From positions 1-64,000 of the forward strand of contig ONJB01000010.1 in assembly GCA_900318015.1 (NCBI GenBank): a DNA stretch of 64,000 bases, read 5' to 3'. The DNA is from an uncultured Bacteroidales bacterium (lineage in GTDB: Bacteria > Bacteroidota > Bacteroidia > Bacteroidales > UBA932). The notes under the pieces are model-generated. The model was not told the DNA's origin. It did no database searches and saw only the letters and a program-made list of their open reading frames with translations. Shown here one piece after another: positions 1 through 64,000 of the stretch. A program made the translations under genes and the position numbers. Every line of letters starts with the position of its first letter. Position 1 is the first letter of the stretch.

Positions 1-19
1 TCTTTCGGCAAATTTACGT

Positions 20-27
20 TATTTTTG
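20..27 (+). promoter_or_regulatory. -7 promoter box (TATTTTTG)
   Basis: TATTTTTG matches the Bacteroidota -7 consensus TAnnTTTG and lies 46 bases before the ATG at 74, so it can drive the lipoprotein/barrel gene pair. No clear -33 element is seen this close to the window edge. Confidence 0.5.
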
Positions 28-73
28 TGCAAGATTCGTCCCCGGGGGGATTTATCTTGTAAACGCGACAACC

Positions 74-463
74 ATGAAATTCTTGCATAATCTTTTGAAG
101 GGAGCATCCCTCACCGGGGCCCTGTTCGTGTTCCAGGCCTGCTACGGCATGCCTCAGTCCCCGCTGGACCTGGAAGGGGGCGAGGCGCCCATGTCCTTCT
201 CCCTAGTTTCCCGCACCACGGGCGAACCCCTCGAGGGCATCCGAATCAAAGGCGGCTCCTGGAAACATGACATGGAAAGGGAGGATGTGCTGGGAATCAC
301 GGACGCCAGCGGCCGCTGCCGCGTGGAAATTCCCTATTACCGGAATCAGGAAGGCCCCTTCCTCCGGTTCGAGGACCCGCAAGGAGCGTTCGTCGTCAAG
401 GACACCACCCTGGCGGACCTCCGCGACCGGGAAATCGTCATCACGCTGGACTCCGTGCAATGA
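74..463 (+). CDS. small lipoprotein, radical-SAM-associated lipoprotein-like
   Basis: A 129-residue secreted protein. The N-terminus is a lipoprotein signal peptide with a hydrophobic core and lipobox ending in Cys23 (LFVFQAC), so it should be anchored in the envelope. The mature part begins YGMPQ and then carries a short beta-rich domain (about residues 40-125) with a TTGEPLEGIRI turn typical of carboxypeptidase-regulatory or transthyretin-like folds. Bacteroidales have small lipoproteins with a similar YGxP motif just after the Cys that are annotated as radical-SAM-associated, and this is my best guess for the family. No radical SAM gene is visible here, but the window starts only 73 bases upstream. 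The stop overlaps the next start (ATGA), so the two genes are probably co-translated. Confidence 0.6.
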   Translation: MKFLHNLLKGASLTGALFVFQACYGMPQSPLDLEGGEAPMSFSLVSRTTGEPLEGIRIKGGSWKHDMEREDVLGITDASGRCRVEIPYYRNQEGPFLRFEDPQGAFVVKDTTLADLRDREIVITLDSVQ

Positions 464-1107
464 AAGCGCGCCTGACTGCCCTCGTGGCGCTGATGCTGCT
501 GGGCGTCTCCGCCTATGCCCAGGAGGAGGATCCGCCCTTCTTCAAGCAGTTTTCGGTGGAAATCGCCACCGGTATTCCGCCCATCCACACCCTTCTCGAG
601 GTAAACGGCACCAAATACGACAAGTCGCTCGCCCAACAAGGGAAACAGCCTGACATGGATGGCGCCTGGATGCCCGCGTTGAGCCTGTCCGCCGTCTGGA
701 AGACGGCCCGCCGTTGGGAGATGGTCCTGACGGGTGGCGTTTCCTGGTGCCACCACAAGGTCATCCAATACGGAACCTTCGGCATCGACCCGTATGGGAA
801 TCCCCGGTACAACCTGAAAGATCCCCATCCCGACGGATGGAGAGACTCCGCCCCCATCGGCGCCCTCTTTTTCCAGGCGCGCTGCTTCTGGAACCCCACG
901 CAAAAAGTCAAGCTCTACTCCGCTTTCGGCGGCGGCATCGTGCTGGGCGGTAAGGACCATTTCTTCTCGGACAGCCTCGTGGGCATCGTCCCGTCCATCA
1001 CCCCCATCGCCGTCCGCTTCGGCACCGGCCCCCTCAAATTCTTCATCGAAAACACCTACAGCCCCGCCGCCACCGCCTTGAACCTCGGCCTCGGCTGGAC
1101 GTTCTAG
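460..1107 (+). CDS. outer-membrane beta-barrel protein, hypothetical
   Basis: A 215-residue protein with a Sec signal peptide (cleavage after SAYA, about residue 20). The rest alternates short hydrophobic and polar stretches and ends in Leu-Gly-Trp-Thr-Phe, the aromatic C-terminus expected of an outer-membrane barrel recognised by the BAM machinery. It contains no catalytic motif I recognise. It starts inside the stop codon of the preceding lipoprotein gene (ATGA overlap), so the two probably form a lipoprotein/barrel pair working together at the outer membrane. The gene is followed at once by a 26-bp REP-like hairpin (1109-1134). The function is unknown. Confidence 0.65.
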   Translation: MKARLTALVALMLLGVSAYAQEEDPPFFKQFSVEIATGIPPIHTLLEVNGTKYDKSLAQQGKQPDMDGAWMPALSLSAVWKTARRWEMVLTGGVSWCHHKVIQYGTFGIDPYGNPRYNLKDPHPDGWRDSAPIGALFFQARCFWNPTQKVKLYSAFGGGIVLGGKDHFFSDSLVGIVPSITPIAVRFGTGPLKFFIENTYSPAATALNLGLGWTF

Positions 1108-1108
1108 A

Positions 1109-1134
1109 GATTCCGGGTCAAGCCCGGAATGACG
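1109..1134 (+). repeat. 26-bp REP-like hairpin (GAT...ATGACG family), copy 1
   Basis: The stem ATTCCGGG pairs with CCCGGAAT around a short loop, with GAT-type 5' and GACG 3' ends. The same 26 bases occur at 22221-22246 and, on the other strand, at 19424-19449. It sits 1 base after the stop of the barrel gene and may also act as a transcript end. Confidence 0.8.
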
Positions 1135-1240
1135 GATGGGACGAGATCCTTTGTAGATGAATCAAAGGGAAAGTGCCTCCAACCCTCTCACAAACGTTCC
1201 TTTCTTTCCCAACCCACGACCACAACCACCAGGATTTCCC

Positions 1241-1394
1241 TGTACAAGTCTCGCATGTACATCAAGACGGCCCTCAAACGGGGTTTCCATGTACAAGTCT
1301 CCCGGGCGTAAGCCCCAGAAGGCAAGATTGGCGGAGACTTGAACACAATTGTCGCCTTTGAAACGCCTGAACTTGTACAAGCGAGACTTGTGCA
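1241..1394 (+). repeat. 154-bp structured element, copy A (solitary)
   Basis: The layout is arm 1241-1261 (21), spacer 1262-1289 (28), inner hairpin 1290-1345 (56), spacer 1346-1373 (28), arm 1374-1394 (21). Each arm is a hairpin: stem TGTACAAG, 5-base loop TCTCG, stem close to CTTGTACA. The right arm is the inverted copy, with loop CGAGA. The inner part opens with TGTACAAGTCTC and closes with GAGACTTGAACA, giving a stem of about 12 bp around 31-32 bases that include GGGC-GTAA-GCCC. Copies B and C have the same lengths to the base but different spacers. No transposase gene is near this copy, so it looks non-autonomous. Confidence 0.85.
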
Positions 1395-1491
1395 CTGCGC
1401 GCGTTGTGCACCGAGTGAGAGAGAGAAGAATTTCCCGGCAGCGAAGAGATGCCGCCCGGCAAAGACGGGATTTCGCCAAACTGACGACCGT

Positions 1492-1543
1492 CAGCACGGG
1501 AGAGGGAACGTTTTATGGTGTTATTGTTCCCTCTCGCGTGCTG
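1492..1543. terminator. long inverted repeat, 18-bp stem
   Basis: CAGCACGGGAGAGGGAAC (1492-1509) pairs with GTTCCCTCTCGCGTGCTG (1526-1543) with one mismatch around a 16-base AT-rich loop. It lies between two convergent genes, so a bidirectional terminator is plausible, but there is no flanking T run. It could instead be another structured repeat. Confidence 0.5.
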
Positions 1544-1612
1544 GCAGAATTCTCCACTCGCTTCGCACGGTCGAAATGGCAAGGGGCGAGGCGCAGGCGG
1601 AATGACGGGGGC

Positions 1613-1960
1613 TTAGAACTTCACCTCGACGGGTTTACCATCATAAGAGACCGCCACGCCGGGGGCGTCGGGGTCGTAGGACCACGGGCGGCCCGGCTCG
1701 ACCAGGACTACGCGGAAGGTACGGTTCTGGAGCATGCCTTCGAAGGAGCCTTTGCGCTCGCCGATGGTGAGGGTGCGGGCGGCCTCGTCCCAGGTGATGG
1801 GGATGTTGGCGAAGAAGCCCTTCTCGTAGTTGTAGTTCACGTTCTCGTCCTCGTAGAGGTTGAAGCAGGCGTCCTTGCCGGCATAGACGGCGAGGAGGAT
1901 GTCGTCCGCGGGCTTCTCGTCGGACCACTGCATGGCCGAACGGGCGGGATTCCGTATCGA
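1613..1960 (-). pseudogene. out-of-frame C-terminal piece of the GH31 enzyme
   Basis: From about 1935 down to the stop at 1613 the coding sense continues in a different frame from the main GH31 frame. It reads AMQWSDEKPADDI, then YEDENVNYNYEKGFF, and ends GKPVEVKF. This is the usual C-terminal beta-sandwich of bacterial GH31 enzymes (DUF5110-type). The upstream frame loses sense just after TGQYIDTESRPFG, so the break is near 1930-1960. Family members normally have about 25 further residues here, including an IPLYVRAGSIIP-like strand, so there is net loss of sequence as well as a shift. Confidence 0.75.
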
Positions 1961-4373
1961 TGTACTGGCCCGTATAGAAGTCATACCAGCCGCCCTTCGG
2001 GAAATAGACGCGGCGGCTGCGGGCCTGGTACTCGTACACCGGGCACGGCATCAGGGCCGGGCCGAAGAGCCACTGGTCGGACAGGTCGTGGACCTGCGGG
2101 TCGTCCGGGAAGTCCATCGGCAGGCCGCGCATGATCGTATAGTCGTCGAAATGGACGGCGCCCGCGAGGGAATAGATGTACGGCATCAAGCGGTAGCGCA
2201 GGCGCATGTACCAGAGGATGGACTCGTAGGTCTCGGAGCCTTCCGGGGCGATGTTCCAAAGTTCGCGCGCCGGTGCCTGTCCATGGGTGCGGAACAGCGG
2301 GACGAAGGTGCCGAACTGGTGCCAGCGGGTCTGGAGCTCCCGCCATTCGGGGAGGTTCGCCGGGTTGTAGAACTTGCTCATCACGCAGAAGCCGCCGATG
2401 TCCATGCCCCACATCGGAAGGCCGGCCATGGAATAGTTCAGGCCGGCGGCCATCTGCATCCGCATGTCATACCAGGATGTGCCGATGTCACCGCTCCAGG
2501 AGGCCGTGGAATAGCGCTGGAGGCCCGCAAAGCCGTTGCGGGTGAGGAGGAACACGCGGGTATTGGGATTGACCTCGCGCTGGCCGGTGTAGATGGCGTC
2601 GGCATTCACGAGGGAATAGGCCGTGAAGTATTCCGTGGACGGACCGAGGGCCGTCGGGGTGAGGAGCCACTTGAAATAGTCCCACGGCAGGCAGTCGCGG
2701 AGATTGGGTTCCGAAGCGTCCATCCACCAGGCGTCAATCTTCTTCCCGTACTTGGAGTACAGGGACTCGTCCATCTGGCGCCAGAACATCTTGCGCCCGC
2801 CTTCGGCATAGGCGTCGTAGAAGGTCTGCGGGTGGTTGAGCCAGTCCACGAGGCCGGTGTCCTCGGCGTGCGTGTAGGCGTAGCCCGCTTCCTTGAGCTC
2901 CTTGTAATGGTCCGTGTTCGTGTAGAACTTGGGCCAGACGCTGATCATAAAGCGGCCGTGCATCGCGTGGACGTCGTCCAGCATCTTTTCCGGATCCGGA
3001 TAGCGGGAGGCCTCGAACTCATGGCTTCCCCACTGGTCCTCCTTCCAGTAATGCCAGTCCTGGACGATGTTGTCAACAGGAATCTCCCGCCTGCGGAACT
3101 CCGCGAGCGTGCTCACGAGCTCGTCCTGCGTGGTATAGCGCTCGCGGCTCTGCCAGAAGCCGAAGGACCACTTCGGGTACAGGGAGGCCTTGCCCGTAAG
3201 GGTGCGGTAGCCGCTGATGACTTCGTCATAGTCGTCGCCCGCCATGAAGTAGAAGTCCAGTTCGGGCTCGAATTCCGACCAGAAGCTCAGGCGCTCCTGC
3301 TCCTCCACGCTCTGGGGCACGGCGACCTTCAGGCTGAGGTAGGAAACGCCGCCGTCGGGCTCCCAGAACACCTCGACGGGCTTGCGCTCGCCGGCCTCGA
3401 AATGGACCTTGTAGCGGAAGCTGTTCGGGTTCCAGGCCGGACGCCAGCGGCGGGACATCACTTCTTCTCCCCCGATCTTCGTGCCCTGGAAACCGGCGTA
3501 ATATTGGGTGAAATAGTAATCACCGGCCACCGGAGCCTCGAGTTCTCCCTCATATTTCACGAAAGCGCCCTGGAGCGGCAGCTTGGGCAGGTCGCCGATC
3601 CGGCGCTCATCACCATAGTCCAGGGTCTCCTCCCGCTGGACGAGCTCGTTTCCGCGGGCTGGATGGTAGGTTCCCGTCAGCGCGCCTTCCACACCGTCCT
3701 TGTCATAGAGCTTGAACACGTCGCCCAGGTGCTGATAAGGCTCGGGGTTGCCCCAACGGCTCCAGGAGTAGGCGTCGAACAGGAGGCCATAACCCTTGGA
3801 AGAGACGACGAACGGGATGCTGATCTTGGTATTGTACTGATAGAGTTCCTCATTGAGCCCCTTGTGGTCGAACTCGCCCGTCTGCTGCTGGCCGAGGCCG
3901 TAGAAGGACTCGTCCGCGGGAGAGTCGAACACGACGCGGGTGGAGTAGGCTTTCTTGCCCTCGACCTCGATGGGCGTGAAGGCTATCTGGCCGCCTTCTC
4001 CGGAGGCCAGGAGCGTCTTGCCCGCGGCATCCGTGAAGCACAGTTTCCCGGTGGCCGGGTCCACGGTGGCGGTCACGGCCGCCGTGGCCACTTTCACGAG
4101 GCCTCCTTCCGCCGTCACGGAGAAGGGCGTCTTTTCTGTAACAGGAAGCACTACGAGGCTGTTCCGATCATTGAACTTCTTGTCCGGGGTCGCGGAAACG
4201 CGGATGATCTTCTCGCCCAGCACCTGGAGCCGGACCTGGGCCGCCCCGCCTTCGGCAGGCGCCTGGAGTTTCACGGTCACCGTGTTGCCTTTCACGGCAT
4301 AGTCCTTCGGACCGCAGGAGAGGGACAGGAACGCGACGGACGTCGCAAGCAGGAGAATCTGGGGAAAACGCAT
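1641..4373 (-). CDS. GH31 alpha-xylosidase-like glycosidase with PA14 insert, frameshifted near C-terminus
   Basis: A 910-residue reading frame. It has a lipoprotein signal with lipobox Cys20 (LSLSC), so a surface or periplasmic lipoprotein. An N-terminal beta-sandwich (about 30-235) is followed by a PA14-like insert (about 245-350, GDYYFTQYYAGFQGTKI) and a GH31 TIM barrel (about 395-720). The predicted nucleophile is Asp552 in WWMDASEPN and the acid/base is Asp629 in SWSGDIG. A PA14 insert in a GH31 lipoprotein is the arrangement of Bacteroides ovatus xyloglucan alpha-xylosidase BoGH31A, hence this specificity, which is inference. After about residue 810 the frame is nonsense (Arg/His/Pro-rich), while the true C-terminus continues in another frame (1613-1960). 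The catalytic barrel is intact. No susC/susD genes are adjacent. Confidence 0.85.
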   Translation of the reverse strand: MRFPQILLLATSVAFLSLSCGPKDYAVKGNTVTVKLQAPAEGGAAQVRLQVLGEKIIRVSATPDKKFNDRNSLVVLPVTEKTPFSVTAEGGLVKVATAAVTATVDPATGKLCFTDAAGKTLLASGEGGQIAFTPIEVEGKKAYSTRVVFDSPADESFYGLGQQQTGEFDHKGLNEELYQYNTKISIPFVVSSKGYGLLFDAYSWSRWGNPEPYQHLGDVFKLYDKDGVEGALTGTYHPARGNELVQREETLDYGDERRIGDLPKLPLQGAFVKYEGELEAPVAGDYYFTQYYAGFQGTKIGGEEVMSRRWRPAWNPNSFRYKVHFEAGERKPVEVFWEPDGGVSYLSLKVAVPQSVEEQERLSFWSEFEPELDFYFMAGDDYDEVISGYRTLTGKASLYPKWSFGFWQSRERYTTQDELVSTLAEFRRREIPVDNIVQDWHYWKEDQWGSHEFEASRYPDPEKMLDDVHAMHGRFMISVWPKFYTNTDHYKELKEAGYAYTHAEDTGLVDWLNHPQTFYDAYAEGGRKMFWRQMDESLYSKYGKKIDAWWMDASEPNLRDCLPWDYFKWLLTPTALGPSTEYFTAYSLVNADAIYTGQREVNPNTRVFLLTRNGFAGLQRYSTASWSGDIGTSWYDMRMQMAAGLNYSMAGLPMWGMDIGGFCVMSKFYNPANLPEWRELQTRWHQFGTFVPLFRTHGQAPARELWNIAPEGSETYESILWYMRLRYRLMPYIYSLAGAVHFDDYTIMRGLPMDFPDDPQVHDLSDQWLFGPALMPCPVYEYQARSRRVYFPKGGWYDFYTGQYIDTESRPFGHAVVRREARGRHPPRRLCRQGRLLQPLRGRERELQLREGLLRQHPHHLGRGRPHPHHRRAQRLLRRHAPEPYLPRSPGRAGPPVVLRPRRPRRGGLL

Positions 4374-4456
4374 AGGTCGATGGGTTAATCAGTCAAAAAT
4401 ACGGTTTTTCGGGCAGAAATCAAACCGGAGAAAGGCGCCTTTTCGGGAAAAATGAC

Positions 4457-4464
4457 TATCTTCG
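4457..4464 (+). promoter_or_regulatory. -7 promoter box (TATCTTCG) before the zinc protease
   Basis: TATCTTCG is one base off TAnnTTTG and sits 26 bases before ATG 4491. It overlaps the in-frame ATG at 4452, which supports 4491 as the true start. Confidence 0.5.
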
Positions 4465-4490
4465 TGAAAATCAAACACAAAACTATTTCG

Positions 4491-6935
4491 ATGAAAAAGA
4501 TCCTCATCGCCGCCGTGGCCATCGTGATCGCGTTCGCCCCGGCATCCCTCGCCCAGCGCCCCGGAGGTCCCCGTCCCGGCGCCAAACCCGACACCGAAAA
4601 GAAAGACGAACCGGAGAAACCGGCGCCCGAGCTGAAAGTCATCGCCGGCCTCTTCGGCGTTGCCCAGCACGAAAAGGACTGGTACTTCGACATTCCCGAC
4701 AGCCTCCTCGGCCGCCGGATCCTGGCCGTGACGCGCTTCGTCAAGCATACCCCCGGCGCCTCCGAATACGGTGGCGAAATGGTCAGCGACCGCATGATCT
4801 ACTGGGAGAAAGCCCCCAACGGCAACCTCCTCCTCCGCATCGACCCGAACGTCATCCACTCCGAGGAAGGGGAAGACATCGACCTTGCCGTCAAGGCCAG
4901 CTCGGAGAATCCAATCGTGGCTTCCCTGAAGCCCGAGAAGACGGCCTCTCCCGGCTGCACGCGGGTGAAGGTCACCTCCCTGTTCGAGGGTGACAACCAG
5001 CCGTTCTCGCTCAGCCCCGCCTCCAAGCGGTCCTACAACCTGGGCGGCCTCAAGGGCGACGCGTCCTTCATCCAGAGCATCCGCACCTATCCCATCAACA
5101 CCGAGGTGACGACCACCAAGACCTTCACCTACAACGCGCCCACGCCTACCGCGGCGGGTCCTGCCGCCCGGGGCACCATGCTGCCCGCCGGCTCCCAGGC
5201 CGGAGTCGTGACGCTCGTGCTCAACACCTCGATGATCCTCCTGCCTGAAAAGCCCATGCAGCCCCGCTGGTTCGACGCCCGCGTCGGCTACTTCGCCGAC
5301 GGCTATACGGAGTTCACCGACGAGCAGCAGGCCGTGGAGCGCATCCGCTTCATCACCCGCTGGCGCCTGGAAGCCCGCCCGGAGGACGTGGAGAAGCAGA
5401 AGCGCGGCGAGCTCGTGGAGCCGATCAAGCCCATCATCTACTACATCGACCCGGCGACCCCGAAGCAGTGGCGCCCGTACCTGATCGCCGGCGTGAACGA
5501 CTGGCAGAAGGCCTTCGAGCAGGCGGGCTGGAAGAACGCCATCCGCGCCGAGGAATGGCCGGAGGACAATCCCGACATGAGCATGGAGGACGCCCGCTTC
5601 TCCGTGATCCGCTACCTCGCTTCCTCCACCGCCAACGCCTATGGACCCAATGTCCATGACCCGCGTTCCGGCGAAATCCTCGAAAGCCACATCGGCTGGT
5701 ACCACAACGTCATGACGCTCGTCCACGACTGGTACCAGGTGCAGGTGGGCGCCGTAGACCCGCGCGCCCGCAAGATGAAATATGACGACGAACTGATGGG
5801 CGACCTCATCCGCTTCGTCTCCTCCCACGAGGTGGGCCACACCCTGGGCCTGCGTGGCCTGCGTCACAACATGGGCTCCAGCAGCCAGACCCCGGTGGAG
5901 AAGCTCCGCGACAAGGAGTGGGTGGAAAAGCACGGCCACACCGTGTCCATCATGGACTACGCCCGCTTCAACTACGTGGCGCAGCCGGAGGACGGCATCG
6001 GCAAGGACGGCCTGTATCCGCGCATCAACACCTATGACAAGTGGGCCATCGAATACGGCTACAAGCCCACGCCGTTCAAGACCGCGAAGGAGGACCACCT
6101 GTACTGGAACAAGGTCATCATCGACCGGCTCGCGGCCCAGCCCGAACTCTGGTTCGGCGGTGAAGGCTCCGATTCCGACCCGCGCGCCCAGCGCGAGGAC
6201 CTCGGCGACGACGCCGTCGCGGCCAGCAACTACGGCATCATGAACCTCAAGCGCATCATCGGCCAGCTGCCGGAATGGAACGCGGAAGAGGCCGACCAGT
6301 ATGAGAACGTCTCCCGGATGTACAAGGCCCTCCTGGGCCAGTACAACCGCTACGTCGGCCACGTGGCCGCGAACATCGGCGGCCGCTTCGTCACGAACCA
6401 CAGCATCGAACAGCCGAACGCCGTCAAGTACGCCCCCGTCCCGAAGGACCGCCAGAAGCGGGCCCTGAACTGGCTGAATGACAACCTATTCCAGAAGCCG
6501 ACCTGGCTCGTGGATGTCCCCTACATCTTCGAGGTTACGGACCGCCCGGACAGCCAGATCACCCCGTACGCGAAGAGCGCCATCTCCGGCCTGCTGAATG
6601 TCCAGAAGCTCGAGCGCATGGGCCAGTTCGCGGAGTACGGTCCCGGCAACTACGCCCCCGAGGAATTCCTGGACGACCTGACCGACATGATCTTCGAAGA
6701 GCTCTACAAGGGCCGCGCGACGGACAGCTGGCGCCGCTATCTCCAGCGCACGTACGTCTCCTCCGCCCTGGAGGTCATCGCGAGCCGCGTCGCTGAAGGC
6801 ACCGACGCCCGCACCCTCCTCCTCGGCAAGGTCACCGAACTCCAGAAAAAGGCCGCCAAGGCGAAGTCCTCCGACGCCGCCACCCAGGCCCACTGGACCG
6901 AACTCTCCAAGATGATCGAGAAGGCGCTGAAGTAA
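4491..6935 (+). CDS. large zinc-dependent metalloprotease (DUF5117/DUF5118 type) with altered HExxH motif
   Basis: An 814-residue secreted protein. I start it at ATG 4491 because MKKILIAAVAIVIAF gives a clean signal peptide, while the in-frame ATG at 4452 lies in the promoter box. The N-terminal half carries the domains seen before the metzincin-like catalytic domain in this Bacteroidota family. The zinc motif HEVGH is at residues 446-450. The family norm is HEVGHTLGLRHN, but here GLR is duplicated (HEVGHTLGLRGLRHN), from a perfect 9-bp tandem repeat GGCCTGCGT at 5847-5864. This moves the third histidine from the expected position 456 to 459. The rest, including SIMDYARFNY (Met-turn-like), looks intact. 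The gene stands alone, followed by paired hairpins. Confidence 0.85.
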   Translation: MKKILIAAVAIVIAFAPASLAQRPGGPRPGAKPDTEKKDEPEKPAPELKVIAGLFGVAQHEKDWYFDIPDSLLGRRILAVTRFVKHTPGASEYGGEMVSDRMIYWEKAPNGNLLLRIDPNVIHSEEGEDIDLAVKASSENPIVASLKPEKTASPGCTRVKVTSLFEGDNQPFSLSPASKRSYNLGGLKGDASFIQSIRTYPINTEVTTTKTFTYNAPTPTAAGPAARGTMLPAGSQAGVVTLVLNTSMILLPEKPMQPRWFDARVGYFADGYTEFTDEQQAVERIRFITRWRLEARPEDVEKQKRGELVEPIKPIIYYIDPATPKQWRPYLIAGVNDWQKAFEQAGWKNAIRAEEWPEDNPDMSMEDARFSVIRYLASSTANAYGPNVHDPRSGEILESHIGWYHNVMTLVHDWYQVQVGAVDPRARKMKYDDELMGDLIRFVSSHEVGHTLGLRGLRHNMGSSSQTPVEKLRDKEWVEKHGHTVSIMDYARFNYVAQPEDGIGKDGLYPRINTYDKWAIEYGYKPTPFKTAKEDHLYWNKVIIDRLAAQPELWFGGEGSDSDPRAQREDLGDDAVAASNYGIMNLKRIIGQLPEWNAEEADQYENVSRMYKALLGQYNRYVGHVAANIGGRFVTNHSIEQPNAVKYAPVPKDRQKRALNWLNDNLFQKPTWLVDVPYIFEVTDRPDSQITPYAKSAISGLLNVQKLERMGQFAEYGPGNYAPEEFLDDLTDMIFEELYKGRATDSWRRYLQRTYVSSALEVIASRVAEGTDARTLLLGKVTELQKKAAKAKSSDAATQAHWTELSKMIEKALK

Positions 6936-6957
6936 GGCCTTCCCTCCTGAAACGCCG

Positions 6958-6984
6958 ACGGTGGTCCAAGTCCTGGACCACCGT
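6958..6984. terminator. hairpin 1 of a pair after the zinc protease
   Basis: An 11-bp perfect stem ACGGTGGTCCA / TGGACCACCGT with a 5-base loop starts 23 bases after the protease stop. It is followed by TCATTTTACC and, 10 bases further on, a T run. This is a good candidate terminator for the plus-strand gene. Confidence 0.6.
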
Positions 6985-7011
6985 CGTCATTTTACCCCCT
7001 TTTTTGCCGTT

Positions 7012-7034
7012 GGTGGTCCATCCCCTGGACCACC
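7012..7034. terminator. hairpin 2 sharing the stem of hairpin 1
   Basis: GGTGGTCCA / TGGACCACC is a 9-bp stem with a 5-base loop, repeating the core of the hairpin at 6958-6984. It lies just beyond the stop of the convergent minus-strand gene, so the pair may terminate transcription from both sides. Confidence 0.5.
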
Positions 7035-7047
7035 CTTGACACCTCCG

Positions 7048-7752
7048 TCAATTCGGGAGAACGAAAATTACGGGGTGATGATAAGTGACGCGGACGGGCT
7101 TGCCATCCTTGATGCCGGGCTTCCACTTCGGGGAGCTTTTGATGACGCGGACGGCCTCGGCGTCCAACGAAGGAAATACGCCCTTCTCCACCTCCACCTC
7201 CTGGACGCCGCCGTTGGTGCCGATCACGAATTTCACGAGAACGGTTCCCTCGATCCGGGCGTCCTTGGCGTCCTGCGGGTATTTCAGCCGTGCTGTCACC
7301 CAGGACGAGAAGGCATTGGCATCCTGGCCCTTGAAGGTAGGATACTTGTCCGGGGCCTTCATGCTTTCCAGGATCTCCGCATGCCGGGGTCCGTCGGCCT
7401 TGCGGAGCAGGTGTCCGCCGGCCATTTCGATGGTCGTGCCGTTATAGACCGTCCGGCGGCCGGCGACAGTCAGGGTGTCTCCGGGGGCAATGCCCATCTG
7501 GACAAACGACTGATTCATGCCCGGACGTCCGTCTTCGAGGCCGTAGATGTAGGCCTCGCCCGTTTCGTCCTGCAGGTAGAACACGCCGCGCTGGTCGTTG
7601 GCGCGCGGCCGGGTCACCACCCCGCGCAACACCACCAGCGAGGTGTCGCTGCGGGACATCCTGTTGAACTCGTCCGCCGTCTTGCGGACGCCCTGCGCCG
7701 CGGCCGGAAGGCCGGCGGCAAGGGCCAGAAGGGCTAAAACAACGCGTCTCAT
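7048..7752 (-). CDS. secreted protein with OB-like N-domain and TonB C-terminal domain
   Basis: A 234-residue protein with a signal peptide (cleavage after AAA, about residue 19). Residues about 30-115 form a small beta-rich domain (VVLRGVVTRPRANDQRGVFYLQD, then DTLTVAGRRTVYNGT) that resembles OB-fold tRNA-anticodon/exonuclease VII-type domains. Residues about 140-234 are a TonB C-terminal domain, with the landmark pattern ARLKYPQDAKDARIEGTVLV, VEKGVFPSLDAEAVRVI and VTYHHPVIF. It lacks the N-terminal transmembrane anchor of a classical TonB, so it is a periplasmic TonB-domain protein and not a proven energy transducer. It overlaps the upstream YfhO-like gene by 4 bases. Confidence 0.75.
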   Translation of the reverse strand: MRRVVLALLALAAGLPAAAQGVRKTADEFNRMSRSDTSLVVLRGVVTRPRANDQRGVFYLQDETGEAYIYGLEDGRPGMNQSFVQMGIAPGDTLTVAGRRTVYNGTTIEMAGGHLLRKADGPRHAEILESMKAPDKYPTFKGQDANAFSSWVTARLKYPQDAKDARIEGTVLVKFVIGTNGGVQEVEVEKGVFPSLDAEAVRVIKSSPKWKPGIKDGKPVRVTYHHPVIFVLPN

Positions 7753-10289
7753 TTCTTTCTTGCAGGCAGGAACATCCCGGCGATGGAGAGAAGGAGCAGG
7801 AGGATCAAGGTGATGGAGGAAGCGCGGGAAACGTTCGCGCCGATACGGTAGGAGTCGGGCTCGAAGCGCATGACAAGGTCATGCTCGCCCGCCGGGAGCT
7901 GCGCCGCGCGCAGCGTCCAGTCCGCACGCAGGACATCGACTGGCGTGCCATCCACTTTCGCTTTCCAACCGTCGGGGTAGTAGATTTCGCTGAAGACGGC
8001 GAGGCGGTCGGCCGAGGCCTTGTAGCGGTAGCGCAGCTCGTTCGGGGTGTAGGCGGTCAGGACGATGGTATCCGTGGAATCGGCCGGAGCAGCCGTTACC
8101 GCCGGCATGTCCTTGCCGATGACGGCCTGATGCCGCAAGTCGATTCCGCCCAGGAGCGCGATTTCCTCATCCGGCGTCGCGGCCGGGACCACCTCGTCCA
8201 CGAACCAGGCGTTTCCGAAGGCGTTCTCATTCACCACCGGCGGATATTCACCGCCGACAATGATGTATCTCGTATTCAGCGCATTGAGCACGGGGGTCAC
8301 CGGCATGCCGGCCTCGATGTCGCCGAGGGTTTCGGCATTCCGGAGGACACCGTAAATCCGGTTGATCTCATCCGTCAGATAGTGCTCGATGAGGTCCTGG
8401 TAGCGCTGAAGCTTGGCCGGAGAGTATCCGCCGACGTTCTTGTGGTGGTACGACGGCACAGACGAGTTGAACACGTTGACACTCAGGTCCAGGACGCGGT
8501 AGGACGGGTCCGGGTCGGTCTTGATCAGCTTGTCCACGGTGCGCTCGGCGAAGGGTTTCGAGAAATCCTTCGGGGACATGAAATGGTTGTCGTTCAGATA
8601 GCGCCGGCCCGTCGCGAAGAGATTTACGAGCACCAGCGTGCAGATGACCAGGCTGGCGACGACCTTCCGGACCGGATTCTTCTTTTCCGGCAGGCAGGCC
8701 CAGAGCAGGAAGCCCCAGGAAACGGCGATGAGGAAGAAGGACATCAAGGCGTCCTGGCGCAGCAGGGCGATGCGGTCCGCTTGGAATGCCTCCACGAGGA
8801 TATCCTGCCCGCCCTCGTCGGAAGCCGCCGTGAAGTCGCCGGCCAACGAAGGAATCAGGAAGAACAGGAGGCAGACGCCGCCCGTCAGGGCAAAGGCGAT
8901 GCCGCTCTTCTTCAGGAACGACTTCCGGTCATAGCCGTCCTTGACGATGCGGTCCAGCGTGAGGAAGCCCAGCATGGGCAGCGTCACCTGCAGGACGACG
9001 AGCGCCATGGACACCGTCCGGAACTTGTTGTACAGCGGCAAGACATTGAAACAGAACTTCGTGAACGCCATGAAGTGGTTGCCCACCGCCATCAGGATGG
9101 CGATGACCGTCCCCACGATGAGCCACCATTTCTCCTTCCCCTTGTACAGGAACAGGCCCAGGATGAAGAGGAAAACGGTGATGGCGCCCATATACATCGG
9201 TCCGGCCGTGAAAGGCTGCGGCCCCCAGTACAGGGGCAGGGATTTCGCGATTTCACGCGTCCCCGTCTGGCCGGCGCTCTTGAGCAGCTGAATGGTCGCG
9301 GACTTCTCCGGATTGACGGCCTGCGTCGAGGAGCCACCGTTGAAATTCGGGATCATCAGGTTGGGCAGTTCCTCCCAGCCGTAGGACCACGAAGTCGCAT
9401 AGTCCAGGTCCAGGCCTCCGCCCTTGACTCCCCCGTCCTGGGTGAGTTCGGAGCCCCCACGCATGGTGTGAGGCGTATACTTCGCGAGCGGAAGCAGCTT
9501 GTTCACGTTCGTGGCGATACCCACGCTGCCGACGACCAGCAGCAAGGCCGACGCGATGAAGAACCGCGTGAGCCGGGTGTTCCGCGTCGTTTTCGCCACC
9601 AAGGAGTCCTTGTCCTTGCGGACCAGGATGTCGATGAACTCCACCAGGGCGAACAGGAGCACGAGGATGGCGAGATAGTAGGTGATCTGCTGGTGGTTCG
9701 CCTTGATCTGCAGGCTCAGCGCCAGGCCGAACAGGACGGAGCCGAGGAGCACTTTCGCGAGCCAGCGGCTCTTGGATTCGGTGCTCCGGTAGGTATAGAC
9801 GAGCGCGGCCAGCACCCACGGGAAGAAGGCGATCGCCTGCATCTTCGTGTTGTGGCCCACCTGGATAATCTGGAAGTTGTACGAGCAGAAGGCGACGGCG
9901 ATGGCGCCGCCGATCGCGAGCGGCCAGCTGATGCCGAGCGAAAGCATCAGCAGGAACGCGCCCAGCAAGGCGATGAACAGGTAGGTCGCGGGCCGTCGTC
10001 CTGTGAGCAGCAGGTTATAGATATGCTGCGTGGCATCCCCTTCGTTCTGCGTGGAGATGATCGTCGTGGGCATGCCTCCGAACATCGAACCCGTCCAGTA
10101 GGTCGGGTCGTCCGGGTGCGCCCTGTTCCACTCCACCATCTCATGTGACATCCCCGTATATTCCGAGATGTCGCCCTGGTTCACGATCTTTCCTTGCAGG
10201 AGCTGCGGCACAAAGGCGTAGCTGAGCACGAGGAAAAAGAGGACGGCGCCGAGGGCGATGCCGAGGTTCTTCAAAAGTTTCTTGTCCAT
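7749..10289 (-). CDS. YfhO-family integral membrane protein
   Basis: An 846-residue polytopic membrane protein. It has about a dozen hydrophobic segments, starting with GIALGAVLFFLVLSYAF near residue 10 and ending with a C-terminal helix SITLILLLLLSIAGMFL and ARKK tail. The N-terminal extracytoplasmic loop holds GMSHEMVEWNRAHPDDPTYW, and the C-terminal soluble domain contains VFSEIYYPDGWKAKVDGTP, which I recognise from YfhO proteins. In Firmicutes YfhO supports glycosylation of lipoteichoic acid. In Bacteroidota the substrate is unknown, but a role in surface glycan modification fits the adjacent glycosyltransferase, 3 bases upstream. The downstream TonB-domain gene overlaps it by 4 bases, so the three genes look like one operon. 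Confidence 0.8.
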   Translation of the reverse strand: MDKKLLKNLGIALGAVLFFLVLSYAFVPQLLQGKIVNQGDISEYTGMSHEMVEWNRAHPDDPTYWTGSMFGGMPTTIISTQNEGDATQHIYNLLLTGRRPATYLFIALLGAFLLMLSLGISWPLAIGGAIAVAFCSYNFQIIQVGHNTKMQAIAFFPWVLAALVYTYRSTESKSRWLAKVLLGSVLFGLALSLQIKANHQQITYYLAILVLLFALVEFIDILVRKDKDSLVAKTTRNTRLTRFFIASALLLVVGSVGIATNVNKLLPLAKYTPHTMRGGSELTQDGGVKGGGLDLDYATSWSYGWEELPNLMIPNFNGGSSTQAVNPEKSATIQLLKSAGQTGTREIAKSLPLYWGPQPFTAGPMYMGAITVFLFILGLFLYKGKEKWWLIVGTVIAILMAVGNHFMAFTKFCFNVLPLYNKFRTVSMALVVLQVTLPMLGFLTLDRIVKDGYDRKSFLKKSGIAFALTGGVCLLFFLIPSLAGDFTAASDEGGQDILVEAFQADRIALLRQDALMSFFLIAVSWGFLLWACLPEKKNPVRKVVASLVICTLVLVNLFATGRRYLNDNHFMSPKDFSKPFAERTVDKLIKTDPDPSYRVLDLSVNVFNSSVPSYHHKNVGGYSPAKLQRYQDLIEHYLTDEINRIYGVLRNAETLGDIEAGMPVTPVLNALNTRYIIVGGEYPPVVNENAFGNAWFVDEVVPAATPDEEIALLGGIDLRHQAVIGKDMPAVTAAPADSTDTIVLTAYTPNELRYRYKASADRLAVFSEIYYPDGWKAKVDGTPVDVLRADWTLRAAQLPAGEHDLVMRFEPDSYRIGANVSRASSITLILLLLLSIAGMFLPARKK

Positions 10290-10292
10290 GTC

Positions 10293-11624
10293 TTACTTGT
10301 TTTCGTTGGAGACTCGCTCCAACAGGGCGGCGAGCTCGCGGGTGAGGTTTTGGCGGGAGAAACGGGCGATGTCGCCCGTGACGGACGGGACACCGCCGGA
10401 CTTGTGCTGTTCCCAGGCTTTGTCCAGGAAGTCGCGGATGGCGGTGATGTTGTCCCAGTCGGCCGTGATGCCGGCGCCGGTATCGGCGAGGACGCGGGCC
10501 ATGGCCCCGTCCTCCTGGCCGATGCCCAGCACGGGCCGGCGGGAAGCGAGATACTCGAAGAGTTTCCCGGGAAGGATGGGCCGGTACTCCGGATCGTTCC
10601 GCAAGGGAAGCACCAGCACGGAAGCCGCCAGCTGTTCGCGGACCGCCGTCAGGTGGTCGCAATAGCCGAGGTCCACGACGTTGTCTTTCAGTCCTGCCTC
10701 TTCGATGGCCGCGTACACTTCACGGTCCACCTTGCCGACAAGCCGCAGCCGCAGTTCCTGCTTGAAGTCCGGATCGGACCAGGCCTTCGCGCCCAGCGCC
10801 TTCCAGAGGTTCAGCGGATTGCCGTCGGCGGCGAAAAGACCGGTGTGGACGACGTTGAAATGGCCGTCCGGCTCGACAGGCTGGTTGAAATCACCGCCGT
10901 CGTAGCCGTTCGTGATCATGGCCACGGGCGTCTTCGTCTGCGCCTGGAACTCTTCCTGCACGAGCGGCGTGACGGCCAGCACGGTGGAGCATTCGTCCAG
11001 CACGGACTGCTCCATCGCCCGGAGCCTGCGCCAGGTGCGGCGGGTCATCGGCAGGTGCTTGAGGTAGTACATCCGGGTCCACGGGTCGCGGAAATCCGGA
11101 ATCCAGGGAATCCCGAGTTCCTGGTGCAACCGCTGCCCGATCAGATGCATCGAGTGGGGCGGCCCTGTCGTGACAATCACATCGACCGGATGTTCCGCCA
11201 GGTATTCCTTCAGGAAACGCACGCTCGGCCGCACCCAACCCACGCGGGGGTCCGGCACGAACAGGTTGCCACGGATCCACAGCGACAGGCGCTGCTTGAA
11301 GGACTTCTTTCCGCTGGAGATCTCCGTGACGGCCCCGCCCGCGGCGCCGGCCGTGAGGGTTTTCATGTCCGTGGAGGCGCCCTTGCCCATCAGCTTGCGG
11401 TAGACGTTGTACGGCTCCGTGATCGGACGGCGGACGATTTCCGTGGTATGCGGGATTTCCGCCTCCAGGGTATGGTCGATGGCCGTATATTCCGGATTCT
11501 CAGGCGTATAGATGACCGGCTGCCAGCCTTCCTGAGGCAGGTATTTGGCGAATTTCACCCAGCGCTGCACACCTGATCCGCCGGACGGGGGCCAATAGTA
11601 CGTGATGACAAGGACTCGTTTCAT
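10293..11624 (-). CDS. glycosyltransferase, GT4-like (GT-B fold)
   Basis: A 443-residue protein beginning MKRVLVITYYWPPSGGSGVQR, the N-terminal Rossmann strand and glycine-rich loop of GT-B glycosyltransferases. The C-terminal half has the nucleotide-sugar site: VVHTGLF at about 258, RLRLVGKVD, then RPILPGKLFEYLASRRPVLGIG with the conserved Glu in the KLFEYLA helix. It most likely transfers a sugar to a cell-surface glycan or glycolipid; donor and acceptor cannot be read from sequence. It is the first gene of the minus-strand trio with the YfhO-like protein. The start region lies back to back with mutS, whose promoter is in the 58-base gap. Confidence 0.8.
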   Translation of the reverse strand: MKRVLVITYYWPPSGGSGVQRWVKFAKYLPQEGWQPVIYTPENPEYTAIDHTLEAEIPHTTEIVRRPITEPYNVYRKLMGKGASTDMKTLTAGAAGGAVTEISSGKKSFKQRLSLWIRGNLFVPDPRVGWVRPSVRFLKEYLAEHPVDVIVTTGPPHSMHLIGQRLHQELGIPWIPDFRDPWTRMYYLKHLPMTRRTWRRLRAMEQSVLDECSTVLAVTPLVQEEFQAQTKTPVAMITNGYDGGDFNQPVEPDGHFNVVHTGLFAADGNPLNLWKALGAKAWSDPDFKQELRLRLVGKVDREVYAAIEEAGLKDNVVDLGYCDHLTAVREQLAASVLVLPLRNDPEYRPILPGKLFEYLASRRPVLGIGQEDGAMARVLADTGAGITADWDNITAIRDFLDKAWEQHKSGGVPSVTGDIARFSRQNLTRELAALLERVSNENK

Positions 11625-11651
11625 AACTTACAAAGTTAACTAAAATTATCG

Positions 11652-11659
11652 TATCTTTG
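11652..11659 (+). promoter_or_regulatory. -7 promoter box (TATCTTTG) of mutS
   Basis: A perfect TAnnTTTG match 23 bases before the mutS ATG at 11683, in an AT-rich gap between divergent genes. Confidence 0.7.
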
Positions 11660-11682
11660 TATGTTCCGAAAAAGCAGACAGT

Positions 11683-14313
11683 ATGGCGAAGATGGCGGAA
11701 GACACCCCCCTGATCAGGCAGTTCTTCGAGGTCAAGGCACAGCACCCCGAAGCGCTGCTGCTGTACCGCGTGGGGGACTTCTACGAAACCTACTCGGACG
11801 ACGCCGTGACGGCGTCCCGGGTGCTGGGCCTCGTGCAGACGAAGAAATCCAACGGCGACAAGGGGCCCATCCCCATGGCCGGCTTCCCGCACCACGCCAT
11901 CGAGAACTACCTGACGAAACTGGTCCGGGCCGGCTTCAAGGTCGCCATCTGCGACCAGCTGGAGGACCCGAAATTCGCGAAGAAGCTCGTCAAGCGCGGG
12001 GTGACGGAAATCGTCACGCCGGGCATCTCCTTCGGCGAGAACATGCTGGAAATCAAGGAGAACAACTACCTGTGCGGCCTCGCCTTCGAGCGCGACCAAT
12101 GCGGCGCCGCCTTCCTGGACGTGTCCACGGGACAGTTCCAGGTGGCGCAGGGCTCGCTGGACTACATCGGCACGCTGATGGGTTCGCTCTCCCCCAAGGA
12201 GCTGGTCGTTCCCCGGAGCTACGAGAAGGGCGTCAAGGACCGCTTCGGCGACTATTACACAACGTCCCTGGACGAATGGGCGTTCGTGTATGACGCGGCG
12301 GTGGAGAAGCTCAAGCGGCAGCTCCGCGTGGACAGCCTCAAGGGATTCGCCGTGGACACGATGCCGCTCGGGCTGTGCGCCGCCGGCGCCCTGATGGTGT
12401 ACCTGGAACAGACGCAGCATGTGGGCCTCCGGAACATTTCCACCCTCGGCCGCATCGACGAGGCCAAGTTCGTGTGGATGGACCCGTTCACCCTCCGCAA
12501 CCTGGAGGTCTTCCAGGCCGCATCCGGTCGCGAAGGCGTGTCGCTGGTGGAAACCATTGACAAGTGCTCCTCGCCCATGGGCGCGCGCCTGCTCCGGAAC
12601 TGGCTTGCGATGCCGGTGCTGGACCGGAAGGAACTGGACCACCGCTACGACATCGTGCAGTTCTTTGTCGACAACCCTGATACCCTGACGCAGGTGCAGG
12701 AAGAACTGGGCAAGCTCGGCGACCTGGACCGCATCCTGGGCCGTGTCGCGAACGGCAAGGCCCTCCCGCGCGAGGTCCTGCAGCTCAGCCGCGGCCTCGC
12801 CCAGCTGGGCCCGCTGCGCGAGAACTGCACCGGCAAGGGCTGCGACGCCCTGGACAAGCTGATGCGGGGACTCGTGGGCTGCGAGAAGATCTACAAGGAG
12901 ATCGTCAATACCCTGGACCCGGAACCCGCCGCCCAGATCGGCAAGGGCCCGGTCATCGCCGAAGGCGTGAACGAGGACCTGGACGAGCTGCGCGGGCTGT
13001 CCGGCAGCGGCAAGGACTACCTGCTGGAAATGCAGCAGCGAGAGGCCGAACGGACCGGCATCCCTTCGCTCCGAATCGCCTACAACAACGTTTTCGGCTA
13101 CTATATCGAAGTCCGCAACACCTTCAAGGACAAGGTTCCCCCGGAATGGATCCGCAAGCAGACCCTGGTCAATGCGGAGCGCTACATCACCGAGGAACTG
13201 AAGGAATACGAAGAGAAGATCGTCACGGCGGAAAGCCGCATCTACGAGATCGAAACCCGCCTCTACGCCACCCTCATCGCCCATGTCCAGGACTGCATCG
13301 TGGCCATCCAGAAGAACAGCCGCATCCTGGCGAAGCTGGACGTGCTCGCGGGCTTCGCGGAGCAGGCCGAGGACCGGCACTACTGCCGCCCCGTGATGGA
13401 CGACTCCCTGTCGCTGGACATCAAGGCGGGCCGCCATCCGGTCATCGAAACCCTCATGCCGGCGGGAGAGGAATACGTCCCGAACGACGTCTTCCTGGAC
13501 TCCAAGACGCAGCAGATCATTATCTTGACCGGTCCGAACATGGCCGGTAAGTCCGCCCTCCTGCGGCAGACTGCGCTCATCGTCCTGCTCGCGCAGACAG
13601 GCTCCTTCGTGCCGGCGGCGTCGGCCCGGATCGGCTATTTTGACAAGATCTTCACCCGCGTGGGCGCGACGGACAACATCTCCCGCGGCGAATCCACCTT
13701 CATGGTGGAGATGCTGGAGACGGCGATGATCCTCCACAACCTCAGCGCCCGGTCGCTGGTCCTGCTGGACGAGATCGGCCGCGGCACCTCCACCTACGAC
13801 GGCATGTCCATCGCCCGCGGCATCGTGGAATACATCCACGAGTACGGGAAGGGCGCGAAGACCCTCTTCGCCACCCATTACCACGAACTGAACGACCTGG
13901 AAGGCGTTTTCCCGCGCGTGAAGAATTTCCATGTGACCGTCAAGGAAGTGGGAAAGGAGGTCATCTTCCTCCGCAAGATCAAGGAAGGCGGCACGGCCCA
14001 CAGCTTCGGTATCCATGTCGCCCGCATGGCCGGCATGCCCGCCCCGGTGCTGGAAAGCGCCGAGCGGACGCTCAAGGCCCTGGAAAATTCCCAGGCGCTC
14101 GAGCGCATCGGCGCGCTCACGCCCGTCAAGCCGCACAACACCAAGGAAGGCCGCGTGGAAAAGGACGGCTCCATCCAGCTTTCCATGTTCCAGCTGGACG
14201 ACCCGCTCCTGGAGTCCCTGCGTGACCGGCTCAAATCCTTGGACCTCAACAACATGACCCCTCTCCAAGCGTTCGACGCGCTTCGAGCGATGAAGGACGA
14301 GCTGGGGGTGTAG
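11683..14313 (+). CDS. mutS: DNA mismatch repair protein MutS
   Basis: An 876-residue protein of full family length. It recognises base mismatches and small loops and starts repair with MutL. Domain I carries the mismatch-reading Phe-x-Glu motif in GDFYETY (Phe33, Glu35). The connector, lever and clamp domains follow (IAYNNVFGYYIEV marks the core). The ATPase domain has Walker A GPNMAGKS at about 617-624, Walker B/signature LLDEIGRGTSTYDG at about 692-705 and FATHYHEL as the switch histidine region. The C-terminal tail ends LQAFDALRAMKDELGV, the helix-turn-helix dimerisation segment. This is MutS1, the mismatch-recognising type, since the FxE motif is present. The gene stands alone with its own promoter. 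Confidence 0.97.
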   Translation: MAKMAEDTPLIRQFFEVKAQHPEALLLYRVGDFYETYSDDAVTASRVLGLVQTKKSNGDKGPIPMAGFPHHAIENYLTKLVRAGFKVAICDQLEDPKFAKKLVKRGVTEIVTPGISFGENMLEIKENNYLCGLAFERDQCGAAFLDVSTGQFQVAQGSLDYIGTLMGSLSPKELVVPRSYEKGVKDRFGDYYTTSLDEWAFVYDAAVEKLKRQLRVDSLKGFAVDTMPLGLCAAGALMVYLEQTQHVGLRNISTLGRIDEAKFVWMDPFTLRNLEVFQAASGREGVSLVETIDKCSSPMGARLLRNWLAMPVLDRKELDHRYDIVQFFVDNPDTLTQVQEELGKLGDLDRILGRVANGKALPREVLQLSRGLAQLGPLRENCTGKGCDALDKLMRGLVGCEKIYKEIVNTLDPEPAAQIGKGPVIAEGVNEDLDELRGLSGSGKDYLLEMQQREAERTGIPSLRIAYNNVFGYYIEVRNTFKDKVPPEWIRKQTLVNAERYITEELKEYEEKIVTAESRIYEIETRLYATLIAHVQDCIVAIQKNSRILAKLDVLAGFAEQAEDRHYCRPVMDDSLSLDIKAGRHPVIETLMPAGEEYVPNDVFLDSKTQQIIILTGPNMAGKSALLRQTALIVLLAQTGSFVPAASARIGYFDKIFTRVGATDNISRGESTFMVEMLETAMILHNLSARSLVLLDEIGRGTSTYDGMSIARGIVEYIHEYGKGAKTLFATHYHELNDLEGVFPRVKNFHVTVKEVGKEVIFLRKIKEGGTAHSFGIHVARMAGMPAPVLESAERTLKALENSQALERIGALTPVKPHNTKEGRVEKDGSIQLSMFQLDDPLLESLRDRLKSLDLNNMTPLQAFDALRAMKDELGV

Positions 14314-14316
14314 TTC

Positions 14317-15678
14317 CTACAGGATCAGATTCGTCAGGAATACCACGACGATGCCCACGGGGGCGACGAACCGGAGCAGGAACCAGATGGTCCGGAAAAG
14401 GACGGCGTTCGCCTTGAGCGTGCCGCCGTTGGTGAACTCCTCATAGACATCGGCCCGGGACATCTTCCACCCCACGAACAGCGTGAAGAGCAGGCCGCCG
14501 GCCGGCAGGAGCCAGTCGGAACAGAGCTTGTCCAAGAAGTCGAAGATGCTGTTGCCCAAGAGTTTAACCTCCGCCAGCGGGCCGAAGGACAGGCTGCACA
14601 GCACGCCCACGGTCCAGGCGAATGCCGTAATGAGGAACACGGCCGTCGGGCGCCGCATGCCTTTCTCCTCCGTCAGATAGGCCACGCCCACCTCCATCAT
14701 CGAGATGGCCGAGGTAAGGGCCGCCACCAGGATGGTCACGAAAAAGATGATGGCGATGGCGGCGCTGAGCCAGGGAACGTTCGCGCCCAGCCGGTTGAAG
14801 ATATAAGGCAGGGTGTCGAACACGAGGCCGGGGCCCGCGCCGGGGGCGATGCCCGCGGCGAAAACGGCCGGCATCACGGCGAAGCCCGCGATGATGGCGA
14901 ACAGCAGGTCGGAAACGGCCGTGCCGATTCCGGCCGCCAGGATATTCTCCTCCTTCCGCATGTACGAGGCATAGGTGAGGATCGTCCCCACGCCCAGCGA
15001 CAGGGAGAAGAAGGCCTGGCCCATAGCGGCCGCGACCGCGCGCGCATCGACCTTGGAGAAATCAGGCTTGACGAGGTAGGCGACGCCCTCGGAGGCGCCC
15101 GGAAGCGTCACGGAATAGATGGCGAGGGCGACGATCAGCACGAACAGGACCGGCATCGTGACCTTCGTGAACCCCTCAATGCCCTTTTTGACGCCCGCCA
15201 GGACGATTCCCGCGACCAGGAGCATGAAGATGGTATGGACCGCGATGGGGGCGCCCGTGGAGGAGATGAACGCCCCGAAGAAGCCCTGGATCTGCTCAGG
15301 GGGCGTATTCGTGAAGTCCAGGCAGACCGCCTTGAACAGGTATTCCACCGACCAGCCGCCCACGACGCTGTAGTAGCTCAGGATGATGATGGGCGCAAAC
15401 ACGGTGAGCAGTCCCAGCCACTTCCAGCGTGAACCCGGCGCGAGCTTTTCCATGGCCCCGAAGGTGCCCTGGCGGCTGCGGCGGCCGATGATCGTCTCCG
15501 CGAAGAAGATGGGAAGGACCAGGATGAAACTCGCCAGCGCGTACAGGATAATGAAGGCCGCACCGCCGTGCTCCCCTACCATATAAGGGAAACGCCAGAT
15601 GTTGCCGAGGCCCACCGCGCTGCCGGCCATGGCCATGATCACCGCGAAGCGGCTGCCGAAGTTCTCCCGGGGCGTCAT
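14317..15678 (-). CDS. sodium-dependent transporter, NSS/SNF family
   Basis: A 453-residue polytopic protein with the neurotransmitter:sodium symporter signature. TM1 reads AMAGSAVGLGNIWRFPYMVGEHGG with the unwound GLGNIWRFP stretch that holds Na+ and substrate. TM6 is intact: SLSLGVGTILTYASY. About 11 hydrophobic segments fit the short bacterial NSS form, typically amino-acid importers driven by Na+; the substrate is unknown. It follows a second NSS gene with a 4-base overlap (ATGA), so the two are co-translated. It is the better preserved of the pair. Confidence 0.88.
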   Translation of the reverse strand: MTPRENFGSRFAVIMAMAGSAVGLGNIWRFPYMVGEHGGAAFIILYALASFILVLPIFFAETIIGRRSRQGTFGAMEKLAPGSRWKWLGLLTVFAPIIILSYYSVVGGWSVEYLFKAVCLDFTNTPPEQIQGFFGAFISSTGAPIAVHTIFMLLVAGIVLAGVKKGIEGFTKVTMPVLFVLIVALAIYSVTLPGASEGVAYLVKPDFSKVDARAVAAAMGQAFFSLSLGVGTILTYASYMRKEENILAAGIGTAVSDLLFAIIAGFAVMPAVFAAGIAPGAGPGLVFDTLPYIFNRLGANVPWLSAAIAIIFFVTILVAALTSAISMMEVGVAYLTEEKGMRRPTAVFLITAFAWTVGVLCSLSFGPLAEVKLLGNSIFDFLDKLCSDWLLPAGGLLFTLFVGWKMSRADVYEEFTNGGTLKANAVLFRTIWFLLRFVAPVGIVVVFLTNLIL

Positions 15679-16955
15679 AGCAGGTTGGAAAGGATGAGGA
15701 CGAGCAGGCCCACGGGCGCGACGTACCGGATCAGGAAGTAGAAGAAGTTGAACAGGCGGACGTTGCGGCGCTTGGTCCCGCCGTTGGTGAGTTCATCGAA
15801 GACATCGGCCTTGGGCATCTTCCAGCCCACGAACAGGACCACCAGGAGACCGCCGACCGTGAGGAGGACATTGGACGCAACGGTGTCGAACAGGTCGAAA
15901 AAGCCCATGCCGAAGACCTTCACGTCCGCCAGCGGGCCGAAGGACAGGCTGCACAGGCCGCCGAGGGCGCCGGTGATGACGAACAGGAACACGCAGGCCC
16001 ATCCGCGCTTGAAGCCCCGCTCCTCCGTCAGGTACGCCACGCCCACCTCGATCAAGGAGATGGACGAGGTGAGGGCTGCGAACAGGATGGTCAGGAAGAA
16101 CAGGATGGCGGCCAGGGAGCTGATCCACGGCATCTGCAGGCCCATCTGGGCGAAAATGTACGGCAGCGTGTCGAAGATCAGGCCGGGGCCGCTGCCCGGC
16201 TCGATGCCGGCGGCGAACACGGCCGGCATGATGGCGACGCCCGCCAGGATGGCGAACAGCATGTCGGAAACGGCCGTTCCCGAATAGAACGACTGCCCCA
16301 GCGCGTCCAGGCAGGTGCGGATGGTCACTTTCGAGAAATCGGGCCTGAACAGATAGGCGAGGCCTTTCTGCGCGCCCGGGAGGGTGAGGGAATAGACCGC
16401 AATGAGCACCACCAGCGCAAACAGGACCGGCAGGCAGATCTTGCTGAACTTCTCGATGCCCGACTTCACGCCGAGGGCGACGATGGCCACGGTGACGGCC
16501 AGGAAAGCCAGGTGGAAGCCCAGCGGGGCCCAGGTCCGCGAGATGAAACGCTCGAACGAACCGCTCATGGCGTCCGGCGCCGTATGGATGAAATCCAGCC
16601 GGACCGCCTGGACCAGATACTCCAGCGACCAGCCGCCCACGACGCTGTAGTAGGAGACGATCCACAGGGGGGTGAACACCATCAGGAAACCCAGGTAGGG
16701 CCATGCCGTGCCTTTGCCCAGCTCGATGAACGCGCCGCGACAGTTCGCGCCGGTGCGCCGGCCCACGACCGATTCGGCGAAGAAAATGGGCAGGGAGATG
16801 ACGAGCGTGGCGAGGACATAGATGACGACGAAAGCCGCGCCGCCGTCCTGGCCCACCAGGTACGGGAACCGCCAGATGTTGCCGAGGCCGATGGCGCTGC
16901 CGGCAAAGGCCATGATGACAGCCATCCGGCTGCCGAAATTCTCACGTTGCTTCAT
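15675..16955 (-). CDS. sodium-dependent transporter, NSS/SNF family, lacking TM6
   Basis: A 426-residue paralogue of the downstream gene, with an intact TM1 signature (AFAGSAIGLGNIWRFPYLVGQ). Aligned to its neighbour, the sequence jumps from LDALGQSFYS straight to GTAVSDMLFAI. About 26 residues corresponding to LSLGVGTILTYASY and the following MRKEEN loop are missing, an in-frame loss near 16278-16284. That segment is TM6, which in LeuT-fold transporters lines the substrate and Na+ sites together with TM1. As written the protein would also have a changed topology after this point. It is either non-functional, unusual, or affected by an assembly deletion. It is probably co-transcribed with the intact paralogue (4-base overlap). 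Confidence 0.82.
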   Translation of the reverse strand: MKQRENFGSRMAVIMAFAGSAIGLGNIWRFPYLVGQDGGAAFVVIYVLATLVISLPIFFAESVVGRRTGANCRGAFIELGKGTAWPYLGFLMVFTPLWIVSYYSVVGGWSLEYLVQAVRLDFIHTAPDAMSGSFERFISRTWAPLGFHLAFLAVTVAIVALGVKSGIEKFSKICLPVLFALVVLIAVYSLTLPGAQKGLAYLFRPDFSKVTIRTCLDALGQSFYSGTAVSDMLFAILAGVAIMPAVFAAGIEPGSGPGLIFDTLPYIFAQMGLQMPWISSLAAILFFLTILFAALTSSISLIEVGVAYLTEERGFKRGWACVFLFVITGALGGLCSLSFGPLADVKVFGMGFFDLFDTVASNVLLTVGGLLVVLFVGWKMPKADVFDELTNGGTKRRNVRLFNFFYFLIRYVAPVGLLVLILSNLL

Positions 16956-16979
16956 GTGTCAAGTTCGTTCTTGTCCGGT

Positions 16980-17468
16980 TTACCGGCGGCGGTACACCAC
17001 GAATTCGTAGGTGATGCCGGTGGCGGGGTCCACCTGCAGTTCGCTGCGGCTGTCCTCCCGCCAGATCGCCGGGTCGATGACGGGGAAAAAGGCATCGGCG
17101 TCCTCCGGGGCGTCGTGCACGTGGGTAATATGCATGGTATCGACCACCTCCATCGCCTCGGCGTAGGTGTAGGCCCCGCCGATGACGAAGGCCTTTTCGT
17201 CGGCGGCGGCTTCAAAGGCCGCGTCCAGGCTGTCGACGACAGTCACGCCTTCCGGGGCGTCCGGCCAGGGGAAGAGGGAGATGACGATGTTGTGCCGCTT
17301 GGGGAGCGGGCGTCCGATGGACTGGAAGGTCATCCAGCCCATGATGACGGCGTTTCCGGTAGTCTGCTGCCGGAAATACTTCATATCGCCCGGGAGATTC
17401 CACAGGAGGGCGTTCTTGCGGCCGATGGCGTAGTTGTCGGCGACGGCGACGATGAGGCTCTTTTCCAT
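16980..17468 (-). CDS. folA: dihydrofolate reductase
   Basis: A 162-residue enzyme that reduces dihydrofolate to tetrahydrofolate with NADPH, regenerating the folate consumed by thymidylate synthase. The start chosen is ATG 17468 (MEKSLIVAVADNYAIGRKN); the longer frame only adds a basic non-homologous leader. Landmarks: AIGRKNALLWNLPGDMKYFR (active-site Asp and the LPxDxxxF helix), NAVIMGWMTFQSIGRPLPKR (cofactor site) and FVIGGAYTYAEAM (GG at the nucleotide site). It starts 2 bases after the thyA stop, giving the classic thyA-folA operon. Confidence 0.96.
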   Translation of the reverse strand: MEKSLIVAVADNYAIGRKNALLWNLPGDMKYFRQQTTGNAVIMGWMTFQSIGRPLPKRHNIVISLFPWPDAPEGVTVVDSLDAAFEAAADEKAFVIGGAYTYAEAMEVVDTMHITHVHDAPEDADAFFPVIDPAIWREDSRSELQVDPATGITYEFVVYRRR

Positions 17469-17470
17469 GA

Positions 17471-18265
17471 CTAGACGGCGACGGGGGCTTTGATGGCCGG
17501 CCACGGGTCGTAGCCTTCCAGGGTGAAATCTTCGTACTTGAAATCAAAGAGGGACTTGACGTCCGGGTTCAGCCGCATCCGGGGGAGCGGACGCGGCTCG
17601 CGGGAGAGCTGCATGGCCACCTGCTCGAAGTGGTTCCGGTAGATGTGCGTATCGCCTGTGGTATGGACGAACTCGCCCGGCTGGAGGCCGCACACCTGCG
17701 CGATCATCATCGTGAGAAGCGCGTAGGAGGCGATGTTGAACGGGACGCCCAGGAAGACGTCGGCGCTCCGCTGGTACAGCTGGCAGGAGAGCTTGCCGTC
17801 CGCCACGTAGAACTGGAACAGGCAGTGGCAGGGGGGCAGGGCCATCTGGTCCACCTCGGCGGGGTTCCAGGCGGTCACAAGCATGCGCCGGGAGTCCGGA
17901 TTCCGCCTGATTGTGTCGATGACCATCGAAAGTTGGTCGATGGCCCGTCCATCCGGAGCGGGCCAGGAGCGCCACTGATGGCCATAGACGGGACCCAGAT
18001 TGCCGTCGGCATCGGCCCATTCATCCCAGATCGTGACGCCGTGGTCCTGAAGATACTTGACGTTCGTATCCCCGGCGATGAACCACAGGAGCTCGTAGAT
18101 GATGGACTTCAGATGCACCTTCTTGGTGGTCAGGAGGGGAAAGCCTTCCGACAGGTCGAACCGCATCTGGTAGCCGAACACGCTCTGCGTGCCGGTCCCG
18201 GTCCGGTCCTCCTTCATGACGCCGTGGGCGCGGATATGTCGCAGCAGGTCCAGGTATTGTTTCAT
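17471..18265 (-). CDS. thyA: thymidylate synthase
   Basis: A 264-residue enzyme that methylates dUMP to dTMP using methylenetetrahydrofolate. The start is ATG 18265 ([11 protein letters not shown]), which gives the exact length of the Escherichia coli enzyme; the upstream TTG overlaps the -7 box and is rejected. Landmarks: [13 protein letters not shown] (phosphate-binding Arg), the catalytic Cys in [33 protein letters not shown] (dUMP site) and GDTHIYRNH. It is immediately followed by folA. The -7 box ends only 6 bases before the ATG, so the transcript is probably leaderless or nearly so. Confidence 0.97.
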
Positions 18266-18271
18266 AGGTTG

Positions 18272-18279
18272 CAAATATA
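18272..18279 (-). promoter_or_regulatory. -7 promoter box (TATATTTG) of thyA
   Basis: A perfect TAnnTTTG match on the minus strand ending 6 bases before the thyA ATG. It lies back to back with the galM promoter at 18301, forming a compact divergent promoter. Confidence 0.7.
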
Positions 18280-18300
18280 CGGATAATTCCTAAAAATCCT

Positions 18301-18308
18301 TATATTTG
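18301..18308 (+). promoter_or_regulatory. -7 promoter box (TATATTTG) of galM
   Basis: A perfect TAnnTTTG match 30 bases before the galM ATG at 18339. Confidence 0.7.
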
Positions 18309-18338
18309 TAAGACACGAAACCAAGACACAAAACCGAT

Positions 18339-19385
18339 ATGGAAATCACGAAAGAACTGTGGGCGACCGCCCCGGACGGAAAGGAAATCTTCCGCTATAC
18401 CCTCAAGAACGCCTCCGGCGCTTATGTCCAGCTGGCCAGCATCGGCGCGGCGATCGTCTCGGTCGTCGTTCCGGACAAGGACGGCAAGCTCGGAGATGTC
18501 GTGCTCGGCTATAAGAACCCGCTGGATTACATCGGCGACGGCCCCTGCTGCGGCAAGGTGCCCGGCCGTTTTGCGAACCGGGTCAAGGACGGCAAGTTCA
18601 CGCTGGACGGCAAGGAGTACACGCTCCCCATCAACAACGGCCCCAACCACCTGCACGGCGGTCCGAACGGGTTTGCGAACCAAATCTGGGAGAGCCGCAT
18701 CGAGGGCGACGCCGTGGAGTTCCTGTATTTCTCCGAGGACGGCGAGGCCGGCTATCCCGGCAACCTGAAGGCCGTCGCGCACTATGAGTGGAGCGAGAAC
18801 AACGAGCTCAAGCTCATCCTGACGGCCGAAACGGACGCCCCCACGGTCGTGAACCTCACGAGCCATGTCTATTTCAACCTGGACGGCGAGGCCTCCGGCA
18901 CCGTCCTGGACCACAAGCTGGAGCTGAACGCATCCCAGTACCTACCCACGGACCCGACGCAGATTCCGCTGGGCGAGCCTGCGGACGTCGCCGGCACCCC
19001 GATGGACTTTGTCGAGGCGAAGCGCGTCGGCCAGGACATCCACGCGGATTTCGAGGCCCTGAAGATCGGCAAGGGCTATGACCACTGCTGGCTCATCGAC
19101 GGCGCCATGCCCGGCCAGCTTTCCACCTGCGCGGAGCTCTGGGGCGCAAAGTCCGGCCGCAAGGTGGAGATCCTCACCACGCAGCCGGCCGTGCAGGTCT
19201 ATACCGGCAACTGGCTCAAGGGCAGCCCGACGGGCAAATACGGGCGCGAGTTCGAGGACTATGACGCCATCGCCATCGAGTGCCAGCACACGCCCGACGC
19301 TCCCAACCAGCCCGCCTTCCCCACGACGGTCCTCCGCCCCGGAGAAGCCCTCGAGGAAGCGATCATCTGGGTATTTACCGCTTAA
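18339..19385 (+). CDS. galM: aldose 1-epimerase (galactose mutarotase)
   Basis: A 348-residue enzyme that interconverts alpha and beta anomers of sugars such as galactose, feeding the Leloir pathway that also needs galK (32851-33993 here). Landmarks: GRFANRVKDGKF and NGPNHLHGG near the substrate site, the catalytic-acid His in NLTSHVYFNLDG, and the catalytic-base Glu in IAIECQHTPDAPNQP. There is no signal peptide, so it is cytoplasmic. The gene has its own promoter and is followed by two REP-like hairpins. Confidence 0.93.
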   Translation: MEITKELWATAPDGKEIFRYTLKNASGAYVQLASIGAAIVSVVVPDKDGKLGDVVLGYKNPLDYIGDGPCCGKVPGRFANRVKDGKFTLDGKEYTLPINNGPNHLHGGPNGFANQIWESRIEGDAVEFLYFSEDGEAGYPGNLKAVAHYEWSENNELKLILTAETDAPTVVNLTSHVYFNLDGEASGTVLDHKLELNASQYLPTDPTQIPLGEPADVAGTPMDFVEAKRVGQDIHADFEALKIGKGYDHCWLIDGAMPGQLSTCAELWGAKSGRKVEILTTQPAVQVYTGNWLKGSPTGKYGREFEDYDAIAIECQHTPDAPNQPAFPTTVLRPGEALEEAIIWVFTA

Positions 19386-19389
19386 ACGA

Positions 19390-19416
19390 GATGCCCGGTC
19401 GGAGCCGGGCATGACG
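19390..19416 (+). repeat. 27-bp REP-like hairpin (GAT...ATGACG family), copy 2
   Basis: Stem ATGCCCGG / CCGGGCAT with a 6-base loop, framed by G and GACG. It has the same outer plan as copy 1 but a different stem. It lies 5 bases after galM. Confidence 0.7.
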
Positions 19417-19423
19417 TCCTCCC

Positions 19424-19449
19424 CGTCATTCCGGGCTTGACCCGGAATC
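19424..19449 (-). repeat. 26-bp REP-like hairpin (GAT...ATGACG family), copy 3
   Basis: The exact reverse complement of copy 1 (1109-1134). Its left end overlaps the first base of the stop codon of the next minus-strand gene. It probably helps end both convergent transcripts. Confidence 0.75.
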
Positions 19450-20405
19450 TAAAGATTCGCCAACGCCGTGAGCACCCGCTCCGGCGTTGCGTCTTTCATC
19501 AGGACGGTCTTCTCCGCATCCAGCAGATAGATGGACGGGATCCCGCGGACGTTGTAGATGAGGTCCGTGCGGATGGCGTAGTTGTGATCGTACCCGTTGA
19601 TCCAGTTGGCGGGATAATCGGGGATATGGGCCTTCCAGTCGTCGATTTCCTGGTCGATATAGACATCCACGACCTGAAGGTGGCCGGAAGCGATGAGGGC
19701 CGAGACCTCCGGGGTCGATTCCATGTCCTCCATGATTTCCTGGCAGGCCTGGCAGCCGGGATTGCCGAAGATGAGCACCGTGCGCTCCGCTTTCACGCCG
19801 TAGAGCGTCCGCACCCGGCCGCGGGTGTCGGTGAACGAAAAGTCCGCGGCGGGCGTGCCTACGCGGTTCAGGCTGCACATCCGGGCGTCCCATTCATAGC
19901 CCATCCGGTAGCCGTTGTCGATGAGGTCCGACCGGCCCAGCCGGTCCACGAAATAGTAATACAGGTCCTCGTTGCGGACCGGGGAATTCGGGTCGTACAG
20001 GTAATGCCGCGTCAGGCGGCCCAGCTCTTCGAACACGTTGGAATCCGGGAACTTACGCTCAAAGGCTTCGGCCCGGTCATAGAGGCGGATGACCGCCTGG
20101 GCGCCCGCGTCCGCCGGCAGCTCGCCGAGCAGGCTTGCGAACAGGCCCATCTGGCCCTCCAGCGCCGCCGCCGGCACGCCGTTGACCGTCAGCGAATCAC
20201 AGGCATACACTTTCGTGGTGTCCGTGAACCGGTCCCAGAAATGGGCGGCCGCAAAGCCGGCGCGCTCCTGCGGGTCCACATACATGGACGGAACCTCCAC
20301 CGACGGGAACTCCCGCCGGGCCGGGGCGTCCGAAACGTCCTTCCCGCCCCGCGGCCCGCAGGCGCAGAGAAGGAAGAACAAGAAGTATATCAAATACTTA
20401 CGCAT
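19449..20405 (-). CDS. thioredoxin-like lipoprotein (DUF5106-type N-domain)
   Basis: A 318-residue protein. I start at ATG 20405, giving signal MRKYLIYFLFFLLCAC with lipobox Cys; upstream codons lie in the promoter. Residues about 30-175 form an alpha-helical domain seen in Bacteroidales TlpA-like lipoproteins (DUF5106). Residues about 180-318 are a thioredoxin fold: GTPAADFSFTDTRGRVRTLYG, the active site GNPGCQACQEIM (CxxC) and cis-Pro NVRGIPSIYLLD. It should face the periplasm and act in thiol-disulfide exchange, either reducing or isomerising; the partner is unknown. It is transcribed divergently from the 1,014-residue gene, with back-to-back promoters. Confidence 0.82.
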   Translation of the reverse strand: MRKYLIYFLFFLLCACGPRGGKDVSDAPARREFPSVEVPSMYVDPQERAGFAAAHFWDRFTDTTKVYACDSLTVNGVPAAALEGQMGLFASLLGELPADAGAQAVIRLYDRAEAFERKFPDSNVFEELGRLTRHYLYDPNSPVRNEDLYYYFVDRLGRSDLIDNGYRMGYEWDARMCSLNRVGTPAADFSFTDTRGRVRTLYGVKAERTVLIFGNPGCQACQEIMEDMESTPEVSALIASGHLQVVDVYIDQEIDDWKAHIPDYPANWINGYDHNYAIRTDLIYNVRGIPSIYLLDAEKTVLMKDATPERVLTALANL

Positions 20406-20425
20406 TCTCTTAAAAGATCGCCACA

Positions 20426-20433
20426 CAAAGTTA
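20426..20433 (-). promoter_or_regulatory. -7 promoter box (TAACTTTG), minus strand
   Basis: Matches TAnnTTTG on the minus strand, 20 bases before ATG 20405 of the thioredoxin-like lipoprotein. Confidence 0.6.
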
Positions 20434-20445
20434 CGAAAAAATGGT

Positions 20446-20453
20446 TAGTTTTG
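20446..20453 (+). promoter_or_regulatory. -7 promoter box (TAGTTTTG), near-leaderless
   Basis: Matches TAnnTTTG and ends only 4 bases before ATG 20458, so the transcript would start at or next to the start codon. Confidence 0.6.
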
Positions 20454-20457
20454 TAGT

Positions 20458-23400
20458 ATGAAGCGTTTGCGGACCCTCCTTCTCGCCGCCGGCCTGCTGG
20501 CCGGGACCACCGCCTCGGCCCAGTTCTTCCAGGCCGGATCGGACCCTTTCAGCCGTTGGTCCGAGATGGACACGGAGCATTTCCGCATGATTTATCCCCA
20601 GGGAATGGACTCGCTTGCGCGGGCCTACGTCCTGGACCTGGAGAAATGGCAGCCCACGGTGGGCGCGAGTGCCGGCATGGCCCCCGGCAGCCTGCACTGG
20701 GGCAAGCTGCCCGTCGTCCTGCACCCCTGGAATCCCTATTCCAACGGCTCGGTGGCCTGGGCCCCGAAACGGATGGACCTGTACACCCATCCCGAAGCCT
20801 ACGGCCCCTACCCCCAGTCCTGGATGACGCAGCTGACCACCCACGAATCCCGCCATGTGGCGCAGATGCAGCTGTCTTACCGGCGCCCGTTCAAGTGGGT
20901 GAACTATCTGGTGGGCGAAATGTGGAGCGGCGCCGTGAGCGCCTTCTATACCCCGCCGGTGTTCCTGGAAGGCGACGCCGTCGTCGCGGAAACCGCCCTC
21001 ACTCCCGCCGGCCGCGGGCGCAACGCCGACTTCCTGAACTACTATCACCTCGCGTTCGACAACGGCGACTGGCGCGACTGGTACCAGTGGGTCTACGGTT
21101 CCTTCAAGAAAGCCGGACCGGACTATTACGCGGCCGGGTACATGACCGTCGCGGGCATGCGGTACTTCTACGACCAGCCCGCTTTTACGGCCGATTACTT
21201 CGATTATGTGACCCAGCATCCTTTCCCCGTCGCCAAACTCCAGCATTATATCAAGCAAGTCTCCGGGCAGTCCTTCAAGAAGACCTGGCAAGGCATCATG
21301 GATGGCTTCCACGAAATCTGGGAGCAGGAAGAGGATGCCCGCGCGCCCTTCATGGAAATGGAACAGGTCACGCAGAAGCATGCCTTCGCGACCGACTATT
21401 CGAATGGATCCTGGGTCGACAACGAATACCTCGCCCTCAAGGAGGGAAAAGACCTGGCGCCGCGGCTGGTCCGGATCAACGTGGACGGCTCCGAAGACGA
21501 CCTGGGCCCCTTCGCTTCCAACACCAGCTCCCTCAACCCGGGCGAGCATCGCCTGTTCTGGAGCGAGACCGTCCCCGGAAAACGATGGACCCTGGACGGG
21601 AAATCGGTCATCCGGTCGCTGGAACACAGCGGACGGCGGCGGAACCTCACGACCGAAGGCCGACTGTACAACCCGCAGCCGGGTCCGGGCGGCATCGCGA
21701 CGGTGGAGTATCCGGTCCGGGGCGGCAGCAACCTGGTCCTCATCGACGAGCAGGACGGCCACGAGCTCCTGCGGGTGCCCGCTCCGGCGGGCGTCGAGCT
21801 CGCGGACCCGGCCTGGGTGGACAGCACCATCTACTGCCTGGCCGTAAACGACGGCGGCTACAGCATCTGGTGCCTGAACGGACGCGCGTGGACCTGCGTC
21901 CTGGAGCCCACGCTCCAGGAAATCGAGAACCTGGAAGGGGAGAACCACGTGCTGGACTTCGTGAGTGACCGGAACGGCGTGAAGGAGCTGTACCGGTACG
22001 ACCCGGCCACGGGGCGCGCCTGGCAGCTGACGAACTCGCGCTACGGCGGCACGGACTATTTCTGGCACGACGGCGTGCTCTGGTTCAATTCCATCACGCC
22101 GGAAGGCAATGCCATCTTCAAGGCCACGCCTCCGGAGCCGGTGGAAGTGGACATCCGCGAGGTGCACAAGTACCGGGTGGCGGAAAAGCTGGCGGAGCAG
22201 GAGAAGGCGCTGCTCGCCGAGATTCCGGGTCAAGCCCGGAATGACGTGGCGGTCAGTGCGCCCAAGGCGTATCACAAGGTGCCGCACCTGGTGAAATTCC
22301 ATTCCTGGGCGCCCCTGTATTTCGACTATGACGCCATCGCGTCCATGAGTGGCGACCTGTCGTACGACACGGCATCGCCGGGCCTCATCGGCCTGTTCCA
22401 GAATGACTTGGGGACGGCCTGGGGCACCGTGGGCTATTCCGCGCACCCGGATGCGGACAAGCCGTCGGAATGGCGGCATTCCGGCCACGTCCAGTTCACT
22501 TACACAGGCCTGTATCCCGTCCTGGAGGCAGGGTTCGACCTGTATGACAAGGGCTCCGGCCAATACGGTTTCCAGCGCCGCCTGTACGAGGACAAAGTCG
22601 GCTACACCACGACCCGAAAGGACGTCGGCGGCCCGTTCTGGACCGGTCACATCACCGCCTACATCCCGTTCCGGCACACCCGGAGCGGCATCCAGCGCGG
22701 ATGGGTGCCCCAGGTGAACTGGAGCATTTCGAACAACCTGTTCGACAACGGGACGACGGAACTGACCATGGCCGAGGATATCGTCCACGAAGGGGCGCAC
22801 GCCTCCCTCGTGGGCATCCATCCCGGGGACAACGTGCTGATGCAGTCCCTCCGCGGCTCCGTCCGCGCCTACATGATGCTCCCGACCGCCGAAAGCCAGG
22901 TCTATCCCCGCTGGGGCATCGGCGCAGAAGCGGGCGCCAGCTTCCGTCCCGGGCTCACGTCGGTCTACACCCCGCTCGCCTACGGCTACCTGTACGGCTA
23001 TCTGCCCGGGTTCACCCGGACCCAGGGGCTCCGGCTTTCCGCCCTGGCCCAGGTCCAGCTGCCCTCGGGTGCCCCGTTCGGGGAAAACACCGTCCAGATC
23101 ATGCCGCGCGGATTCACGTCGGCCGAAGGACGAACCGTTGCCCGCGCCTCCGCCGCGCAGCTCCGCCTCACGGCCGATTACGCCATTCCCCTCTATGTGG
23201 GCGACCTGTCCTGGTTCTCCCCCGTGGCCTACATCCAGAACTTCCTCCTGATCCCGCACGTGGACTGGACCGGCTTCGGCGGCGCCCGCAACCGGAAAGG
23301 CGCCACCGATCCCTCTTTCCTCGTGAGCGCCGGCGCGGATTTCACCGTGGAACTGGGCAATCTGGCCTGGGTTCCCTACCCCTGCTCGCTGGGCGTATCC

Positions 23401-23502
23401 GCCTCCTGGCTCGGCGGTCCCTATTTCAAGACCCTGGCGGAATCCGCCCCTGAAGGCCGCAAGCCCTACTACGTAGGTCTTGTCTTCAGCTTCGACATCT
23501 GA
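20458..23502 (+). CDS. HExxH/beta-propeller/outer-membrane barrel protein, paralogue 1
   Basis: A 1,014-residue secreted protein (signal peptide ending TASAQ). An N-terminal domain (about 20-290) holds HESRH, an HExxH zinc motif, in TTHESRHVAQMQL, and further on EGDAVVAET, whose Glu could be the third ligand, as in gluzincin or peptidase-MA folds. Residues about 310-570 have repeated propeller-like strands (GEHRLFWSETVPGKRWTLDG, VEYPVRGGSNLVLID). The C-terminal about 400 residues look like a barrel ending GLVFSFDI. The same plan occurs at 29820-32846. A 26-bp REP-like hairpin is embedded in frame at 22221-22246 and encodes IPGQARND in the propeller-barrel linker. Function is unknown; surface proteolysis is possible. 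Confidence 0.75.
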   Translation: MKRLRTLLLAAGLLAGTTASAQFFQAGSDPFSRWSEMDTEHFRMIYPQGMDSLARAYVLDLEKWQPTVGASAGMAPGSLHWGKLPVVLHPWNPYSNGSVAWAPKRMDLYTHPEAYGPYPQSWMTQLTTHESRHVAQMQLSYRRPFKWVNYLVGEMWSGAVSAFYTPPVFLEGDAVVAETALTPAGRGRNADFLNYYHLAFDNGDWRDWYQWVYGSFKKAGPDYYAAGYMTVAGMRYFYDQPAFTADYFDYVTQHPFPVAKLQHYIKQVSGQSFKKTWQGIMDGFHEIWEQEEDARAPFMEMEQVTQKHAFATDYSNGSWVDNEYLALKEGKDLAPRLVRINVDGSEDDLGPFASNTSSLNPGEHRLFWSETVPGKRWTLDGKSVIRSLEHSGRRRNLTTEGRLYNPQPGPGGIATVEYPVRGGSNLVLIDEQDGHELLRVPAPAGVELADPAWVDSTIYCLAVNDGGYSIWCLNGRAWTCVLEPTLQEIENLEGENHVLDFVSDRNGVKELYRYDPATGRAWQLTNSRYGGTDYFWHDGVLWFNSITPEGNAIFKATPPEPVEVDIREVHKYRVAEKLAEQEKALLAEIPGQARNDVAVSAPKAYHKVPHLVKFHSWAPLYFDYDAIASMSGDLSYDTASPGLIGLFQNDLGTAWGTVGYSAHPDADKPSEWRHSGHVQFTYTGLYPVLEAGFDLYDKGSGQYGFQRRLYEDKVGYTTTRKDVGGPFWTGHITAYIPFRHTRSGIQRGWVPQVNWSISNNLFDNGTTELTMAEDIVHEGAHASLVGIHPGDNVLMQSLRGSVRAYMMLPTAESQVYPRWGIGAEAGASFRPGLTSVYTPLAYGYLYGYLPGFTRTQGLRLSALAQVQLPSGAPFGENTVQIMPRGFTSAEGRTVARASAAQLRLTADYAIPLYVGDLSWFSPVAYIQNFLLIPHVDWTGFGGARNRKGATDPSFLVSAGADFTVELGNLAWVPYPCSLGVSASWLGGPYFKTLAESAPEGRKPYYVGLVFSFDI
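22221..22246 (+). repeat. 26-bp REP-like hairpin inside a reading frame, copy 4
   Basis: Identical to 1109-1134. It lies wholly inside the 1,014-residue gene and is translated (IPGQARND region). The paralogue at 29820-32846 has no such sequence at the aligned position. Confidence 0.8.
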
Positions 23503-23522
23503 CTTTTTCGGGAAATTATTCC

Positions 23523-23530
23523 TATATTTG
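23523..23530 (+). promoter_or_regulatory. -7 promoter box (TATATTTG), near-leaderless
   Basis: A perfect TAnnTTTG match ending 6 bases before ATG 23537. It is the likely promoter of the SurA-like/SurA/OstA cluster. Confidence 0.65.
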
Positions 23531-23536
23531 TAGGCT

Positions 23537-24397
23537 ATGAGGAAATGCGTGCTGCTCATCGCCCTCCTGGCCGTATCGTGCCAGATGGTGCACCGGGTGA
23601 CGGACACGGCCGCCGAACTGTTCGGCGACGCCGTGGTCGCGCGCGTGGGCGAACACCGGCTGATGCGGTCGGAACTGGCGAACTACATCCCCGCCGGCGT
23701 CTCGTCCGAGGACAGCCTGGGACTCGCGCAGCAGTATATCAAGGCCTGGGCGGAAGAGCTCCTGTTCCTGGACATGGCGGAATCCCGCCTCTCCAAGGAG
23801 GAACAGGACGTGTCCAAGGAACTGGAGGAATACCGCCGCACGCTGCTGAAATACCGCTACGAGGAGCGCTACATCAACGAAAGGCTGGACACCCTCATCT
23901 CCGACGAGGAGGTTCGGAACTACTATCAGGAGCATACGGACAAGTTCCTCGTGGAGCGACCCCTCCTGAAAACGCGCTACATGGTCATCCCGGCCGATTC
24001 CCGCAGCCTCAAGAAAATCAAGGAGCTGATGAGTTCGGACGACGCGATGGACGCCATCGCCGCCGACAGCCTGGCCTTCACCGCCGCGCTGCGGTACGTG
24101 GACAGCTCGGACAACTGGATGGACGCCATCCTGCTGGCCCGGGAGCTGGGAACGGACGAGGTGTCCATGATGAAAGCCCTCAAAGGCCGGTTCATCGAAC
24201 TGAAGGGCGACGACGGAAACCTCCGGGTCGCCTGGGTCGTGGATCTCGTGCAGAAAGGGAGCCCCGCTCCGCTGGATTATTGCGCCGAACGCATCAAAGA
24301 TGTCCTGTTAAGCGCCCGGAAACACGAATTGGTGTCCGGTTTGGAACAAGACTTGCTCAAAGATGCGCTTGGCAAAGGAAAATTCGTCATCTATTGA
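23537..24397 (+). CDS. SurA-like periplasmic chaperone lipoprotein without clear rotamase domain
   Basis: A 286-residue protein with a lipoprotein signal (Cys15 in LLAVSC). Residues about 30-130 resemble the SurA N-terminal chaperone region: VVARVGEHRLMRSELANYI, then a helical AWAEELLFLDMAESRLSKEE. The second half follows the parvulin pattern weakly (NYYQEHTDKFLVERPLLKTRYMVI) but lacks a recognisable full PpiC core, so it may have only a chaperone role. It lies directly upstream of a complete SurA-type gene and an OstA-like gene, which points to outer-membrane protein and lipopolysaccharide assembly. The 18-base gap to the next gene suggests an operon. Confidence 0.7.
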   Translation: MRKCVLLIALLAVSCQMVHRVTDTAAELFGDAVVARVGEHRLMRSELANYIPAGVSSEDSLGLAQQYIKAWAEELLFLDMAESRLSKEEQDVSKELEEYRRTLLKYRYEERYINERLDTLISDEEVRNYYQEHTDKFLVERPLLKTRYMVIPADSRSLKKIKELMSSDDAMDAIAADSLAFTAALRYVDSSDNWMDAILLARELGTDEVSMMKALKGRFIELKGDDGNLRVAWVVDLVQKGSPAPLDYCAERIKDVLLSARKHELVSGLEQDLLKDALGKGKFVIY

Positions 24398-24415
24398 AAT
24401 TGGTAATTTGTTGAT

Positions 24416-25792
24416 ATGAAGTTCAGATTTTTCGTCTTCGCAGCGGCCCTGCTTCTCACGACGGGCCTTTCCGCCCAGAAATACCCGGGCGGGCTCGTGG
24501 ACAAGACCGTCGCCGTCGTCGGCAACGAAGTGATCCTCGTCTCGGACATCGAGAGCACTGTGCAGCAGGAGCAGGCCCAGGGCCGGTCTTCTGACCGGGA
24601 CATGCGCTGCACCATCCTGGAACGGATGATGGAGAACAAGATCTTCCTGATGCAGGCCCGCATCGACTCCCTGACCGTCAATTACGACATGGTGGACGGC
24701 GAGCTCACCAACCGCATCGACCAGTACCGCACCTTCCTGGGCGGAGACGAGGAGCTGGAGAAATACTTCGGCAAGCCGCTTTACAAGCTGCGCCAGGAGT
24801 GGCGGCAGATGTTCGAGGAGCAGAGCCTGATCCAGTCGGAGCAGGGCGAGATCGCGGGGCGCATCCCCGAGGTGACGCCCTACGACGTCCAGCAGTTCCT
24901 GGACACCGTCTCCGTCGAGGACCTGCCCGTCGTCCCGATCAAGTACCAGCTGAGCCAGATCTGCATCTATCCGGACCGCGAAGCGGCGGCGATGGCCGTC
25001 AAGGAACGCCTCCTGTCGCTGCGCGAGCGCGTGATCAACGGCGAGCGGTTCGCCACCCTCGCCCGCATCTACTCCGAGGATCCGGGCAGCGCCCGCCGCG
25101 GCGGCGAACTGGGCATGGCGTCCAAGTCCATCTTCTGGCCGGCCTTCTCCGACGCCGCGATGGCCCTGCGCCCGGGCGTCATCTCCCAGATCGTGGAAAC
25201 CCCGGACGGTTACCACATCATCGAGGTCATCGAGAAGAAGGGCGACATGTTCAACGCCCGTCACATCCTCCTCAAGCCTCAATACACCGCGGAAGACCGT
25301 GAAAAGGCCTTCTCCCGCCTGGACAGCCTCCGCACCAAGATCCTGGAAGACGAAATCAAGTTCAACCTCGCCGCCCGCTTCTTCTCCGAGGACCCGGCCA
25401 CCCGTACCAACGGCGGCCAGATGGCCGACCCGGCCACCGGCTCCTCCTATTTCGAGATCGACCAGCTCAAGCCGGCCGACTATGCGGCCATCCAGAACCT
25501 GAAGGAGGGCGAAATCTCCGAGCCCGTGGAATCCACCGATAACGAGGGCTATCAGCAGGGCCGTACCGGCAACACCGTCTACAAGATCATCCGCGTGGAC
25601 AAGATCGTCCCGGCCCATCCGGCCTCGTTCACGAACGACTACGCCGAGCTGCAGGGCCGCGTGCGGGGACTTCGGCAGATGCAGGCGATCGACGAGTTCC
25701 TGGAAAAGAAGATCAAGGAGACCTACATCGTGATCGACCCGATGTACAAGGAGTGCTCCTTCAGCCGGGATATCTGGCACGAAAAGTTCTGA
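24416..25792 (+). CDS. surA: peptidyl-prolyl isomerase SurA-type, two parvulin domains
   Basis: A 458-residue periplasmic protein (signal peptide ending LSAQ). The N-terminal chaperone domain starts DKTVAVVGNEVILVSDIE. Two PpiC/parvulin domains follow. The first (about 175-280) has YSEDPGSARRGGELGMASK and ETPDGYHIIEVIEKKGDMF; the second (about 283-400) has ARHILLKPQYT and FFSEDPATRTNGGQMADP. The layout, chaperone domain then two rotamase domains, is that of SurA, which escorts unfolded barrel proteins to BAM. The operon with a SurA-like lipoprotein and an OstA-like protein supports this. Which of the two rotamase domains is active cannot be decided here. Confidence 0.88.
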   Translation: MKFRFFVFAAALLLTTGLSAQKYPGGLVDKTVAVVGNEVILVSDIESTVQQEQAQGRSSDRDMRCTILERMMENKIFLMQARIDSLTVNYDMVDGELTNRIDQYRTFLGGDEELEKYFGKPLYKLRQEWRQMFEEQSLIQSEQGEIAGRIPEVTPYDVQQFLDTVSVEDLPVVPIKYQLSQICIYPDREAAAMAVKERLLSLRERVINGERFATLARIYSEDPGSARRGGELGMASKSIFWPAFSDAAMALRPGVISQIVETPDGYHIIEVIEKKGDMFNARHILLKPQYTAEDREKAFSRLDSLRTKILEDEIKFNLAARFFSEDPATRTNGGQMADPATGSSYFEIDQLKPADYAAIQNLKEGEISEPVESTDNEGYQQGRTGNTVYKIIRVDKIVPAHPASFTNDYAELQGRVRGLRQMQAIDEFLEKKIKETYIVIDPMYKECSFSRDIWHEKF

Positions 25793-25799
25793 TCGCACC

Positions 25800-26258
25800 G
25801 TGCGGCGGACGCTCGCATATCTCTTCCTGACGGCGCTGTCCCTCCTGGGGGCGGCGGCCGTTTCCGTCAGGGCCCAGGAGCGGAAAGACTCGCTGGTGAC
25901 CCTGGTGAGCGCGAAGTCGGCCCAGCTCATCGAGCGGGGCGGAGAGAGCTTCCGCAAGGTCACGGGTCCCGCCCGCTTCCTGCATAACAACACCTATCTC
26001 CTGTGCGACTCGGCCCTGTGGAACGTGACGACGAACATCATCGACGCCGTCGGCCATGTCCAGATCATCCAGGACCGCACCCGCCTGAGCTCCGGCTCCC
26101 TGCAGTACGTGGTGGACGACGACCTCGCGAAATTCCGCGGCGGCCTCGTCCAGCTGGAGGACAAGGACAAGAACACCCTGCGCACCCGCTACCTGGACTA
26201 CAACACCAAGGACTCCGTCGCCATCTTCCAGGCCTGTTCGTCTTCAACGACCAGGTGA
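25800..26258 (+). CDS. OstA/LptA-like protein, N-terminal part before a frameshift
   Basis: 152 residues in this frame, from a GTG start at 25800, 7 bases after the surA stop. There is a signal peptide MRRTLAYLFLTALSLLGAAA ending VRAQ. The mature part has OstA-like beta-jellyroll features: SAKSAQLIERGGESFRKVTG, NNTYLLCDSALWNVTTNIID, GHVQIIQDRTRLSSGSLQYV. After DSVAIFQ the frame turns to nonsense and stops at 26258, while the next frame continues LFVFNDQVNMYMD. A single missing G near 26231 would rejoin them as IFQ-GLFVFNDQ. So this and 26261-28552 are one gene split by a frameshift. Role: lipopolysaccharide transport across the periplasm, by family. Confidence 0.78.
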   Translation: MRRTLAYLFLTALSLLGAAAVSVRAQERKDSLVTLVSAKSAQLIERGGESFRKVTGPARFLHNNTYLLCDSALWNVTTNIIDAVGHVQIIQDRTRLSSGSLQYVVDDDLAKFRGGLVQLEDKDKNTLRTRYLDYNTKDSVAIFQACSSSTTR

Positions 26259-26260
26259 AC

Positions 26261-28552
26261 ATGTACATGGACACGACGTTCATCAAAACCTCCCGCCTGG
26301 AGTACCGCAGCGACATCAACACCGCTTACTTCGGCTACGGGACGGACATGTGGCAGGATGACAACATGCTCTCCGCCAATGACGGCTGGTATGACCGCGA
26401 CAAGGAGCTGTTCTTCTTCCGACGGAACGTACATCTGCTCACAAAGGACCAGGAGGCCTGGTCCGACACCCTGTATTACCACCGGAAACTGAACGATGTG
26501 GAAATGCGGGGGGCGGTGGAACTGATGGACACGACACGGAATGTGTTCGGCTTGGCGGGCCGCGTGGAATACATGGACTCCCTTTCCCGCGTGAAGATGA
26601 CCGTCACCCCGGCAGTCATGAGCATCGACGAGGACCAGAAGACGTCCCGACGGGACACAGTCTGGTTCGGTGCCGACACGATCGTGTACCGGGGAATCAA
26701 GCGGCATCTGGTAGATTCCCTCTGGAAGGTCGATGCCGAAAAGCGGCTCGCGGACCTCTCGGGGGATCCGGTCACCGAATACCGCCGGAAAGCCGCAGAA
26801 GAGGCCGCCAAGGCGGCTGAGGAGGCCGCGAAGAAGAATCCGAACGCGCAGGCCGGCCGCGACCGCGGACCGGGAGGCGGTTTGAACAGGAACGCAGCGA
26901 CAACGCCCGCTGGAGGGCCGCCTAGCAAGCCCGGAGAGGAGAAGAAGCCGGACATTCCGGCAACCCCGCCGGTGGACACCACCGGCGCCCAGCCATCCTT
27001 GCCGGTCGATTCCCTCGCCGCTCCACCGCCGCCGCCCGTGGACACCACGCAGCTCTCCTTCGTCTGGGCGACCAGCCGGGTGAAAATGTTCCGCAGCGAC
27101 ATGCAGATGTCGTGCGATTCGCTGGTCTATAACGACCTGGATTCCCTGGTCCGGCTGTACCGCGACCCGCTCGTGTTCAGCGACGGGAACCGCCAGTACG
27201 CGGCCGACAGCATCTACCTCGTCATCAAGGACCGCAAGGCGGACCGGGCGCGGCTGATGTCCAATGCCTTCATCACCACGCAGGAAGACACCCTCTGCTA
27301 CGACCAGATCAAGGGCGCCGAGATGATGGCCTATTTCGACACCACCCGCACGCTCCGGCGTTTCGACGCCCTGGGCGGGGCCACGGCCCTGTTCTTCCTG
27401 ACGGAGAACGACGCGCTCGCCACCGTGAACAAGGTGGAATCCAAGATGCTGTACGCCCTCTTCGACCAGGGCAACCTGGACAAGATCTACTACTTCGACG
27501 ATGCCAAGAACGATGCCTATCCGGTAGTCCAGCTGCCGAAGGACGAACGCTATATGAAAGGCTTCCGATGGGAGCCGCAACGCCAGCCCAAGGGCGGCTC
27601 CGACATCACCCCGCTGAAGCCCCGCAAGAGCCAGCGGACGTCCTATCTGGCACGTCCGCACGCCCAGTTCAAGGAGACGGAAGTCTATTTCCCGGGCCAT
27701 ATCAAGAAGATTTACCAGGAAATCGCCTACCGGGACTCCATGGCGGTCGTCCGGGCAAGACAGGCCAAGGAGAAACCGGCCGACGCGCCGGCGCCGAAGG
27801 ACACGACCGCCGCGCCCATCGACACGACCGCGGCACCTCCCGCCCTTTCCGTGGCGGACGAAGCCCTGCGCAACGCGCTGGATTCGCTGGCGAAGGCGCC
27901 TGCGCGGGATTCCCTCGGAATGGTTCTTCAGCGGGATTCGCTGGGCGTCGTTCCTGCCCTGGATTCGTTGGGCGTCATCCCTGCCCTGGATTCCCTAGGC
28001 GCAGCACCCGTACGCGACTCGCTGGTAACACCGCCGGCGCTTGAAGAAACGGAAGAAAAGGACGCCCCGCCGATTGAAACCGTACCCGATCCGCAGGCCG
28101 AGAAGAAGGCGGCGGAACAGGCGGCCAAGGAGGCGGAGAAGGCCCGGAAGGCCGAAGAAAAAGCCGCCAAAGAGGCGGAGAAGGCCGCCCGCGATGCCGA
28201 AAAGGCCCGGATCGCCGCAGAGAAGCAGGCAGAGAAAGAGGCCCGTTGGGCCGAAGAGGACCGGAAATACGAGGAGAGACAGGAGGCCAAGCGGCAGAAA
28301 GCGCTGGAGAAAGAGCGCAAGAAGAAACTGCGCATCCTGAAGAACCTGGAGCGGAAAGCCCAGAAGGAGCGCCGCATCTTCGAGCGGTACCTGGAGCAAG
28401 AGCGCGCCCGCGCCGAAAAACAGGCCGCCCGCGAGGCGGAGAAAGCCGCCAAGGCGGCGGCAAAGGCTGCGCGCGAAGCCGAAAAGGAAGCCCGCGATGC
28501 GGAAAAGACTTCCCAGGAGGCCGACAGGCAGGACCCGGAGGTTTCGTCGTAA
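26261..28552 (+). CDS. OstA-like protein, main C-terminal part, with 9-residue repeats and charged coil
   Basis: The continuation of the gene begun at 25800. Sense begins near 26232; ATG 26261 is the first start in this frame after the break. The first 180 residues and about 265-470 are OstA/LptA-type strands (DTTFIKTSRLEYRSDINTAYFG, MQMSCDSLVYNDLDSLVRLY). A Pro-rich linker (PPPPPVDTT) separates them. Near the end come six 9-residue repeats of the form xDSLGxxPx (27878-28039). A long Ala/Glu/Lys/Arg coil of about 160 residues (28066-28540) follows and ends the protein without further fold. The tail is unusual for OstA proteins, which bind lipopolysaccharide in the periplasm; it may span the periplasm or bind peptidoglycan. 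Confidence 0.72.
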   Translation: MYMDTTFIKTSRLEYRSDINTAYFGYGTDMWQDDNMLSANDGWYDRDKELFFFRRNVHLLTKDQEAWSDTLYYHRKLNDVEMRGAVELMDTTRNVFGLAGRVEYMDSLSRVKMTVTPAVMSIDEDQKTSRRDTVWFGADTIVYRGIKRHLVDSLWKVDAEKRLADLSGDPVTEYRRKAAEEAAKAAEEAAKKNPNAQAGRDRGPGGGLNRNAATTPAGGPPSKPGEEKKPDIPATPPVDTTGAQPSLPVDSLAAPPPPPVDTTQLSFVWATSRVKMFRSDMQMSCDSLVYNDLDSLVRLYRDPLVFSDGNRQYAADSIYLVIKDRKADRARLMSNAFITTQEDTLCYDQIKGAEMMAYFDTTRTLRRFDALGGATALFFLTENDALATVNKVESKMLYALFDQGNLDKIYYFDDAKNDAYPVVQLPKDERYMKGFRWEPQRQPKGGSDITPLKPRKSQRTSYLARPHAQFKETEVYFPGHIKKIYQEIAYRDSMAVVRARQAKEKPADAPAPKDTTAAPIDTTAAPPALSVADEALRNALDSLAKAPARDSLGMVLQRDSLGVVPALDSLGVIPALDSLGAAPVRDSLVTPPALEETEEKDAPPIETVPDPQAEKKAAEQAAKEAEKARKAEEKAAKEAEKAARDAEKARIAAEKQAEKEARWAEEDRKYEERQEAKRQKALEKERKKKLRILKNLERKAQKERRIFERYLEQERARAEKQAAREAEKAAKAAAKAAREAEKEARDAEKTSQEADRQDPEVSS
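27878..28039 (+). repeat. six tandem 27-bp units encoding xDSLGxxPx
   Basis: The encoded units are LDSLAKAPA, RDSLGMVLQ, RDSLGVVPA, LDSLGVIPA, LDSLGAAPV and RDSLVTPPA. Asp-Ser-Leu is invariant at positions 2-4. Such in-frame 27-bp arrays can change copy number by slippage or recombination. Confidence 0.85.
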
Positions 28553-28610
28553 AAAAAGGGCCTTTCGTCGAAAACCCGCCGAGGCTTTTTGTACCTAAGA
28601 CAAAAATCTC

Positions 28611-28618
28611 TATCTTTG
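28611..28618 (+). promoter_or_regulatory. -7 promoter box (TATCTTTG)
   Basis: A perfect TAnnTTTG match 33 bases before ATG 28652. Confidence 0.65.
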
Positions 28619-28651
28619 TCCGGAACGAACTCAAACCATTCACACACTGAT

Positions 28652-29206
28652 ATGAAAAAAATTTTCATGATTTGCGCCGTGCTGCTGGCAGCGGTGACGG
28701 CGATGGCCCAGGACGGGACCAAGTACTACGGCATCAAGTCCGGCTCCTACAAGACCGAGATGGACATGATGGGCCAGGTCATTACCAACACCGTCTACTT
28801 TGACGACTACGGCGCCAAGCAGGCCACCTCGATGAACATGATGGGCATGGAGATGACCCAGATCAACAAGGACGGCAAGATGTATCTCGTGAACAAGGGC
28901 GAGAAGTCCGTCCAGGAGATGCCTCAGCAGCAACAGCAGGTCAACTACCTGAACCTCACCGACGAGGTCATCGCCAAGAACAAGATCAAGGAAGTCGGCA
29001 AGGAAACGGTCGCCGGCAAGGAATGCACGATCTACACCCTCGAGATGAACCAGATGGGCCAGACCGCCAAGGCCACCGTCTCCGTCTGGAACGGCATCGC
29101 GATGAAGACCAACATCGACGCGGGCGGTTTCGCCATCACCACGAAGGTGGTCGAGGTCAAGGAAGGCCCGGTGGACGCCGCGCTCTTCGAGATCCCGAAG
29201 TTCTAA
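28652..29206 (+). CDS. secreted DUF4412-like protein
   Basis: A 184-residue protein with signal peptide MKKIFMICAVLLAAVTAMA. The mature part reads as repeated beta-strands rich in Met and Thr (YKTEMDMMGQVITNTVYFDDYG, MTQINKDGKMYLVNKGEKS, KECTIYTLEMNQMGQTAKATVSVW). This fits the DUF4412 family of small periplasmic proteins, distantly similar to LolA/LolB lipoprotein-binding folds. A five-Gln run (QQQQQ) interrupts the middle. It has its own promoter and converges on the CpXC gene, whose stop overlaps its own (29203-29206). Function is unknown. Confidence 0.65.
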   Translation: MKKIFMICAVLLAAVTAMAQDGTKYYGIKSGSYKTEMDMMGQVITNTVYFDDYGAKQATSMNMMGMEMTQINKDGKMYLVNKGEKSVQEMPQQQQQVNYLNLTDEVIAKNKIKEVGKETVAGKECTIYTLEMNQMGQTAKATVSVWNGIAMKTNIDAGGFAITTKVVEVKEGPVDAALFEIPKF

Positions 29207-29820
29207 CGAAAATACTGTCCCAGCCAGGCCGCGTCCACACGCGCGAAGCCGGGTTCGGGACGAACTTCCTGATGGCGCCCGAGGATTCCTCGGGCGTCTT
29301 CGTATACATGGAAGCCCACGTTCACGACCTTCATCTCCCCGTCCAGGGGGAAGGAGAACACGAGGTCGTTGTCGGGCCCGTCCATCTTGAAGAACTTGAG
29401 CGGCGCATCCTGGATTTCGGGACGCTTCTGCTGGTCCGCCATCTCCAGGCGGGTGACGTACTTGCACATCTCCACCAGGACGTCGTCCAGGCCGCAGGCG
29501 TGGATATTGACCTTCTCCACCAGGTCGCCCACTTCCCGCACGAGTCGGAGGGTGTAGCCGTCCAGTTCCTTGACGGCGTCGGCCACGGCCCGGGGCGGCT
29601 CGGCATCGCCGGGCAGGAGCCAGACCATCAGCTTCTCCGCCGGGTCATGGTACAAGGTCTCGTATTTGAGCAGGTTCCGGGCCCCGCAGTGGGGGCATTC
29701 CCACACGAAGAGCGAGCCGTCCCGGACCCGGGCCTTGAGGTCCGGGTCCGCGGCGACGTTGATGCTCGGGTAGGTCGCGACGGCGTGGCTTTCGCCGCAG
29801 CGGCTGCAGATTGCGTCCAT
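29203..29820 (-). CDS. CpXC-domain zinc-ribbon protein
   Basis: A 205-residue cytoplasmic protein without signal peptide. The N-terminus has two zinc-binding cysteine pairs, CSRC (5-8) and CPHC (42-45) with GARN after it, as in the CpXC family named for that motif. The rest is a mixed fold with an RLVREVGDLVEKVNIHACGLDDVLVEM helix pair. The role of the family is not known. Its ATG overlaps the stop of the upstream 1,008-residue gene by one base (TGATG), which implies translational coupling with a surface protein. Confidence 0.8.
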   Translation of the reverse strand: MDAICSRCGESHAVATYPSINVAADPDLKARVRDGSLFVWECPHCGARNLLKYETLYHDPAEKLMVWLLPGDAEPPRAVADAVKELDGYTLRLVREVGDLVEKVNIHACGLDDVLVEMCKYVTRLEMADQQKRPEIQDAPLKFFKMDGPDNDLVFSFPLDGEMKVVNVGFHVYEDARGILGRHQEVRPEPGFARVDAAWLGQYFR

Positions 29821-32800
29821 CAGAGTTTGGTATTGAACACGGCCCCGATGTAGAAGGCGTTGAGGCCGGGAATCTGTTCTTTCAGATACGGGAAGGCCGA
29901 GCCGCCGTTATAGGCGAGCCGGGCGCCGATGCTGAAGTTGCTGGAAATCAGGATGAGGCGCTGGATGTTCACCGCGATGTCCGCGCCGGCGCTCCAGAGC
30001 AGGTTTCCGCCCATTTCCAAGCCTTCGGCCGGCCGGAGGACCGTGAGGTCCGCGAAAGGAACCAGCTCGAAATTCCGGAAATAGAAGATGTTGCCCATCG
30101 CGAAGTCGACCGGCAGGATAGGCATCGCATAGTCCAGGGAAATCTTTCCCGCCAGCGGGGAGGCCTCCAGCAGGGACACGGTCTTGACCAGGCCGCGGGG
30201 GGCCGGCGGGCACGGGTCCGTGAACCAGAAGGAATAACGGCCCCCGGTATAATGCCGCAAGGCGGCGGAAACCTTCAGGCCGTGCCACGGGTGCAGGCCC
30301 GGAAGATAGCCGTAGACCTTCGCATACTCCGCCCAGTTGCGGTCGGTGCCGGTCGCGCCCACCTCGAAGCCGATCCCCTTGGAGGGCATCAGCTGCGAAT
30401 GGGCCGCGGGACGGAGGACGCTGCCGCGCACGATGGCCGAGGTCCGGTAGGCCACGGTCTGGGAGGTCCAGTCGGGCAGGTCCTTATACTTTTTATCTTC
30501 GGAATAGCCGCCTTCCGCATTCTTATTGGCTTTGACCGGCACGAAAGGGCCGTACAGGTCGTCATTGCTGATGGAGGCCACCAGCGAAGGCTCAAGCTTG
30601 CGTTCCCATCCGCCGGAAGAGAAGTCCAGGGGCAGGGAAACGGCCACTTCTCCGCCCACATACAACTTTCCGGTGGGCGCTGAATGGATGATCGTGGTCT
30701 TGTCCTTCGTAATCAGATACGGAACCTGCAGGGCGGCGTCGCGGTCGCCCACGTCCAGGGCGAAGTCGAAAACCGGATACAGGCCGCTGTACGACACCCG
30801 GGAATGGAGACCTACACCCGGGGTCTTATCCTCGGGAGAAGCCTTCTGGTGGACAGACAGGCCCACGGAGCCGCTCACGGTGCCTAGACGGTTCGTGAAG
30901 AAACCCGTCGCACCAAAGGCGGCCGTCTGGAACAGGTAATCCTGGAAGGAGATGTCCGCACGGCTAAGGTCGACATACACCGGTGCCCAGGAATGGAAGT
31001 GGAAGGCGTCTGAGATCTTGCGGAAAGGTTCCGCGGTCGTCAGTTCGACGGGGGCCTCCGTCAGGAAGGTCGACATCTCCTTTTCCTGGGCGGTAAGGAC
31101 CTCGGCGACCGGATCGCGGTATATATCATTGAAATCGACCTGCTCAGGCTTGCATTCCACCTGGGCAAGGATCCGACCTTCGGGCTGGAGGACCGAGGCA
31201 TAGAGGCGCCCGCCCATGAAGAAGGGACAGCCCAGTCCGTACTTCGTGATGGAAAGCTGTGTCAGCGTCCCCTCGGAGAGGGTATAGGCTTCGCTGGTTC
31301 CCGTCCGGTCGCTGACCAGTAGGATCGTGTTCCCGTCCACGGCGGAGATATCCTTGATCGTCACCGGCTGCGGTGCAAGGACGGTTTCAGGACGACCGCC
31401 GCCCATGGGCACGCGGTACAGGCCCGTCCCTTCGTCCGTAATGGCGGCGAAGACGAGTCCGCCGTCCTGGAAGATCACTTCCGTCGGCTGGAAACCGTCC
31501 GGAGCCACCCATCGACGGAGAAGACTGCCGCTGCGGGCATCCAGGACGACCAAGGCGGCCGATCCGTCCGTCGGATATTCCACGGCCGCGAGGGAAAGCC
31601 CGTCCGGAGCGACCGCGGGGCTGAAATAGCGCCCGTCACGCACCAGGGTGCCCTGGCGGCCCGTCTGTTCGTCATAGTAGCGGATCCGGGCATCCTGTTT
31701 CAGCGTCCAGCGCATGTCCGGAACGGACTCGGACCAATAGACCCGCCGCAGGGGCGCGGACCAGGCCAGTTTTCCATCTCCGCCGAAAGCCGTCAGGGTC
31801 TCTTCCTTGCCGTCCGGACCGACCCGGACCAAGACCGCGGGAAGGTCCATGCCGGCCTTCTCCGAATAGACGGTCCCGCCACCTGGCACGGCGCCGGTAT
31901 AGACCGTATAGGACCGGGGCAGCGCCACCTGCGGCTCCGTTCCGGAGAAGGGCGCGCGGTGGTCGTCGTTCTGGTTCCAGAGGGTCCGGTAGGTGTACAT
32001 CATCTCGTTCCAGGCATCCGGAAGCTTCTTCCCGGAAGACAGTTTCGAGGCCGAATTCATCGCGGAGAAGGCGCCACTGAGCTTGGAGGCCACCTGCAGG
32101 AATTTCATCGTATAATACGGATCCTGGTACAGGTAGCGGTAGCCGGCGACGGTCAGGTAGCCCAGCCGGTAGATGTCCGGCGTGTATTTCTTAATGGATC
32201 CGTAGCGCCACTGGTACCAGCTGCGGAAGTCATCGAGGTCGAAGAACATCCGCATCTCGCTCAGGAAGTCTGCGCTGCGGCCGCGGCCGGCCTGGGTCAG
32301 GACCGTTTCGGCTACCACGGCGTCGCCCTCCAGCAGCGAGGAGTTCGGGACCATGCCGATAATCATCTCCGCCAGTTCGCCGAAAGGATAGTGGAAGCCT
32401 TTCCAAAAGCCGGTCCGGAGGAATTGCTTCTGGGCGACGTGCCGGCCCTCGTGGATGGCGAGGAGTTTCGCCCAGGGGACCGGGGTCAGGCTGGAGACGT
32501 CCGGGAGGGTGAAGAGGTCCATCCGCCGGGGCGCCCAGGCGACCATCCCGTTCGAGTAGCCGGTATAGGGATGCAGGATGACGGGCATCGGCTGGGAGAA
32601 CAACTCGTTCGGCCTGAAACCGGAAGAGGCCGAAAGCGGGACGCTGTACTGCTGCAGCAGCGTCCCGTAAACGGTGGCCAGCGAGTCGAGCCCGCGGGGA
32701 TAGATCAGTTGATAGTCTCCGGTCTGGAACGTGGACCAGCGGAGGCTGCCCGGGTCATGGCCCGTGGAGGAGAAGAGATTGATCTGCGCCTGGGCGCCCA

Positions 32801-32846
32801 GGGGCAGGAGGACGGCCGCGAGGGCCGCCAGGATGCGGCGCCTCAT
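29820..32846 (-). CDS. HExxH/beta-propeller/outer-membrane barrel protein, paralogue 2
   Basis: A 1,008-residue secreted protein (signal ending GAQAQ) with the same plan as 20458-23502. LLAIHEGRHVAQKQFL gives the HExxH motif, and EGDAVVAETVLTQAGRGRSADF aligns almost residue for residue with the other copy (EGDAVVAETALTPAGRGRNADF). A propeller-like middle follows (LAWSAPLRRVYWSESVPDMRW), then a C-terminal barrel region (HFHSWAPVYVDL onwards). In the linker where paralogue 1 carries the REP-derived peptide this protein has ordinary sequence. The two copies lie about 6 kb apart on opposite strands around the SurA-OstA cluster. Its stop overlaps the CpXC start; its start is 4 bases from the galK stop. 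Confidence 0.75.
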   Translation of the reverse strand: MRRRILAALAAVLLPLGAQAQINLFSSTGHDPGSLRWSTFQTGDYQLIYPRGLDSLATVYGTLLQQYSVPLSASSGFRPNELFSQPMPVILHPYTGYSNGMVAWAPRRMDLFTLPDVSSLTPVPWAKLLAIHEGRHVAQKQFLRTGFWKGFHYPFGELAEMIIGMVPNSSLLEGDAVVAETVLTQAGRGRSADFLSEMRMFFDLDDFRSWYQWRYGSIKKYTPDIYRLGYLTVAGYRYLYQDPYYTMKFLQVASKLSGAFSAMNSASKLSSGKKLPDAWNEMMYTYRTLWNQNDDHRAPFSGTEPQVALPRSYTVYTGAVPGGGTVYSEKAGMDLPAVLVRVGPDGKEETLTAFGGDGKLAWSAPLRRVYWSESVPDMRWTLKQDARIRYYDEQTGRQGTLVRDGRYFSPAVAPDGLSLAAVEYPTDGSAALVVLDARSGSLLRRWVAPDGFQPTEVIFQDGGLVFAAITDEGTGLYRVPMGGGRPETVLAPQPVTIKDISAVDGNTILLVSDRTGTSEAYTLSEGTLTQLSITKYGLGCPFFMGGRLYASVLQPEGRILAQVECKPEQVDFNDIYRDPVAEVLTAQEKEMSTFLTEAPVELTTAEPFRKISDAFHFHSWAPVYVDLSRADISFQDYLFQTAAFGATGFFTNRLGTVSGSVGLSVHQKASPEDKTPGVGLHSRVSYSGLYPVFDFALDVGDRDAALQVPYLITKDKTTIIHSAPTGKLYVGGEVAVSLPLDFSSGGWERKLEPSLVASISNDDLYGPFVPVKANKNAEGGYSEDKKYKDLPDWTSQTVAYRTSAIVRGSVLRPAAHSQLMPSKGIGFEVGATGTDRNWAEYAKVYGYLPGLHPWHGLKVSAALRHYTGGRYSFWFTDPCPPAPRGLVKTVSLLEASPLAGKISLDYAMPILPVDFAMGNIFYFRNFELVPFADLTVLRPAEGLEMGGNLLWSAGADIAVNIQRLILISSNFSIGARLAYNGGSAFPYLKEQIPGLNAFYIGAVFNTKL

Positions 32847-32850
32847 GGGC

Positions 32851-33993
32851 CTACAGCTTGCGGGCGCCGTCGGAGATGACCACAGGGTAAATCTTCGGGG
32901 CGTGGCCGAACTTCTCGGTGAACTGCTTCACAGCCTCCTCGATGAAGGTATCGTACAGTTCGTCCTTCACGAGGTTGATGGTGCAGCCGCCGAAGCCGCC
33001 GCCCATCACGCGGGATCCGGTGACGTCCATCTTGCGGGCCAGCTTGTTCAGGAAGTCGAGCTCCTCGCAGGACACTTCGTACAGCTTGCTCATGCCGAAG
33101 TGGGTCTGGTACATCATCTCGCCCACGGTCTCGTAGTCGCCGCGCTCCAGGGCGTCGCAGACGTCCAGGACGCGCTGGACCTCGCCGATCACGTACTCCG
33201 CGCGGAGGAAATCCTCCTCGGGAATCTCGGTGCGGACCTCGTCCAGCCACACGCGCTTGGCGTCGGAGAGGAATTCCACTTCAGGATGGTTCTTGCGGAT
33301 GGCGGCCGCGGCGTTCTCGCAGGACGCGCGGCGCTTGTTGTACGCGCTGGAGGCGAGCTCGTGCTTCACGCAGGAATCCACAAGGACCAGGCGGTAGCCT
33401 TCCGGCTTGAAGGGGAAATACTTGTACTCCAGGGTCTTGCAGTTCAGGCGGATGAGGGAGCCAGCCTTGCCGAAGATGGAGGCGAACTGGTCCATGATGC
33501 CGCACTTGACGCCGCAGTAATTATGCTCGGTGCTCTGGCCGATCTTCGCGAGGTCGAACTTGTCGATGCCGTTGCCGAAGATGTCGTTCAGGGCGAAGGC
33601 GAAGGTGCTCTCGAGGGCCGCGCTGGAGCTCAGGCCGGCGCCCAGGGGCACGTCACCCGCGAACACGGTGTCGAAGCCCTCGACCTTGCCGCCGCGCTTG
33701 ACCGTCTCACGGCACACGCCGAAGATGTAGCGGGCCCACTGCTGGCCGGGCGCATCCTCCTCCTGGAGGCCGAATTCCACGAACTCGTCGAAGTCGATGG
33801 AATAGGCCCGCACCTTCTGGGTGCCGTTGACCTTGATCTCAGCCATGATGCCGCAGTCGATGGCGCCCGGGAACACGTAACCGCCGTTGTAGTCGGTATG
33901 TTCGCCGATGAGGTTGATACGGCCGGCGGAGGCGTACAGGTCGCCGGCTTCGCCGAAGAGGGTCTGGAACTTTTCCTGGATTTTCGCTTTCAT
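32851..33993 (-). CDS. galK: galactokinase
   Basis: A 380-residue GHMP kinase that phosphorylates galactose at C1, the committed step of the Leloir pathway. Landmarks: the galactokinase signature GRINLIGEHTDYNGGYVFP (Arg, Glu and Asp contact sugar), the GHMP phosphate loop PLGAGLSSSAALES at about 116-129, the catalytic Asp in CGIMDQFASIFG and the C-terminal GGGFGGCTI motif. There is no signal peptide. galM is elsewhere in the window (18339-19385), so the pathway genes are scattered. Its own -7 box is upstream; the paralogue-2/CpXC genes may be read from the same transcript. Confidence 0.96.
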   Translation of the reverse strand: MKAKIQEKFQTLFGEAGDLYASAGRINLIGEHTDYNGGYVFPGAIDCGIMAEIKVNGTQKVRAYSIDFDEFVEFGLQEEDAPGQQWARYIFGVCRETVKRGGKVEGFDTVFAGDVPLGAGLSSSAALESTFAFALNDIFGNGIDKFDLAKIGQSTEHNYCGVKCGIMDQFASIFGKAGSLIRLNCKTLEYKYFPFKPEGYRLVLVDSCVKHELASSAYNKRRASCENAAAAIRKNHPEVEFLSDAKRVWLDEVRTEIPEEDFLRAEYVIGEVQRVLDVCDALERGDYETVGEMMYQTHFGMSKLYEVSCEELDFLNKLARKMDVTGSRVMGGGFGGCTINLVKDELYDTFIEEAVKQFTEKFGHAPKIYPVVISDGARKL

Positions 33994-34019
33994 ATCGATT
34001 GTCGTTTAGTGTCAATTCA

Positions 34020-34027
34020 CAAAGATA
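34020..34027 (-). promoter_or_regulatory. -7 promoter box (TATCTTTG) of galK
   Basis: A perfect TAnnTTTG match on the minus strand, 26 bases before ATG 33993. Confidence 0.65.
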
Positions 34028-34035
34028 CGCAATTT

Positions 34036-34857
34036 TTACCGGCTACGGATACCCCAGACGGAGAAATCATAGCGGGATTCGGTCTCCTTTTCGAGGTCGT
34101 CGGGGAGGGCGGGGTAGAAGTCGAGTCCGGTGCGCTTTTCCAGCTCGTCCACGGTCAGGGCGCAGTCCTGCAGCCAGTACCGCTCGGCGTCGTTGCCCAT
34201 CACGAAGGCGATGGACTGGTACTGCTTGCCGTCATGGACCATCACCACCTTGTAGAAGGCGTCCGGCACCACCACGTGGTCCTTGCCGATGGTGCCGTAG
34301 ATGTTGTCGCCGACGATGGGCCCGGACACCACCCAGACCTTGCCGTACTTGCGGGCCCAGGCGCGTACCTGCTTCTCCAGGTACTGCCAGTCCTTGTTGT
34401 TCAGTTCCTCGCGCTGCGGGCAGATGTTCATGAAATAGAACGTCTCCGACATGGCCTCGTCGTCCCACATGAAGTCCCCTGCCGGGGCCATGTGCCCTCG
34501 GGTCCAGCCGCTGCCCCAGTAATCCTCCCGCATCGCCTGCTTCCCGTGATAGTTCATGTCCATGGAAAAGCCCTTGTCTTGCCGCGTCGCGTCACCGTGG
34601 GTTTCTTCCTCCGTGAGTTCATAGGCGACCCAGTCGGGAATCAAGGTCTCCGGATTATAGGAACTTACATAGCCCTTGTAGGTCATGATCCGGTCGCCGG
34701 GGCGGCCGGCCGGAAGTTCCAGCTGCCCGTCCGACAGCTCCACCAGGGGCGTGGCGGCCCCGCCCCGGAGGAGCCCCGTGCGCTGCACAATCAGCCACGC
34801 GGCAAACAGCACCACCAGCACCAACGCAGAAAGGATGGATTTATCGATTATTTTCAT
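34036..34857 (-). CDS. DNA/RNA non-specific endonuclease (beta-beta-alpha-metal type)
   Basis: A 273-residue protein with an N-terminal membrane anchor or signal (ILSALVLVVLFAAWLIV), so it acts outside the cytoplasm. The catalytic motif is TRGHMAPAGDF, matching the DRGH motif of Serratia-type nucleases with Thr in place of Asp; the His is the general base. The metal-binding Asn is in NICPQREELNNKDW, and the fold continues VWVVSGPIVG. Such nucleases degrade both DNA and RNA, usually for nutrient scavenging. It stands alone, between galK and the receptor gene on the same strand. Confidence 0.9.
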   Translation of the reverse strand: MKIIDKSILSALVLVVLFAAWLIVQRTGLLRGGAATPLVELSDGQLELPAGRPGDRIMTYKGYVSSYNPETLIPDWVAYELTEEETHGDATRQDKGFSMDMNYHGKQAMREDYWGSGWTRGHMAPAGDFMWDDEAMSETFYFMNICPQREELNNKDWQYLEKQVRAWARKYGKVWVVSGPIVGDNIYGTIGKDHVVVPDAFYKVVMVHDGKQYQSIAFVMGNDAERYWLQDCALTVDELEKRTGLDFYPALPDDLEKETESRYDFSVWGIRSR

Positions 34858-34875
34858 CTTCGCATCATTTGGTGC

Positions 34876-34883
34876 GAAGTTAC
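34876..34883 (-). promoter_or_regulatory. possible -7 promoter box (TAACTTCG)
   Basis: One base off TAnnTTTG, on the minus strand 18 bases before ATG 34857 of the nuclease. Confidence 0.4.
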
Positions 34884-34912
34884 GAATAATTTATGGGTCT
34901 TGGAACGCCTGC

Positions 34913-37804
34913 CTAGAAGACCATGTTAAGGGCGGCCTGCTGCGCGCGGGCGCTGTGGCCGGCGTTCATCTTGCCGAAGTTCCACTTGACGCCGAACAGG
35001 ACGTATCGGCCCATCACGAGGCGGTAGGAATCCTCCTCATAATTGGCGGTCACCGTGTGCGTGAGGTTCCGGGTCTGGTTCAGGATGTCATGGACGCTGA
35101 GACTCAGGTTGAAAGCGCCGATGCTCTTGGTGATTTCCGCGTTCCATTGCCATTCCGGGAGGCCGTAGCCGGCCGAATACCCTTTGTAGAAGACATAGTC
35201 CAGGTCGCTTTCAATCTCGAACTCGTGCTTGGTCGTATAGGAAACCTCTCCCCCGAAGCGCGTGTCCAGCGTGTTCATGTTGACGCTCGGATCCAGCGAG
35301 TAGCGGGAGATCCGGCCGTTGATGCCGGCGTTCGCGGAGAAGGACCAGCGTTCCTGGTTGTACCGGACGGTCATGCGGGCATACGGAGTGAACGAGCGCG
35401 TGCGGCTTTCTTCGAAGCTGCTTGCGCCGCCGTAGAACCGGTTGCCTTCCGCGTCTCCCCAGAAATCTTCCAGGAAGGCCGAATAGTCGAAGTGGTCCTT
35501 GTCCAGGCCCGGAAGCGACTTCCGGGTCTGGTAGCTGACGGAAGTATTGTAGCCGAACGATCCGTTGATCGTCAGGAACCAGTTTTTCTTCGCGTCCAGC
35601 GGCGTGCTGTAATTGATGAAGCTGGAAATCGTCATGCTCGGTTTCCGGGCGTTGACGGGAATGGAATACAGGATTCCGTCTCCGTCGTACCATTGCGCCG
35701 AGGTAATCGGCTTCGCATTCACCTGCCCGCTGAAATAGGCCATCAGGGTGGAGAATTTCTCCCGGTTGTTCCGCGTCCAGTTCGCCGAGAAATAGTTGTA
35801 GGAATAAGGCTTCAGATACACGTTGCCGAGGGTCAGCCGGGACGGGTTGGCGATGGTCAGCACGGGCAGCATCCGTTCCGCGGAAGGCCGCTGGCTGAAA
35901 GCGGAAGAACTGACTGTCAACCGGTTGATTCCTTTGTTATACTGAAAATTGAGGGACGGCGCCACATACCAGTACCACTGGTCCTTGCCGGTGGTTTCCT
36001 CGATGCCATAGCTCTTGGAGAAGGTCTCGTTCAGGGTGCCGATCGCGCGGGCGCCGACCGTGATCCAGCTGCCCGTCCCGAACTTGTACTGGGCCGTGAC
36101 GTCATATTGCTGTCTCAGGTAGTCGGACCGGCTGACCGACGAGTAGTAGTCGTTCCGCCCGGCCGGATCGAAGGCGTCCCGGACCCGGTTGCGGCGGGAC
36201 CAGTCGAGATTCGCCGAGGTGGAGAGCGTCCATTTATCGCCGAGCGGCTCCGTATACCGGATCTGGCCGTTCACCCAGGAAGAGGCCCCGTCGGACTGGT
36301 AAGTCATGGAACGGGCTTCCTGGCCGCCCGACAGGGTCAGGAGGGTGTTTTCCGCGCTCTCGCCTCCTGTTTTCTCATAGGAGGTGCCCCCGCTCAAGCC
36401 GAGGGTCCGCCCTGTCTTTCCTCCCAATTCCCGGAAGGTCATATCCGCGCTCACCTCCGCATCCTTGGAATCCGACAGGCTCCGGGTCGTGTTTTCGGAA
36501 CGGTTCATCAGGTTCTCTCCCCGGCGGGTTTCCGAGGAACTGCCGCCGAACGAGTTGGTCCGTCCATACCGGAATCCAGGCCGGACATGGAACCAGACCT
36601 TCCCGGTTTCCTTCTGGAACTCGACGTCGGCGTTCACGGAATTGGCATATTGTTTCCCGGTGTTTTCCGTCCGGGATGCCAGATTCCCGTCCTGCTGGTA
36701 GGTGGTCCGGTCGGCGCGGGTGCCGTTATCCGTATCGGTGTACTTGTAATTGACGCTGACCGTCGTTTCTACGTCCTTAATGCGGGAGGTATTGGCATTC
36801 ACGCCCAGTTGCGCGGCGGTGGTAAGGCCCTGGTCCAGGGAAGAGAAGACCTCGTCGTCATCCCCCATGCTGACCATCACGACAATGTCGGAATCGCTGA
36901 TATTCTGCACATTACCGATTACCGTCACCTGGTCTTTCTCGGTATAGGCCGACACCAGGGCGTTTCCGTTGTACAGGAAGCCGCGGTTGTCCCGGAGCGG
37001 ATCCTCGCCATCCGGAGAGCCGGCCGTCGTGCCGCCCTTGAGGCCCACGTTGCCGAACCAGCCTTTCTCGTATTCCTTCTTCAGGGCCACGTCCAGGACC
37101 TTTTCCCGGTTGCCGTCCTGGATGCCGGAAGCACGCGTCTGCTCGCTTTCCCGGTCAATCACGCGGATCTTGTCCACCACGGCCGCCGGCAGGTTGTTCA
37201 GGGCCGTGGACTGGTCATTGAAGAAGAAGGTACGCCCGCCCACGGTGAGCTTGTCGATTTCCTCGCCGTTGAACTTGACCTTGCCGTCCTCGGTGATTTC
37301 CATGCCCGGCATCCGCTTCAGCAGGTCCCGGAGCATCGCATTGGCCCCGACCCGGAAGGAGGAGGCGTTGAACTCGACCGTATCTTTCTTGACGACGATG
37401 GGGTTGCCCACATCGGTGACCGTGGCCGCCTGCAGGAAGTGCTCGTCGACCTGCATCCGGATGGTACCCATATCCACTTCCTCGTTGCGGAAGTACCGTT
37501 CCTTCACGAAGGGCTTGTACCCCATCATCTCCACGTGGAAGACATAGTTCCCGAAGGGGACTTCATCCAGTTTGGCAACGCCCAGGGTGTCCGTCAGGGT
37601 GAAATTGGTGATGATCGTGTCCTTGGCCGGAATGACATACACGGACGCGAACGCGACGGGCTCGTTGGTGAGCGAGTCCACGACGGTGGCCTTGATGTCA
37701 CTCATCCGGCCCTGGAAAATGTTGTCATTGAGGATGAACACCTGCGCCCGTGCGCCCAGGCACACGAATAGGCACAGGAGTAGCGTAGAGATAACCTTCT
37801 TCAT
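34913..37804 (-). CDS. TonB-dependent-receptor-like outer-membrane protein
   Basis: A 963-residue protein. The start chosen is ATG 37804 (MKKVISTLLLCLFVC signal peptide); the longer frame adds only non-homologous sequence. After the signal come a carboxypeptidase-regulatory-like domain (about 30-110, KATVVDSLTNEPVAFASVYV), a plug domain (about 125-215, SFRVGANAMLRDLLKRMPGMEITEDG, then VGGRTFFFND) and a large barrel ending LFGVKWNFG before a short tail. The family (outer-membrane beta-barrel 3 type) resembles SusC-like receptors, but there is no adjacent SusD, so the ligand may not be a glycan. Last of a four-gene run with BlaI, an M56-TonB protein and a TPR protein. Confidence 0.85.
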   Translation of the reverse strand: MKKVISTLLLCLFVCLGARAQVFILNDNIFQGRMSDIKATVVDSLTNEPVAFASVYVIPAKDTIITNFTLTDTLGVAKLDEVPFGNYVFHVEMMGYKPFVKERYFRNEEVDMGTIRMQVDEHFLQAATVTDVGNPIVVKKDTVEFNASSFRVGANAMLRDLLKRMPGMEITEDGKVKFNGEEIDKLTVGGRTFFFNDQSTALNNLPAAVVDKIRVIDRESEQTRASGIQDGNREKVLDVALKKEYEKGWFGNVGLKGGTTAGSPDGEDPLRDNRGFLYNGNALVSAYTEKDQVTVIGNVQNISDSDIVVMVSMGDDDEVFSSLDQGLTTAAQLGVNANTSRIKDVETTVSVNYKYTDTDNGTRADRTTYQQDGNLASRTENTGKQYANSVNADVEFQKETGKVWFHVRPGFRYGRTNSFGGSSSETRRGENLMNRSENTTRSLSDSKDAEVSADMTFRELGGKTGRTLGLSGGTSYEKTGGESAENTLLTLSGGQEARSMTYQSDGASSWVNGQIRYTEPLGDKWTLSTSANLDWSRRNRVRDAFDPAGRNDYYSSVSRSDYLRQQYDVTAQYKFGTGSWITVGARAIGTLNETFSKSYGIEETTGKDQWYWYVAPSLNFQYNKGINRLTVSSSAFSQRPSAERMLPVLTIANPSRLTLGNVYLKPYSYNYFSANWTRNNREKFSTLMAYFSGQVNAKPITSAQWYDGDGILYSIPVNARKPSMTISSFINYSTPLDAKKNWFLTINGSFGYNTSVSYQTRKSLPGLDKDHFDYSAFLEDFWGDAEGNRFYGGASSFEESRTRSFTPYARMTVRYNQERWSFSANAGINGRISRYSLDPSVNMNTLDTRFGGEVSYTTKHEFEIESDLDYVFYKGYSAGYGLPEWQWNAEITKSIGAFNLSLSVHDILNQTRNLTHTVTANYEEDSYRLVMGRYVLFGVKWNFGKMNAGHSARAQQAALNMVF

Positions 37805-37833
37805 AGCGGCGGATTTCGCTGCAATAATTGAGC

Positions 37834-39012
37834 CTATGGCTCTTCCATGAATTTCTCGGCCCGGATGTACTTCAGGTTGTCGGCAGCGAACTCGTAGCCC
37901 CGGGAGCCGGGGCGGGCGACTTTCAGGTACTTCTCGTACCATTCGATGGCCGCCTTGTACTCCTTCTTCTGCTGGTAGCAGTAGGCGATGGTGGAGAGGG
38001 CCGATATGAGCTTGGGGTTGTATCGGTAGGCTTCCTTGTAATGGGCGATGGCCAGGTCCCAGGCATCCTCCCGGCCGTAGTAGCCCAGGGCATATTGCTG
38101 GTGGATGCGGGACATCGTGACCGGGTCCGGTTCCAGCATCTCCAAGGCCTTGTCCAGCCAGGGCTTGACTTCCCGTTCAAACGGGCGGACGGCCTCCTTT
38201 TTCACGGCGGCGATGGAATAGGCCAGGTTCACGTCGCTGGAATCAATCTGCCAGGCCTTCTGGAGCTCCTCCTCTGCCCGGTAGATGACCAGGGTGTGCC
38301 AATAGCTCTGTCCCAGGTAGTAGTGGATAGGATAGGTGTCGTTGCCAATGTCTTCCTGCCGCTGGAAGATCTTGCTGGCGGCCTCGTAATCGCCCTTTCG
38401 GTAGTAGGCGAGCCCCTGGAGCGGCGCAATGGTCATATTGTCCGGATCCTCTGCCAGGAAGGGTTCGCTCTGGGCAATCGCCTCGTCGTACTTTTCCTTG
38501 TCGATGAGAATGCCCACCGCCTTGGACAGGACCGTTTCGTTCATCGGCTTCTGGGCCAGGGATCGGCGGTAGTACCAGAGGGCCGAATCGACCTGCTCCA
38601 GCTGCCGGAAGGAGTCCCCCACGAAACTCAGGACCGCCGGAATGGAATCCCGCTGCAGGACCGCCCGCCCCGCCTGGATGCTCTGGGAATAGGCCTTCAG
38701 CCGAGAATAGGCCTGCATCAGGCGGATGTGGTAGAGGATGTTGTCCGGAGACTTGGACGAGAGCAGGAAATAGGTCCCGGCGGCATCCTCGTAGGCGCCG
38801 CTCTGGAAATGGCAGTCGGCGAGTTCCGCGAGCACGCCCTCGTCCATCGCGCCCGGCTGCACCAGGGCCGACAGTTTCTCGATGGCATCATCCGTCCGAT
38901 AGATGCTCTTGAGATACCGGGCCTCGGCCAGCACGGAGTCGCGATGCGTGGTCTGCGCCTGCAGGGTGGCGGCGCAGACCAGCAGGGCGGCGGTCAGCAG
39001 GCGGCGTTTCAT
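37834..39012 (-). CDS. secreted tetratricopeptide-repeat protein
   Basis: A 392-residue protein with signal peptide MKRRLLTAALLVCAATLQAQ. The rest is a solenoid of about eight TPR-like helix pairs, the clearest being YYRRSLAQKPMNETVLSKAVG, AYYRKGDYEAASKIFQRQEDI and AIAHYKEAYRYNPKLISALS. TPR arrays bind protein partners. Its position between the M56-TonB gene (4-base overlap) and the outer-membrane receptor (29-base gap) suggests a periplasmic adaptor for that system. No enzyme motif is seen. Confidence 0.82.
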   Translation of the reverse strand: MKRRLLTAALLVCAATLQAQTTHRDSVLAEARYLKSIYRTDDAIEKLSALVQPGAMDEGVLAELADCHFQSGAYEDAAGTYFLLSSKSPDNILYHIRLMQAYSRLKAYSQSIQAGRAVLQRDSIPAVLSFVGDSFRQLEQVDSALWYYRRSLAQKPMNETVLSKAVGILIDKEKYDEAIAQSEPFLAEDPDNMTIAPLQGLAYYRKGDYEAASKIFQRQEDIGNDTYPIHYYLGQSYWHTLVIYRAEEELQKAWQIDSSDVNLAYSIAAVKKEAVRPFEREVKPWLDKALEMLEPDPVTMSRIHQQYALGYYGREDAWDLAIAHYKEAYRYNPKLISALSTIAYCYQQKKEYKAAIEWYEKYLKVARPGSRGYEFAADNLKYIRAEKFMEEP

Positions 39013-40493
39013 TTTTTCTTGGAAGTGAACTCTACGACTCCGTAGCGTGCTTTCTCGCCATATTTCTCGATGGCCTTTTCGTCTTTCAGGACTTGGATGG
39101 ACTCTATGGTCTCCAGGTTGACGTCTTTCCGGTTGACGGGTTTACCGTCCAGAACGAAGAGTACGGAATCTGCCAGGGCGCCCCGGATGAAGACATCATT
39201 GGCGTCGCCAGTCACGTGGATGGACGCGGTTTTCGGCTCGGTCTTTTCGCCACTCAGCTTAAAGATGACCGGGAAAGTATAGGTGACCTTGACGGGCTCG
39301 CCCTTGACATAGCCGGGCGTCCAGTCCGGGGAGGCGGATACGACGCGGAGCGCCTCGGCATCCAGGTCGGGGTTCACACCGCGGAGGACTTTGGTGTCAC
39401 GGACCGAGCCGTCGGGATAGACGGTGAATTGCAACGTCACGCGCCCCTGGACGCCCGCGTCTTTGGCGGCCTGCGGGTACTTGAGGTTCTCATTGACCCA
39501 TTTGGAGAATTCGATGGCTTCGCCGCCGTTGAAAGTCGGCTTGACCTCGACGGTCGCAAAAGGAACCACCTTGGTCGTATCGGGGAGAGCGGCCGGTGCC
39601 GTTTCAGAGAGGACCGTCTCGGACAGGTCGGAGGAGACGACCTTGGCGCGGACGGGGTTGCACAGGAACATGGTTCCCGCGAGGAAGGGGAGGATGGCGA
39701 GCCAGGAGAGGCGCTTCCATCCGGAGGAGGGGGATTTGAGCATCATGTCGATTCGGTTTTTGAGTTTGGCGTGCTGGAATCCGTTTGCCAGGGTGAAGCG
39801 CTTGTCCCCGACGGCTTTCCGCACCAGAAGAAGTTGATATTGGGTAGCATCGATGCCATGATTGAGGACGGCGTCATCGGCCTCATACTCGTGCAGGAGC
39901 TTGAGTTCGCTGAGGGTAATCCAAACGAGGGGATTGAACCAATGGACCAGCGTGACCGCCGTAAAAAGGAGGATATCAAGGGTATGGGCCTGGCGGATGT
40001 GGGCCTCCTCGTGGAGGCGGATCACCGGATTCGTTTCCGCATCCTTCCGGCTCATGACAATGGTCCGGCCCCAGCTGAAGGAGGGGACATCGGCCTCGGT
40101 CAATACGAGCCTGGTGCCGTCGTCCAGGCGCGTGGCGGCGCCTTTCCGGATGGTCCGATACATCCGGACCATCGCGACGGCGGTCCAGCCCAAAACGGCG
40201 AGGAAGCCGATGGCGTAGAGGAGTTCCAGGTAGGGGAAGGGGGAGGCAGCGGACGGGCCGGCCGTCAGCGCCGGCTCGGAAGCCGTCTCGGTCAGTGGCC
40301 CGACCATGAGGAACGGTACTTCCACCGTCCGGAGCCGCAGCAACGGCAGCAGGAAGCACACAAGCGTTCCCGCCAACAGCAGGATGCGGTTCAGGCGGAA
40401 GAAGGTCGTCCTGCGCATCACCAGCAGGAAGAATGCGTAGAACAGGGCCAGGTACAGGCTACTCCGGCCGATATATAAAAGGAACGGTGTCAT
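39009..40493 (-). CDS. M56 family (BlaR1-like) metallopeptidase with TonB C-terminal domain
   Basis: A 494-residue integral membrane protein. The N-terminal part has membrane segments (LYIGRSSLYLALFYAFFLLV, ILLLAGTLVCFLLPLL, YAIGFLAVLGWTAVAMV). A cytosolic gluzincin zinc site follows, HEEAHIRQAH at about 160-169, with Glu in LLHEYEADDAVL as third ligand. After a further membrane span, residues about 310-410 are a TonB C-terminal domain (VKPTFNGGEAIEFSKWVNENLKYP) and about 420-494 a plug-like segment. In BlaR1/MecR1 the M56 domain senses a signal and inactivates the paired BlaI repressor. It overlaps blaI by 4 bases, so regulation of this operon by BlaI is the expected circuit; the signal is unknown. 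Confidence 0.87.
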   Translation of the reverse strand: MTPFLLYIGRSSLYLALFYAFFLLVMRRTTFFRLNRILLLAGTLVCFLLPLLRLRTVEVPFLMVGPLTETASEPALTAGPSAASPFPYLELLYAIGFLAVLGWTAVAMVRMYRTIRKGAATRLDDGTRLVLTEADVPSFSWGRTIVMSRKDAETNPVIRLHEEAHIRQAHTLDILLFTAVTLVHWFNPLVWITLSELKLLHEYEADDAVLNHGIDATQYQLLLVRKAVGDKRFTLANGFQHAKLKNRIDMMLKSPSSGWKRLSWLAILPFLAGTMFLCNPVRAKVVSSDLSETVLSETAPAALPDTTKVVPFATVEVKPTFNGGEAIEFSKWVNENLKYPQAAKDAGVQGRVTLQFTVYPDGSVRDTKVLRGVNPDLDAEALRVVSASPDWTPGYVKGEPVKVTYTFPVIFKLSGEKTEPKTASIHVTGDANDVFIRGALADSVLFVLDGKPVNRKDVNLETIESIQVLKDEKAIEKYGEKARYGVVEFTSKKK

Positions 40494-40855
40494 TTCCGGG
40501 CGCTTTCAATCCGCGCAATCAGGTCCTTCAGCTCCTGGAGGTCCATGCGGTCCTCCTCCACGAACTGCGAGACCAGGCTCGCGTAGGAATTGTTATAATA
40601 CTGGGCCACCATCTCGCCCACGGTCTCCCCGCGGTACTGCTTCTCGGAAACCTTCACATGGTAGCGGAAAGTGTTCGCCATCGGCTCCCGCTCCAGGAAG
40701 CCTTTCTCTTCCAGGAACTTCACGAGGGTTGCCACGGTGTTGTAATGCGGCCGCGGCTCCGGCAGCAGCGCCACCAGGTCGCGGATGAAGAGGTCGCCAT
40801 GCTCCCAGAAAAGGGTCATCAGCTGCTCCTCCTTGGCTGTCAATTTCTGTCTCAT
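40490..40855 (-). CDS. BlaI/MecI/CopY-family transcriptional repressor
   Basis: A 121-residue winged-helix repressor. The start is ATG 40855 (MRQKLTAKEEQLMTLFWEHG); the longer frame reads through the promoter. Landmarks: the recognition helix region PRPHYNTVATLVKFLEEKGFLERE and the site where BlaR-type proteases cut the family (FRYHVKVSEKQY). The C-terminal helices serve dimerisation. It is the first gene of a four-gene operon with an M56 protease (4-base overlap). A perfect 7-bp dyad at the -33 position of its own promoter is the likely autoregulatory operator. The transcript appears nearly leaderless. Confidence 0.9.
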   Translation of the reverse strand: MRQKLTAKEEQLMTLFWEHGDLFIRDLVALLPEPRPHYNTVATLVKFLEEKGFLEREPMANTFRYHVKVSEKQYRGETVGEMVAQYYNNSYASLVSQFVEEDRMDLQELKDLIARIESARK

Positions 40856-40859
40856 GGTG

Positions 40860-40867
40860 CAAATATA
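40860..40867 (-). promoter_or_regulatory. -7 promoter box (TATATTTG) of the blaI operon
   Basis: A perfect TAnnTTTG match on the minus strand ending 4 bases before ATG 40855. Confidence 0.7.
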
Positions 40868-40882
40868 GACAAAAATTTCCAA

Positions 40883-40903
40883 ACTCCTAATTTTTATAGG
40901 AGT
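40883..40903. promoter_or_regulatory. probable BlaI operator
   Basis: ACTCCTA, 7 AT bases, TAGGAGT: a perfect 7-7-7 inverted repeat 15 bases upstream of the blaI -7 box, covering the -33 region. Another half-like CGGAGT follows at 40919-40924. The position and symmetry fit autorepression by a dimeric winged-helix protein. Confidence 0.6.
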
Positions 40904-41336
40904 ATTCCGTATTTTTTTCGGAGTTTCTTAGGAAACCGCCTTCCCCCTTTGTTTCTTTTCCCCTTTTCTTGTTTCTTTTTCTTTTTTCACATTCGTCACT
41001 TTGTCCTGCTCACCCTCGTCCCGCGCCGGTGTACAAGTCTCGTATGTGCACCGCTCTGCTCCTGGAACTGCGTTTCTCTGTACAAGTCTCGGCGGGGGAG
41101 ATCGATTTCGGCCTCTTCCCGAAAGACTTGAACATAATATCTCCATGGCAGGGACGTTCAGTTGCACAAGCGAGACTTGTACATGGGGGGCCGACCACCG
41201 GAAACCTCTCCACTCGGACCCATCCTCCCGCCGACACCCCCCCCGCGAATAACCACCCATGGACCAGCACCCACGCGGAGGATTCCCGCCCACCTAGAAA
41301 CACCAACGGTACCTACACACAAAAGAGACCCGAGGA
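40904..41336. other. 433-bp non-coding region between blaI operator and transposase gene
   Basis: There is no supported gene. It contains a T/C-rich stretch (about 40910-40990), the 154-bp element B (41030-41183) and 153 bases of unremarkable sequence before the transposase stop. Confidence 0.6.
41030..41183 (+). repeat. 154-bp structured element, copy B
   Basis: Arm 41030-41050, 28-base spacer, inner hairpin 41079-41134, 28-base spacer, arm 41163-41183. The left arm stem is TGTACAAG with loop TCTCG; the right arm is TGCACAAG, CGAGA, CTTGTACA. The inner stem is TGTACAAGTCTC with AGACTTGAACA. The GC-rich core (GGCGGGGGAGAT...CTTCCCG) can extend the stem. Every segment length equals copies A and C. 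Confidence 0.88.
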
Positions 41337-42272
41337 TCATAGAACGAGGCATCGACGAATCTGTGCCTCACCGGCCAGGCGGCGGCGAAAGAGTTCGCTG
41401 GCGATGTTGTTCTTCTCGCGGGCGGACAGCTGATAGACCGACCGCGCCCGACACTGCGGAACATATTGATTATCAATCAGCTCACACAGTTGCAAGTCAT
41501 TGAATCCCAGCGGCGTGCCGCGGTTCTTCTCGTTGCGGAGCATTTCGGCGATGGTCTTTTCGCGGGAGGCCGCGCGCTGTAAAACCAGATCCTCGAAGTT
41601 CTCTAGGGTGATAGGCGGGCGGCCGTTGTTATCGGCCTCCTGTTCCTGGCTCCAATCTTCACCGCTCAGACGGGTGATCAGATAGTTGAACGCTTTCGGC
41701 GTGGCATACAGATTCTCGACCACTTCCGTCTCAATGACCGACTCCCGCAGAAACACCCCCTCCACCCCCATCTTCCACTGAGGGTTGAATCTCGCCCGGC
41801 GAGGCAGGGCAGCCTTGATCTGGGCAGGCGTCAACAGCAAATCCGGCGCATACAGCTTTCCTAGCTCCTTCCGGAAATAGGCATTGGCCGAACAGAACGG
41901 CCACTCGAACGGCGTAGAGGTTATGCCATGATGGACGGAATTCCTGACGGTATAGGAAATGGCCGTCAACTTATGCTGCAAGCCCTCCAATTCCATTTTG
42001 AAATAACTCGGTTCGCCCAACGGCCCCTTTCGGCCATACTTCTCGTTGAAATAGCAAGTATAAGCCTGGCGCTTAATACGGATCAGGAGGTCTGGACATT
42101 CCGTTTCATAGCAACCATGATGATGGTTGGGAATGTCGTTCTCGGCTAGACACCGGCTGTCCGTCTTTTCCAAAGCCGAACATAAACAATTGAAGGAACG
42201 ATTCATATCTTCTACATTCCGATACATGACTTCCTGGTGGGAAGTATAACAAAGGTGATATGTCTTAAGCAT
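41337..42272 (-). CDS. REP-associated (RAYT/Y1 HUH) transposase-like protein
   Basis: A 311-residue protein from ATG 42272 (MLKTYHLCYTSHQEVMYRN); the longer frame starts inside element C. It fits the Y1/IS200-like fold in order: a first strand, the HUH-type histidine cluster NDIPNHHHG, the helix LIRIKRQAYTCYFNEKYGRKGPLGE with candidate catalytic tyrosines, and SYTVRNSVHHGITSTPFEW, the usual YxxRNPVxxG equivalent. The C-terminal half ends with a helical tail (SVYQLSAREKNNIASELFRRR, QIRRCLV) shared with Bacteroidales homologues I recall, usually annotated hypothetical or transposase. RAYTs nick and move REP hairpins. The AT-rich first spacer of element C may hold its promoter. The canonical MPNHxH is altered, so activity is uncertain. 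Confidence 0.8.
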   Translation of the reverse strand: MLKTYHLCYTSHQEVMYRNVEDMNRSFNCLCSALEKTDSRCLAENDIPNHHHGCYETECPDLLIRIKRQAYTCYFNEKYGRKGPLGEPSYFKMELEGLQHKLTAISYTVRNSVHHGITSTPFEWPFCSANAYFRKELGKLYAPDLLLTPAQIKAALPRRARFNPQWKMGVEGVFLRESVIETEVVENLYATPKAFNYLITRLSGEDWSQEQEADNNGRPPITLENFEDLVLQRAASREKTIAEMLRNEKNRGTPLGFNDLQLCELIDNQYVPQCRARSVYQLSAREKNNIASELFRRRLAGEAQIRRCLVL

Positions 42273-42292
42273 GGTGATTCTCTTATTGGCCT

Positions 42293-42446
42293 TGTACAAG
42301 TCTCGCTTGCACACGATATATATTGTGGGTTGATGTTTTTCTGTCCAAGTCTCGCCGGAAAGACCAGAAAACCAGGTATTTCGCAAAGACTTGTACACGA
42401 GACCCGGTCCTCTTGGCCGTTTCGGGGTACAAGCGAGACTTGTACA
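42293..42446 (+). repeat. 154-bp structured element, copy C
   Basis: Arm 42293-42313 (stem TGTACAAG, loop TCTCG, stem CTTGCACA), 28-base AT-rich spacer, inner hairpin 42342-42397, 28-base spacer, arm 42426-42446. The inner stem is TGTCCAAGTCTC with AGACTTGTACA. Here the left arm is the well-paired one, whereas in A and B it is the right arm, so C may be inverted relative to them. It ends 24 bases before the stop of the EEP gene. Confidence 0.88.
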
Positions 42447-42470
42447 AGGAAAATGGATGACGGCTCCCTA

Positions 42471-43520
42471 TCAAGGGGGCAACGACACCTCCAGCAGGAC
42501 GGGAAGATGGTCGGAGACGCCGCCGGTATGGCGGGGGCCGGTGTAGGTGCGGAGGGGTTTCTCGCCGGAATGGACGGTGTCGCGCGTGAGCAGGAAGGGA
42601 ATCCGGAGGATCTGCATCCGGGCTCGGGCCGATGGGGCCCCAGCCTTGTCCGTCTGTCGATCGACATCTCCCGAGAAAGAATCCAAGGTCGAAGCGGACG
42701 TCGGCGCTACGACCAGGGCCGGGGACACATAGATATGGTCGATGAGATCCCATTTTCCGTCGTACTTGATGGTGCCGAGGCCGCGGCGGTAAAGGTCCAT
42801 ATGCATCGGCACCAGCGTAGGTTCCAGCCGCCGGAAGACGGGATTGTCGGGGGTATCGTTGAAGTCGCCCCCGGCGATAATCCGGTCGATGCCGATGGCG
42901 GCGAGTGAATCCGCCAGGAATCGGAGCCGCTCCACGGCAATCCGCCGCCGGGGCTCCGACTCCGCCGCTCCGCCATACTTGGACGGGTGGTGGTTCACCA
43001 GCACGGCGAAAGATAATGGGTCGGTCATGACAAGGGGACCGGCGCGTTTGAACACGCACAGCAGGATATCCCGCGTGGCCATGACGGAGTCCGCGGCATA
43101 GAGATGGCAGGGCTTGGAGTCCAGAAGTTCCAGGCGGGAGGAACGATAGAGCAGGGCGACATCGATGCCGCGGCGGTCGGGGGAGTCGTAATGGACATAT
43201 TTGTAGTCCAGTTTGCGGAGCGCGGTCTTCTGCAGAACCTGCCGCAGGACGAAGGCGTTCTCCACCTCCTCCAGGCCGATGATGTCCGGCAGCCGCCCCG
43301 TCTCCGTCTCCACCCAGAACAACGCTTTCGCAAAGGCATTCGCCTTCGCCTGGAACCGCTTCCAGGTCCAGTGCCGCTCCCCCGCCGCCGAAAACTCCAT
43401 GTCCGACACCGTCGTAGAGTCATTCCGCCAGTCGAAGAAGTTCTCCACGTTCCAGAACATCACCTGAAGCGTGTCCGCCCCCGGAGCCACAAAGAGCCAA
43501 ATGAATAACAATGTTCTCAT
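42471..43520 (-). CDS. endonuclease/exonuclease/phosphatase (EEP) family hydrolase
   Basis: A 349-residue secreted protein (short hydrophobic N-terminus MRTLLFIWLFVAPGA). EEP landmarks in order: MFWNVENFFDW (Asn/Glu metal site), DIIGLEEVENAFVL (catalytic Glu), HYDSPDRRGIDVALLYR, LVNHHPSKYGG, IAGGDFNDTPDNP (Asp/Asn pair) and a final GVSDHLPVLLEVSL (catalytic His). The fold covers nucleases and phosphatases; secretion suggests extracellular DNA or phosphoester use, but the substrate is open. Element C lies directly after its stop. It is a single gene with a possible TAACTTGG promoter just upstream. Confidence 0.88.
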   Translation of the reverse strand: MRTLLFIWLFVAPGADTLQVMFWNVENFFDWRNDSTTVSDMEFSAAGERHWTWKRFQAKANAFAKALFWVETETGRLPDIIGLEEVENAFVLRQVLQKTALRKLDYKYVHYDSPDRRGIDVALLYRSSRLELLDSKPCHLYAADSVMATRDILLCVFKRAGPLVMTDPLSFAVLVNHHPSKYGGAAESEPRRRIAVERLRFLADSLAAIGIDRIIAGGDFNDTPDNPVFRRLEPTLVPMHMDLYRRGLGTIKYDGKWDLIDHIYVSPALVVAPTSASTLDSFSGDVDRQTDKAGAPSARARMQILRIPFLLTRDTVHSGEKPLRTYTGPRHTGGVSDHLPVLLEVSLPP

Positions 43521-43607
43521 GCGCCCAAGTTAGGAGGCGCGGCCGGAACGCAGGGCAAGAAACGTAAGAATGTGGCGAAATGTTTTTTGTTGTTCCACTC
43601 AAACAAC

Positions 43608-43642
43608 AAAAACGCCCCCCGTGCGAAGCGCAAAGGGAGCGT
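43608..43642 (-). terminator. rho-independent terminator after ychF
   Basis: Read on the minus strand, a GC-rich hairpin (CGCTCCCTTTGCG, TTC-type loop, GCACGGGGGGCG) is followed by five T. It lies 23 bases after the ychF stop and so closes the coaX-to-ychF run. Confidence 0.8.
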
Positions 43643-43665
43643 GAATAAAGGTTTAGGTTGAGTAC

Positions 43666-44769
43666 TTACACGTTGAACAGGAAGTGCATGATGTCACCGT
43701 CCTGGACGACGTAGTCCTTGCCTTCGATGCCCATCTTGCCGGCGGCGCGGACGGCGGCTTCGGTCTTGTAGTGGACGAAGTCGTCGTACTTGATGACTTC
43801 GGCGCGGATGAAGCCGCGCTCGAAGTCGGTGTGGATGACACCGGCGGCCTTGGGGGCCTTGTCGCCCACGCGGATGGTCCAGGCGCGGCACTCGTCGGCG
43901 CCGGCCGTAAAGAAGGTCTGGAGGCCCAGGAGGCGGTAGGCGCCCTGGATGAGGCGGACGACGCCCGACTCGGAAAGGCCCATCTCCTCGAGGAACATCT
44001 GCCGGTCCTCGTACTCCTCGATCTCGGCGATCTCGGATTCGGTCTTGGCGGCGATCACGAGGATTTCCGCATGCTCGTCGGCGACGGCGGCGCGGACGGC
44101 ATCGACATAGGCGTTACCCGTGGCGGCGGAGGCCTCGTCCACGTTGCAAACGTACATGACGGGCTTGTTCGTCAGGAGGTACAGGTCGCGCGCCATCTGC
44201 TCTTCCTCGGGATTCTCGGGAACAACCACGCGGCAGGACTTGCCCTGCAGCAGCACCTCGCGGTAACGCTGGAGCAGCGAAAGGAGCTTCTTCGCTTCCT
44301 TGTCGCCGCCCGTCGTGGCCTGCTTCTCCACCTTCTTGATGCGGTTTTCCACCGTCTCCAGGTCCTTGATCTGCAGCTCCATGTCAACGACTTCCTTGTC
44401 GCGGACCGGGTCCACGGAACCATCGACATGGACGATGTTGCCGTCGTCGAAGCAGCGGAGGACGTGCAGGATGGCGTCGGTCTCGCGGATGTTGGCGAGG
44501 AACTGGTTGCCGAGGCCCTCTCCCTTGGAGGCGCCCTTCACCAGGCCGGCGATGTCCACAATCTCCACCGTGGCGGGAATCGTGCGCTTGGGCTGGCAGA
44601 TCTCGGTCAGGACTTCCAGGCGCTTGTCCGGCACGTTGGTGGAACCCACGTTGGGCTCGATGGTGCAGAACGGGAAGTTGGCGCTCTGGGCCTTGCCCGA
44701 GCTCACGCAGTTAAACAAAGTGGACTTCCCGACATTGGGAAGTCCAACTATTCCACATTTCAAAGCCAT
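43666..44769 (-). CDS. ychF: ribosome-binding ATPase YchF (Obg family)
   Basis: A 367-residue P-loop NTPase. Walker A is GLPNVGKSTLF (8-18); the switch region DIAGLVKGASKGEGLGNQFL is the family signature; the G4 position is NVDE (not NKxD), the feature that makes YchF prefer ATP. The C-terminal TGS domain includes TFFTAGADECRAWTIRVGDKAP and the terminal DGDIMHFLFNV. YchF binds ribosomes and is linked to translation and redox stress. It lies 3 bases after the ppiD-like gene and has a strong terminator. Confidence 0.97.
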   Translation of the reverse strand: MALKCGIVGLPNVGKSTLFNCVSSGKAQSANFPFCTIEPNVGSTNVPDKRLEVLTEICQPKRTIPATVEIVDIAGLVKGASKGEGLGNQFLANIRETDAILHVLRCFDDGNIVHVDGSVDPVRDKEVVDMELQIKDLETVENRIKKVEKQATTGGDKEAKKLLSLLQRYREVLLQGKSCRVVVPENPEEEQMARDLYLLTNKPVMYVCNVDEASAATGNAYVDAVRAAVADEHAEILVIAAKTESEIAEIEEYEDRQMFLEEMGLSESGVVRLIQGAYRLLGLQTFFTAGADECRAWTIRVGDKAPKAAGVIHTDFERGFIRAEVIKYDDFVHYKTEAAVRAAGKMGIEGKDYVVQDGDIMHFLFNV

Positions 44770-44772
44770 AGT

Positions 44773-46863
44773 CTAGAAGAAACGTGCGCGGTTGTCCTTG
44801 ACGTCGGCATCGTCCATCATCACGGGAAGAATCATCTGCGCGGCGTAGTTCAGGATCTGCGCGTTGGCGTTCTTGGCATCGCTCTCGGTGTAGAAGGCGC
44901 CGGTCTCGCGACCGTTCACCTTGAACACATAGACACCGATGGAACCGGCGACCGGGCCGCAGATCTTGCCTTCCGGAGCGGCGGCGATGGCGCCGACGAA
45001 CTTCGGATCCAGGCTGCGGGCGGCCATCGAAGCGAAGGCGACGTCGTTCTGCGTGGACACGGAGGTGCCCAGCTTCTCGGCGATGGCCTCGAGGTCGTTC
45101 ATGCCGGCGATCTGCTCGGCCACCTCACCCTGACGCTTCTCGGCGTACTTTTCGGTGTAGAGCTGGGTCTTGATCTGGGGGGCCACATCCTCGACGGGGG
45201 CGATACCCTCCTTGTGGGCGCCGGTGACGGCCACCACGAAGAAGTAGTTGTTGTCCACGGTGATGATGTTGGACACCTTGCCCGGCTTGTTGTCGAAGGC
45301 CCAGCGGGTGACTTCCTTGGCATGGCCGATGGAACCGTAGGTATCGGTGGCCTCGCTGATGGTCATGCTGTGGGAGTACGTGCCGATGGAATCGCAGGCG
45401 GCGCGGTAGTTCGCGTACTTGCCGCCGGCGAGGGTAGCGACGCGGTTGGCGTCGTTGTAGAACTTGTTGAAGGTCTCCTTGCTGGAGAGGATCTCCTTCT
45501 CGAACAGGGCCACCTGCTTGAACAGGGTCGGCTCACCCGCCGCGGTCACCTCCACGATGTGGGTGGCGATGTTGGACTGGAGGATGAACGGCTGGCCCAC
45601 CTTCGCGTTGAAGATGGCGTTGAAGCCGGTCGGGAGGTAGGAGATGGTCGACTGGGAGATCTCGCCGATCTTGCCGAACTCGCCGTCGGCCTGGGAACCG
45701 CGGTCCAGGGAGAACTCGGTCGCCAGGGCGGTGAAGTCCGCACCCTTCTTGAGTTCGTTCAGGAGGCTGTCGGCCAGGTGCTGGCCGTCCTCGTTGGACT
45801 GGAACATCATGTGGCGGACGGTCACGGTCTCGGGCATGGTCGCGGTCGCCATGATGCGGCCGGCATACAGGGTGTTGTTCGCGCTGATCACCGGGGAAGT
45901 GCCCTCGTTGTTCTCGGACACGAAGGTGTCGAGGTCGGCATTGACGGTGCGCAGGTCACCGGCCTTGTACCACTGGTCGCTCCACTGGGTGTCGGAGTTG
46001 CGCTGCAGGAAGGCACGCACGTTGTCCGTGGTGGTGAAGTCCTCGTACAGCTTCACGAACTCGTCGTTCGCGGCGGTGATGTCCTCGGCGGACGGAACCA
46101 CCTGGAACACGACGTACTCGATGTCGCGGGTCGCCTTCTGCTCGAAGAACTTCTTGTGGTTGTCGTAGTAGTCCCGGATTTCCTTGTCGCTCACCACGAC
46201 GGTGCTGTCGGTGGCGTAGGAGAAGGGAACCATGACGAAGTCCACGTCGGCGGTGGTGTTGTTGTCGGCGATGGCCTTGTTCACCTGCAGGGCATTCTCC
46301 ACGTTGGAGTTCATGAACAGCGCATTGTACTTGTTGAAGAACTGGTTCGTGACGATCTGCTCCTGAAGGTAGGCCCAGATGGCCTTGGCGTTCTCGTCAC
46401 CCTCTTCCACGTTGCGGAGGAAGTCCACCAGGCGCGCGTTGGAGAACAGGCCGTTCTCGTCCACGAACAGGGAGGCGATGACCGGGGAAACGGTCTCGCC
46501 GTTGGTCAGGTCCATGATCTCGTCCTTGCCGACGTTGATACCGGCGGCCTTGGCGTTCTTGATGAACAGGTTCTCTTCCACGAACTGCTGCCAGACCGCG
46601 TTGCGGAGCTGCTGCTGCTGTTCCTCGCTGGAAGAAGTGGTGCCGGACATCAGTTCCTGGATGCGGGTCATCCGGTCGACCTCCGCCTGGAAGTCGGTAT
46701 AACTGACGGATTTGCCACCGATCTTGCCCACGTCATACTTGGAGGAGACGGACTGGACCGTCTGGATGATCTGGCTCGGATCGATGATGAAGAGTAAGAG
46801 CGGAAGGGCGACCAGGATGGAAAGGACGATGCCCCAACCGCGGAGTTTCTCTAAAACTGCCAT
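44773..46863 (-). CDS. ppiD: PpiD-like membrane-anchored peptidyl-prolyl isomerase/chaperone
   Basis: A 696-residue protein with one N-terminal membrane anchor (WGIVLSILVALPLLLFII) and a large periplasmic part. The SurA-N-like chaperone region starts about residue 45 (VGKIGGKSVSYTDFQAEVDRM). A parvulin/PpiC domain is at about 345-450 (VRHMMFQSNEDGQHLADSLLNEL, ATEFSLDRGSQADGEFGKIGE) and a weaker second region at about 480-600. PpiD helps newly secreted proteins leave the Sec channel. It lies between lptC and ychF, with its own -7 box in the 52-base gap. The symbol reflects architecture, not a proven orthologue. Confidence 0.85.
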   Translation of the reverse strand: MAVLEKLRGWGIVLSILVALPLLLFIIDPSQIIQTVQSVSSKYDVGKIGGKSVSYTDFQAEVDRMTRIQELMSGTTSSSEEQQQQLRNAVWQQFVEENLFIKNAKAAGINVGKDEIMDLTNGETVSPVIASLFVDENGLFSNARLVDFLRNVEEGDENAKAIWAYLQEQIVTNQFFNKYNALFMNSNVENALQVNKAIADNNTTADVDFVMVPFSYATDSTVVVSDKEIRDYYDNHKKFFEQKATRDIEYVVFQVVPSAEDITAANDEFVKLYEDFTTTDNVRAFLQRNSDTQWSDQWYKAGDLRTVNADLDTFVSENNEGTSPVISANNTLYAGRIMATATMPETVTVRHMMFQSNEDGQHLADSLLNELKKGADFTALATEFSLDRGSQADGEFGKIGEISQSTISYLPTGFNAIFNAKVGQPFILQSNIATHIVEVTAAGEPTLFKQVALFEKEILSSKETFNKFYNDANRVATLAGGKYANYRAACDSIGTYSHSMTISEATDTYGSIGHAKEVTRWAFDNKPGKVSNIITVDNNYFFVVAVTGAHKEGIAPVEDVAPQIKTQLYTEKYAEKRQGEVAEQIAGMNDLEAIAEKLGTSVSTQNDVAFASMAARSLDPKFVGAIAAAPEGKICGPVAGSIGVYVFKVNGRETGAFYTESDAKNANAQILNYAAQMILPVMMDDADVKDNRARFF

Positions 46864-46910
46864 TTTATCGTTACTTTTTTAAAATTTTCGTCAATTTTCA
46901 GTCAAGGGCG

Positions 46911-46918
46911 CAAATTTA
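46911..46918 (-). promoter_or_regulatory. -7 promoter box (TAAATTTG) before ppiD-like gene
   Basis: Matches TAnnTTTG on the minus strand, overlapping the lptC stop and 47 bases before ATG 46863. Confidence 0.5.
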
Positions 46919-47563
46919 GTACCGGCCATTTCTGCCCTTTTTGAGGGGGAAAGGACCGATGAAATTGACGGAATCAAGCACCACTTTGGTGGAATCCTGC
47001 TCGACGACGCTGTAACTGTTGAACGGACGCTGGATGATGGCGTTCCGGGCCATGTCGTCGGACCGCATCCCGAAACCCTGCATGAAACCGGCCGGAGAAT
47101 ACATCTTGATGTAGCAGTCCGTCCAGATTTCTTTGGCCTTCTGGTCCCAGTAGATGGTGTCCGTCTCCATGGTCTCCTGTTTCACGATGTTCCGGATGAA
47201 CACGCTTCCGAACGCCGACCACTTGTCCTCCCCTTCCTTCTTCCGGATGTCGTGGCGGGCCTGCTGCGACCGGATGGTGGTCTCCAGGGAGCCGTCCTCG
47301 GCATAGCCGAAGACCGCAAGGCCCTTCGGGAACAGTTCGTAGGAGACGGTGTCGTGGTCATAGACCTCCATCACGGGCGCCTCCACGCGCATCTTCAGCT
47401 TCCCGTTCTCCGTCTGGACGAAGAACATGCTGTCCACGACCTGGAGCGGAGTCTGGGTCAGGTCCAGCTTCTCCGCCTCGGACAGGTTTCCCTTGCACGA
47501 AAATACGACGAAAGCAACCGCCAATGCGGTTGCCATCGTCGTAAGTATGCGGTGCAGTCTCAC
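46916..47563 (-). CDS. lptC: LptC-like lipopolysaccharide export protein (lipoprotein)
   Basis: A 215-residue protein with a lipoprotein signal (Cys23 in FVVFSC). Bacteroidota LptC proteins often carry a lipoprotein signal in place of the transmembrane helix of Escherichia coli LptC. The body is a jellyroll: TPLQVVDSMFFVQTENGKLKMRVEAPVMEVY, YELFPKGLAVFGYAEDGSLETTIRSQQA, and KEIWTDCYIKMYSPAGFMQGFGMRSDD, the classical DUF1239 pattern. LptC passes lipopolysaccharide from the inner-membrane complex to the LptA/OstA bridge, here possibly the OstA-like protein at 25800-28552. It lies 6 bases after a TPR gene. Confidence 0.88.
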   Translation of the reverse strand: MRLHRILTTMATALAVAFVVFSCKGNLSEAEKLDLTQTPLQVVDSMFFVQTENGKLKMRVEAPVMEVYDHDTVSYELFPKGLAVFGYAEDGSLETTIRSQQARHDIRKKEGEDKWSAFGSVFIRNIVKQETMETDTIYWDQKAKEIWTDCYIKMYSPAGFMQGFGMRSDDMARNAIIQRPFNSYSVVEQDSTKVVLDSVNFIGPFPLKKGRNGRY

Positions 47564-47569
47564 TGAATC

Positions 47570-48907
47570 TTATCTGGTACGGACCGTGGTGGTGGTGGTC
47601 ATGCCACCGCAGGAGACCGTGTAGATCTGGCCCTTGCCCAGGTCATACATGAAGATTTCGCTGGCCTCCGGATAGTAGATGCTCACCTTGCCGATGGCGG
47701 CACGGGCGTCGTCCGCGAGGGTGGCGTCGGCAGCCTGGGCCTTCTGGTAGTAGTCCGTGGCGGCCCAGTAGCGGGCGTACTTGTCCACGTCACCGCCGCA
47801 GCTGGCGGAAGCCCAGAGGTTGCCCATGATCATGTAAGCCTTGCCGGCATAGCCGTTGTCCAGGCGGACCGCCTTGCCGGCGGCGTCGAAGGCGCGGCCG
47901 CGCATGTTGTTCGCATAGCAGAAGCGGGCGAGCTCGTACAGGTACTGGGCGTCGGTGGCCTCGTCGGACTCCTCATAGTCGATCGCCTCTTCCAGGTAAC
48001 GGCAGGCGTCGGCGACATTGCCGCGGGCGGCGTTCAGCTTGTACAGGCCGAAGGCGCTGCGGTAGGACGGATCACCCTTGTGCATCTGGGTGACGGCCTT
48101 GAAGTAGAGGTCGTTGTTGGCGCAGTCCTCGGCGCTGTTCATCAGCTTCACGATGTTCGTGACCACGGCCATGTTGGTCGGATCGGCCTCGAAGCGCGGC
48201 GTGAAGATGGCGATGAGGTTGTCGCAGGAAGCGACCTTGCTGTCGGCGAACACGCTCTCGATGGTGGCCTTGGTCTTGAGGTTGTCCTCCGCCTCGGCGT
48301 CGCTCTTGGCGGTGGCGCCGTTGATGGCCTCGGTGACGGTGTCATACATGTTGATCACGTCATCGGCCTGGAGCTTGCCGTCGCGATAGAGGTTGATCGC
48401 CGCCTGGAGGTTGTTCACCAGCAGGCCGCCCTTCGTCTCGTTGCCCAGTTCCTTGATGATGGCCGTGAGGTTGTCATACAGATACTGGGAATCGTCGGAA
48501 CGGAAGTTGATCATGTACTGACCCTTGTTGTTCAGGATCGTCGCCTTCTGGTCCACGCCCTTCGCGGTCCGCGGATAGTACTGCAGACGCTCGTCCTGCA
48601 GTTTGAGGAGGCTGTCCACCTGCGCGTTGAAGAGGGCCGCGTTCTTGCGGTTCTTGTTGATCTCGCGGTTCAGGAGGGTGGAACCGTGGACGAACAGGTT
48701 CTGGGACGCGGTGGCCGGGCAGATCGAATACGCTTTCCGCCAGTTCGGGAGGGCGGAATCATAGTTCTTCTGCTTGTAGTACTCCTGATAGTAGGAGAGG
48801 TACTTGATGCACTCGGCGCTGTCCGCACCATACTTTCCCTGGGCAGACGCGTTCTGGCCCATGAAGGCTGCCATGACGGCCAGGAGGATGAAGGTCAATC
48901 TTTTCAT
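47570..48907 (-). CDS. secreted tetratricopeptide-repeat protein
   Basis: A 445-residue protein with signal peptide MKRLTFILLAVMAAFMG...SAQ. TPR-like helix pairs run along the whole length: CIKYLSYYQEYYKQKNYDSALPNWRKAY near the N-terminus and YLYELARFCYANNMRGRAFDAAGKAV and WAATDYYQKAQAADATLADDARAAI near the end. It ends with a Thr-rich TTTTTV tail. It sits between a barrel gene and lptC in a run that I recall as conserved in Bacteroidales (coaX, barrel, TPR, lptC), so a structural role in envelope assembly is likely. No enzyme motif is seen. Confidence 0.82.
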   Translation of the reverse strand: MKRLTFILLAVMAAFMGQNASAQGKYGADSAECIKYLSYYQEYYKQKNYDSALPNWRKAYSICPATASQNLFVHGSTLLNREINKNRKNAALFNAQVDSLLKLQDERLQYYPRTAKGVDQKATILNNKGQYMINFRSDDSQYLYDNLTAIIKELGNETKGGLLVNNLQAAINLYRDGKLQADDVINMYDTVTEAINGATAKSDAEAEDNLKTKATIESVFADSKVASCDNLIAIFTPRFEADPTNMAVVTNIVKLMNSAEDCANNDLYFKAVTQMHKGDPSYRSAFGLYKLNAARGNVADACRYLEEAIDYEESDEATDAQYLYELARFCYANNMRGRAFDAAGKAVRLDNGYAGKAYMIMGNLWASASCGGDVDKYARYWAATDYYQKAQAADATLADDARAAIGKVSIYYPEASEIFMYDLGKGQIYTVSCGGMTTTTTVRTR

Positions 48908-48939
48908 ATCGCGTTAGAATTTTGTATTTTCTGTTCCTT

Positions 48940-50244
48940 TTACTGGTACTGCGGTTTCCGGAACCAGATGTCGAAGATGTTGAATCCGACGTGGAATCCG
49001 AGGTAGTCCTCATTTACGAAACCCGTTCCGAAACCTCTCTTTCCGAGGTCAATCGCAAAAGTAATGCCATTGTAGCCCTGGAACACCGGAACGGTCATGC
49101 CGAGGGTGATGCCGGCCGACAGGATATTCTTCCCGTCCACCTGGTAGTAGGACTGGTCGAAGTAACCGCCCACGCGGTACGTGCAGCGCCGCAGGAAATA
49201 GCGGATGTCGTTCCGGTTCGGGGTGATCTCGAAGCCCGCCTTGACGGACTGCATGGTTCCCGTGCTGAACGCATGGACACCGTTGTTGCGGAATCCGCGC
49301 ACCTGGTCGAAGTTGCTGCCGGTCCAGTTGCCCCGGAGGTAATCCACCTCGACGCTCCATCTGTCCCCCTGGGTGAAGCCCAGGCCGACGCCGATTTCGT
49401 CGCCCAGCCAGATGTTGTCCTTCGCCAGGTCCCGTTCGCCGAGGTCCAGTTCCGCCACGTTGCTGTATTCGATGGCATGGCCGGTCACGCGGGCCTTGAG
49501 GCGGTAGGTGGCGCCCAGGACGAACTTGCCGGTGCCGACGGGCTGCTCGTACTGGAGGCCGAACTTGGCGGTATGGGCCCGCACCTGCAGGGTGTCGCCG
49601 AGGGTCTGGCTCCGGTAGCTCGCGTCGGTGAACTGGCTCATGGAGTACTTGCTGATGGTGCCGAAGTACAGGTTGTACTGCGCACCGACGGAAAGACGGT
49701 TCCAGAGCGTCGCCGAAGCGGCGGCGAAGAACTGGTGCAGACCTCCGTCCCCATAGGCGCCATAGGCGCGGTTGCCGGTATAGCCGATGCTCTGGTCGCC
49801 GGTCGTGATCTTGTCCGCGTAGGACATGGAGAATCCCGTGTCGCTGAAGGGCTGGATGCCCACCATGAACGCGGTGTGGCGCCACATCGGGAAGGAGATC
49901 ACGAAGTCATTGATGTTGAAGAGGGTCTTCTTTCCCTTCAGATCGCCTTCGCTGAACACGGAGAACTTGCCGGAAAGGCCGAAATCCGCCATGAAGGACA
50001 GGGAGTCGCGGGCGGTGATCGAGGCCGGGTTCATCGTGTTCACGAACCGCTTGTTGCGCGTGGCGATGCCCACGCCGCCCATGGAGGCGTTGAAAGCGGT
50101 TCCGGCGGCATGGAGGTCTCCGATGCCATATACGGAATAGGGAGAAAAGCCGTTGTACGTGCCGTTCTGCGCAGAGAGCGGCCACGCAGCCGCCAGGAAG
50201 GCGGCGACGGCGATCCAGATCCTACCGATCATTCTTCTTGACAT
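48940..50244 (-). CDS. outer-membrane beta-barrel protein (FadL/PorV-like fold)
   Basis: A 434-residue protein with a signal peptide ending PLSAQ. It begins YNGFSPYSVYGIGDLHAAGTAFNASMGGVGIATRN, a glycine-rich N-terminal pattern of Bacteroidota barrels related to FadL/PorV-type proteins. Repeated amphipathic strands then reach FHVGFNIFDIWF near the C-terminus. A hydrophobic-ligand or assembly role is possible. Its start overlaps the coaX stop by 23 bases, and the TPR gene follows 32 bases downstream, so it is within the coaX operon. Confidence 0.78.
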   Translation of the reverse strand: MSRRMIGRIWIAVAAFLAAAWPLSAQNGTYNGFSPYSVYGIGDLHAAGTAFNASMGGVGIATRNKRFVNTMNPASITARDSLSFMADFGLSGKFSVFSEGDLKGKKTLFNINDFVISFPMWRHTAFMVGIQPFSDTGFSMSYADKITTGDQSIGYTGNRAYGAYGDGGLHQFFAAASATLWNRLSVGAQYNLYFGTISKYSMSQFTDASYRSQTLGDTLQVRAHTAKFGLQYEQPVGTGKFVLGATYRLKARVTGHAIEYSNVAELDLGERDLAKDNIWLGDEIGVGLGFTQGDRWSVEVDYLRGNWTGSNFDQVRGFRNNGVHAFSTGTMQSVKAGFEITPNRNDIRYFLRRCTYRVGGYFDQSYYQVDGKNILSAGITLGMTVPVFQGYNGITFAIDLGKRGFGTGFVNEDYLGFHVGFNIFDIWFRKPQYQ

Positions 50245-50950
50245 ATTCGTCAGCCATTAAAGCCAACCCCATCAAAACGAGGTTACAAATTACAAAGATG
50301 GAACTTTTCATCCGTTTTGCAAAATAATTCGCATCGCCGCCGGTAAACACGACGACATTCTCCGGATGAAGCGCCAGGTATCCCTCTATTTCAAATTGTA
50401 TGCCCGAGACGACACCGCTTTCGATGGAAGCCTGTTCCGACTGGCCCACCAGGGCGCAGTTTTCGGGGGTGTTCACCAGCGGCAGGGCGCGGGAATACCG
50501 GTTGAGCGCCTTGAACCGCGTACGGCAGCCGAGGGAGATGTTGCCGCCCGTATAGAGGCCGTCTTTGTCGAGATAATCGATGGTCAGGGTCGTCCCGAAA
50601 TCCACCAGGGTGCAGCCCATGCCGCGGAACAGGTAGCGTGCCGCGAGGACGGATGCAGCCCGGTCATAGGACAGATAGGCCGGAAGTCCATGACTCAGAA
50701 GCGGTTCCTTGTGATCCTTGTCAAGCAGGAGCAGATAACCGCATTCGCCGGAGAGGGTTTTGCAATCTTCCTCGGTCAGGACGTAGACGGAGGAAACGAC
50801 CAGCACGGCGGGCTTCTCCCGGCGGGTGAGCGAGAGGGTGAAGTCCATCCACTTTTCGCCCTGGTACCGGAAGGTCTTTCCGAGGGTCATCCCGTCGGAC
50901 CAGGCCGCCTTCAGGGCGGTGTTTCCTATTTCCACCAGCAGATTGGGCAT
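50222..50950 (-). CDS. coaX: type III pantothenate kinase
   Basis: A 242-residue kinase that phosphorylates pantothenate, the first step of coenzyme A synthesis. The start is ATG 50950 (MPNLLVEIGNTALKAAW), since the upstream TTG lies in the promoter. ASKHA-fold landmarks: EIGNTALKAAW (phosphate 1; the family norm is DxGNT), the SYDRAASVLAAR motif with the pantothenate-side Asp-Arg, VDFGTTLTIDYLD (phosphate 2) and YTGGNISLGCRTRFKAL. The first acidic residue is Glu rather than the more common Asp. It heads the minus-strand run with barrel, TPR and lptC genes. Confidence 0.93.
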   Translation of the reverse strand: MPNLLVEIGNTALKAAWSDGMTLGKTFRYQGEKWMDFTLSLTRREKPAVLVVSSVYVLTEEDCKTLSGECGYLLLLDKDHKEPLLSHGLPAYLSYDRAASVLAARYLFRGMGCTLVDFGTTLTIDYLDKDGLYTGGNISLGCRTRFKALNRYSRALPLVNTPENCALVGQSEQASIESGVVSGIQFEIEGYLALHPENVVVFTGGDANYFAKRMKSSIFVICNLVLMGLALMADEYVKKNDR

Positions 50951-50956
50951 AGATTG

Positions 50957-50964
50957 CAAAAATA
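50957..50964 (-). promoter_or_regulatory. -7 promoter box (TATTTTTG) of coaX
   Basis: A TAnnTTTG match on the minus strand ending 6 bases before ATG 50950, in the 28-base gap after mfd. Confidence 0.6.
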
Positions 50965-50978
50965 GTGATTTTCGGCGG

Positions 50979-53900
50979 TTATTGCAACCGCTGGAGCACC
51001 TTGAGGGCGGTTTCCAGGGAGTTGACGCCCCGGGAGACGGTCCGCAGTTTGCCCTTGTCCTGGTTCACCTTGAAGAGGACCGGATTGTCATTGACCTTGC
51101 CGATCACCCGCTCGAACTGCCTGGACTGGTAGTAGCCGGACATCGGGTTGGAAACGAAGAACATGATCTGCATCCCGTTCTTGACGATGACCTTCTCGAA
51201 ACCGGACTGGGCGCCGAGGTTGCGGATCTTCACCACGTACAGGAGATTCTTCACCTGCGGCGGCATCGGCCCGAAGCGGTCTTCCAGCTGGCGGCCCAGG
51301 CGGTCGATCTCGCGGTCGTCCTTGAGACTGTCCAGCTGCTTGTAGATACGGATTTTCTCCGCGGTGATGTCGATGTAGTCGTCCGGGATGAGCGCCGGCT
51401 GGTCGGTTTCCACGGTGCAATCCTCCACGAAAGTCTCGCGGGACTGCTTGGTGGCGATGCCCGTCTCCACGCCCAGTTCTTCCATCGCCTCGGACAGGAT
51501 CTGCTGATAGGTCTCGAAGCCCATGTCGGTGATGAAACCGCTCTGTTCCGCGCCCAGCAGGTTGCCGGCGCCGCGGATGTCCAGGTCCTGCATCGCGATG
51601 TTGAAGCCGCTGCCCAGGTCGGAGAATTCCTCGATGGCCTTCAGGCGGCGTCGGGCATCCTCCGTGATGGAAATGAGCGGAGGAACCACCAGATAGCAGA
51701 ACGCTTTCCGGTTGGAACGACCCACGCGGCCTCGCAGCTGGTGTAGGTCAGAAAGGCCGATGTTCTGCGCCTGGTTGATGATGATCGTATTCGCGTTCGG
51801 AATGTCCAGACCGTTCTCGATGATGGTCGTGCAAAGGAGCATGTCGTAGTCGCCCCGCATGAAGTCCAGCATCTTGTTTTCCAGTTCCTTCGCTTCCATC
51901 TGCCCATGCGCGACGCAGATTTTCATATCCGGAACGAGCCGGTGAAGGATGTCGTGGATGGCCGGGAGTTCTTCCACCTTGTTGTGCAGGAAGAAAATCT
52001 GGCCGCCCCGATTCAGTTCGTAATTGATGATGCTCTTGATTTCCTGCTCGTCGAACAGGATGATTTCTGTCTGAATAGGAATTCGGTTCGGCGGCGGTGT
52101 GCTGATGATACTGAGGTCGCGCGCGCCCAGGAGGGAAAACTGGAGAGTTCTCGGAATCGGGGTGGCCGTCAAGGTCAGAGTATCGACCGACGCCTTCAGG
52201 TGCCGGAGCCTTTCCTTGGCCGCCACGCCGAACTTCTGTTCCTCGTCAATGACGAGCAAACCCAGGTCCTTGAACTCGAATCCGGCGCCCAGCACCTTAT
52301 GGGTGCCGATCAGGATGTCAATCCTTCCCTCTTTCAGACGTTTCTTGATGTCCGTGATTTCTTTCGCGGTCCGCAGACGGCTGACATAATCGACCGTGCA
52401 GGGGAGTCCCTTGAGCCGGGACTTGAAAGTCTCGAAATGTTGGAGGGCGAGAATGGTCGTCGGCACCAGCACCGCTACCTGCTTGGAATCGCATACAGCC
52501 TTGAAAGCGGCGCGGATAGCCACTTCCGTCTTGCCGAAGCCCACGTCGCCGCAGACGAGACGGTCCATCGGGCAGTTGTCCTCCATATCCTCCTTGACCG
52601 CTTTCGTCGCCCTTTCCTGATCGGGGGTATCCTCGTACATGAAGGAGGATTCCAGCTCTTCCTGGAGATAGTTGTCGGCCGAGAAGGCGAAACCCTTCGA
52701 GGCCCGACGCTTCGCATAGAGTTGGATGAGTTCCTTGGCGATGTCCTTCACGCGGGACTTGGCCGACGATTTCATCGTGGCCCAAGTCTTCGAACCGAGC
52801 TTGTTGATCCGCGGCATTTCCCCTTCCTTGGACCGGAAGCGGGAAATCTTGTGCAGGGAATGGACGGAAACGAAGACGACGTCGTTGTCCCGATACATGA
52901 GTTTCACGACCTCATGGACCCGGCCCTTGTCGTCGGTCATTTTCACCAGACCGCCGAAGACGCCCACGCCATGGTCGATATGGACGATGTAATCACCCAG
53001 ATTGAAGGAACTGAGATCGTTCAGCGTCAGCTGTTCCGACTTTTCCACCGTCCTTCTCAGGCGGACGCGGTGGAAACGGTCGAAGATTTCGTGGTCGGAA
53101 TAGCAGCAAATCCGGTCTTCATTGTCGATGAACCCCGCATGGATGTTCTTCCCTTTGACGAACTCCGGCAGGAGCGCGTGCTCGTCCTGGAGCATGATGG
53201 AACGGAGGCGTTCCAACTGGGACTCCTTCTCACCGTAGATATAGACCTTGTAGTTGTTCTCCAGCTTGGTCCGGATGTCCGAAAGCAGCAGTTCGAAGTT
53301 CTTGTTGAACACCGGCTGCGGCGCAATGGCGAAAGCCACGCTGTCCACGCCCTGGTTCTGGAGCGGAATTTCCAGGAACACATGCCGGAAAGCGGTCAGT
53401 TCCTGGAAGAACGGCTGTTCCTTGTACATGTCGGACGAATCCAGCCATACGACCGCATCTTCCTTCAGCAGGGTCAGGATACTGACACCGCCCTCCCCCT
53501 GGCCGCCGGCGACGATGTCCGGATAGATCTCGGCCTTTTCCACCTTGTCGATGGACAGCTGCGTATTGCAGTCGAAGGTATGGATCTTCTCAATCTCGTT
53601 TCCGAAGAAAGTGAGCCGGTAGGGATGGTCAAGGGAATAGGAGAATATGTCGATGACGGCGCCGCGGATAGCATACTGTCCCGGGGCCGATACGAAGTCT
53701 ACGCGTTCGAATCCCTGCTGTACCAGAGCCTCGCGCAGGGTATCGTAAGAGATTTCCTGTCCTACGCTGACGGTCAGGAGCGCGCCGGTGATCTTTTCCT
53801 GTTCCGGCACCGGCTCTTCCAAAGCCGTCGGATAGGTGACGATGAACAAGGGACCTTCGCCCGGATCCATGATCTTGCCGATGGCGGCCGTCCGCTGAAC

Positions 53901-54170
53901 CCCGAGGGAAGACTTGTAATTGCTCCGTTCCACCGCGCCGCCGCTGTCCGGCAGGAAAAAGACGCGGTCGCCTTCCACCAGATTATACAGGTCAGCACTG
54001 CAATACTCGGCCGCTTCCCGGTTGGGAAGGACGACCAGATGGATTCCTTTTTCCGCGATCTGGGAGAGGACAAACCAACGGGCAGACAGAAATAGCCCGC
54101 TGCAGAATGTCTCCCGGGAGGAATTCATTCTGCGGCGGAGCAAGGCTGTCGATGTTTGACTTATCAACAT
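50979..54170 (-). CDS. mfd: transcription-repair coupling factor Mfd
   Basis: A 1,063-residue ATP-dependent translocase that removes RNA polymerase stalled at DNA damage and recruits UvrA. In order: an N-terminal UvrB-like part (GPLFIVTYPTALEEPVP; GQYAIRGAVIDIFSY), the RNA-polymerase-interacting domain (FNLGDYIVHIDHGVGVFGGL), and the RecG-like motor with Walker A GDVGFGKTEVAIRAAFKAV, DEEQKFGV, TATPIPRTL and GRVGRSNRKAFCYL. The C-terminal TRCF domain contains ITAEKIRIYKQLDS. The N-terminus is shorter than most Bacteroidales Mfd proteins. ATG 54128 is an alternative start. The 54170 start codon overlaps a DnaA-box-like 9-mer (54161-54169). Confidence 0.95.
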   Translation of the reverse strand: MLISQTSTALLRRRMNSSRETFCSGLFLSARWFVLSQIAEKGIHLVVLPNREAAEYCSADLYNLVEGDRVFFLPDSGGAVERSNYKSSLGVQRTAAIGKIMDPGEGPLFIVTYPTALEEPVPEQEKITGALLTVSVGQEISYDTLREALVQQGFERVDFVSAPGQYAIRGAVIDIFSYSLDHPYRLTFFGNEIEKIHTFDCNTQLSIDKVEKAEIYPDIVAGGQGEGGVSILTLLKEDAVVWLDSSDMYKEQPFFQELTAFRHVFLEIPLQNQGVDSVAFAIAPQPVFNKNFELLLSDIRTKLENNYKVYIYGEKESQLERLRSIMLQDEHALLPEFVKGKNIHAGFIDNEDRICCYSDHEIFDRFHRVRLRRTVEKSEQLTLNDLSSFNLGDYIVHIDHGVGVFGGLVKMTDDKGRVHEVVKLMYRDNDVVFVSVHSLHKISRFRSKEGEMPRINKLGSKTWATMKSSAKSRVKDIAKELIQLYAKRRASKGFAFSADNYLQEELESSFMYEDTPDQERATKAVKEDMEDNCPMDRLVCGDVGFGKTEVAIRAAFKAVCDSKQVAVLVPTTILALQHFETFKSRLKGLPCTVDYVSRLRTAKEITDIKKRLKEGRIDILIGTHKVLGAGFEFKDLGLLVIDEEQKFGVAAKERLRHLKASVDTLTLTATPIPRTLQFSLLGARDLSIISTPPPNRIPIQTEIILFDEQEIKSIINYELNRGGQIFFLHNKVEELPAIHDILHRLVPDMKICVAHGQMEAKELENKMLDFMRGDYDMLLCTTIIENGLDIPNANTIIINQAQNIGLSDLHQLRGRVGRSNRKAFCYLVVPPLISITEDARRRLKAIEEFSDLGSGFNIAMQDLDIRGAGNLLGAEQSGFITDMGFETYQQILSEAMEELGVETGIATKQSRETFVEDCTVETDQPALIPDDYIDITAEKIRIYKQLDSLKDDREIDRLGRQLEDRFGPMPPQVKNLLYVVKIRNLGAQSGFEKVIVKNGMQIMFFVSNPMSGYYQSRQFERVIGKVNDNPVLFKVNQDKGKLRTVSRGVNSLETALKVLQRLQ

Positions 54171-54404
54171 TCTGCTCTAAAAGGCTGTTGAAAAGCTGTT
54201 GATAACCCTGTTGACAGGATGGTGGATAACTCGACCGGAAAATTCCGTCTCGGTTTTCCACAGGTTCCTCCCGGGAAAACCCCGGAGTTTTCAACAGTTT
54301 TCAAAGCACTCAATTAAATGATATACAATTGTTTCCGTATAGTTTTCAACAAATTGACAGGAACAATAATATCATTCAATTTAAATCTAAAATAACTATA
54401 TTTG
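54161..54404. other. candidate replication origin: DnaA-box-like cluster with AT-rich flank
   Basis: Against the consensus TTATCCACA (reverse TGTGGATAA) I find TTATCAACA at 54161, TGTTGAAAA at 54186, TGTTGATAA at 54197, GGTGGATAA at 54221, TTTTCCACA at 54254 and TTTTCAACA at 54288 and 54343. Four have one mismatch and three have two. An AT-rich stretch (about 54300-54404, with CAATTAAATGATATACAATT) adjoins them. It lies between divergent mfd and ruvB. No box is perfect, so this remains a candidate. Confidence 0.45.
54397..54404 (+). promoter_or_regulatory. -7 promoter box (TATATTTG) of ruvB
   Basis: A perfect TAnnTTTG match 24 bases before ATG 54429. Confidence 0.7.
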
Positions 54405-54428
54405 TAGCTGAAACAGACCCGACCGCCC

Positions 54429-55466
54429 ATGAGCGAATTCGACCCGCGCAGCACAACCGACCGCAAAGATAATGAATTGGACGGAATTATCCGCCCCCAG
54501 CAACTGGATGATTTCACCGGACAGAAGGAAATCGTCTCGAATCTGGAAATCTATATCAAAGCCGCCAAGATGCGCGGTGAGGCTCTGGACCACACGTTGT
54601 TCCACGGCCCTCCCGGCCTGGGAAAAACCACCCTCGCGCATATTATCGCCAACGAAATGGGCGTGAACATGAAGGTGACGAGCGGTCCCGTCCTCGATAA
54701 ACCCGGCGATCTGGCCGGCCTCCTGACTTCCCTGGAAAAGGGCGACGTGCTCTTCATTGACGAAATCCACCGTCTCTCCCCCGAGGTGGAAGAGTATCTG
54801 TACTCCGCGATGGAGGACTATGTCATAGACATCATGATCGACAAGGGTCCCGGTGCGCGGAGCGTCCGCATCTCCCTGAATCCTTTCACGCTGATCGGCG
54901 CGACGACCCGCAGCGGCCTCCTGACCGCACCGCTCCGGGATCGGTTCGGCATCAACTGCGCGCTGGAATATTATGATACCGAGGACCTTAGGAAGATCGT
55001 CATTCGCAGCGCGACCATCCTGAACATCGAGATTGACAATGACGCGGCGCTTGAAATCGCCCTCCGCAGCCGCGGCACGGCGCGGATCGCCAACGCGCTG
55101 CTCAAGCGCGTCCGCGACTTCGCGCAGGTGCTCGGCGACGGCCGCATCGACGTGGACATCGCCCGCTTCGCATTGAACAAGCTCAAGATCGACAAGCGCG
55201 GACTCGATTCCATCGACCATAAGATCCTCCGCACCCTCATCACCACCTTCAAGGGCGGTCCGGTGGGGGTGGGCACCCTGGCTACCTCCATCTCCGAGGA
55301 CGCCGGCACCCTGGAGGAGGTTTACGAACCCTTCCTGATCAAGGAAGGCTTCCTCATCCGCACCCAGCGCGGCCGCGTCGCCACCGACCTCGCCTACCAG
55401 CACCTGGGCATGGAATCCTGCCTCCCCCAGCGGAACCCTCTTTTAGACTCTGAGTCTGGCACATAA
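54429..55466 (+). CDS. ruvB: Holliday junction branch-migration helicase RuvB
   Basis: A 345-residue AAA+ motor that, with RuvA, drives branch migration of Holliday junctions. Landmarks: [11 protein letters not shown] near residue 22, Walker [10 protein letters not shown] (60-68), Walker [10 protein letters not shown] (108-116), sensor 1 LIGATTRSG and the arginine-finger region APLRDRFGI. The C-terminal winged helix reads [14 protein letters not shown], then [17 protein letters not shown]. The tail is cut by the stop at 55464-55466. ruvA is not adjacent, as in many Bacteroidota. The gene is divergent from mfd. Confidence 0.97.
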
Positions 55467-55542
55467 GTGCTTGACAATCATAAGATTAAATAGTTTCCTG
55501 TGTAGCCGGAGAAGCACAGGAATGTATAGTAAAGATTTGATT

Positions 55543-56346
55543 ATGAAGAGATTAACTGCCAGTCTTTTGATGCTTTTAGCGTGGATGGGGCCGGCGCTGG
55601 CGTGTACGTCGGTGATCATCAGCGGAAAGGTCCGCGCGGATGGGAAGCCGGTGATGTTCAAGCATCGGGACACGAGCCATCTGACGAATGACATCCAGTG
55701 GTTCCAGGGCGAGAAGTATGCGTTCATCGGCCTGGTCAATACGGATGTGCCGCTGGAGAAGGAGGTCTGGGCCGGGACGAACAGCGCCGGGTTCAGCATC
55801 ATGAATACGGCGACGTACGACCTCAAGGAGGATGATGTGCCGGCCGACCGGATGGACCGGGAAGGCTATCTGATGTATCGGGCGCTGGAAATCTGCGCAA
55901 CGGTGGAGGATTTCGAGCATTTCATCGACACGCTGTCCAAGCCGATGGGGGTGGAAGCCAATTTCGGCGTGATCGACGCCCAGGGAGGCGCGGTTTACTA
56001 CGAGATGGACAACTGGAAGATCCGCGCCAAGTACGATGTGAATGAGGAACCGACTGGATATCGGGTTGTTACGAACTTCACCTGGCAGGGACGGGAAGCG
56101 GACCGCAAGGGTGTGGACCGTTACGAGAAAGCCCGCAGCCTGCTCGCGGAAACCTGCATTCCCATTGCCGAATGGGACCATGATTTCCTGATCAACAAGA
56201 TTTCCCGCAGCGGTGCTCCGATTCTCCGTTCCATCACCACGGCGGCCGTCGTTTTCGAGAATGGGGTCATGTGGGCTTCCCTGGGACAGCCGGACAAGAA
56301 TCCGTACAAACCGTATACGGTAGATGGCCGATCAGGTCGGCCATGA
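55543..56346 (+). CDS. Ntn-hydrolase (C45/linear amide C-N hydrolase-like), C-terminally truncated
   Basis: A 267-residue protein from ATG 55543. The signal peptide MKRLTASLLMLLAWMGPALA is followed directly by Cys, which on cleavage becomes the N-terminal nucleophile (CTSVIISGKVRADGKPVMFKHRD). That is the typical start of choloylglycine-hydrolase or acyltransferase-like Ntn enzymes. Further landmarks: WAGTNSAGFSIMNT and ANFGVIDAQGGAVYYEMD, then YRVVTNFTW. After KPYT the last residues VDGRSGRP and the stop are encoded by a REP-like hairpin (56323-56348). Homologues usually run on for tens of residues, so the natural C-terminus appears to be lost. The substrate amide is unknown. Confidence 0.72.
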   Translation: MKRLTASLLMLLAWMGPALACTSVIISGKVRADGKPVMFKHRDTSHLTNDIQWFQGEKYAFIGLVNTDVPLEKEVWAGTNSAGFSIMNTATYDLKEDDVPADRMDREGYLMYRALEICATVEDFEHFIDTLSKPMGVEANFGVIDAQGGAVYYEMDNWKIRAKYDVNEEPTGYRVVTNFTWQGREADRKGVDRYEKARSLLAETCIPIAEWDHDFLINKISRSGAPILRSITTAAVVFENGVMWASLGQPDKNPYKPYTVDGRSGRP

Positions 56347-56348
56347 CG
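56323..56348 (+). repeat. 26-bp REP-like hairpin (GAT...ATGACG family), copy 5
   Basis: Stem ATGGCCGA / TCGGCCAT with loop TCAGG-type bases and a GACG tail. It supplies the last codons and the stop of the Ntn-hydrolase. It is identical to 59151-59176, so frdA-frdB lies between two direct copies. Confidence 0.8.
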
Positions 56349-56445
56349 ATAATTCCGCAATAGTCCTATAAAATATTGGAATAGTCCGGAATTTTGTGTA
56401 AAATTGCAAGACATCTGAAATTATAATTTCTCATTTATAACTTTT

Positions 56446-58395
56446 ATGGCTGACTCTAAACTTATCTCCAAGATTCCGGAAGGGCCGCTCGCCGAGAAAT
56501 GGTCGAAGCGCAAGGCCGAAATCCGGATCGTCTCTCCGAACAACAAGCGGAAACTCGAGGTGATCGTCGTCGGAACGGGCCTCGGCGGAGCGTCCGCAGC
56601 CGCCTCCCTGGGCGAGCTCGGATACAACGTCAAGATTTTCTGCATCTCCGACTCTCCGCGCCGCGCGCACTCCATCGCTGCGCAGGGCGGTATCAATGCC
56701 GCGAAGAACTACCAGAACGACAACGACTCCATCTACCGGTTGTTCTACGACACCATCAAGGGCGGTGACTATCGTTCCCGTGAAGCGAACGTGTACCGCC
56801 TGGCGGAGGTAAGTGCGGCCATCATCGACCAGTGCGTCGCGCAGGGCGTTCCTTTCGCCCGCGAGTACGGCGGTTATCTGGCGAACCGCTCCTTCGGCGG
56901 TGTGCAGGTGAGCCGTACCTTCTACGCCCGCGGACAAACCGGCCAGCAGCTGCTTCTCGGCGCCTATGCGGCCCTGAACAAGGAAATCGCCGCCGGTTCC
57001 GTCAAGAGCTACCCGCGTCACGAGATGCTGGACCTCGTCATCATCAACGGTGAAGCGAAGGGCATCATCGCCCGCAACCTCGTGACCGGTGAGATCGAGC
57101 GCTTCGGCGCCCATGCCGTGGTCCTCGCCACCGGTGGTTATGGAAATGCCTATTTTCTGTCCACGAACGCGATGAATTCCAACGGCTCCGCCGCAATGCA
57201 GGCCTACCGCAAGGGCGCTTTCTTTGCGAATCCCTGCTTCGCGCAGATTCACCCGACCTGTATCCCGGTCCATGGCGACCAGCAGTGCAAACTCACCCTG
57301 ATGTCCGAGTCCCTGCGTAATGATGGCCGTATCTGGGTGCCGAACAACATGGAGGATGTCATCAAGCTCCGCAAGCACGGAATCAAGCCTTCCCAGATTC
57401 CTGAGGAGCGCCGTGACTACTACCTGGAGCGCCGTTATCCGGCCTTCGGTAACCTGGTTCCCCGTGACGTCGCTTCCCGCGCCGCCAAGGAGCGTTGCGA
57501 CGCCGGCTACGGCGTGAACGAGACCGGCCTGGCCGTGTTCCTTGATTTCGCCGACGCCATCAAGCGCCTCGGTCACCAGCGTGTGGAAGAGCGCTACGGC
57601 AACCTCTTCCAGATGTACGAAAAGATCACCTCCTCTTCCCCTTGGGAGGAGCCGATGATGATCTATCCGGCCATCCACTACACCATGGGCGGTCTCTGGG
57701 TGGATTACGACCTCCAGACCACCATTCCGGGCCTGTACGCCATCGGCGAAGCGAACTTCTCCGACCACGGCGGCAACCGTCTCGGCGCTTCCGCCCTCAT
57801 GCAGGGCCTGGCCGATGGCTACTTCATCCTTCCGTATACCATCGGTGACTATCTGTCCCACAAGTTTGCGGAGCCCAAGACCGACACCAACGCTCCCGAA
57901 TTCGCCGAGGCTGAAAAGGCCGTCCTCGACCGGATCGAGAAGATCCTGGCGGTCAAGGGTACCGAGACCGTGGACAGCATCCATAAGAAACTCGGCCACA
58001 TCATGTGGGAGTATGTGGGCATGGCCCGTAATGAGGCCGGCCTGAAGAAGGCCATCGAGGAAATCGGCGAACTCCGGAAGGAATTCTGGAAGACGGTCCG
58101 CGTCCCCGGCACGAACGACGAATTCAACCAGGAACTGGAGAAGGCTCTCCGGCTGGTGGACTTCTTCGACATCGGCGAACTGATGGCCCGCGACGCCCTG
58201 AACCGCAAGGAATCCTGCGGCGGTCACTTCCGCGAGGAAATGCAGACGGAAGAGGGCGAGACCAAGCGTGACGACGAGAACTTCATGTACGTGGGTGCCT
58301 GGGAATACAAGGGCGAAGGCAAGGAGCCTGAACTCCACAAGGAGCCGCTCAAGTATGAGAACATCAAGATTGCGACCCGTAACTATAAAGACTAA
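56446..58395 (+). CDS. frdA: fumarate reductase / succinate dehydrogenase flavoprotein subunit
   Basis: A 649-residue FAD-linked subunit. The dinucleotide fold is [21 protein letters not shown]. The FAD-linking histidine region reads [18 protein letters not shown]. The catalytic part includes [37 protein letters not shown] (active-site His) and [21 protein letters not shown]. The length and the early [14 protein letters not shown] insert match the diheme/quinol:fumarate reductase type found in Bacteroidota and Wolinella, which reduces fumarate at the end of anaerobic respiration. frdB follows 8 bases later. No membrane cytochrome gene (frdC) is beside it. Confidence 0.95.
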
Positions 58396-58403
58396 CGACG
58401 ATT

Positions 58404-59147
58404 ATGGAATATAACGTGAAAGTGTGGCGTCAGAAGAACGCCAAAGCCAAGGGTCACTTCGAGACCTATCATGTCACCGACGTGGAAGAGGATGCCTCCT
58501 TCCTGGAGATGCTGGACATCCTGAACGACCAGCTGATCCGCAAGGGCGTGGAGCCCATCGCCTTCGACCACGACTGCCGCGAGGGTATCTGCGGCGCCTG
58601 CTCCCTGTATGTGGACGGCCGCGCCCATGGTCCGGACGACCAGGTGACCACCTGCCAGCTGTTCATGCGTCATTTCAAGCCGGGCGCCACCATCACCGTG
58701 GAGCCTTGGCGGAGCGCCGCCTTCCCGGTGATCAAGGACCTCGTCGTGGACCGTCAGGCCTTCGATAAGATCCTCCAGGCCGGCGGTTTCATCTCCGTCC
58801 GCACCGGTGCCGCGCAGGATGCGAATACCATCCTGATCCCGCACGATGACGCGGAACTGTCCATGGATGCCGCCGCCTGCGTCGGTTGCGGCGCCTGCGT
58901 CGCCACTTGTAAGAACGGCTCCGCGATGCTGTTCGTGGCTGCGCGCGTCAGCTCCCTCGCCCTGCTCCCTCAGGGTAAGCCGGAAGCCGCCCGCCGCGCC
59001 CGCGCCATGGTCGCCAAGATGGACGAACTCGGTTTCGGCAACTGCACGAACACCCGCGCCTGCGAGATGGAGTGCCCGAAGCATGTCACCATCGACCATA
59101 TCGCCCGTCTGAACCGCGAATATCTGAAGGCGCGTTTCAGCGAGTAA
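58404..59147 (+). CDS. frdB: fumarate reductase / succinate dehydrogenase iron-sulfur subunit
   Basis: A 247-residue electron-transfer subunit. The N-terminal plant-type ferredoxin domain has the [2Fe-2S] cysteines in [18 protein letters not shown] with a further Cys in TTCQLF. The C-terminal domain has [17 protein letters not shown] and [15 protein letters not shown], which bind the [4Fe-4S] and [3Fe-4S] clusters. It carries electrons between the heme subunit and FrdA. It is 8 bases after frdA, so a single transcript is expected. It is followed by a REP-like hairpin 3 bases past the stop. Confidence 0.96.
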
Positions 59148-59150
59148 TAA

Positions 59151-59176
59151 GATGGCCGATCAGGTCGGCCATGACG
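59151..59176 (+). repeat. 26-bp REP-like hairpin (GAT...ATGACG family), copy 6
   Basis: Identical to 56323-56348. It lies 3 bases after the frdB stop. Confidence 0.8.
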
Positions 59177-59184
59177 ACTAAGGT

Positions 59185-59210
59185 GTCATTCCCGGCTTGA
59201 CCGGGAATCT
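59185..59210 (-). repeat. variant of the REP-like hairpin, minus strand
   Basis: On the minus strand this reads like copy 1, but the stem CCGGG/CCCGG is replaced by CCCGG/CCGGG, which keeps pairing. The loop TCAAG and the ATGAC tail are conserved. Confidence 0.65.
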
Positions 59211-59220
59211 ATTAAAAGTA

Positions 59221-59244
59221 AGGGCGACCCGAAAGGGCCGCCCT
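59221..59244. terminator. bidirectional terminator between frdB and the PorV-like gene
   Basis: AGGGCGACCC, loop GAAA, GGGCCGCCCT: a 10-bp stem with one wobble position. T-rich sequence lies on the minus-strand side (TTACTTTTAA). It serves the minus-strand gene ending at 59265 and possibly frdB. Confidence 0.65.
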
Positions 59245-59264
59245 GTTACTTTAAAGAGAATGCT

Positions 59265-60146
59265 TTAGAAGGCGTATCCGAGACCGATTGCAAGCGTATT
59301 GCCGATGGCTTCATTGAGGGTTAAGAAGCACAGGTCGAAGTGGAAACCGGAGAACTTGGCCCCGGCTCCGAGGGACAGATAGGTAGGAAGCGGAGACCGT
59401 CCGGTTCCTATGTGGGCGCCTGCGCGAACAAAGACCATGTCCTTGAAGGCGAATTCGGTACCGGCCGCCGCTCCGAATCCTCCGGAGAAGAAATAGTCGA
59501 GGTCGGCTCCGAAATACAGTTTGTTTCCAGACAGGTCCACGCCATACCCGACACCGGCTTTCACGGACATCGGCAGGGAATAGGAATTCTTGCCGGACTT
59601 GACTGGAGTGCCTAGGTTAGCCACGCCGGCAGCGGCTTTCAAACCGTCTTTCTTGAAAGAAACGAGGATATCGGCAGCGATGGCACTGTAGGAATCCTTA
59701 TCGGACAGTTTTTCCGACGCGAAGCGGACGGTGGCGCCGGCGGAAAGGGTTTCCGTGAACCGGAAACCGAAGCCGGCCCCGGCCAGCAGGGCCGTCGGCG
59801 TGAAGGAACTGCCCGCATTTCCGGAAGCGTCCACAGTCGTATACGGACTTCCGTTCTGGAAAGCGCCCGTCAGGGTGATGCCCATCTTATCCCCTACCTT
59901 GAACGCACCCAGCAGATTCAGGTTGGTGGAATGGACGGACTTCGGAGCCCAGTTCTGATAGCTGAAAACAAGATTGCTTCCGCTGAAGGGAACCAGACCC
60001 GGGTTCTGCAGGTCGGAAACGGCCTGGATTCCGCCCATCGCCGCCGTGGCGGGGTCCCGGTCTATCCGAAGGAACGGCAGGGCGTCCTGCGCGTTGACAG
60101 CGGTCCAGAGCAGGGAAAGGATACCGACAACAAATATCTTTTTCAT
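59265..60146 (-). CDS. PorV/PorQ-like outer-membrane barrel (type IX secretion related)
   Basis: A 293-residue protein with signal peptide MKKIFVVGILSLLWTAVNAQ. The mature N-terminus LRIDRDPATAAMGGIQAV matches the DxxxxAMGG signature of PorV/PorQ barrels. Glycine-rich amphipathic strands follow, ending NTLAIGLGYAF. PorV moves T9SS cargo to the surface sortase; PorQ takes part in attachment. The adjacent upstream gene (6-base gap) encodes a protease with a T9SS sorting domain, which supports the link. At under 300 residues it is closer in size to PorQ than PorV. It ends before a strong hairpin terminator. Confidence 0.75.
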   Translation of the reverse strand: MKKIFVVGILSLLWTAVNAQDALPFLRIDRDPATAAMGGIQAVSDLQNPGLVPFSGSNLVFSYQNWAPKSVHSTNLNLLGAFKVGDKMGITLTGAFQNGSPYTTVDASGNAGSSFTPTALLAGAGFGFRFTETLSAGATVRFASEKLSDKDSYSAIAADILVSFKKDGLKAAAGVANLGTPVKSGKNSYSLPMSVKAGVGYGVDLSGNKLYFGADLDYFFSGGFGAAAGTEFAFKDMVFVRAGAHIGTGRSPLPTYLSLGAGAKFSGFHFDLCFLTLNEAIGNTLAIGLGYAF

Positions 60147-60152
60147 AGCCGT

Positions 60153-62783
60153 TTATCTTTTGACGATGGTTTCATGGTATTCCTTTCCTCCGAACTTGAG
60201 GAAGAGTCCGTACTGTCCCGGAGCGAAGGAGGTGAAATCGACCTGGGCAGGATTGAAAGCGCTCGCATTGACCGTTCCTTCCCAGACGGTGGAACCGGTC
60301 GCGGAAACCACCTTGATGCCCGTGCTTTCCTCGTTCATGCCGGTGGCGATGTGGAGATAATCCGACACCGGATTGGGATAGGCCTGATATTCGACACCGG
60401 ACTGGCGAACCAGCACCCGGAATGTGATGGAGGCTTTCTCTCCACGGGCGTCGATGGCATAAACCGTCACGGTAGAGGCACCGAAACCGATCGGAGTGAT
60501 GTGAAGGACACCGGAGTTCACCGTCGCATGCAGGACGGCAGGTGCCGTGTTTTCAGCATCATAGGTAAGCGGTTCACCATCAGGATCTTTGAAATATTCC
60601 GCCATAGGAATCTGGGCGGCATCGGACTGACCGCTGAGAAGCATGTCCGGAATATCCTTGACGGCCGCGGGCGGCGTATTGGGAAGGATCCGGTACGTGA
60701 GCGTGTAGGTCGATACGGCGTCGAATTCATCCATGGCCGTGATGACGGCCTGGTAGGTGCCGGACTCAACCTTGCTCCCGTCGATTCTGACGGTCTGTCC
60801 ACCAGCGGTTTCCGTCCAGGTTTCCGCCTTGGATCCGGGCGTGACTTCCGTGATGAAGACATGCTCGTCCGGGTCTGTGATGGTGAACGAAATCTCCTTG
60901 CTTTCAAAGCTGCGGATGGCCAGTCCTTCCGTCGGTTCGTCGGGCGTGATGACCGGTGGATTGTTGGCCGGGGTGGTGACGGTGAGCAGGTCCGATGCTT
61001 CCGAATAGGCGGGCTGCTTGTCGAAGCCGATGACCTTGAACCAGTAAGGAGTTTCGAACTTGAGGGACTTCAGGGTAGCGGTAATCGTCTCTCCGACCGA
61101 ATAAGGGGTGGAGATGATGGTGGTTTTCTTGACCCCTTTTCCGGTCTTGTCCTGGGTGGATTCGGCCACGGCATTCCGGTCCGTGCCGGAGAACAGGTAG
61201 TAACCGGCCGCCGGTATTTTGTCCGAACCGGTGACGGTCCAGGAGACCGTGATGGTGTTGGCCTTCGCCGTAGCGGACAGGTCCGTCACTTTCGCAGGGG
61301 TCCGGTCTTCCCCGTAGGTGAAGGCCGCCGTTGCATCCAGCATGACACCGATTTGCTGGACATCCAGGGAAATGGTAGGATTCTGGGCATTCAGCATCCT
61401 TTCGAGCAGCATCTCGCGCGTGAATCCGGGACCGCCGAAATAGGAGACCAGCAGGGCCGCCACGCCCGTAGCGTGCGGGCAGGCCATCGAAGTGCCCTGG
61501 AAATTGCCGTAGGCGTTGTTGGTCCAGGTATTATAGATCTGGCCGTAGTGATAGTCTCCACCGGTCGTGGAAACGTCCACCCAGTCTCCGTAGCAGGAAT
61601 AATAGGCACGGCCTCCGTTGGGGCCGATGGCGCCCACTGCGACAGCGCCCGGATATTCGGCCGGAGGACCCCAGGGCTTGCTATCGTTGCCGGCGGAGAA
61701 GAAGCAGACACCGCCCGCCATGGGACCGACCTGCTTGCCATTGGCGTCCATGCCGGCATACTTGTTAAAGTAATCGATGGCCGATTTCAAGGCCGAAGCA
61801 TATTCCCCGGTATTCGGCTGCAGGAAAAACTCATGGCTTTCCCGGGCTTCCTCGTCCTTGTAGGAGCCGTCGTCATTGCTGAAATCATAGCCCCAGCTGT
61901 TGTTGCAGAGGACGGCACCATGGTCTGCTCCCCATTTGATGGCGTTTTCGAAACCGCCGCTGCCTTCGCCCGAGAAGACTTGGCAGGAAATCAGGCGGAC
62001 ACCCGGAATTCCTTCCGCGGCGTCTCCGCCGGCCATCCCGGCGACACCGATGCCGTTGTTGTTGACGGCCCCGATGATGCCGGCCACATGGGTACCATGG
62101 TCGTCCGGCGTGATGTATGTGCTTTTGGTGGCGAAGTTGTAGCTGTTGGTCGCATCGGTGTTTCCGACCAGATCTTCATGATTGAGCTGGATACCGCCGT
62201 CCACGACCGTGACACCGACGGTAGAACTGCCCGTCGTATAATACTTCCAAACCGGAATGACCTGCATGTCGGCTCCGGCCACCCAGGCGGTGTTGGTTCC
62301 TTCATTGTGGTACTGCCACTGGGAGCTGAATTTCGGGTCATTGAAGGGATAGCTCATCCGTTTGGCCTTGATGACCGGTTCATAGGCGACGACGCCCTTC
62401 ACCTGGCGGAGGACATCCGCGGCGCGGTCTTTCTGGACGGAGGGGCTGAAATGGACCCGATACCAGCGGTGGAGTCCCATTTCCCGCGAGCGCGGTTCGA
62501 ATTCGCCGGCATCCGGGAAAATCCTTTCCAGGCCGGTCACGCCGATTTCGCCGACGGCCTCGTTGAAAGAGGCGGAGGCCCGGGTCGCCGGCATGCCCTG
62601 TTCGATCCACGCAACGGTCTCCTCATCCAGCAGGATGTTCGCCGTTCCGGGGACATAAATGCTTTCCGGTTGCTTTTCCTCCGGAGTGACCCGGGTGGCG
62701 ATTTCGGTTTCCATTTCCTGCTGACAGCCGGCCAGCAGGAAAAGCGCCAGGGCCCATCCGAAGGGAATCAATCTGTCCTTCAT
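60153..62783 (-). CDS. S8 (subtilisin-like) serine protease with Fn3 domain and T9SS sorting domain
   Basis: An 876-residue protein. Catalytic triad: Asp195 in VTVVDGGIQL, His229 in DDHGTHVAG and Ser432 in GTSMACPHATG; Asn294/295 in CNNSWG supplies the oxyanion hole. An inhibitor-like propeptide (about 70-150) precedes the catalytic domain (about 155-475). An Fn3 domain follows (about 490-590, PAKVTDLSATAKANTITVSW), then Ig-like repeats, then a C-terminal T9SS type A sorting domain starting YQAYPNPVSDYLHI and ending YHETIVKR. Oddly the N-terminus has a lipobox (LLAGC, Cys20), which is not the usual T9SS cargo signal. It is followed by the PorV/PorQ-like gene after 6 bases. Confidence 0.9.
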   Translation of the reverse strand: MKDRLIPFGWALALFLLAGCQQEMETEIATRVTPEEKQPESIYVPGTANILLDEETVAWIEQGMPATRASASFNEAVGEIGVTGLERIFPDAGEFEPRSREMGLHRWYRVHFSPSVQKDRAADVLRQVKGVVAYEPVIKAKRMSYPFNDPKFSSQWQYHNEGTNTAWVAGADMQVIPVWKYYTTGSSTVGVTVVDGGIQLNHEDLVGNTDATNSYNFATKSTYITPDDHGTHVAGIIGAVNNNGIGVAGMAGGDAAEGIPGVRLISCQVFSGEGSGGFENAIKWGADHGAVLCNNSWGYDFSNDDGSYKDEEARESHEFFLQPNTGEYASALKSAIDYFNKYAGMDANGKQVGPMAGGVCFFSAGNDSKPWGPPAEYPGAVAVGAIGPNGGRAYYSCYGDWVDVSTTGGDYHYGQIYNTWTNNAYGNFQGTSMACPHATGVAALLVSYFGGPGFTREMLLERMLNAQNPTISLDVQQIGVMLDATAAFTYGEDRTPAKVTDLSATAKANTITVSWTVTGSDKIPAAGYYLFSGTDRNAVAESTQDKTGKGVKKTTIISTPYSVGETITATLKSLKFETPYWFKVIGFDKQPAYSEASDLLTVTTPANNPPVITPDEPTEGLAIRSFESKEISFTITDPDEHVFITEVTPGSKAETWTETAGGQTVRIDGSKVESGTYQAVITAMDEFDAVSTYTLTYRILPNTPPAAVKDIPDMLLSGQSDAAQIPMAEYFKDPDGEPLTYDAENTAPAVLHATVNSGVLHITPIGFGASTVTVYAIDARGEKASITFRVLVRQSGVEYQAYPNPVSDYLHIATGMNEESTGIKVVSATGSTVWEGTVNASAFNPAQVDFTSFAPGQYGLFLKFGGKEYHETIVKR

Positions 62784-62787
62784 GGTT

Positions 62788-63486
62788 CTAGAGTAGATTT
62801 TCAGTCAGAAAATCAGCCACTTCCGTCAGGGATTCCGGCTGTGACCATTTGATCTTGTGTTCCTTGAAAAAGGCTTTCGCCTTGTCCTTGTCCAGCCCGG
62901 GGACGTCCATGACTTCCCGCTTCAGGGCCGGTACGATCCTGTTCCGACAGAACAGGATATAGGTCTTTTCCGCAATGGGAATTTCCTTGCCTCCCTCTTT
63001 GGAGGCGATGGCCTGGTTGATGTTGATCCCGGCGTTGCTGTCCATGGCCAGGCCGGCCACGTTCTGCGTGGCGGCGACGGAGGAGCTGACCCCGTATCCG
63101 ATACTGGCCTTGTTCAGCTGCTCCGTGTCCAGGAAAAGCGCCCGGACGGCGGCGCCGCCTTTCGACTCTGCCAGGACCTTGTACAGTTTTCCTGCCACGT
63201 TCACGAAGACATCCAGACCGACGCGAACGGAGAAGACTTTGAGCATGTCCGCCTCCATGATGTCCTCACCCTTGATGTAGTAGAGTTTCTGGTTCAAGAC
63301 GGACACATTGACCCTTCCGGTCAGGATGTCGTCCCCGGTATCGGAGCAGACGACGCCCTCGGTGAAATCCTCATACAGGAACGGCCAGGAGTCCTTCGGC
63401 TTGAAGGCCCATTTATCGCGGTTGGGCTGCGCAAAAGCGGGAAGGACGGCCATCATTCCCAGCAGCAGGAAAACGATTCTTTTCAT
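62788..63486 (-). CDS. secreted hypothetical protein linked to the T9SS protease
   Basis: A 232-residue protein from ATG 63486 with signal peptide MKRIVFLLLGMMAVLPAFAQ. The start before it (63525) falls in the upstream terminator hairpin. The mature part starts PNRDKWAFKPKDSWPFLYEDFTEG, followed by a beta-rich core (GRVNVSVLNQKLYYIKGEDIMEAD) and a helical C-terminal third (KAKAFFKEHKIKW, LTEVADFLTENLL). I do not recognise the family. It is 4 bases upstream of the S8 protease gene, hence co-transcribed and co-translated with it. A role as a chaperone, inhibitor or accessory for the protease is possible but unproven. Confidence 0.65.
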   Translation of the reverse strand: MKRIVFLLLGMMAVLPAFAQPNRDKWAFKPKDSWPFLYEDFTEGVVCSDTGDDILTGRVNVSVLNQKLYYIKGEDIMEADMLKVFSVRVGLDVFVNVAGKLYKVLAESKGGAAVRALFLDTEQLNKASIGYGVSSSVAATQNVAGLAMDSNAGININQAIASKEGGKEIPIAEKTYILFCRNRIVPALKREVMDVPGLDKDKAKAFFKEHKIKWSQPESLTEVADFLTENLL

Positions 63487-63510
63487 GGTTGCAAATAATA
63501 AAGGGTAAAA

Positions 63511-63538
63511 GGAGCCCGTCCGCAAGCGGACAGGCTCC
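63511..63538 (-). terminator. rho-independent terminator of the edge gene
   Basis: On the minus strand GGAGCCTGTCCGC pairs with GCGGACGGGCTCC around a 2-base loop, followed by TTTTACC. It separates the edge gene from the protease operon. Confidence 0.8.
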
Positions 63539-63557
63539 CTTCAAAAGCAGTAGAAAA

Positions 63558-64000
63558 TTAATTCTTCTTGTAGGTAACGCCACCCAGGAGGATTTCATAC
63601 CAACCGCTGGAGCTGGCAGCACCCCATGCATTCGGGATGAAGAGGGAACCGTCTTCCTGAATGTTGATGATGATGTCAGCCTCGGAGGATTCGGCATCAT
63701 TGGGATTGGGAGCGTCGAAACCGTAATAGTTCACACCGTTATAACCGGTAGCCTGACCGGCGGCGACGGTGATGACGGTCTTTTCCGCATTCAGCACGCC
63801 TCTGACGGGGCCCTTGAAGCCATTGCCACCCAGATAAGGCTCGAGGTTGGAGATGGAGAAGCTGTTCACATCACCTTCCCAAGCAGCCAACTCAATGGTG
63901 TGACCGCTGTAGTTATCGCCCCAGTAACCCATGCAATAGGAAGTCGTATAGGAACCGAAGTAATTGATGAGCGGATGGTCTTCGTCCTTGATGGTGAACT
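63558..64000 (-). CDS. secreted or surface protein, partial (5' end outside window)
   Basis: The last 147 codons of a minus-strand gene that continues past the window end; the ATG at 63932 is internal, as the frame stays open to 64000 (FTIKDEDHPLINYFGSYTT precedes it). The visible part is a beta-rich domain, with GYWGDNYSGHTIELAAWEGD, VNSFSISNLEPYLGGNGFKG and GSLFIPNAWGAAS, then a short end SGWYEILLGGVTYKKN. The pattern resembles C-terminal domains of large Bacteroidales surface lipoproteins, but I cannot name the family. A strong terminator follows it. Confidence 0.65.
   Translation of the reverse strand, partial: FTIKDEDHPLINYFGSYTTSYCMGYWGDNYSGHTIELAAWEGDVNSFSISNLEPYLGGNGFKGPVRGVLNAEKTVITVAAGQATGYNGVNYYGFDAPNPNDAESSEADIIINIQEDGSLFIPNAWGAASSSGWYEILLGGVTYKKN

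Follow-up and report, generated by a model that had tools for sequence, protein, structure and literature searches.

RAYT genes flanked by atypical structures have already been described in Bacteroidetes (PMC6006769), as have RAYT-like genes flanked by double-palindromic long repeats (PMC3733652), and both the association of a RAYT with cognate repeats and the odd repeats of Bacteroidetes are known. The RAYT/TnpAREP subclass 2.6 (Bertels group 5) resembles the system reported here in that a Bacteroidetes HUH/Y1 protein is flanked by atypical structures that lack the GT[AG]G foot and have copies elsewhere in the genome; it differs in its motif YIH[QN]NP and its 179 aa (the table value being taken as length), against YTVRNS and 311 aa here, and the main text describes neither a fixed whole-turn spacing nor phased A/T (PMC6006769). 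The TIRtrons/TIRYT likewise combine a RAYT-like gene with long, partly self-complementary flanking repeats that are unrelated to GTAG REPs and form small families elsewhere in some genomes, but they belong to other hosts, and the text reports no constant helical spacing or spacer code (PMC3733652). REPINs and BIMEs share with the present elements two inverted palindromic units at a preferred distance, a RAYT lying between two inverted REPs and, in BIMEs, regularly spaced REPs, but they own a GTAG-type foot and usually reach a far higher copy number than is found here, and the word 'helical' is absent from the main texts (PMC3116915, PMC2817692). In P. fluorescens, REPIN doublets prefer distances of 71 and 110 bp (PMC3116915), and binding of host proteins, IHF among them, is ascribed to REP sequences (PMC6006769).

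This work concerns a window of 64,000 nucleotides, the whole stretch of DNA analysed, in which a RAYT-like gene is bracketed by palindromic elements that occur as doublets and differ in presence and absence between species. Two further systems, outside the RAYTs, offer a comparison: nucleosome-positioning DNA, wherein A/T and G/C alternate about every 10.3 bp with dyad symmetry, and the operator pairs of looping repressors, which are phased by whole helical turns. The elements share with the former the 10.3-bp A/T alternation, the dyad and a unit of about 113-154 bp, but they are bacterial and have sequence-specific palindromic arms tied to a transposase-like gene. In the main texts of open-licence papers, neither whole-turn spacing nor phased spacers were found described for RAYT elements.

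The elements and the RAYT-like gene of the window

The first-pass annotation had claimed three elements of exactly 154 bp with the partition 21-28-56-28-21, and re-reading of the sequence confirmed this for all three, to none of which a strand is assigned. Element A (1241-1394; arms at 1241-1261, 1290-1301, 1334-1345 and 1374-1394) is a dispersed copy without a RAYT gene. Elements B (41030-41183; arms at 41030-41050, 41079-41090, 41123-41134 and 41163-41183) and C (42293-42446; arms at 42293-42313, 42342-42353, 42386-42397 and 42426-42446) bracket a divergent RAYT-like gene, P0001 (41337-42272, minus strand), B lying 153 bp downstream of its stop codon and C 20 bp upstream of its start codon, in agreement with the flanking arrangement first noticed. 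Allowing up to 2 mismatches, the arm word TGTACAAGTCTC is matched 14 times in the window, and 12 of these matches are element arms; the shuffled window gives a mean of 1.93 and a maximum of 5. The self-complementarity score of the layout (maximum 73) reaches 63-66 in the three elements, against 39 at the best non-overlapping place and 41 at a register one base off element A. All three elements have the GTTT reported at spacer positions 22-25, which belongs to an A/T peak spanning element columns 44-48. The hairpins begin with TGTACA and the unit is 154 bp long, and thus neither the GT[AG]G foot (judged by eye in four elements of the own genome) nor the 20-40 bp unit of canonical REPs is found. 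The element anatomy is solid.

The P0001 protein (311 aa) carries an HxH motif at residues 50-52, Tyr107 and a C-terminal helical part. Searched alone it gave nothing above noise against Pfam, and it reached 16.5 bits against NCBIfam REP_Tyr_transpos, below the cut-off of 80. Its earlier assignment as RAYT-related is backed by the family, as 10 of 14 aligned members match REP_Tyr_transpos at E up to 1 (best 1.8e-10), and Pfam Y1_Tnp is matched by 3 of the 14 members of the window subfamily and by all five members of a distant subfamily. None of the 14 aligned members departs from H50, H52 or Y107, as is expected of an HUH/Y1 protein, and Tyr107 would be the catalytic tyrosine of the Y1 domain; the middle residue of HxH is often non-hydrophobic (HHH, HTH, HCH, HNH). 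The AlphaFold2 model (6 sequences) is poor, with a mean pLDDT of 37.7 and confidence only at residues 257-310, the C-terminal stretch, which forms three main helices, and a PDB fold search with the model returned no match. A sequence search of solved structures found nothing for the window protein or its family and, for the distant paralogues, a weak resemblance to IS200-type transposases (E 1.2); one of five distant paralogues weakly resembles a helix-turn-helix (E 0.025). With so poor a model, a duplex-binding domain is only suggested. Beside the RAYT gene, the same endonuclease-like gene (named by reading ORFs) occurs in G033 (L026), L184-L189, G271 and G256, and this shared neighbour suggests vertical descent of the RAYT gene.

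Distribution of the gene and of the 154-bp family

Six near relatives with 86-95% identity were found in assemblies of rumen and forestomach Bacteroidales (RUG253, RGIG3197, RGIG4404, RUG193, RUG12336 and RGIG6537); a seventh match, from Falkowbacteria, had 30% identity over just 93 residues and was dropped. With at most five candidates scored per genome, a relative at E up to 1e-10 occurs in 317 of 400 genomes of the genus. Outside the genus such genes are rare: the P0001 search, run over 101 related genomes, gave a weak match in one genome of another genus (2 of 41 when counted by genus), and the alignment of distant paralogues, searched against the order, was positive in 3 of 295 genomes, two from the own genus (own genome included) and one from the same family. 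The own genome holds seven such RAYT-like genes.

The elements were searched through their 21-base hairpin, with up to 3 mismatches, in 15 genomes. The hairpin is present in all eight genomes that have the window RAYT or a 76-95% relative, G434, whose arms are different, giving only 4 weak matches, and at the same limit it was found in none of the seven other genomes of the genus, six of which have no RAYT match in the genus search while in G033 the protein is 58% identical and the arms are different. The elements therefore track the transposase, as had been expected, and equal abundance without it was not seen among the 15 genomes. Of the 119 hairpin matches, 90 form pairs 132-134 apart, as in elements of 153-155 bp; four, next to the G188 RAYT, are paired at different spacings, and 25 are partnerless at the limit used.

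Lengths were read for 53 distinct copies in nine genomes (own included), a partial sample in which part of the matches were read, lengths of 141-167 bp were accepted and weaker hairpin pairs were dropped: 33 copies measure 154 bp, 16 measure 153, two 155, one 152 and one 143. The inner parts are exactly 28/32/28 in 33 copies and 28/31/28 in 13. Outside the 141-167 bp range of the scan, an internally duplicated copy next to the L184 RAYT measures 195 bp. The strict length first claimed is therefore nearly rigid, 52 of the 53 copies falling within 152-155 bp, but not absolute, given the copies of 143 and 195 bp, and free variation of spacer length was not seen among the 53. These two grossly deviant copies differ from 154 bp by -11 and +41 bp, about one and four helical turns.

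Occupied and unoccupied sites were also expected between close strains, and both exist between species, although without clean boundaries. The site of element A at 1241 is occupied likewise in G188 (G188:C33:12978), and in G434 and G334 the element is absent together with its surroundings (462 and 505 bp missing). A second site, whose counterpart at 43462-43513 (no strand assigned) is empty in the window, L184 and L187, carries 153-bp elements in L189, G334 and G375; G256 and G271 have an element with variant arms there, and G108 retains a remnant. At this site, some 50 bp take the place of about 280. An exact empty site bearing a target duplication was found at neither of the two sites compared, the missing regions exceeding the element at both. 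Such presence and absence between species would fit movement or loss.

Arms may change while the layout is kept. In L187 (RUG193) the RAYT is 93% identical to that of the window and lies at the same locus, yet the arms are of the TGTACGCTGCTC type: a 155-bp copy lies downstream of the gene, and a lone 21-base hairpin remains upstream. A copy of the TGTACGCTGCTC type in G434:C82 measures 154 bp. Among six aligned proteins, the residues peculiar to the L187 RAYT include 29, 73, 87, 89, 92 and 145. The pairing of RAYT and arm is not exclusive, since G375, whose RAYT is flanked by the window arm type, also holds three type-2 elements in its genome; no second RAYT was found beside these type-2 copies in the stretches examined. 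At the second site, G375 (type 2 arms) and L189 and G334 (type 1) keep the 153-bp register, which may reflect arm switching in situ, but this stays a lead because their spacers are 43-44% identical, not much more than the 35% found in the background.

Arm spacing across RAYT clusters of the genus

To see the geometry beyond one family, 165 loci were collected, mostly best-scoring ones and not a random sample; without L190, which had no usable match, the 164 remaining loci form 116 clusters at 80% protein identity. When an arm word on both strands with a repeated lag was required, a concordant lag was found in 87 of the 116 clusters, compared with 2 of 348 dinucleotide-shuffled flanks, and 29 clusters had none. 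The lags fall into classes of 51-53 bp (8 clusters), 71-74 bp (49), 82-84 bp (21) and 104 bp (1), so that 79 of the 87 lie in four bins, named after the data were seen, of about 5, 7, 8 and 10 turns of 10.4 bp. A period scan over 6-22 bp gave its best fit at 10.55, flat over 10.35-10.6, with R 0.82. The eight off-bin lags are 38, 42, 48, 49, 63, 86, 89 and 107 bp, one each; L045 and L048, both distant paralogues, look truly off-phase. The lag of 49 belongs to the window's own cluster, where an 84-bp lag occurs too, that of 48 to a tandem satellite (L029), and that of 38 arises from a self-complementary word (L181). In the window family, the 49-bp spacing and the 66.5-bp distance between hairpin centres are not whole turns, but the 84-bp arm lags are.

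On a midpoint-rooted FastTree tree of 85 proteins, at least five separate lag changes land near whole turns: 7 turns became 8 at least four times (the window/L035 clade, L036, L059 and L120) and 10 once (L033). Lags are inherited within clades, so the effective events are few, perhaps six, and by our estimate the chance that six such events would all fall within 1.5 bp of a whole turn is about 1 in 100 to 1 in 1000. The F-to-R distance gave no helical-phase signal, but the seed words sit at varying arm positions, so that this measure carries little information.

The arm words change from one RAYT lineage to another: the 80 words of the classed clusters form 54 groups, related clusters (for example, the L035 clade) sharing similar words. 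As expected of a RAYT with its cognate repeat, arms occur on both flanks in 56 of the 80 clusters with a classed lag, and dispersed copies are seen for the window family. Over the 65 clusters measured, the median distance between upstream arms and the start codon is 124 bp, and in 14 of the 80 clusters two or more arms are found downstream only, despite long enough contig ends. In L039 and L066, seven to nine hairpins stand in a row, regularly spaced; a CRISPR-like memory array was considered for these two and rejected, as the spacers between units are related in sequence.

A/T periodicity of the spacers

The spacers had been called sequence-free, and this did not hold. After copies with at least 50% spacer identity were removed, 31 exact type-1 copies reduced to 11, and spacer identity among non-redundant copies is 35% compared with the 25% expected by composition. 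In addition, A/T content oscillates with a 10.3-bp period along the columns once taken to be free, as read in 12 non-redundant 154-bp elements, 9 of which do not adjoin a RAYT gene; the amplitude is 0.254, and the largest in 2000 shuffles is 0.096.

The same period recurs across the genus. With arms masked, in 77 clusters drawn from the 80 in lag classes (7 off-bin clusters left out), the mean normalised A/T power at 10.3 bp is 6.36 versus 0.88 after shuffling, and it exceeds 3 in 62 of the 77. The 5-, 7- and 8-turn classes each peak at 10.3-10.4 bp, and the single 10-turn cluster at 9.2. Measured in 123 elements, the power is 6.30; the same index pattern, moved along into RAYT genes, gives 0.88 (n=615), and in outer flanks 0.99 (n=681). 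The code is mainly one of A/T versus G/C (5.68 at 10.3 bp); the purine/pyrimidine and amino/keto codes give 1.52 and 1.63. It persists when clusters are drawn at 60, 50 and 40% identity, with signals of 4.92, 4.90 and 3.69 (38, 19 and 9 clusters). The 7- and 8-turn elements have their A/T phase locked on the palindrome centres, with resultants of 0.64-0.69. The 5-turn class shows no such locking at one kind of centre (5 clusters, resultant 0.15), and at the other kind just 3 clusters support it. Aligned at the dyad, the 7-turn doublets (35 isolated doublets, 30 clusters) have A/T fractions of 0.91, 0.29 and 0.97 at 0, 3 and 10 bp, and the 8-turn doublets (21 doublets, 15 clusters) 0.95, 0.12 and 0.93. 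The 10.4-bp amplitude is 0.24 at the element centre versus 0.02-0.04 outside.

Over whole unmasked flanks of the genus RAYTs, the A/T power is 2.38 with a lag and 2.22 without one, and because these values are alike, the 29 lag-less clusters probably hold undetected elements. As a control, 30 Y1 loci outside the order (the best-scoring ones, an unsorted mix of IS200-like and RAYT-like genes with reading frames guessed by script) showed lags of scattered size in 9 of the 30, and their whole flanks had an A/T power of 1.03, with 2 of 60 flanks exceeding 3; the contrast between genus and control is smaller by this unmasked measure than by the masked one. The flanks of E. coli rayT gave 0.61 and 0.01.

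Discussion

The first-pass annotation proposed that the spacing is read, by folded single-stranded DNA, RNA or a multi-site protein complex. That the spacing is read still looks right. As for folding, the predicted folds of the three window copies range from -59.4 to -66.8 kcal/mol. When the spacers alone are shuffled, the folding energy shifts by a mean z of -0.63; of 528 mirrored spacer positions, 33% are complementary, or 57% where both fall in the same A/T-G/C class. Element folding is thus carried mostly by the arms, and the spacer letters add little. Given this, together with lags at multiples of about 10.4 bp and A/T phasing at 10.3 bp, folded single-stranded DNA or RNA was set aside as the main reader of the spacing, and duplex DNA is indicated. 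Whole-turn lags and 10.3-bp A/T point to a duplex seen from one side, as may occur in bent or wrapped DNA, and the distance of 73-84 bp between palindrome centres would be about one turn of a tight wrap. The RAYT is a natural candidate for the wrapping protein because the arms change with the RAYT lineage, a correspondence that is suggestive only.

Based on these findings, we propose a REPtron-like system, wherein the cognate elements would be read, with the RAYT, as phased duplex DNA that is bent or wrapped; we regard this as a probable explanation, held with some reserve. A RAYT-type HUH/Y1 protein would have its cognate dyad-symmetric elements at its flanks and a few dispersed copies, and the element would be recognised as double-stranded DNA. 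The RAYT, or the RAYT with a nucleoid protein, would bind the palindromic arms, and the phased spacers would let the DNA bend or wrap, bringing two palindromes separated by one superhelical turn (73-84 bp) together on one face. Within this complex, the HUH/Tyr domain might nick and process one strand, mobilising copies occasionally, or might repress its own gene; the geometry would be kept as the protein and its arm specificity drift together. Binding, wrapping and transposition are what we infer from the sequences at hand. A more specific form of this proposal, which we put forward tentatively as possible but not yet probable, is that in a clade of domesticated transposases the RAYT, through its C-terminal domain, wraps about one superhelical turn in a nucleosome-like manner (73 or 83 bp between palindrome centres), guided by the 10.3-bp A/T code, and that the wrapped complex, not the single-stranded hairpin, would be the form that is recognised, copied and maintained in register, the arm letters meanwhile diversifying into many private specificities within one genus.

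The nearest alternative is an ordinary system of REPIN/BIME type, in which the arms are recognised only as single-stranded hairpins at replication and mobilised, and the spacing is a by-product of hairpin or circle geometry. The relation to RAYTs, the hairpin-forming arms, the dispersed copies and their presence or absence between species all agree with it, as do the preferred REPIN distances of 71 and 110 bp in P. fluorescens (PMC3116915) and the mirrored complementarity of the spacers, which is slightly above chance. Single-strand geometry, however, needs neither multiples of about 10.4 bp nor A/T phased at 10.3 bp, the spacer letters add little to folding, and the A/T signal is missing at the E. 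coli rayT flanks and at the 30 other Y1 loci, for which reasons we consider this explanation rather unlikely. If the strong whole-element folds were instead to act in RNA, as terminators or mRNA stabilisers, a 10.3-bp A/T code would be meaningless and the folding, coming mostly from the arms, would leave the spacer letters with little part, so that this is hardly to be expected.

Reading as duplex DNA is also compatible with other proteins or roles than those of the proposal preferred here. A host nucleoid protein of the HU/IHF kind might wrap the elements, the RAYT having merely spread them or being a bystander; phased A/T does resemble bendable DNA generally, and REPs are said to bind IHF (PMC6006769), but a general nucleoid protein has no need of lineage-specific arm words (80 words in 54 groups), and the family hairpins are absent from all seven genomes that lack this RAYT or have one with different arms, which makes this improbable. 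Slightly more improbable still is that the arms are looping operators for autoregulation of the RAYT and the dispersed copies relics. Whole-turn phasing is what looping repressors have, and the upstream arms, whose median distance to the start codon is 124 bp (20 bp in the window), are suitably placed, but the 14 clusters with two or more arms only downstream, and the dispersed copies that retain the layout away from any RAYT, speak against it. The proposal of phased duplex elements bent or wrapped with the RAYT accordingly remains the one we prefer.

In conclusion, the observation from which this work started was right, and it understates the finding. RAYT proteins are thought to act on single-stranded hairpins, yet the elements here carry the marks of duplex geometry, and a mostly whole-turn spacing with a dyad-centred A/T code recurs with unrelated arms over dozens of protein clusters. 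The many protein-arm pairs, including two 93%-identical orthologues with different arms, make the recognition specificity of RAYTs directly testable. If the proposed reading is true, a bent or wrapped DNA intermediate would enter the RAYT/REP story, and this genus would hold a natural, diversified bacterial code for DNA bending.

Length and spacing of the elements

The two copies whose length is far from 154 bp measure 143 bp (L184:4033-4175) and 195 bp (L184:4265-4459). They lie next to each other downstream of the same RAYT gene, at locus L184, and their deviations from 154 bp amount to about one and about four helical turns, respectively. As to the distance between repeated arms, which mostly corresponds to whole helical turns (about 52, 73, 83 and 104 bp), the distant RAYT paralogues at L045 and L048 are possible exceptions, their arm lags of 88-89 bp and of 75 and 86 bp fitting no whole number of turns.

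Conserved residues of the P0001 family

In the RAYT-like protein P0001 and its relatives, the middle residue of the HUH motif (residues 50-52) is non-hydrophobic in many members (HHH, HTH, HCH and HNH), and an HH pair at residues 114-115, shortly past the conserved Tyr107, is invariant in all 14 of the 14 aligned family members.

Other repeats and the junction of two families

Two short repeats lie to either side of element A, at window positions 1107-1135 and about 1545-1582, and both have many further copies in the genomes of some relatives, with the former recurring mainly in genomes G188 and G434. Long arrays of 7 to 9 hairpins adjoin the RAYT gene at L039 (genome G037) and L066 (G023), wherein the period is rigid, 83 and 72 bp, and the spacers are diverged yet related to each other. 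At L029 (G055), the RAYT gene carries a 48-bp tandem satellite on both sides, an arrangement differing from the other loci read.

At L231 (G000:C11:12970-12990), a lone hairpin of the window type is immediately followed by arms of a different RAYT family, GTGCTCGTACAGGTCC, the same as those at L070; this junction looks as if one element had been replaced, or entered, by another.
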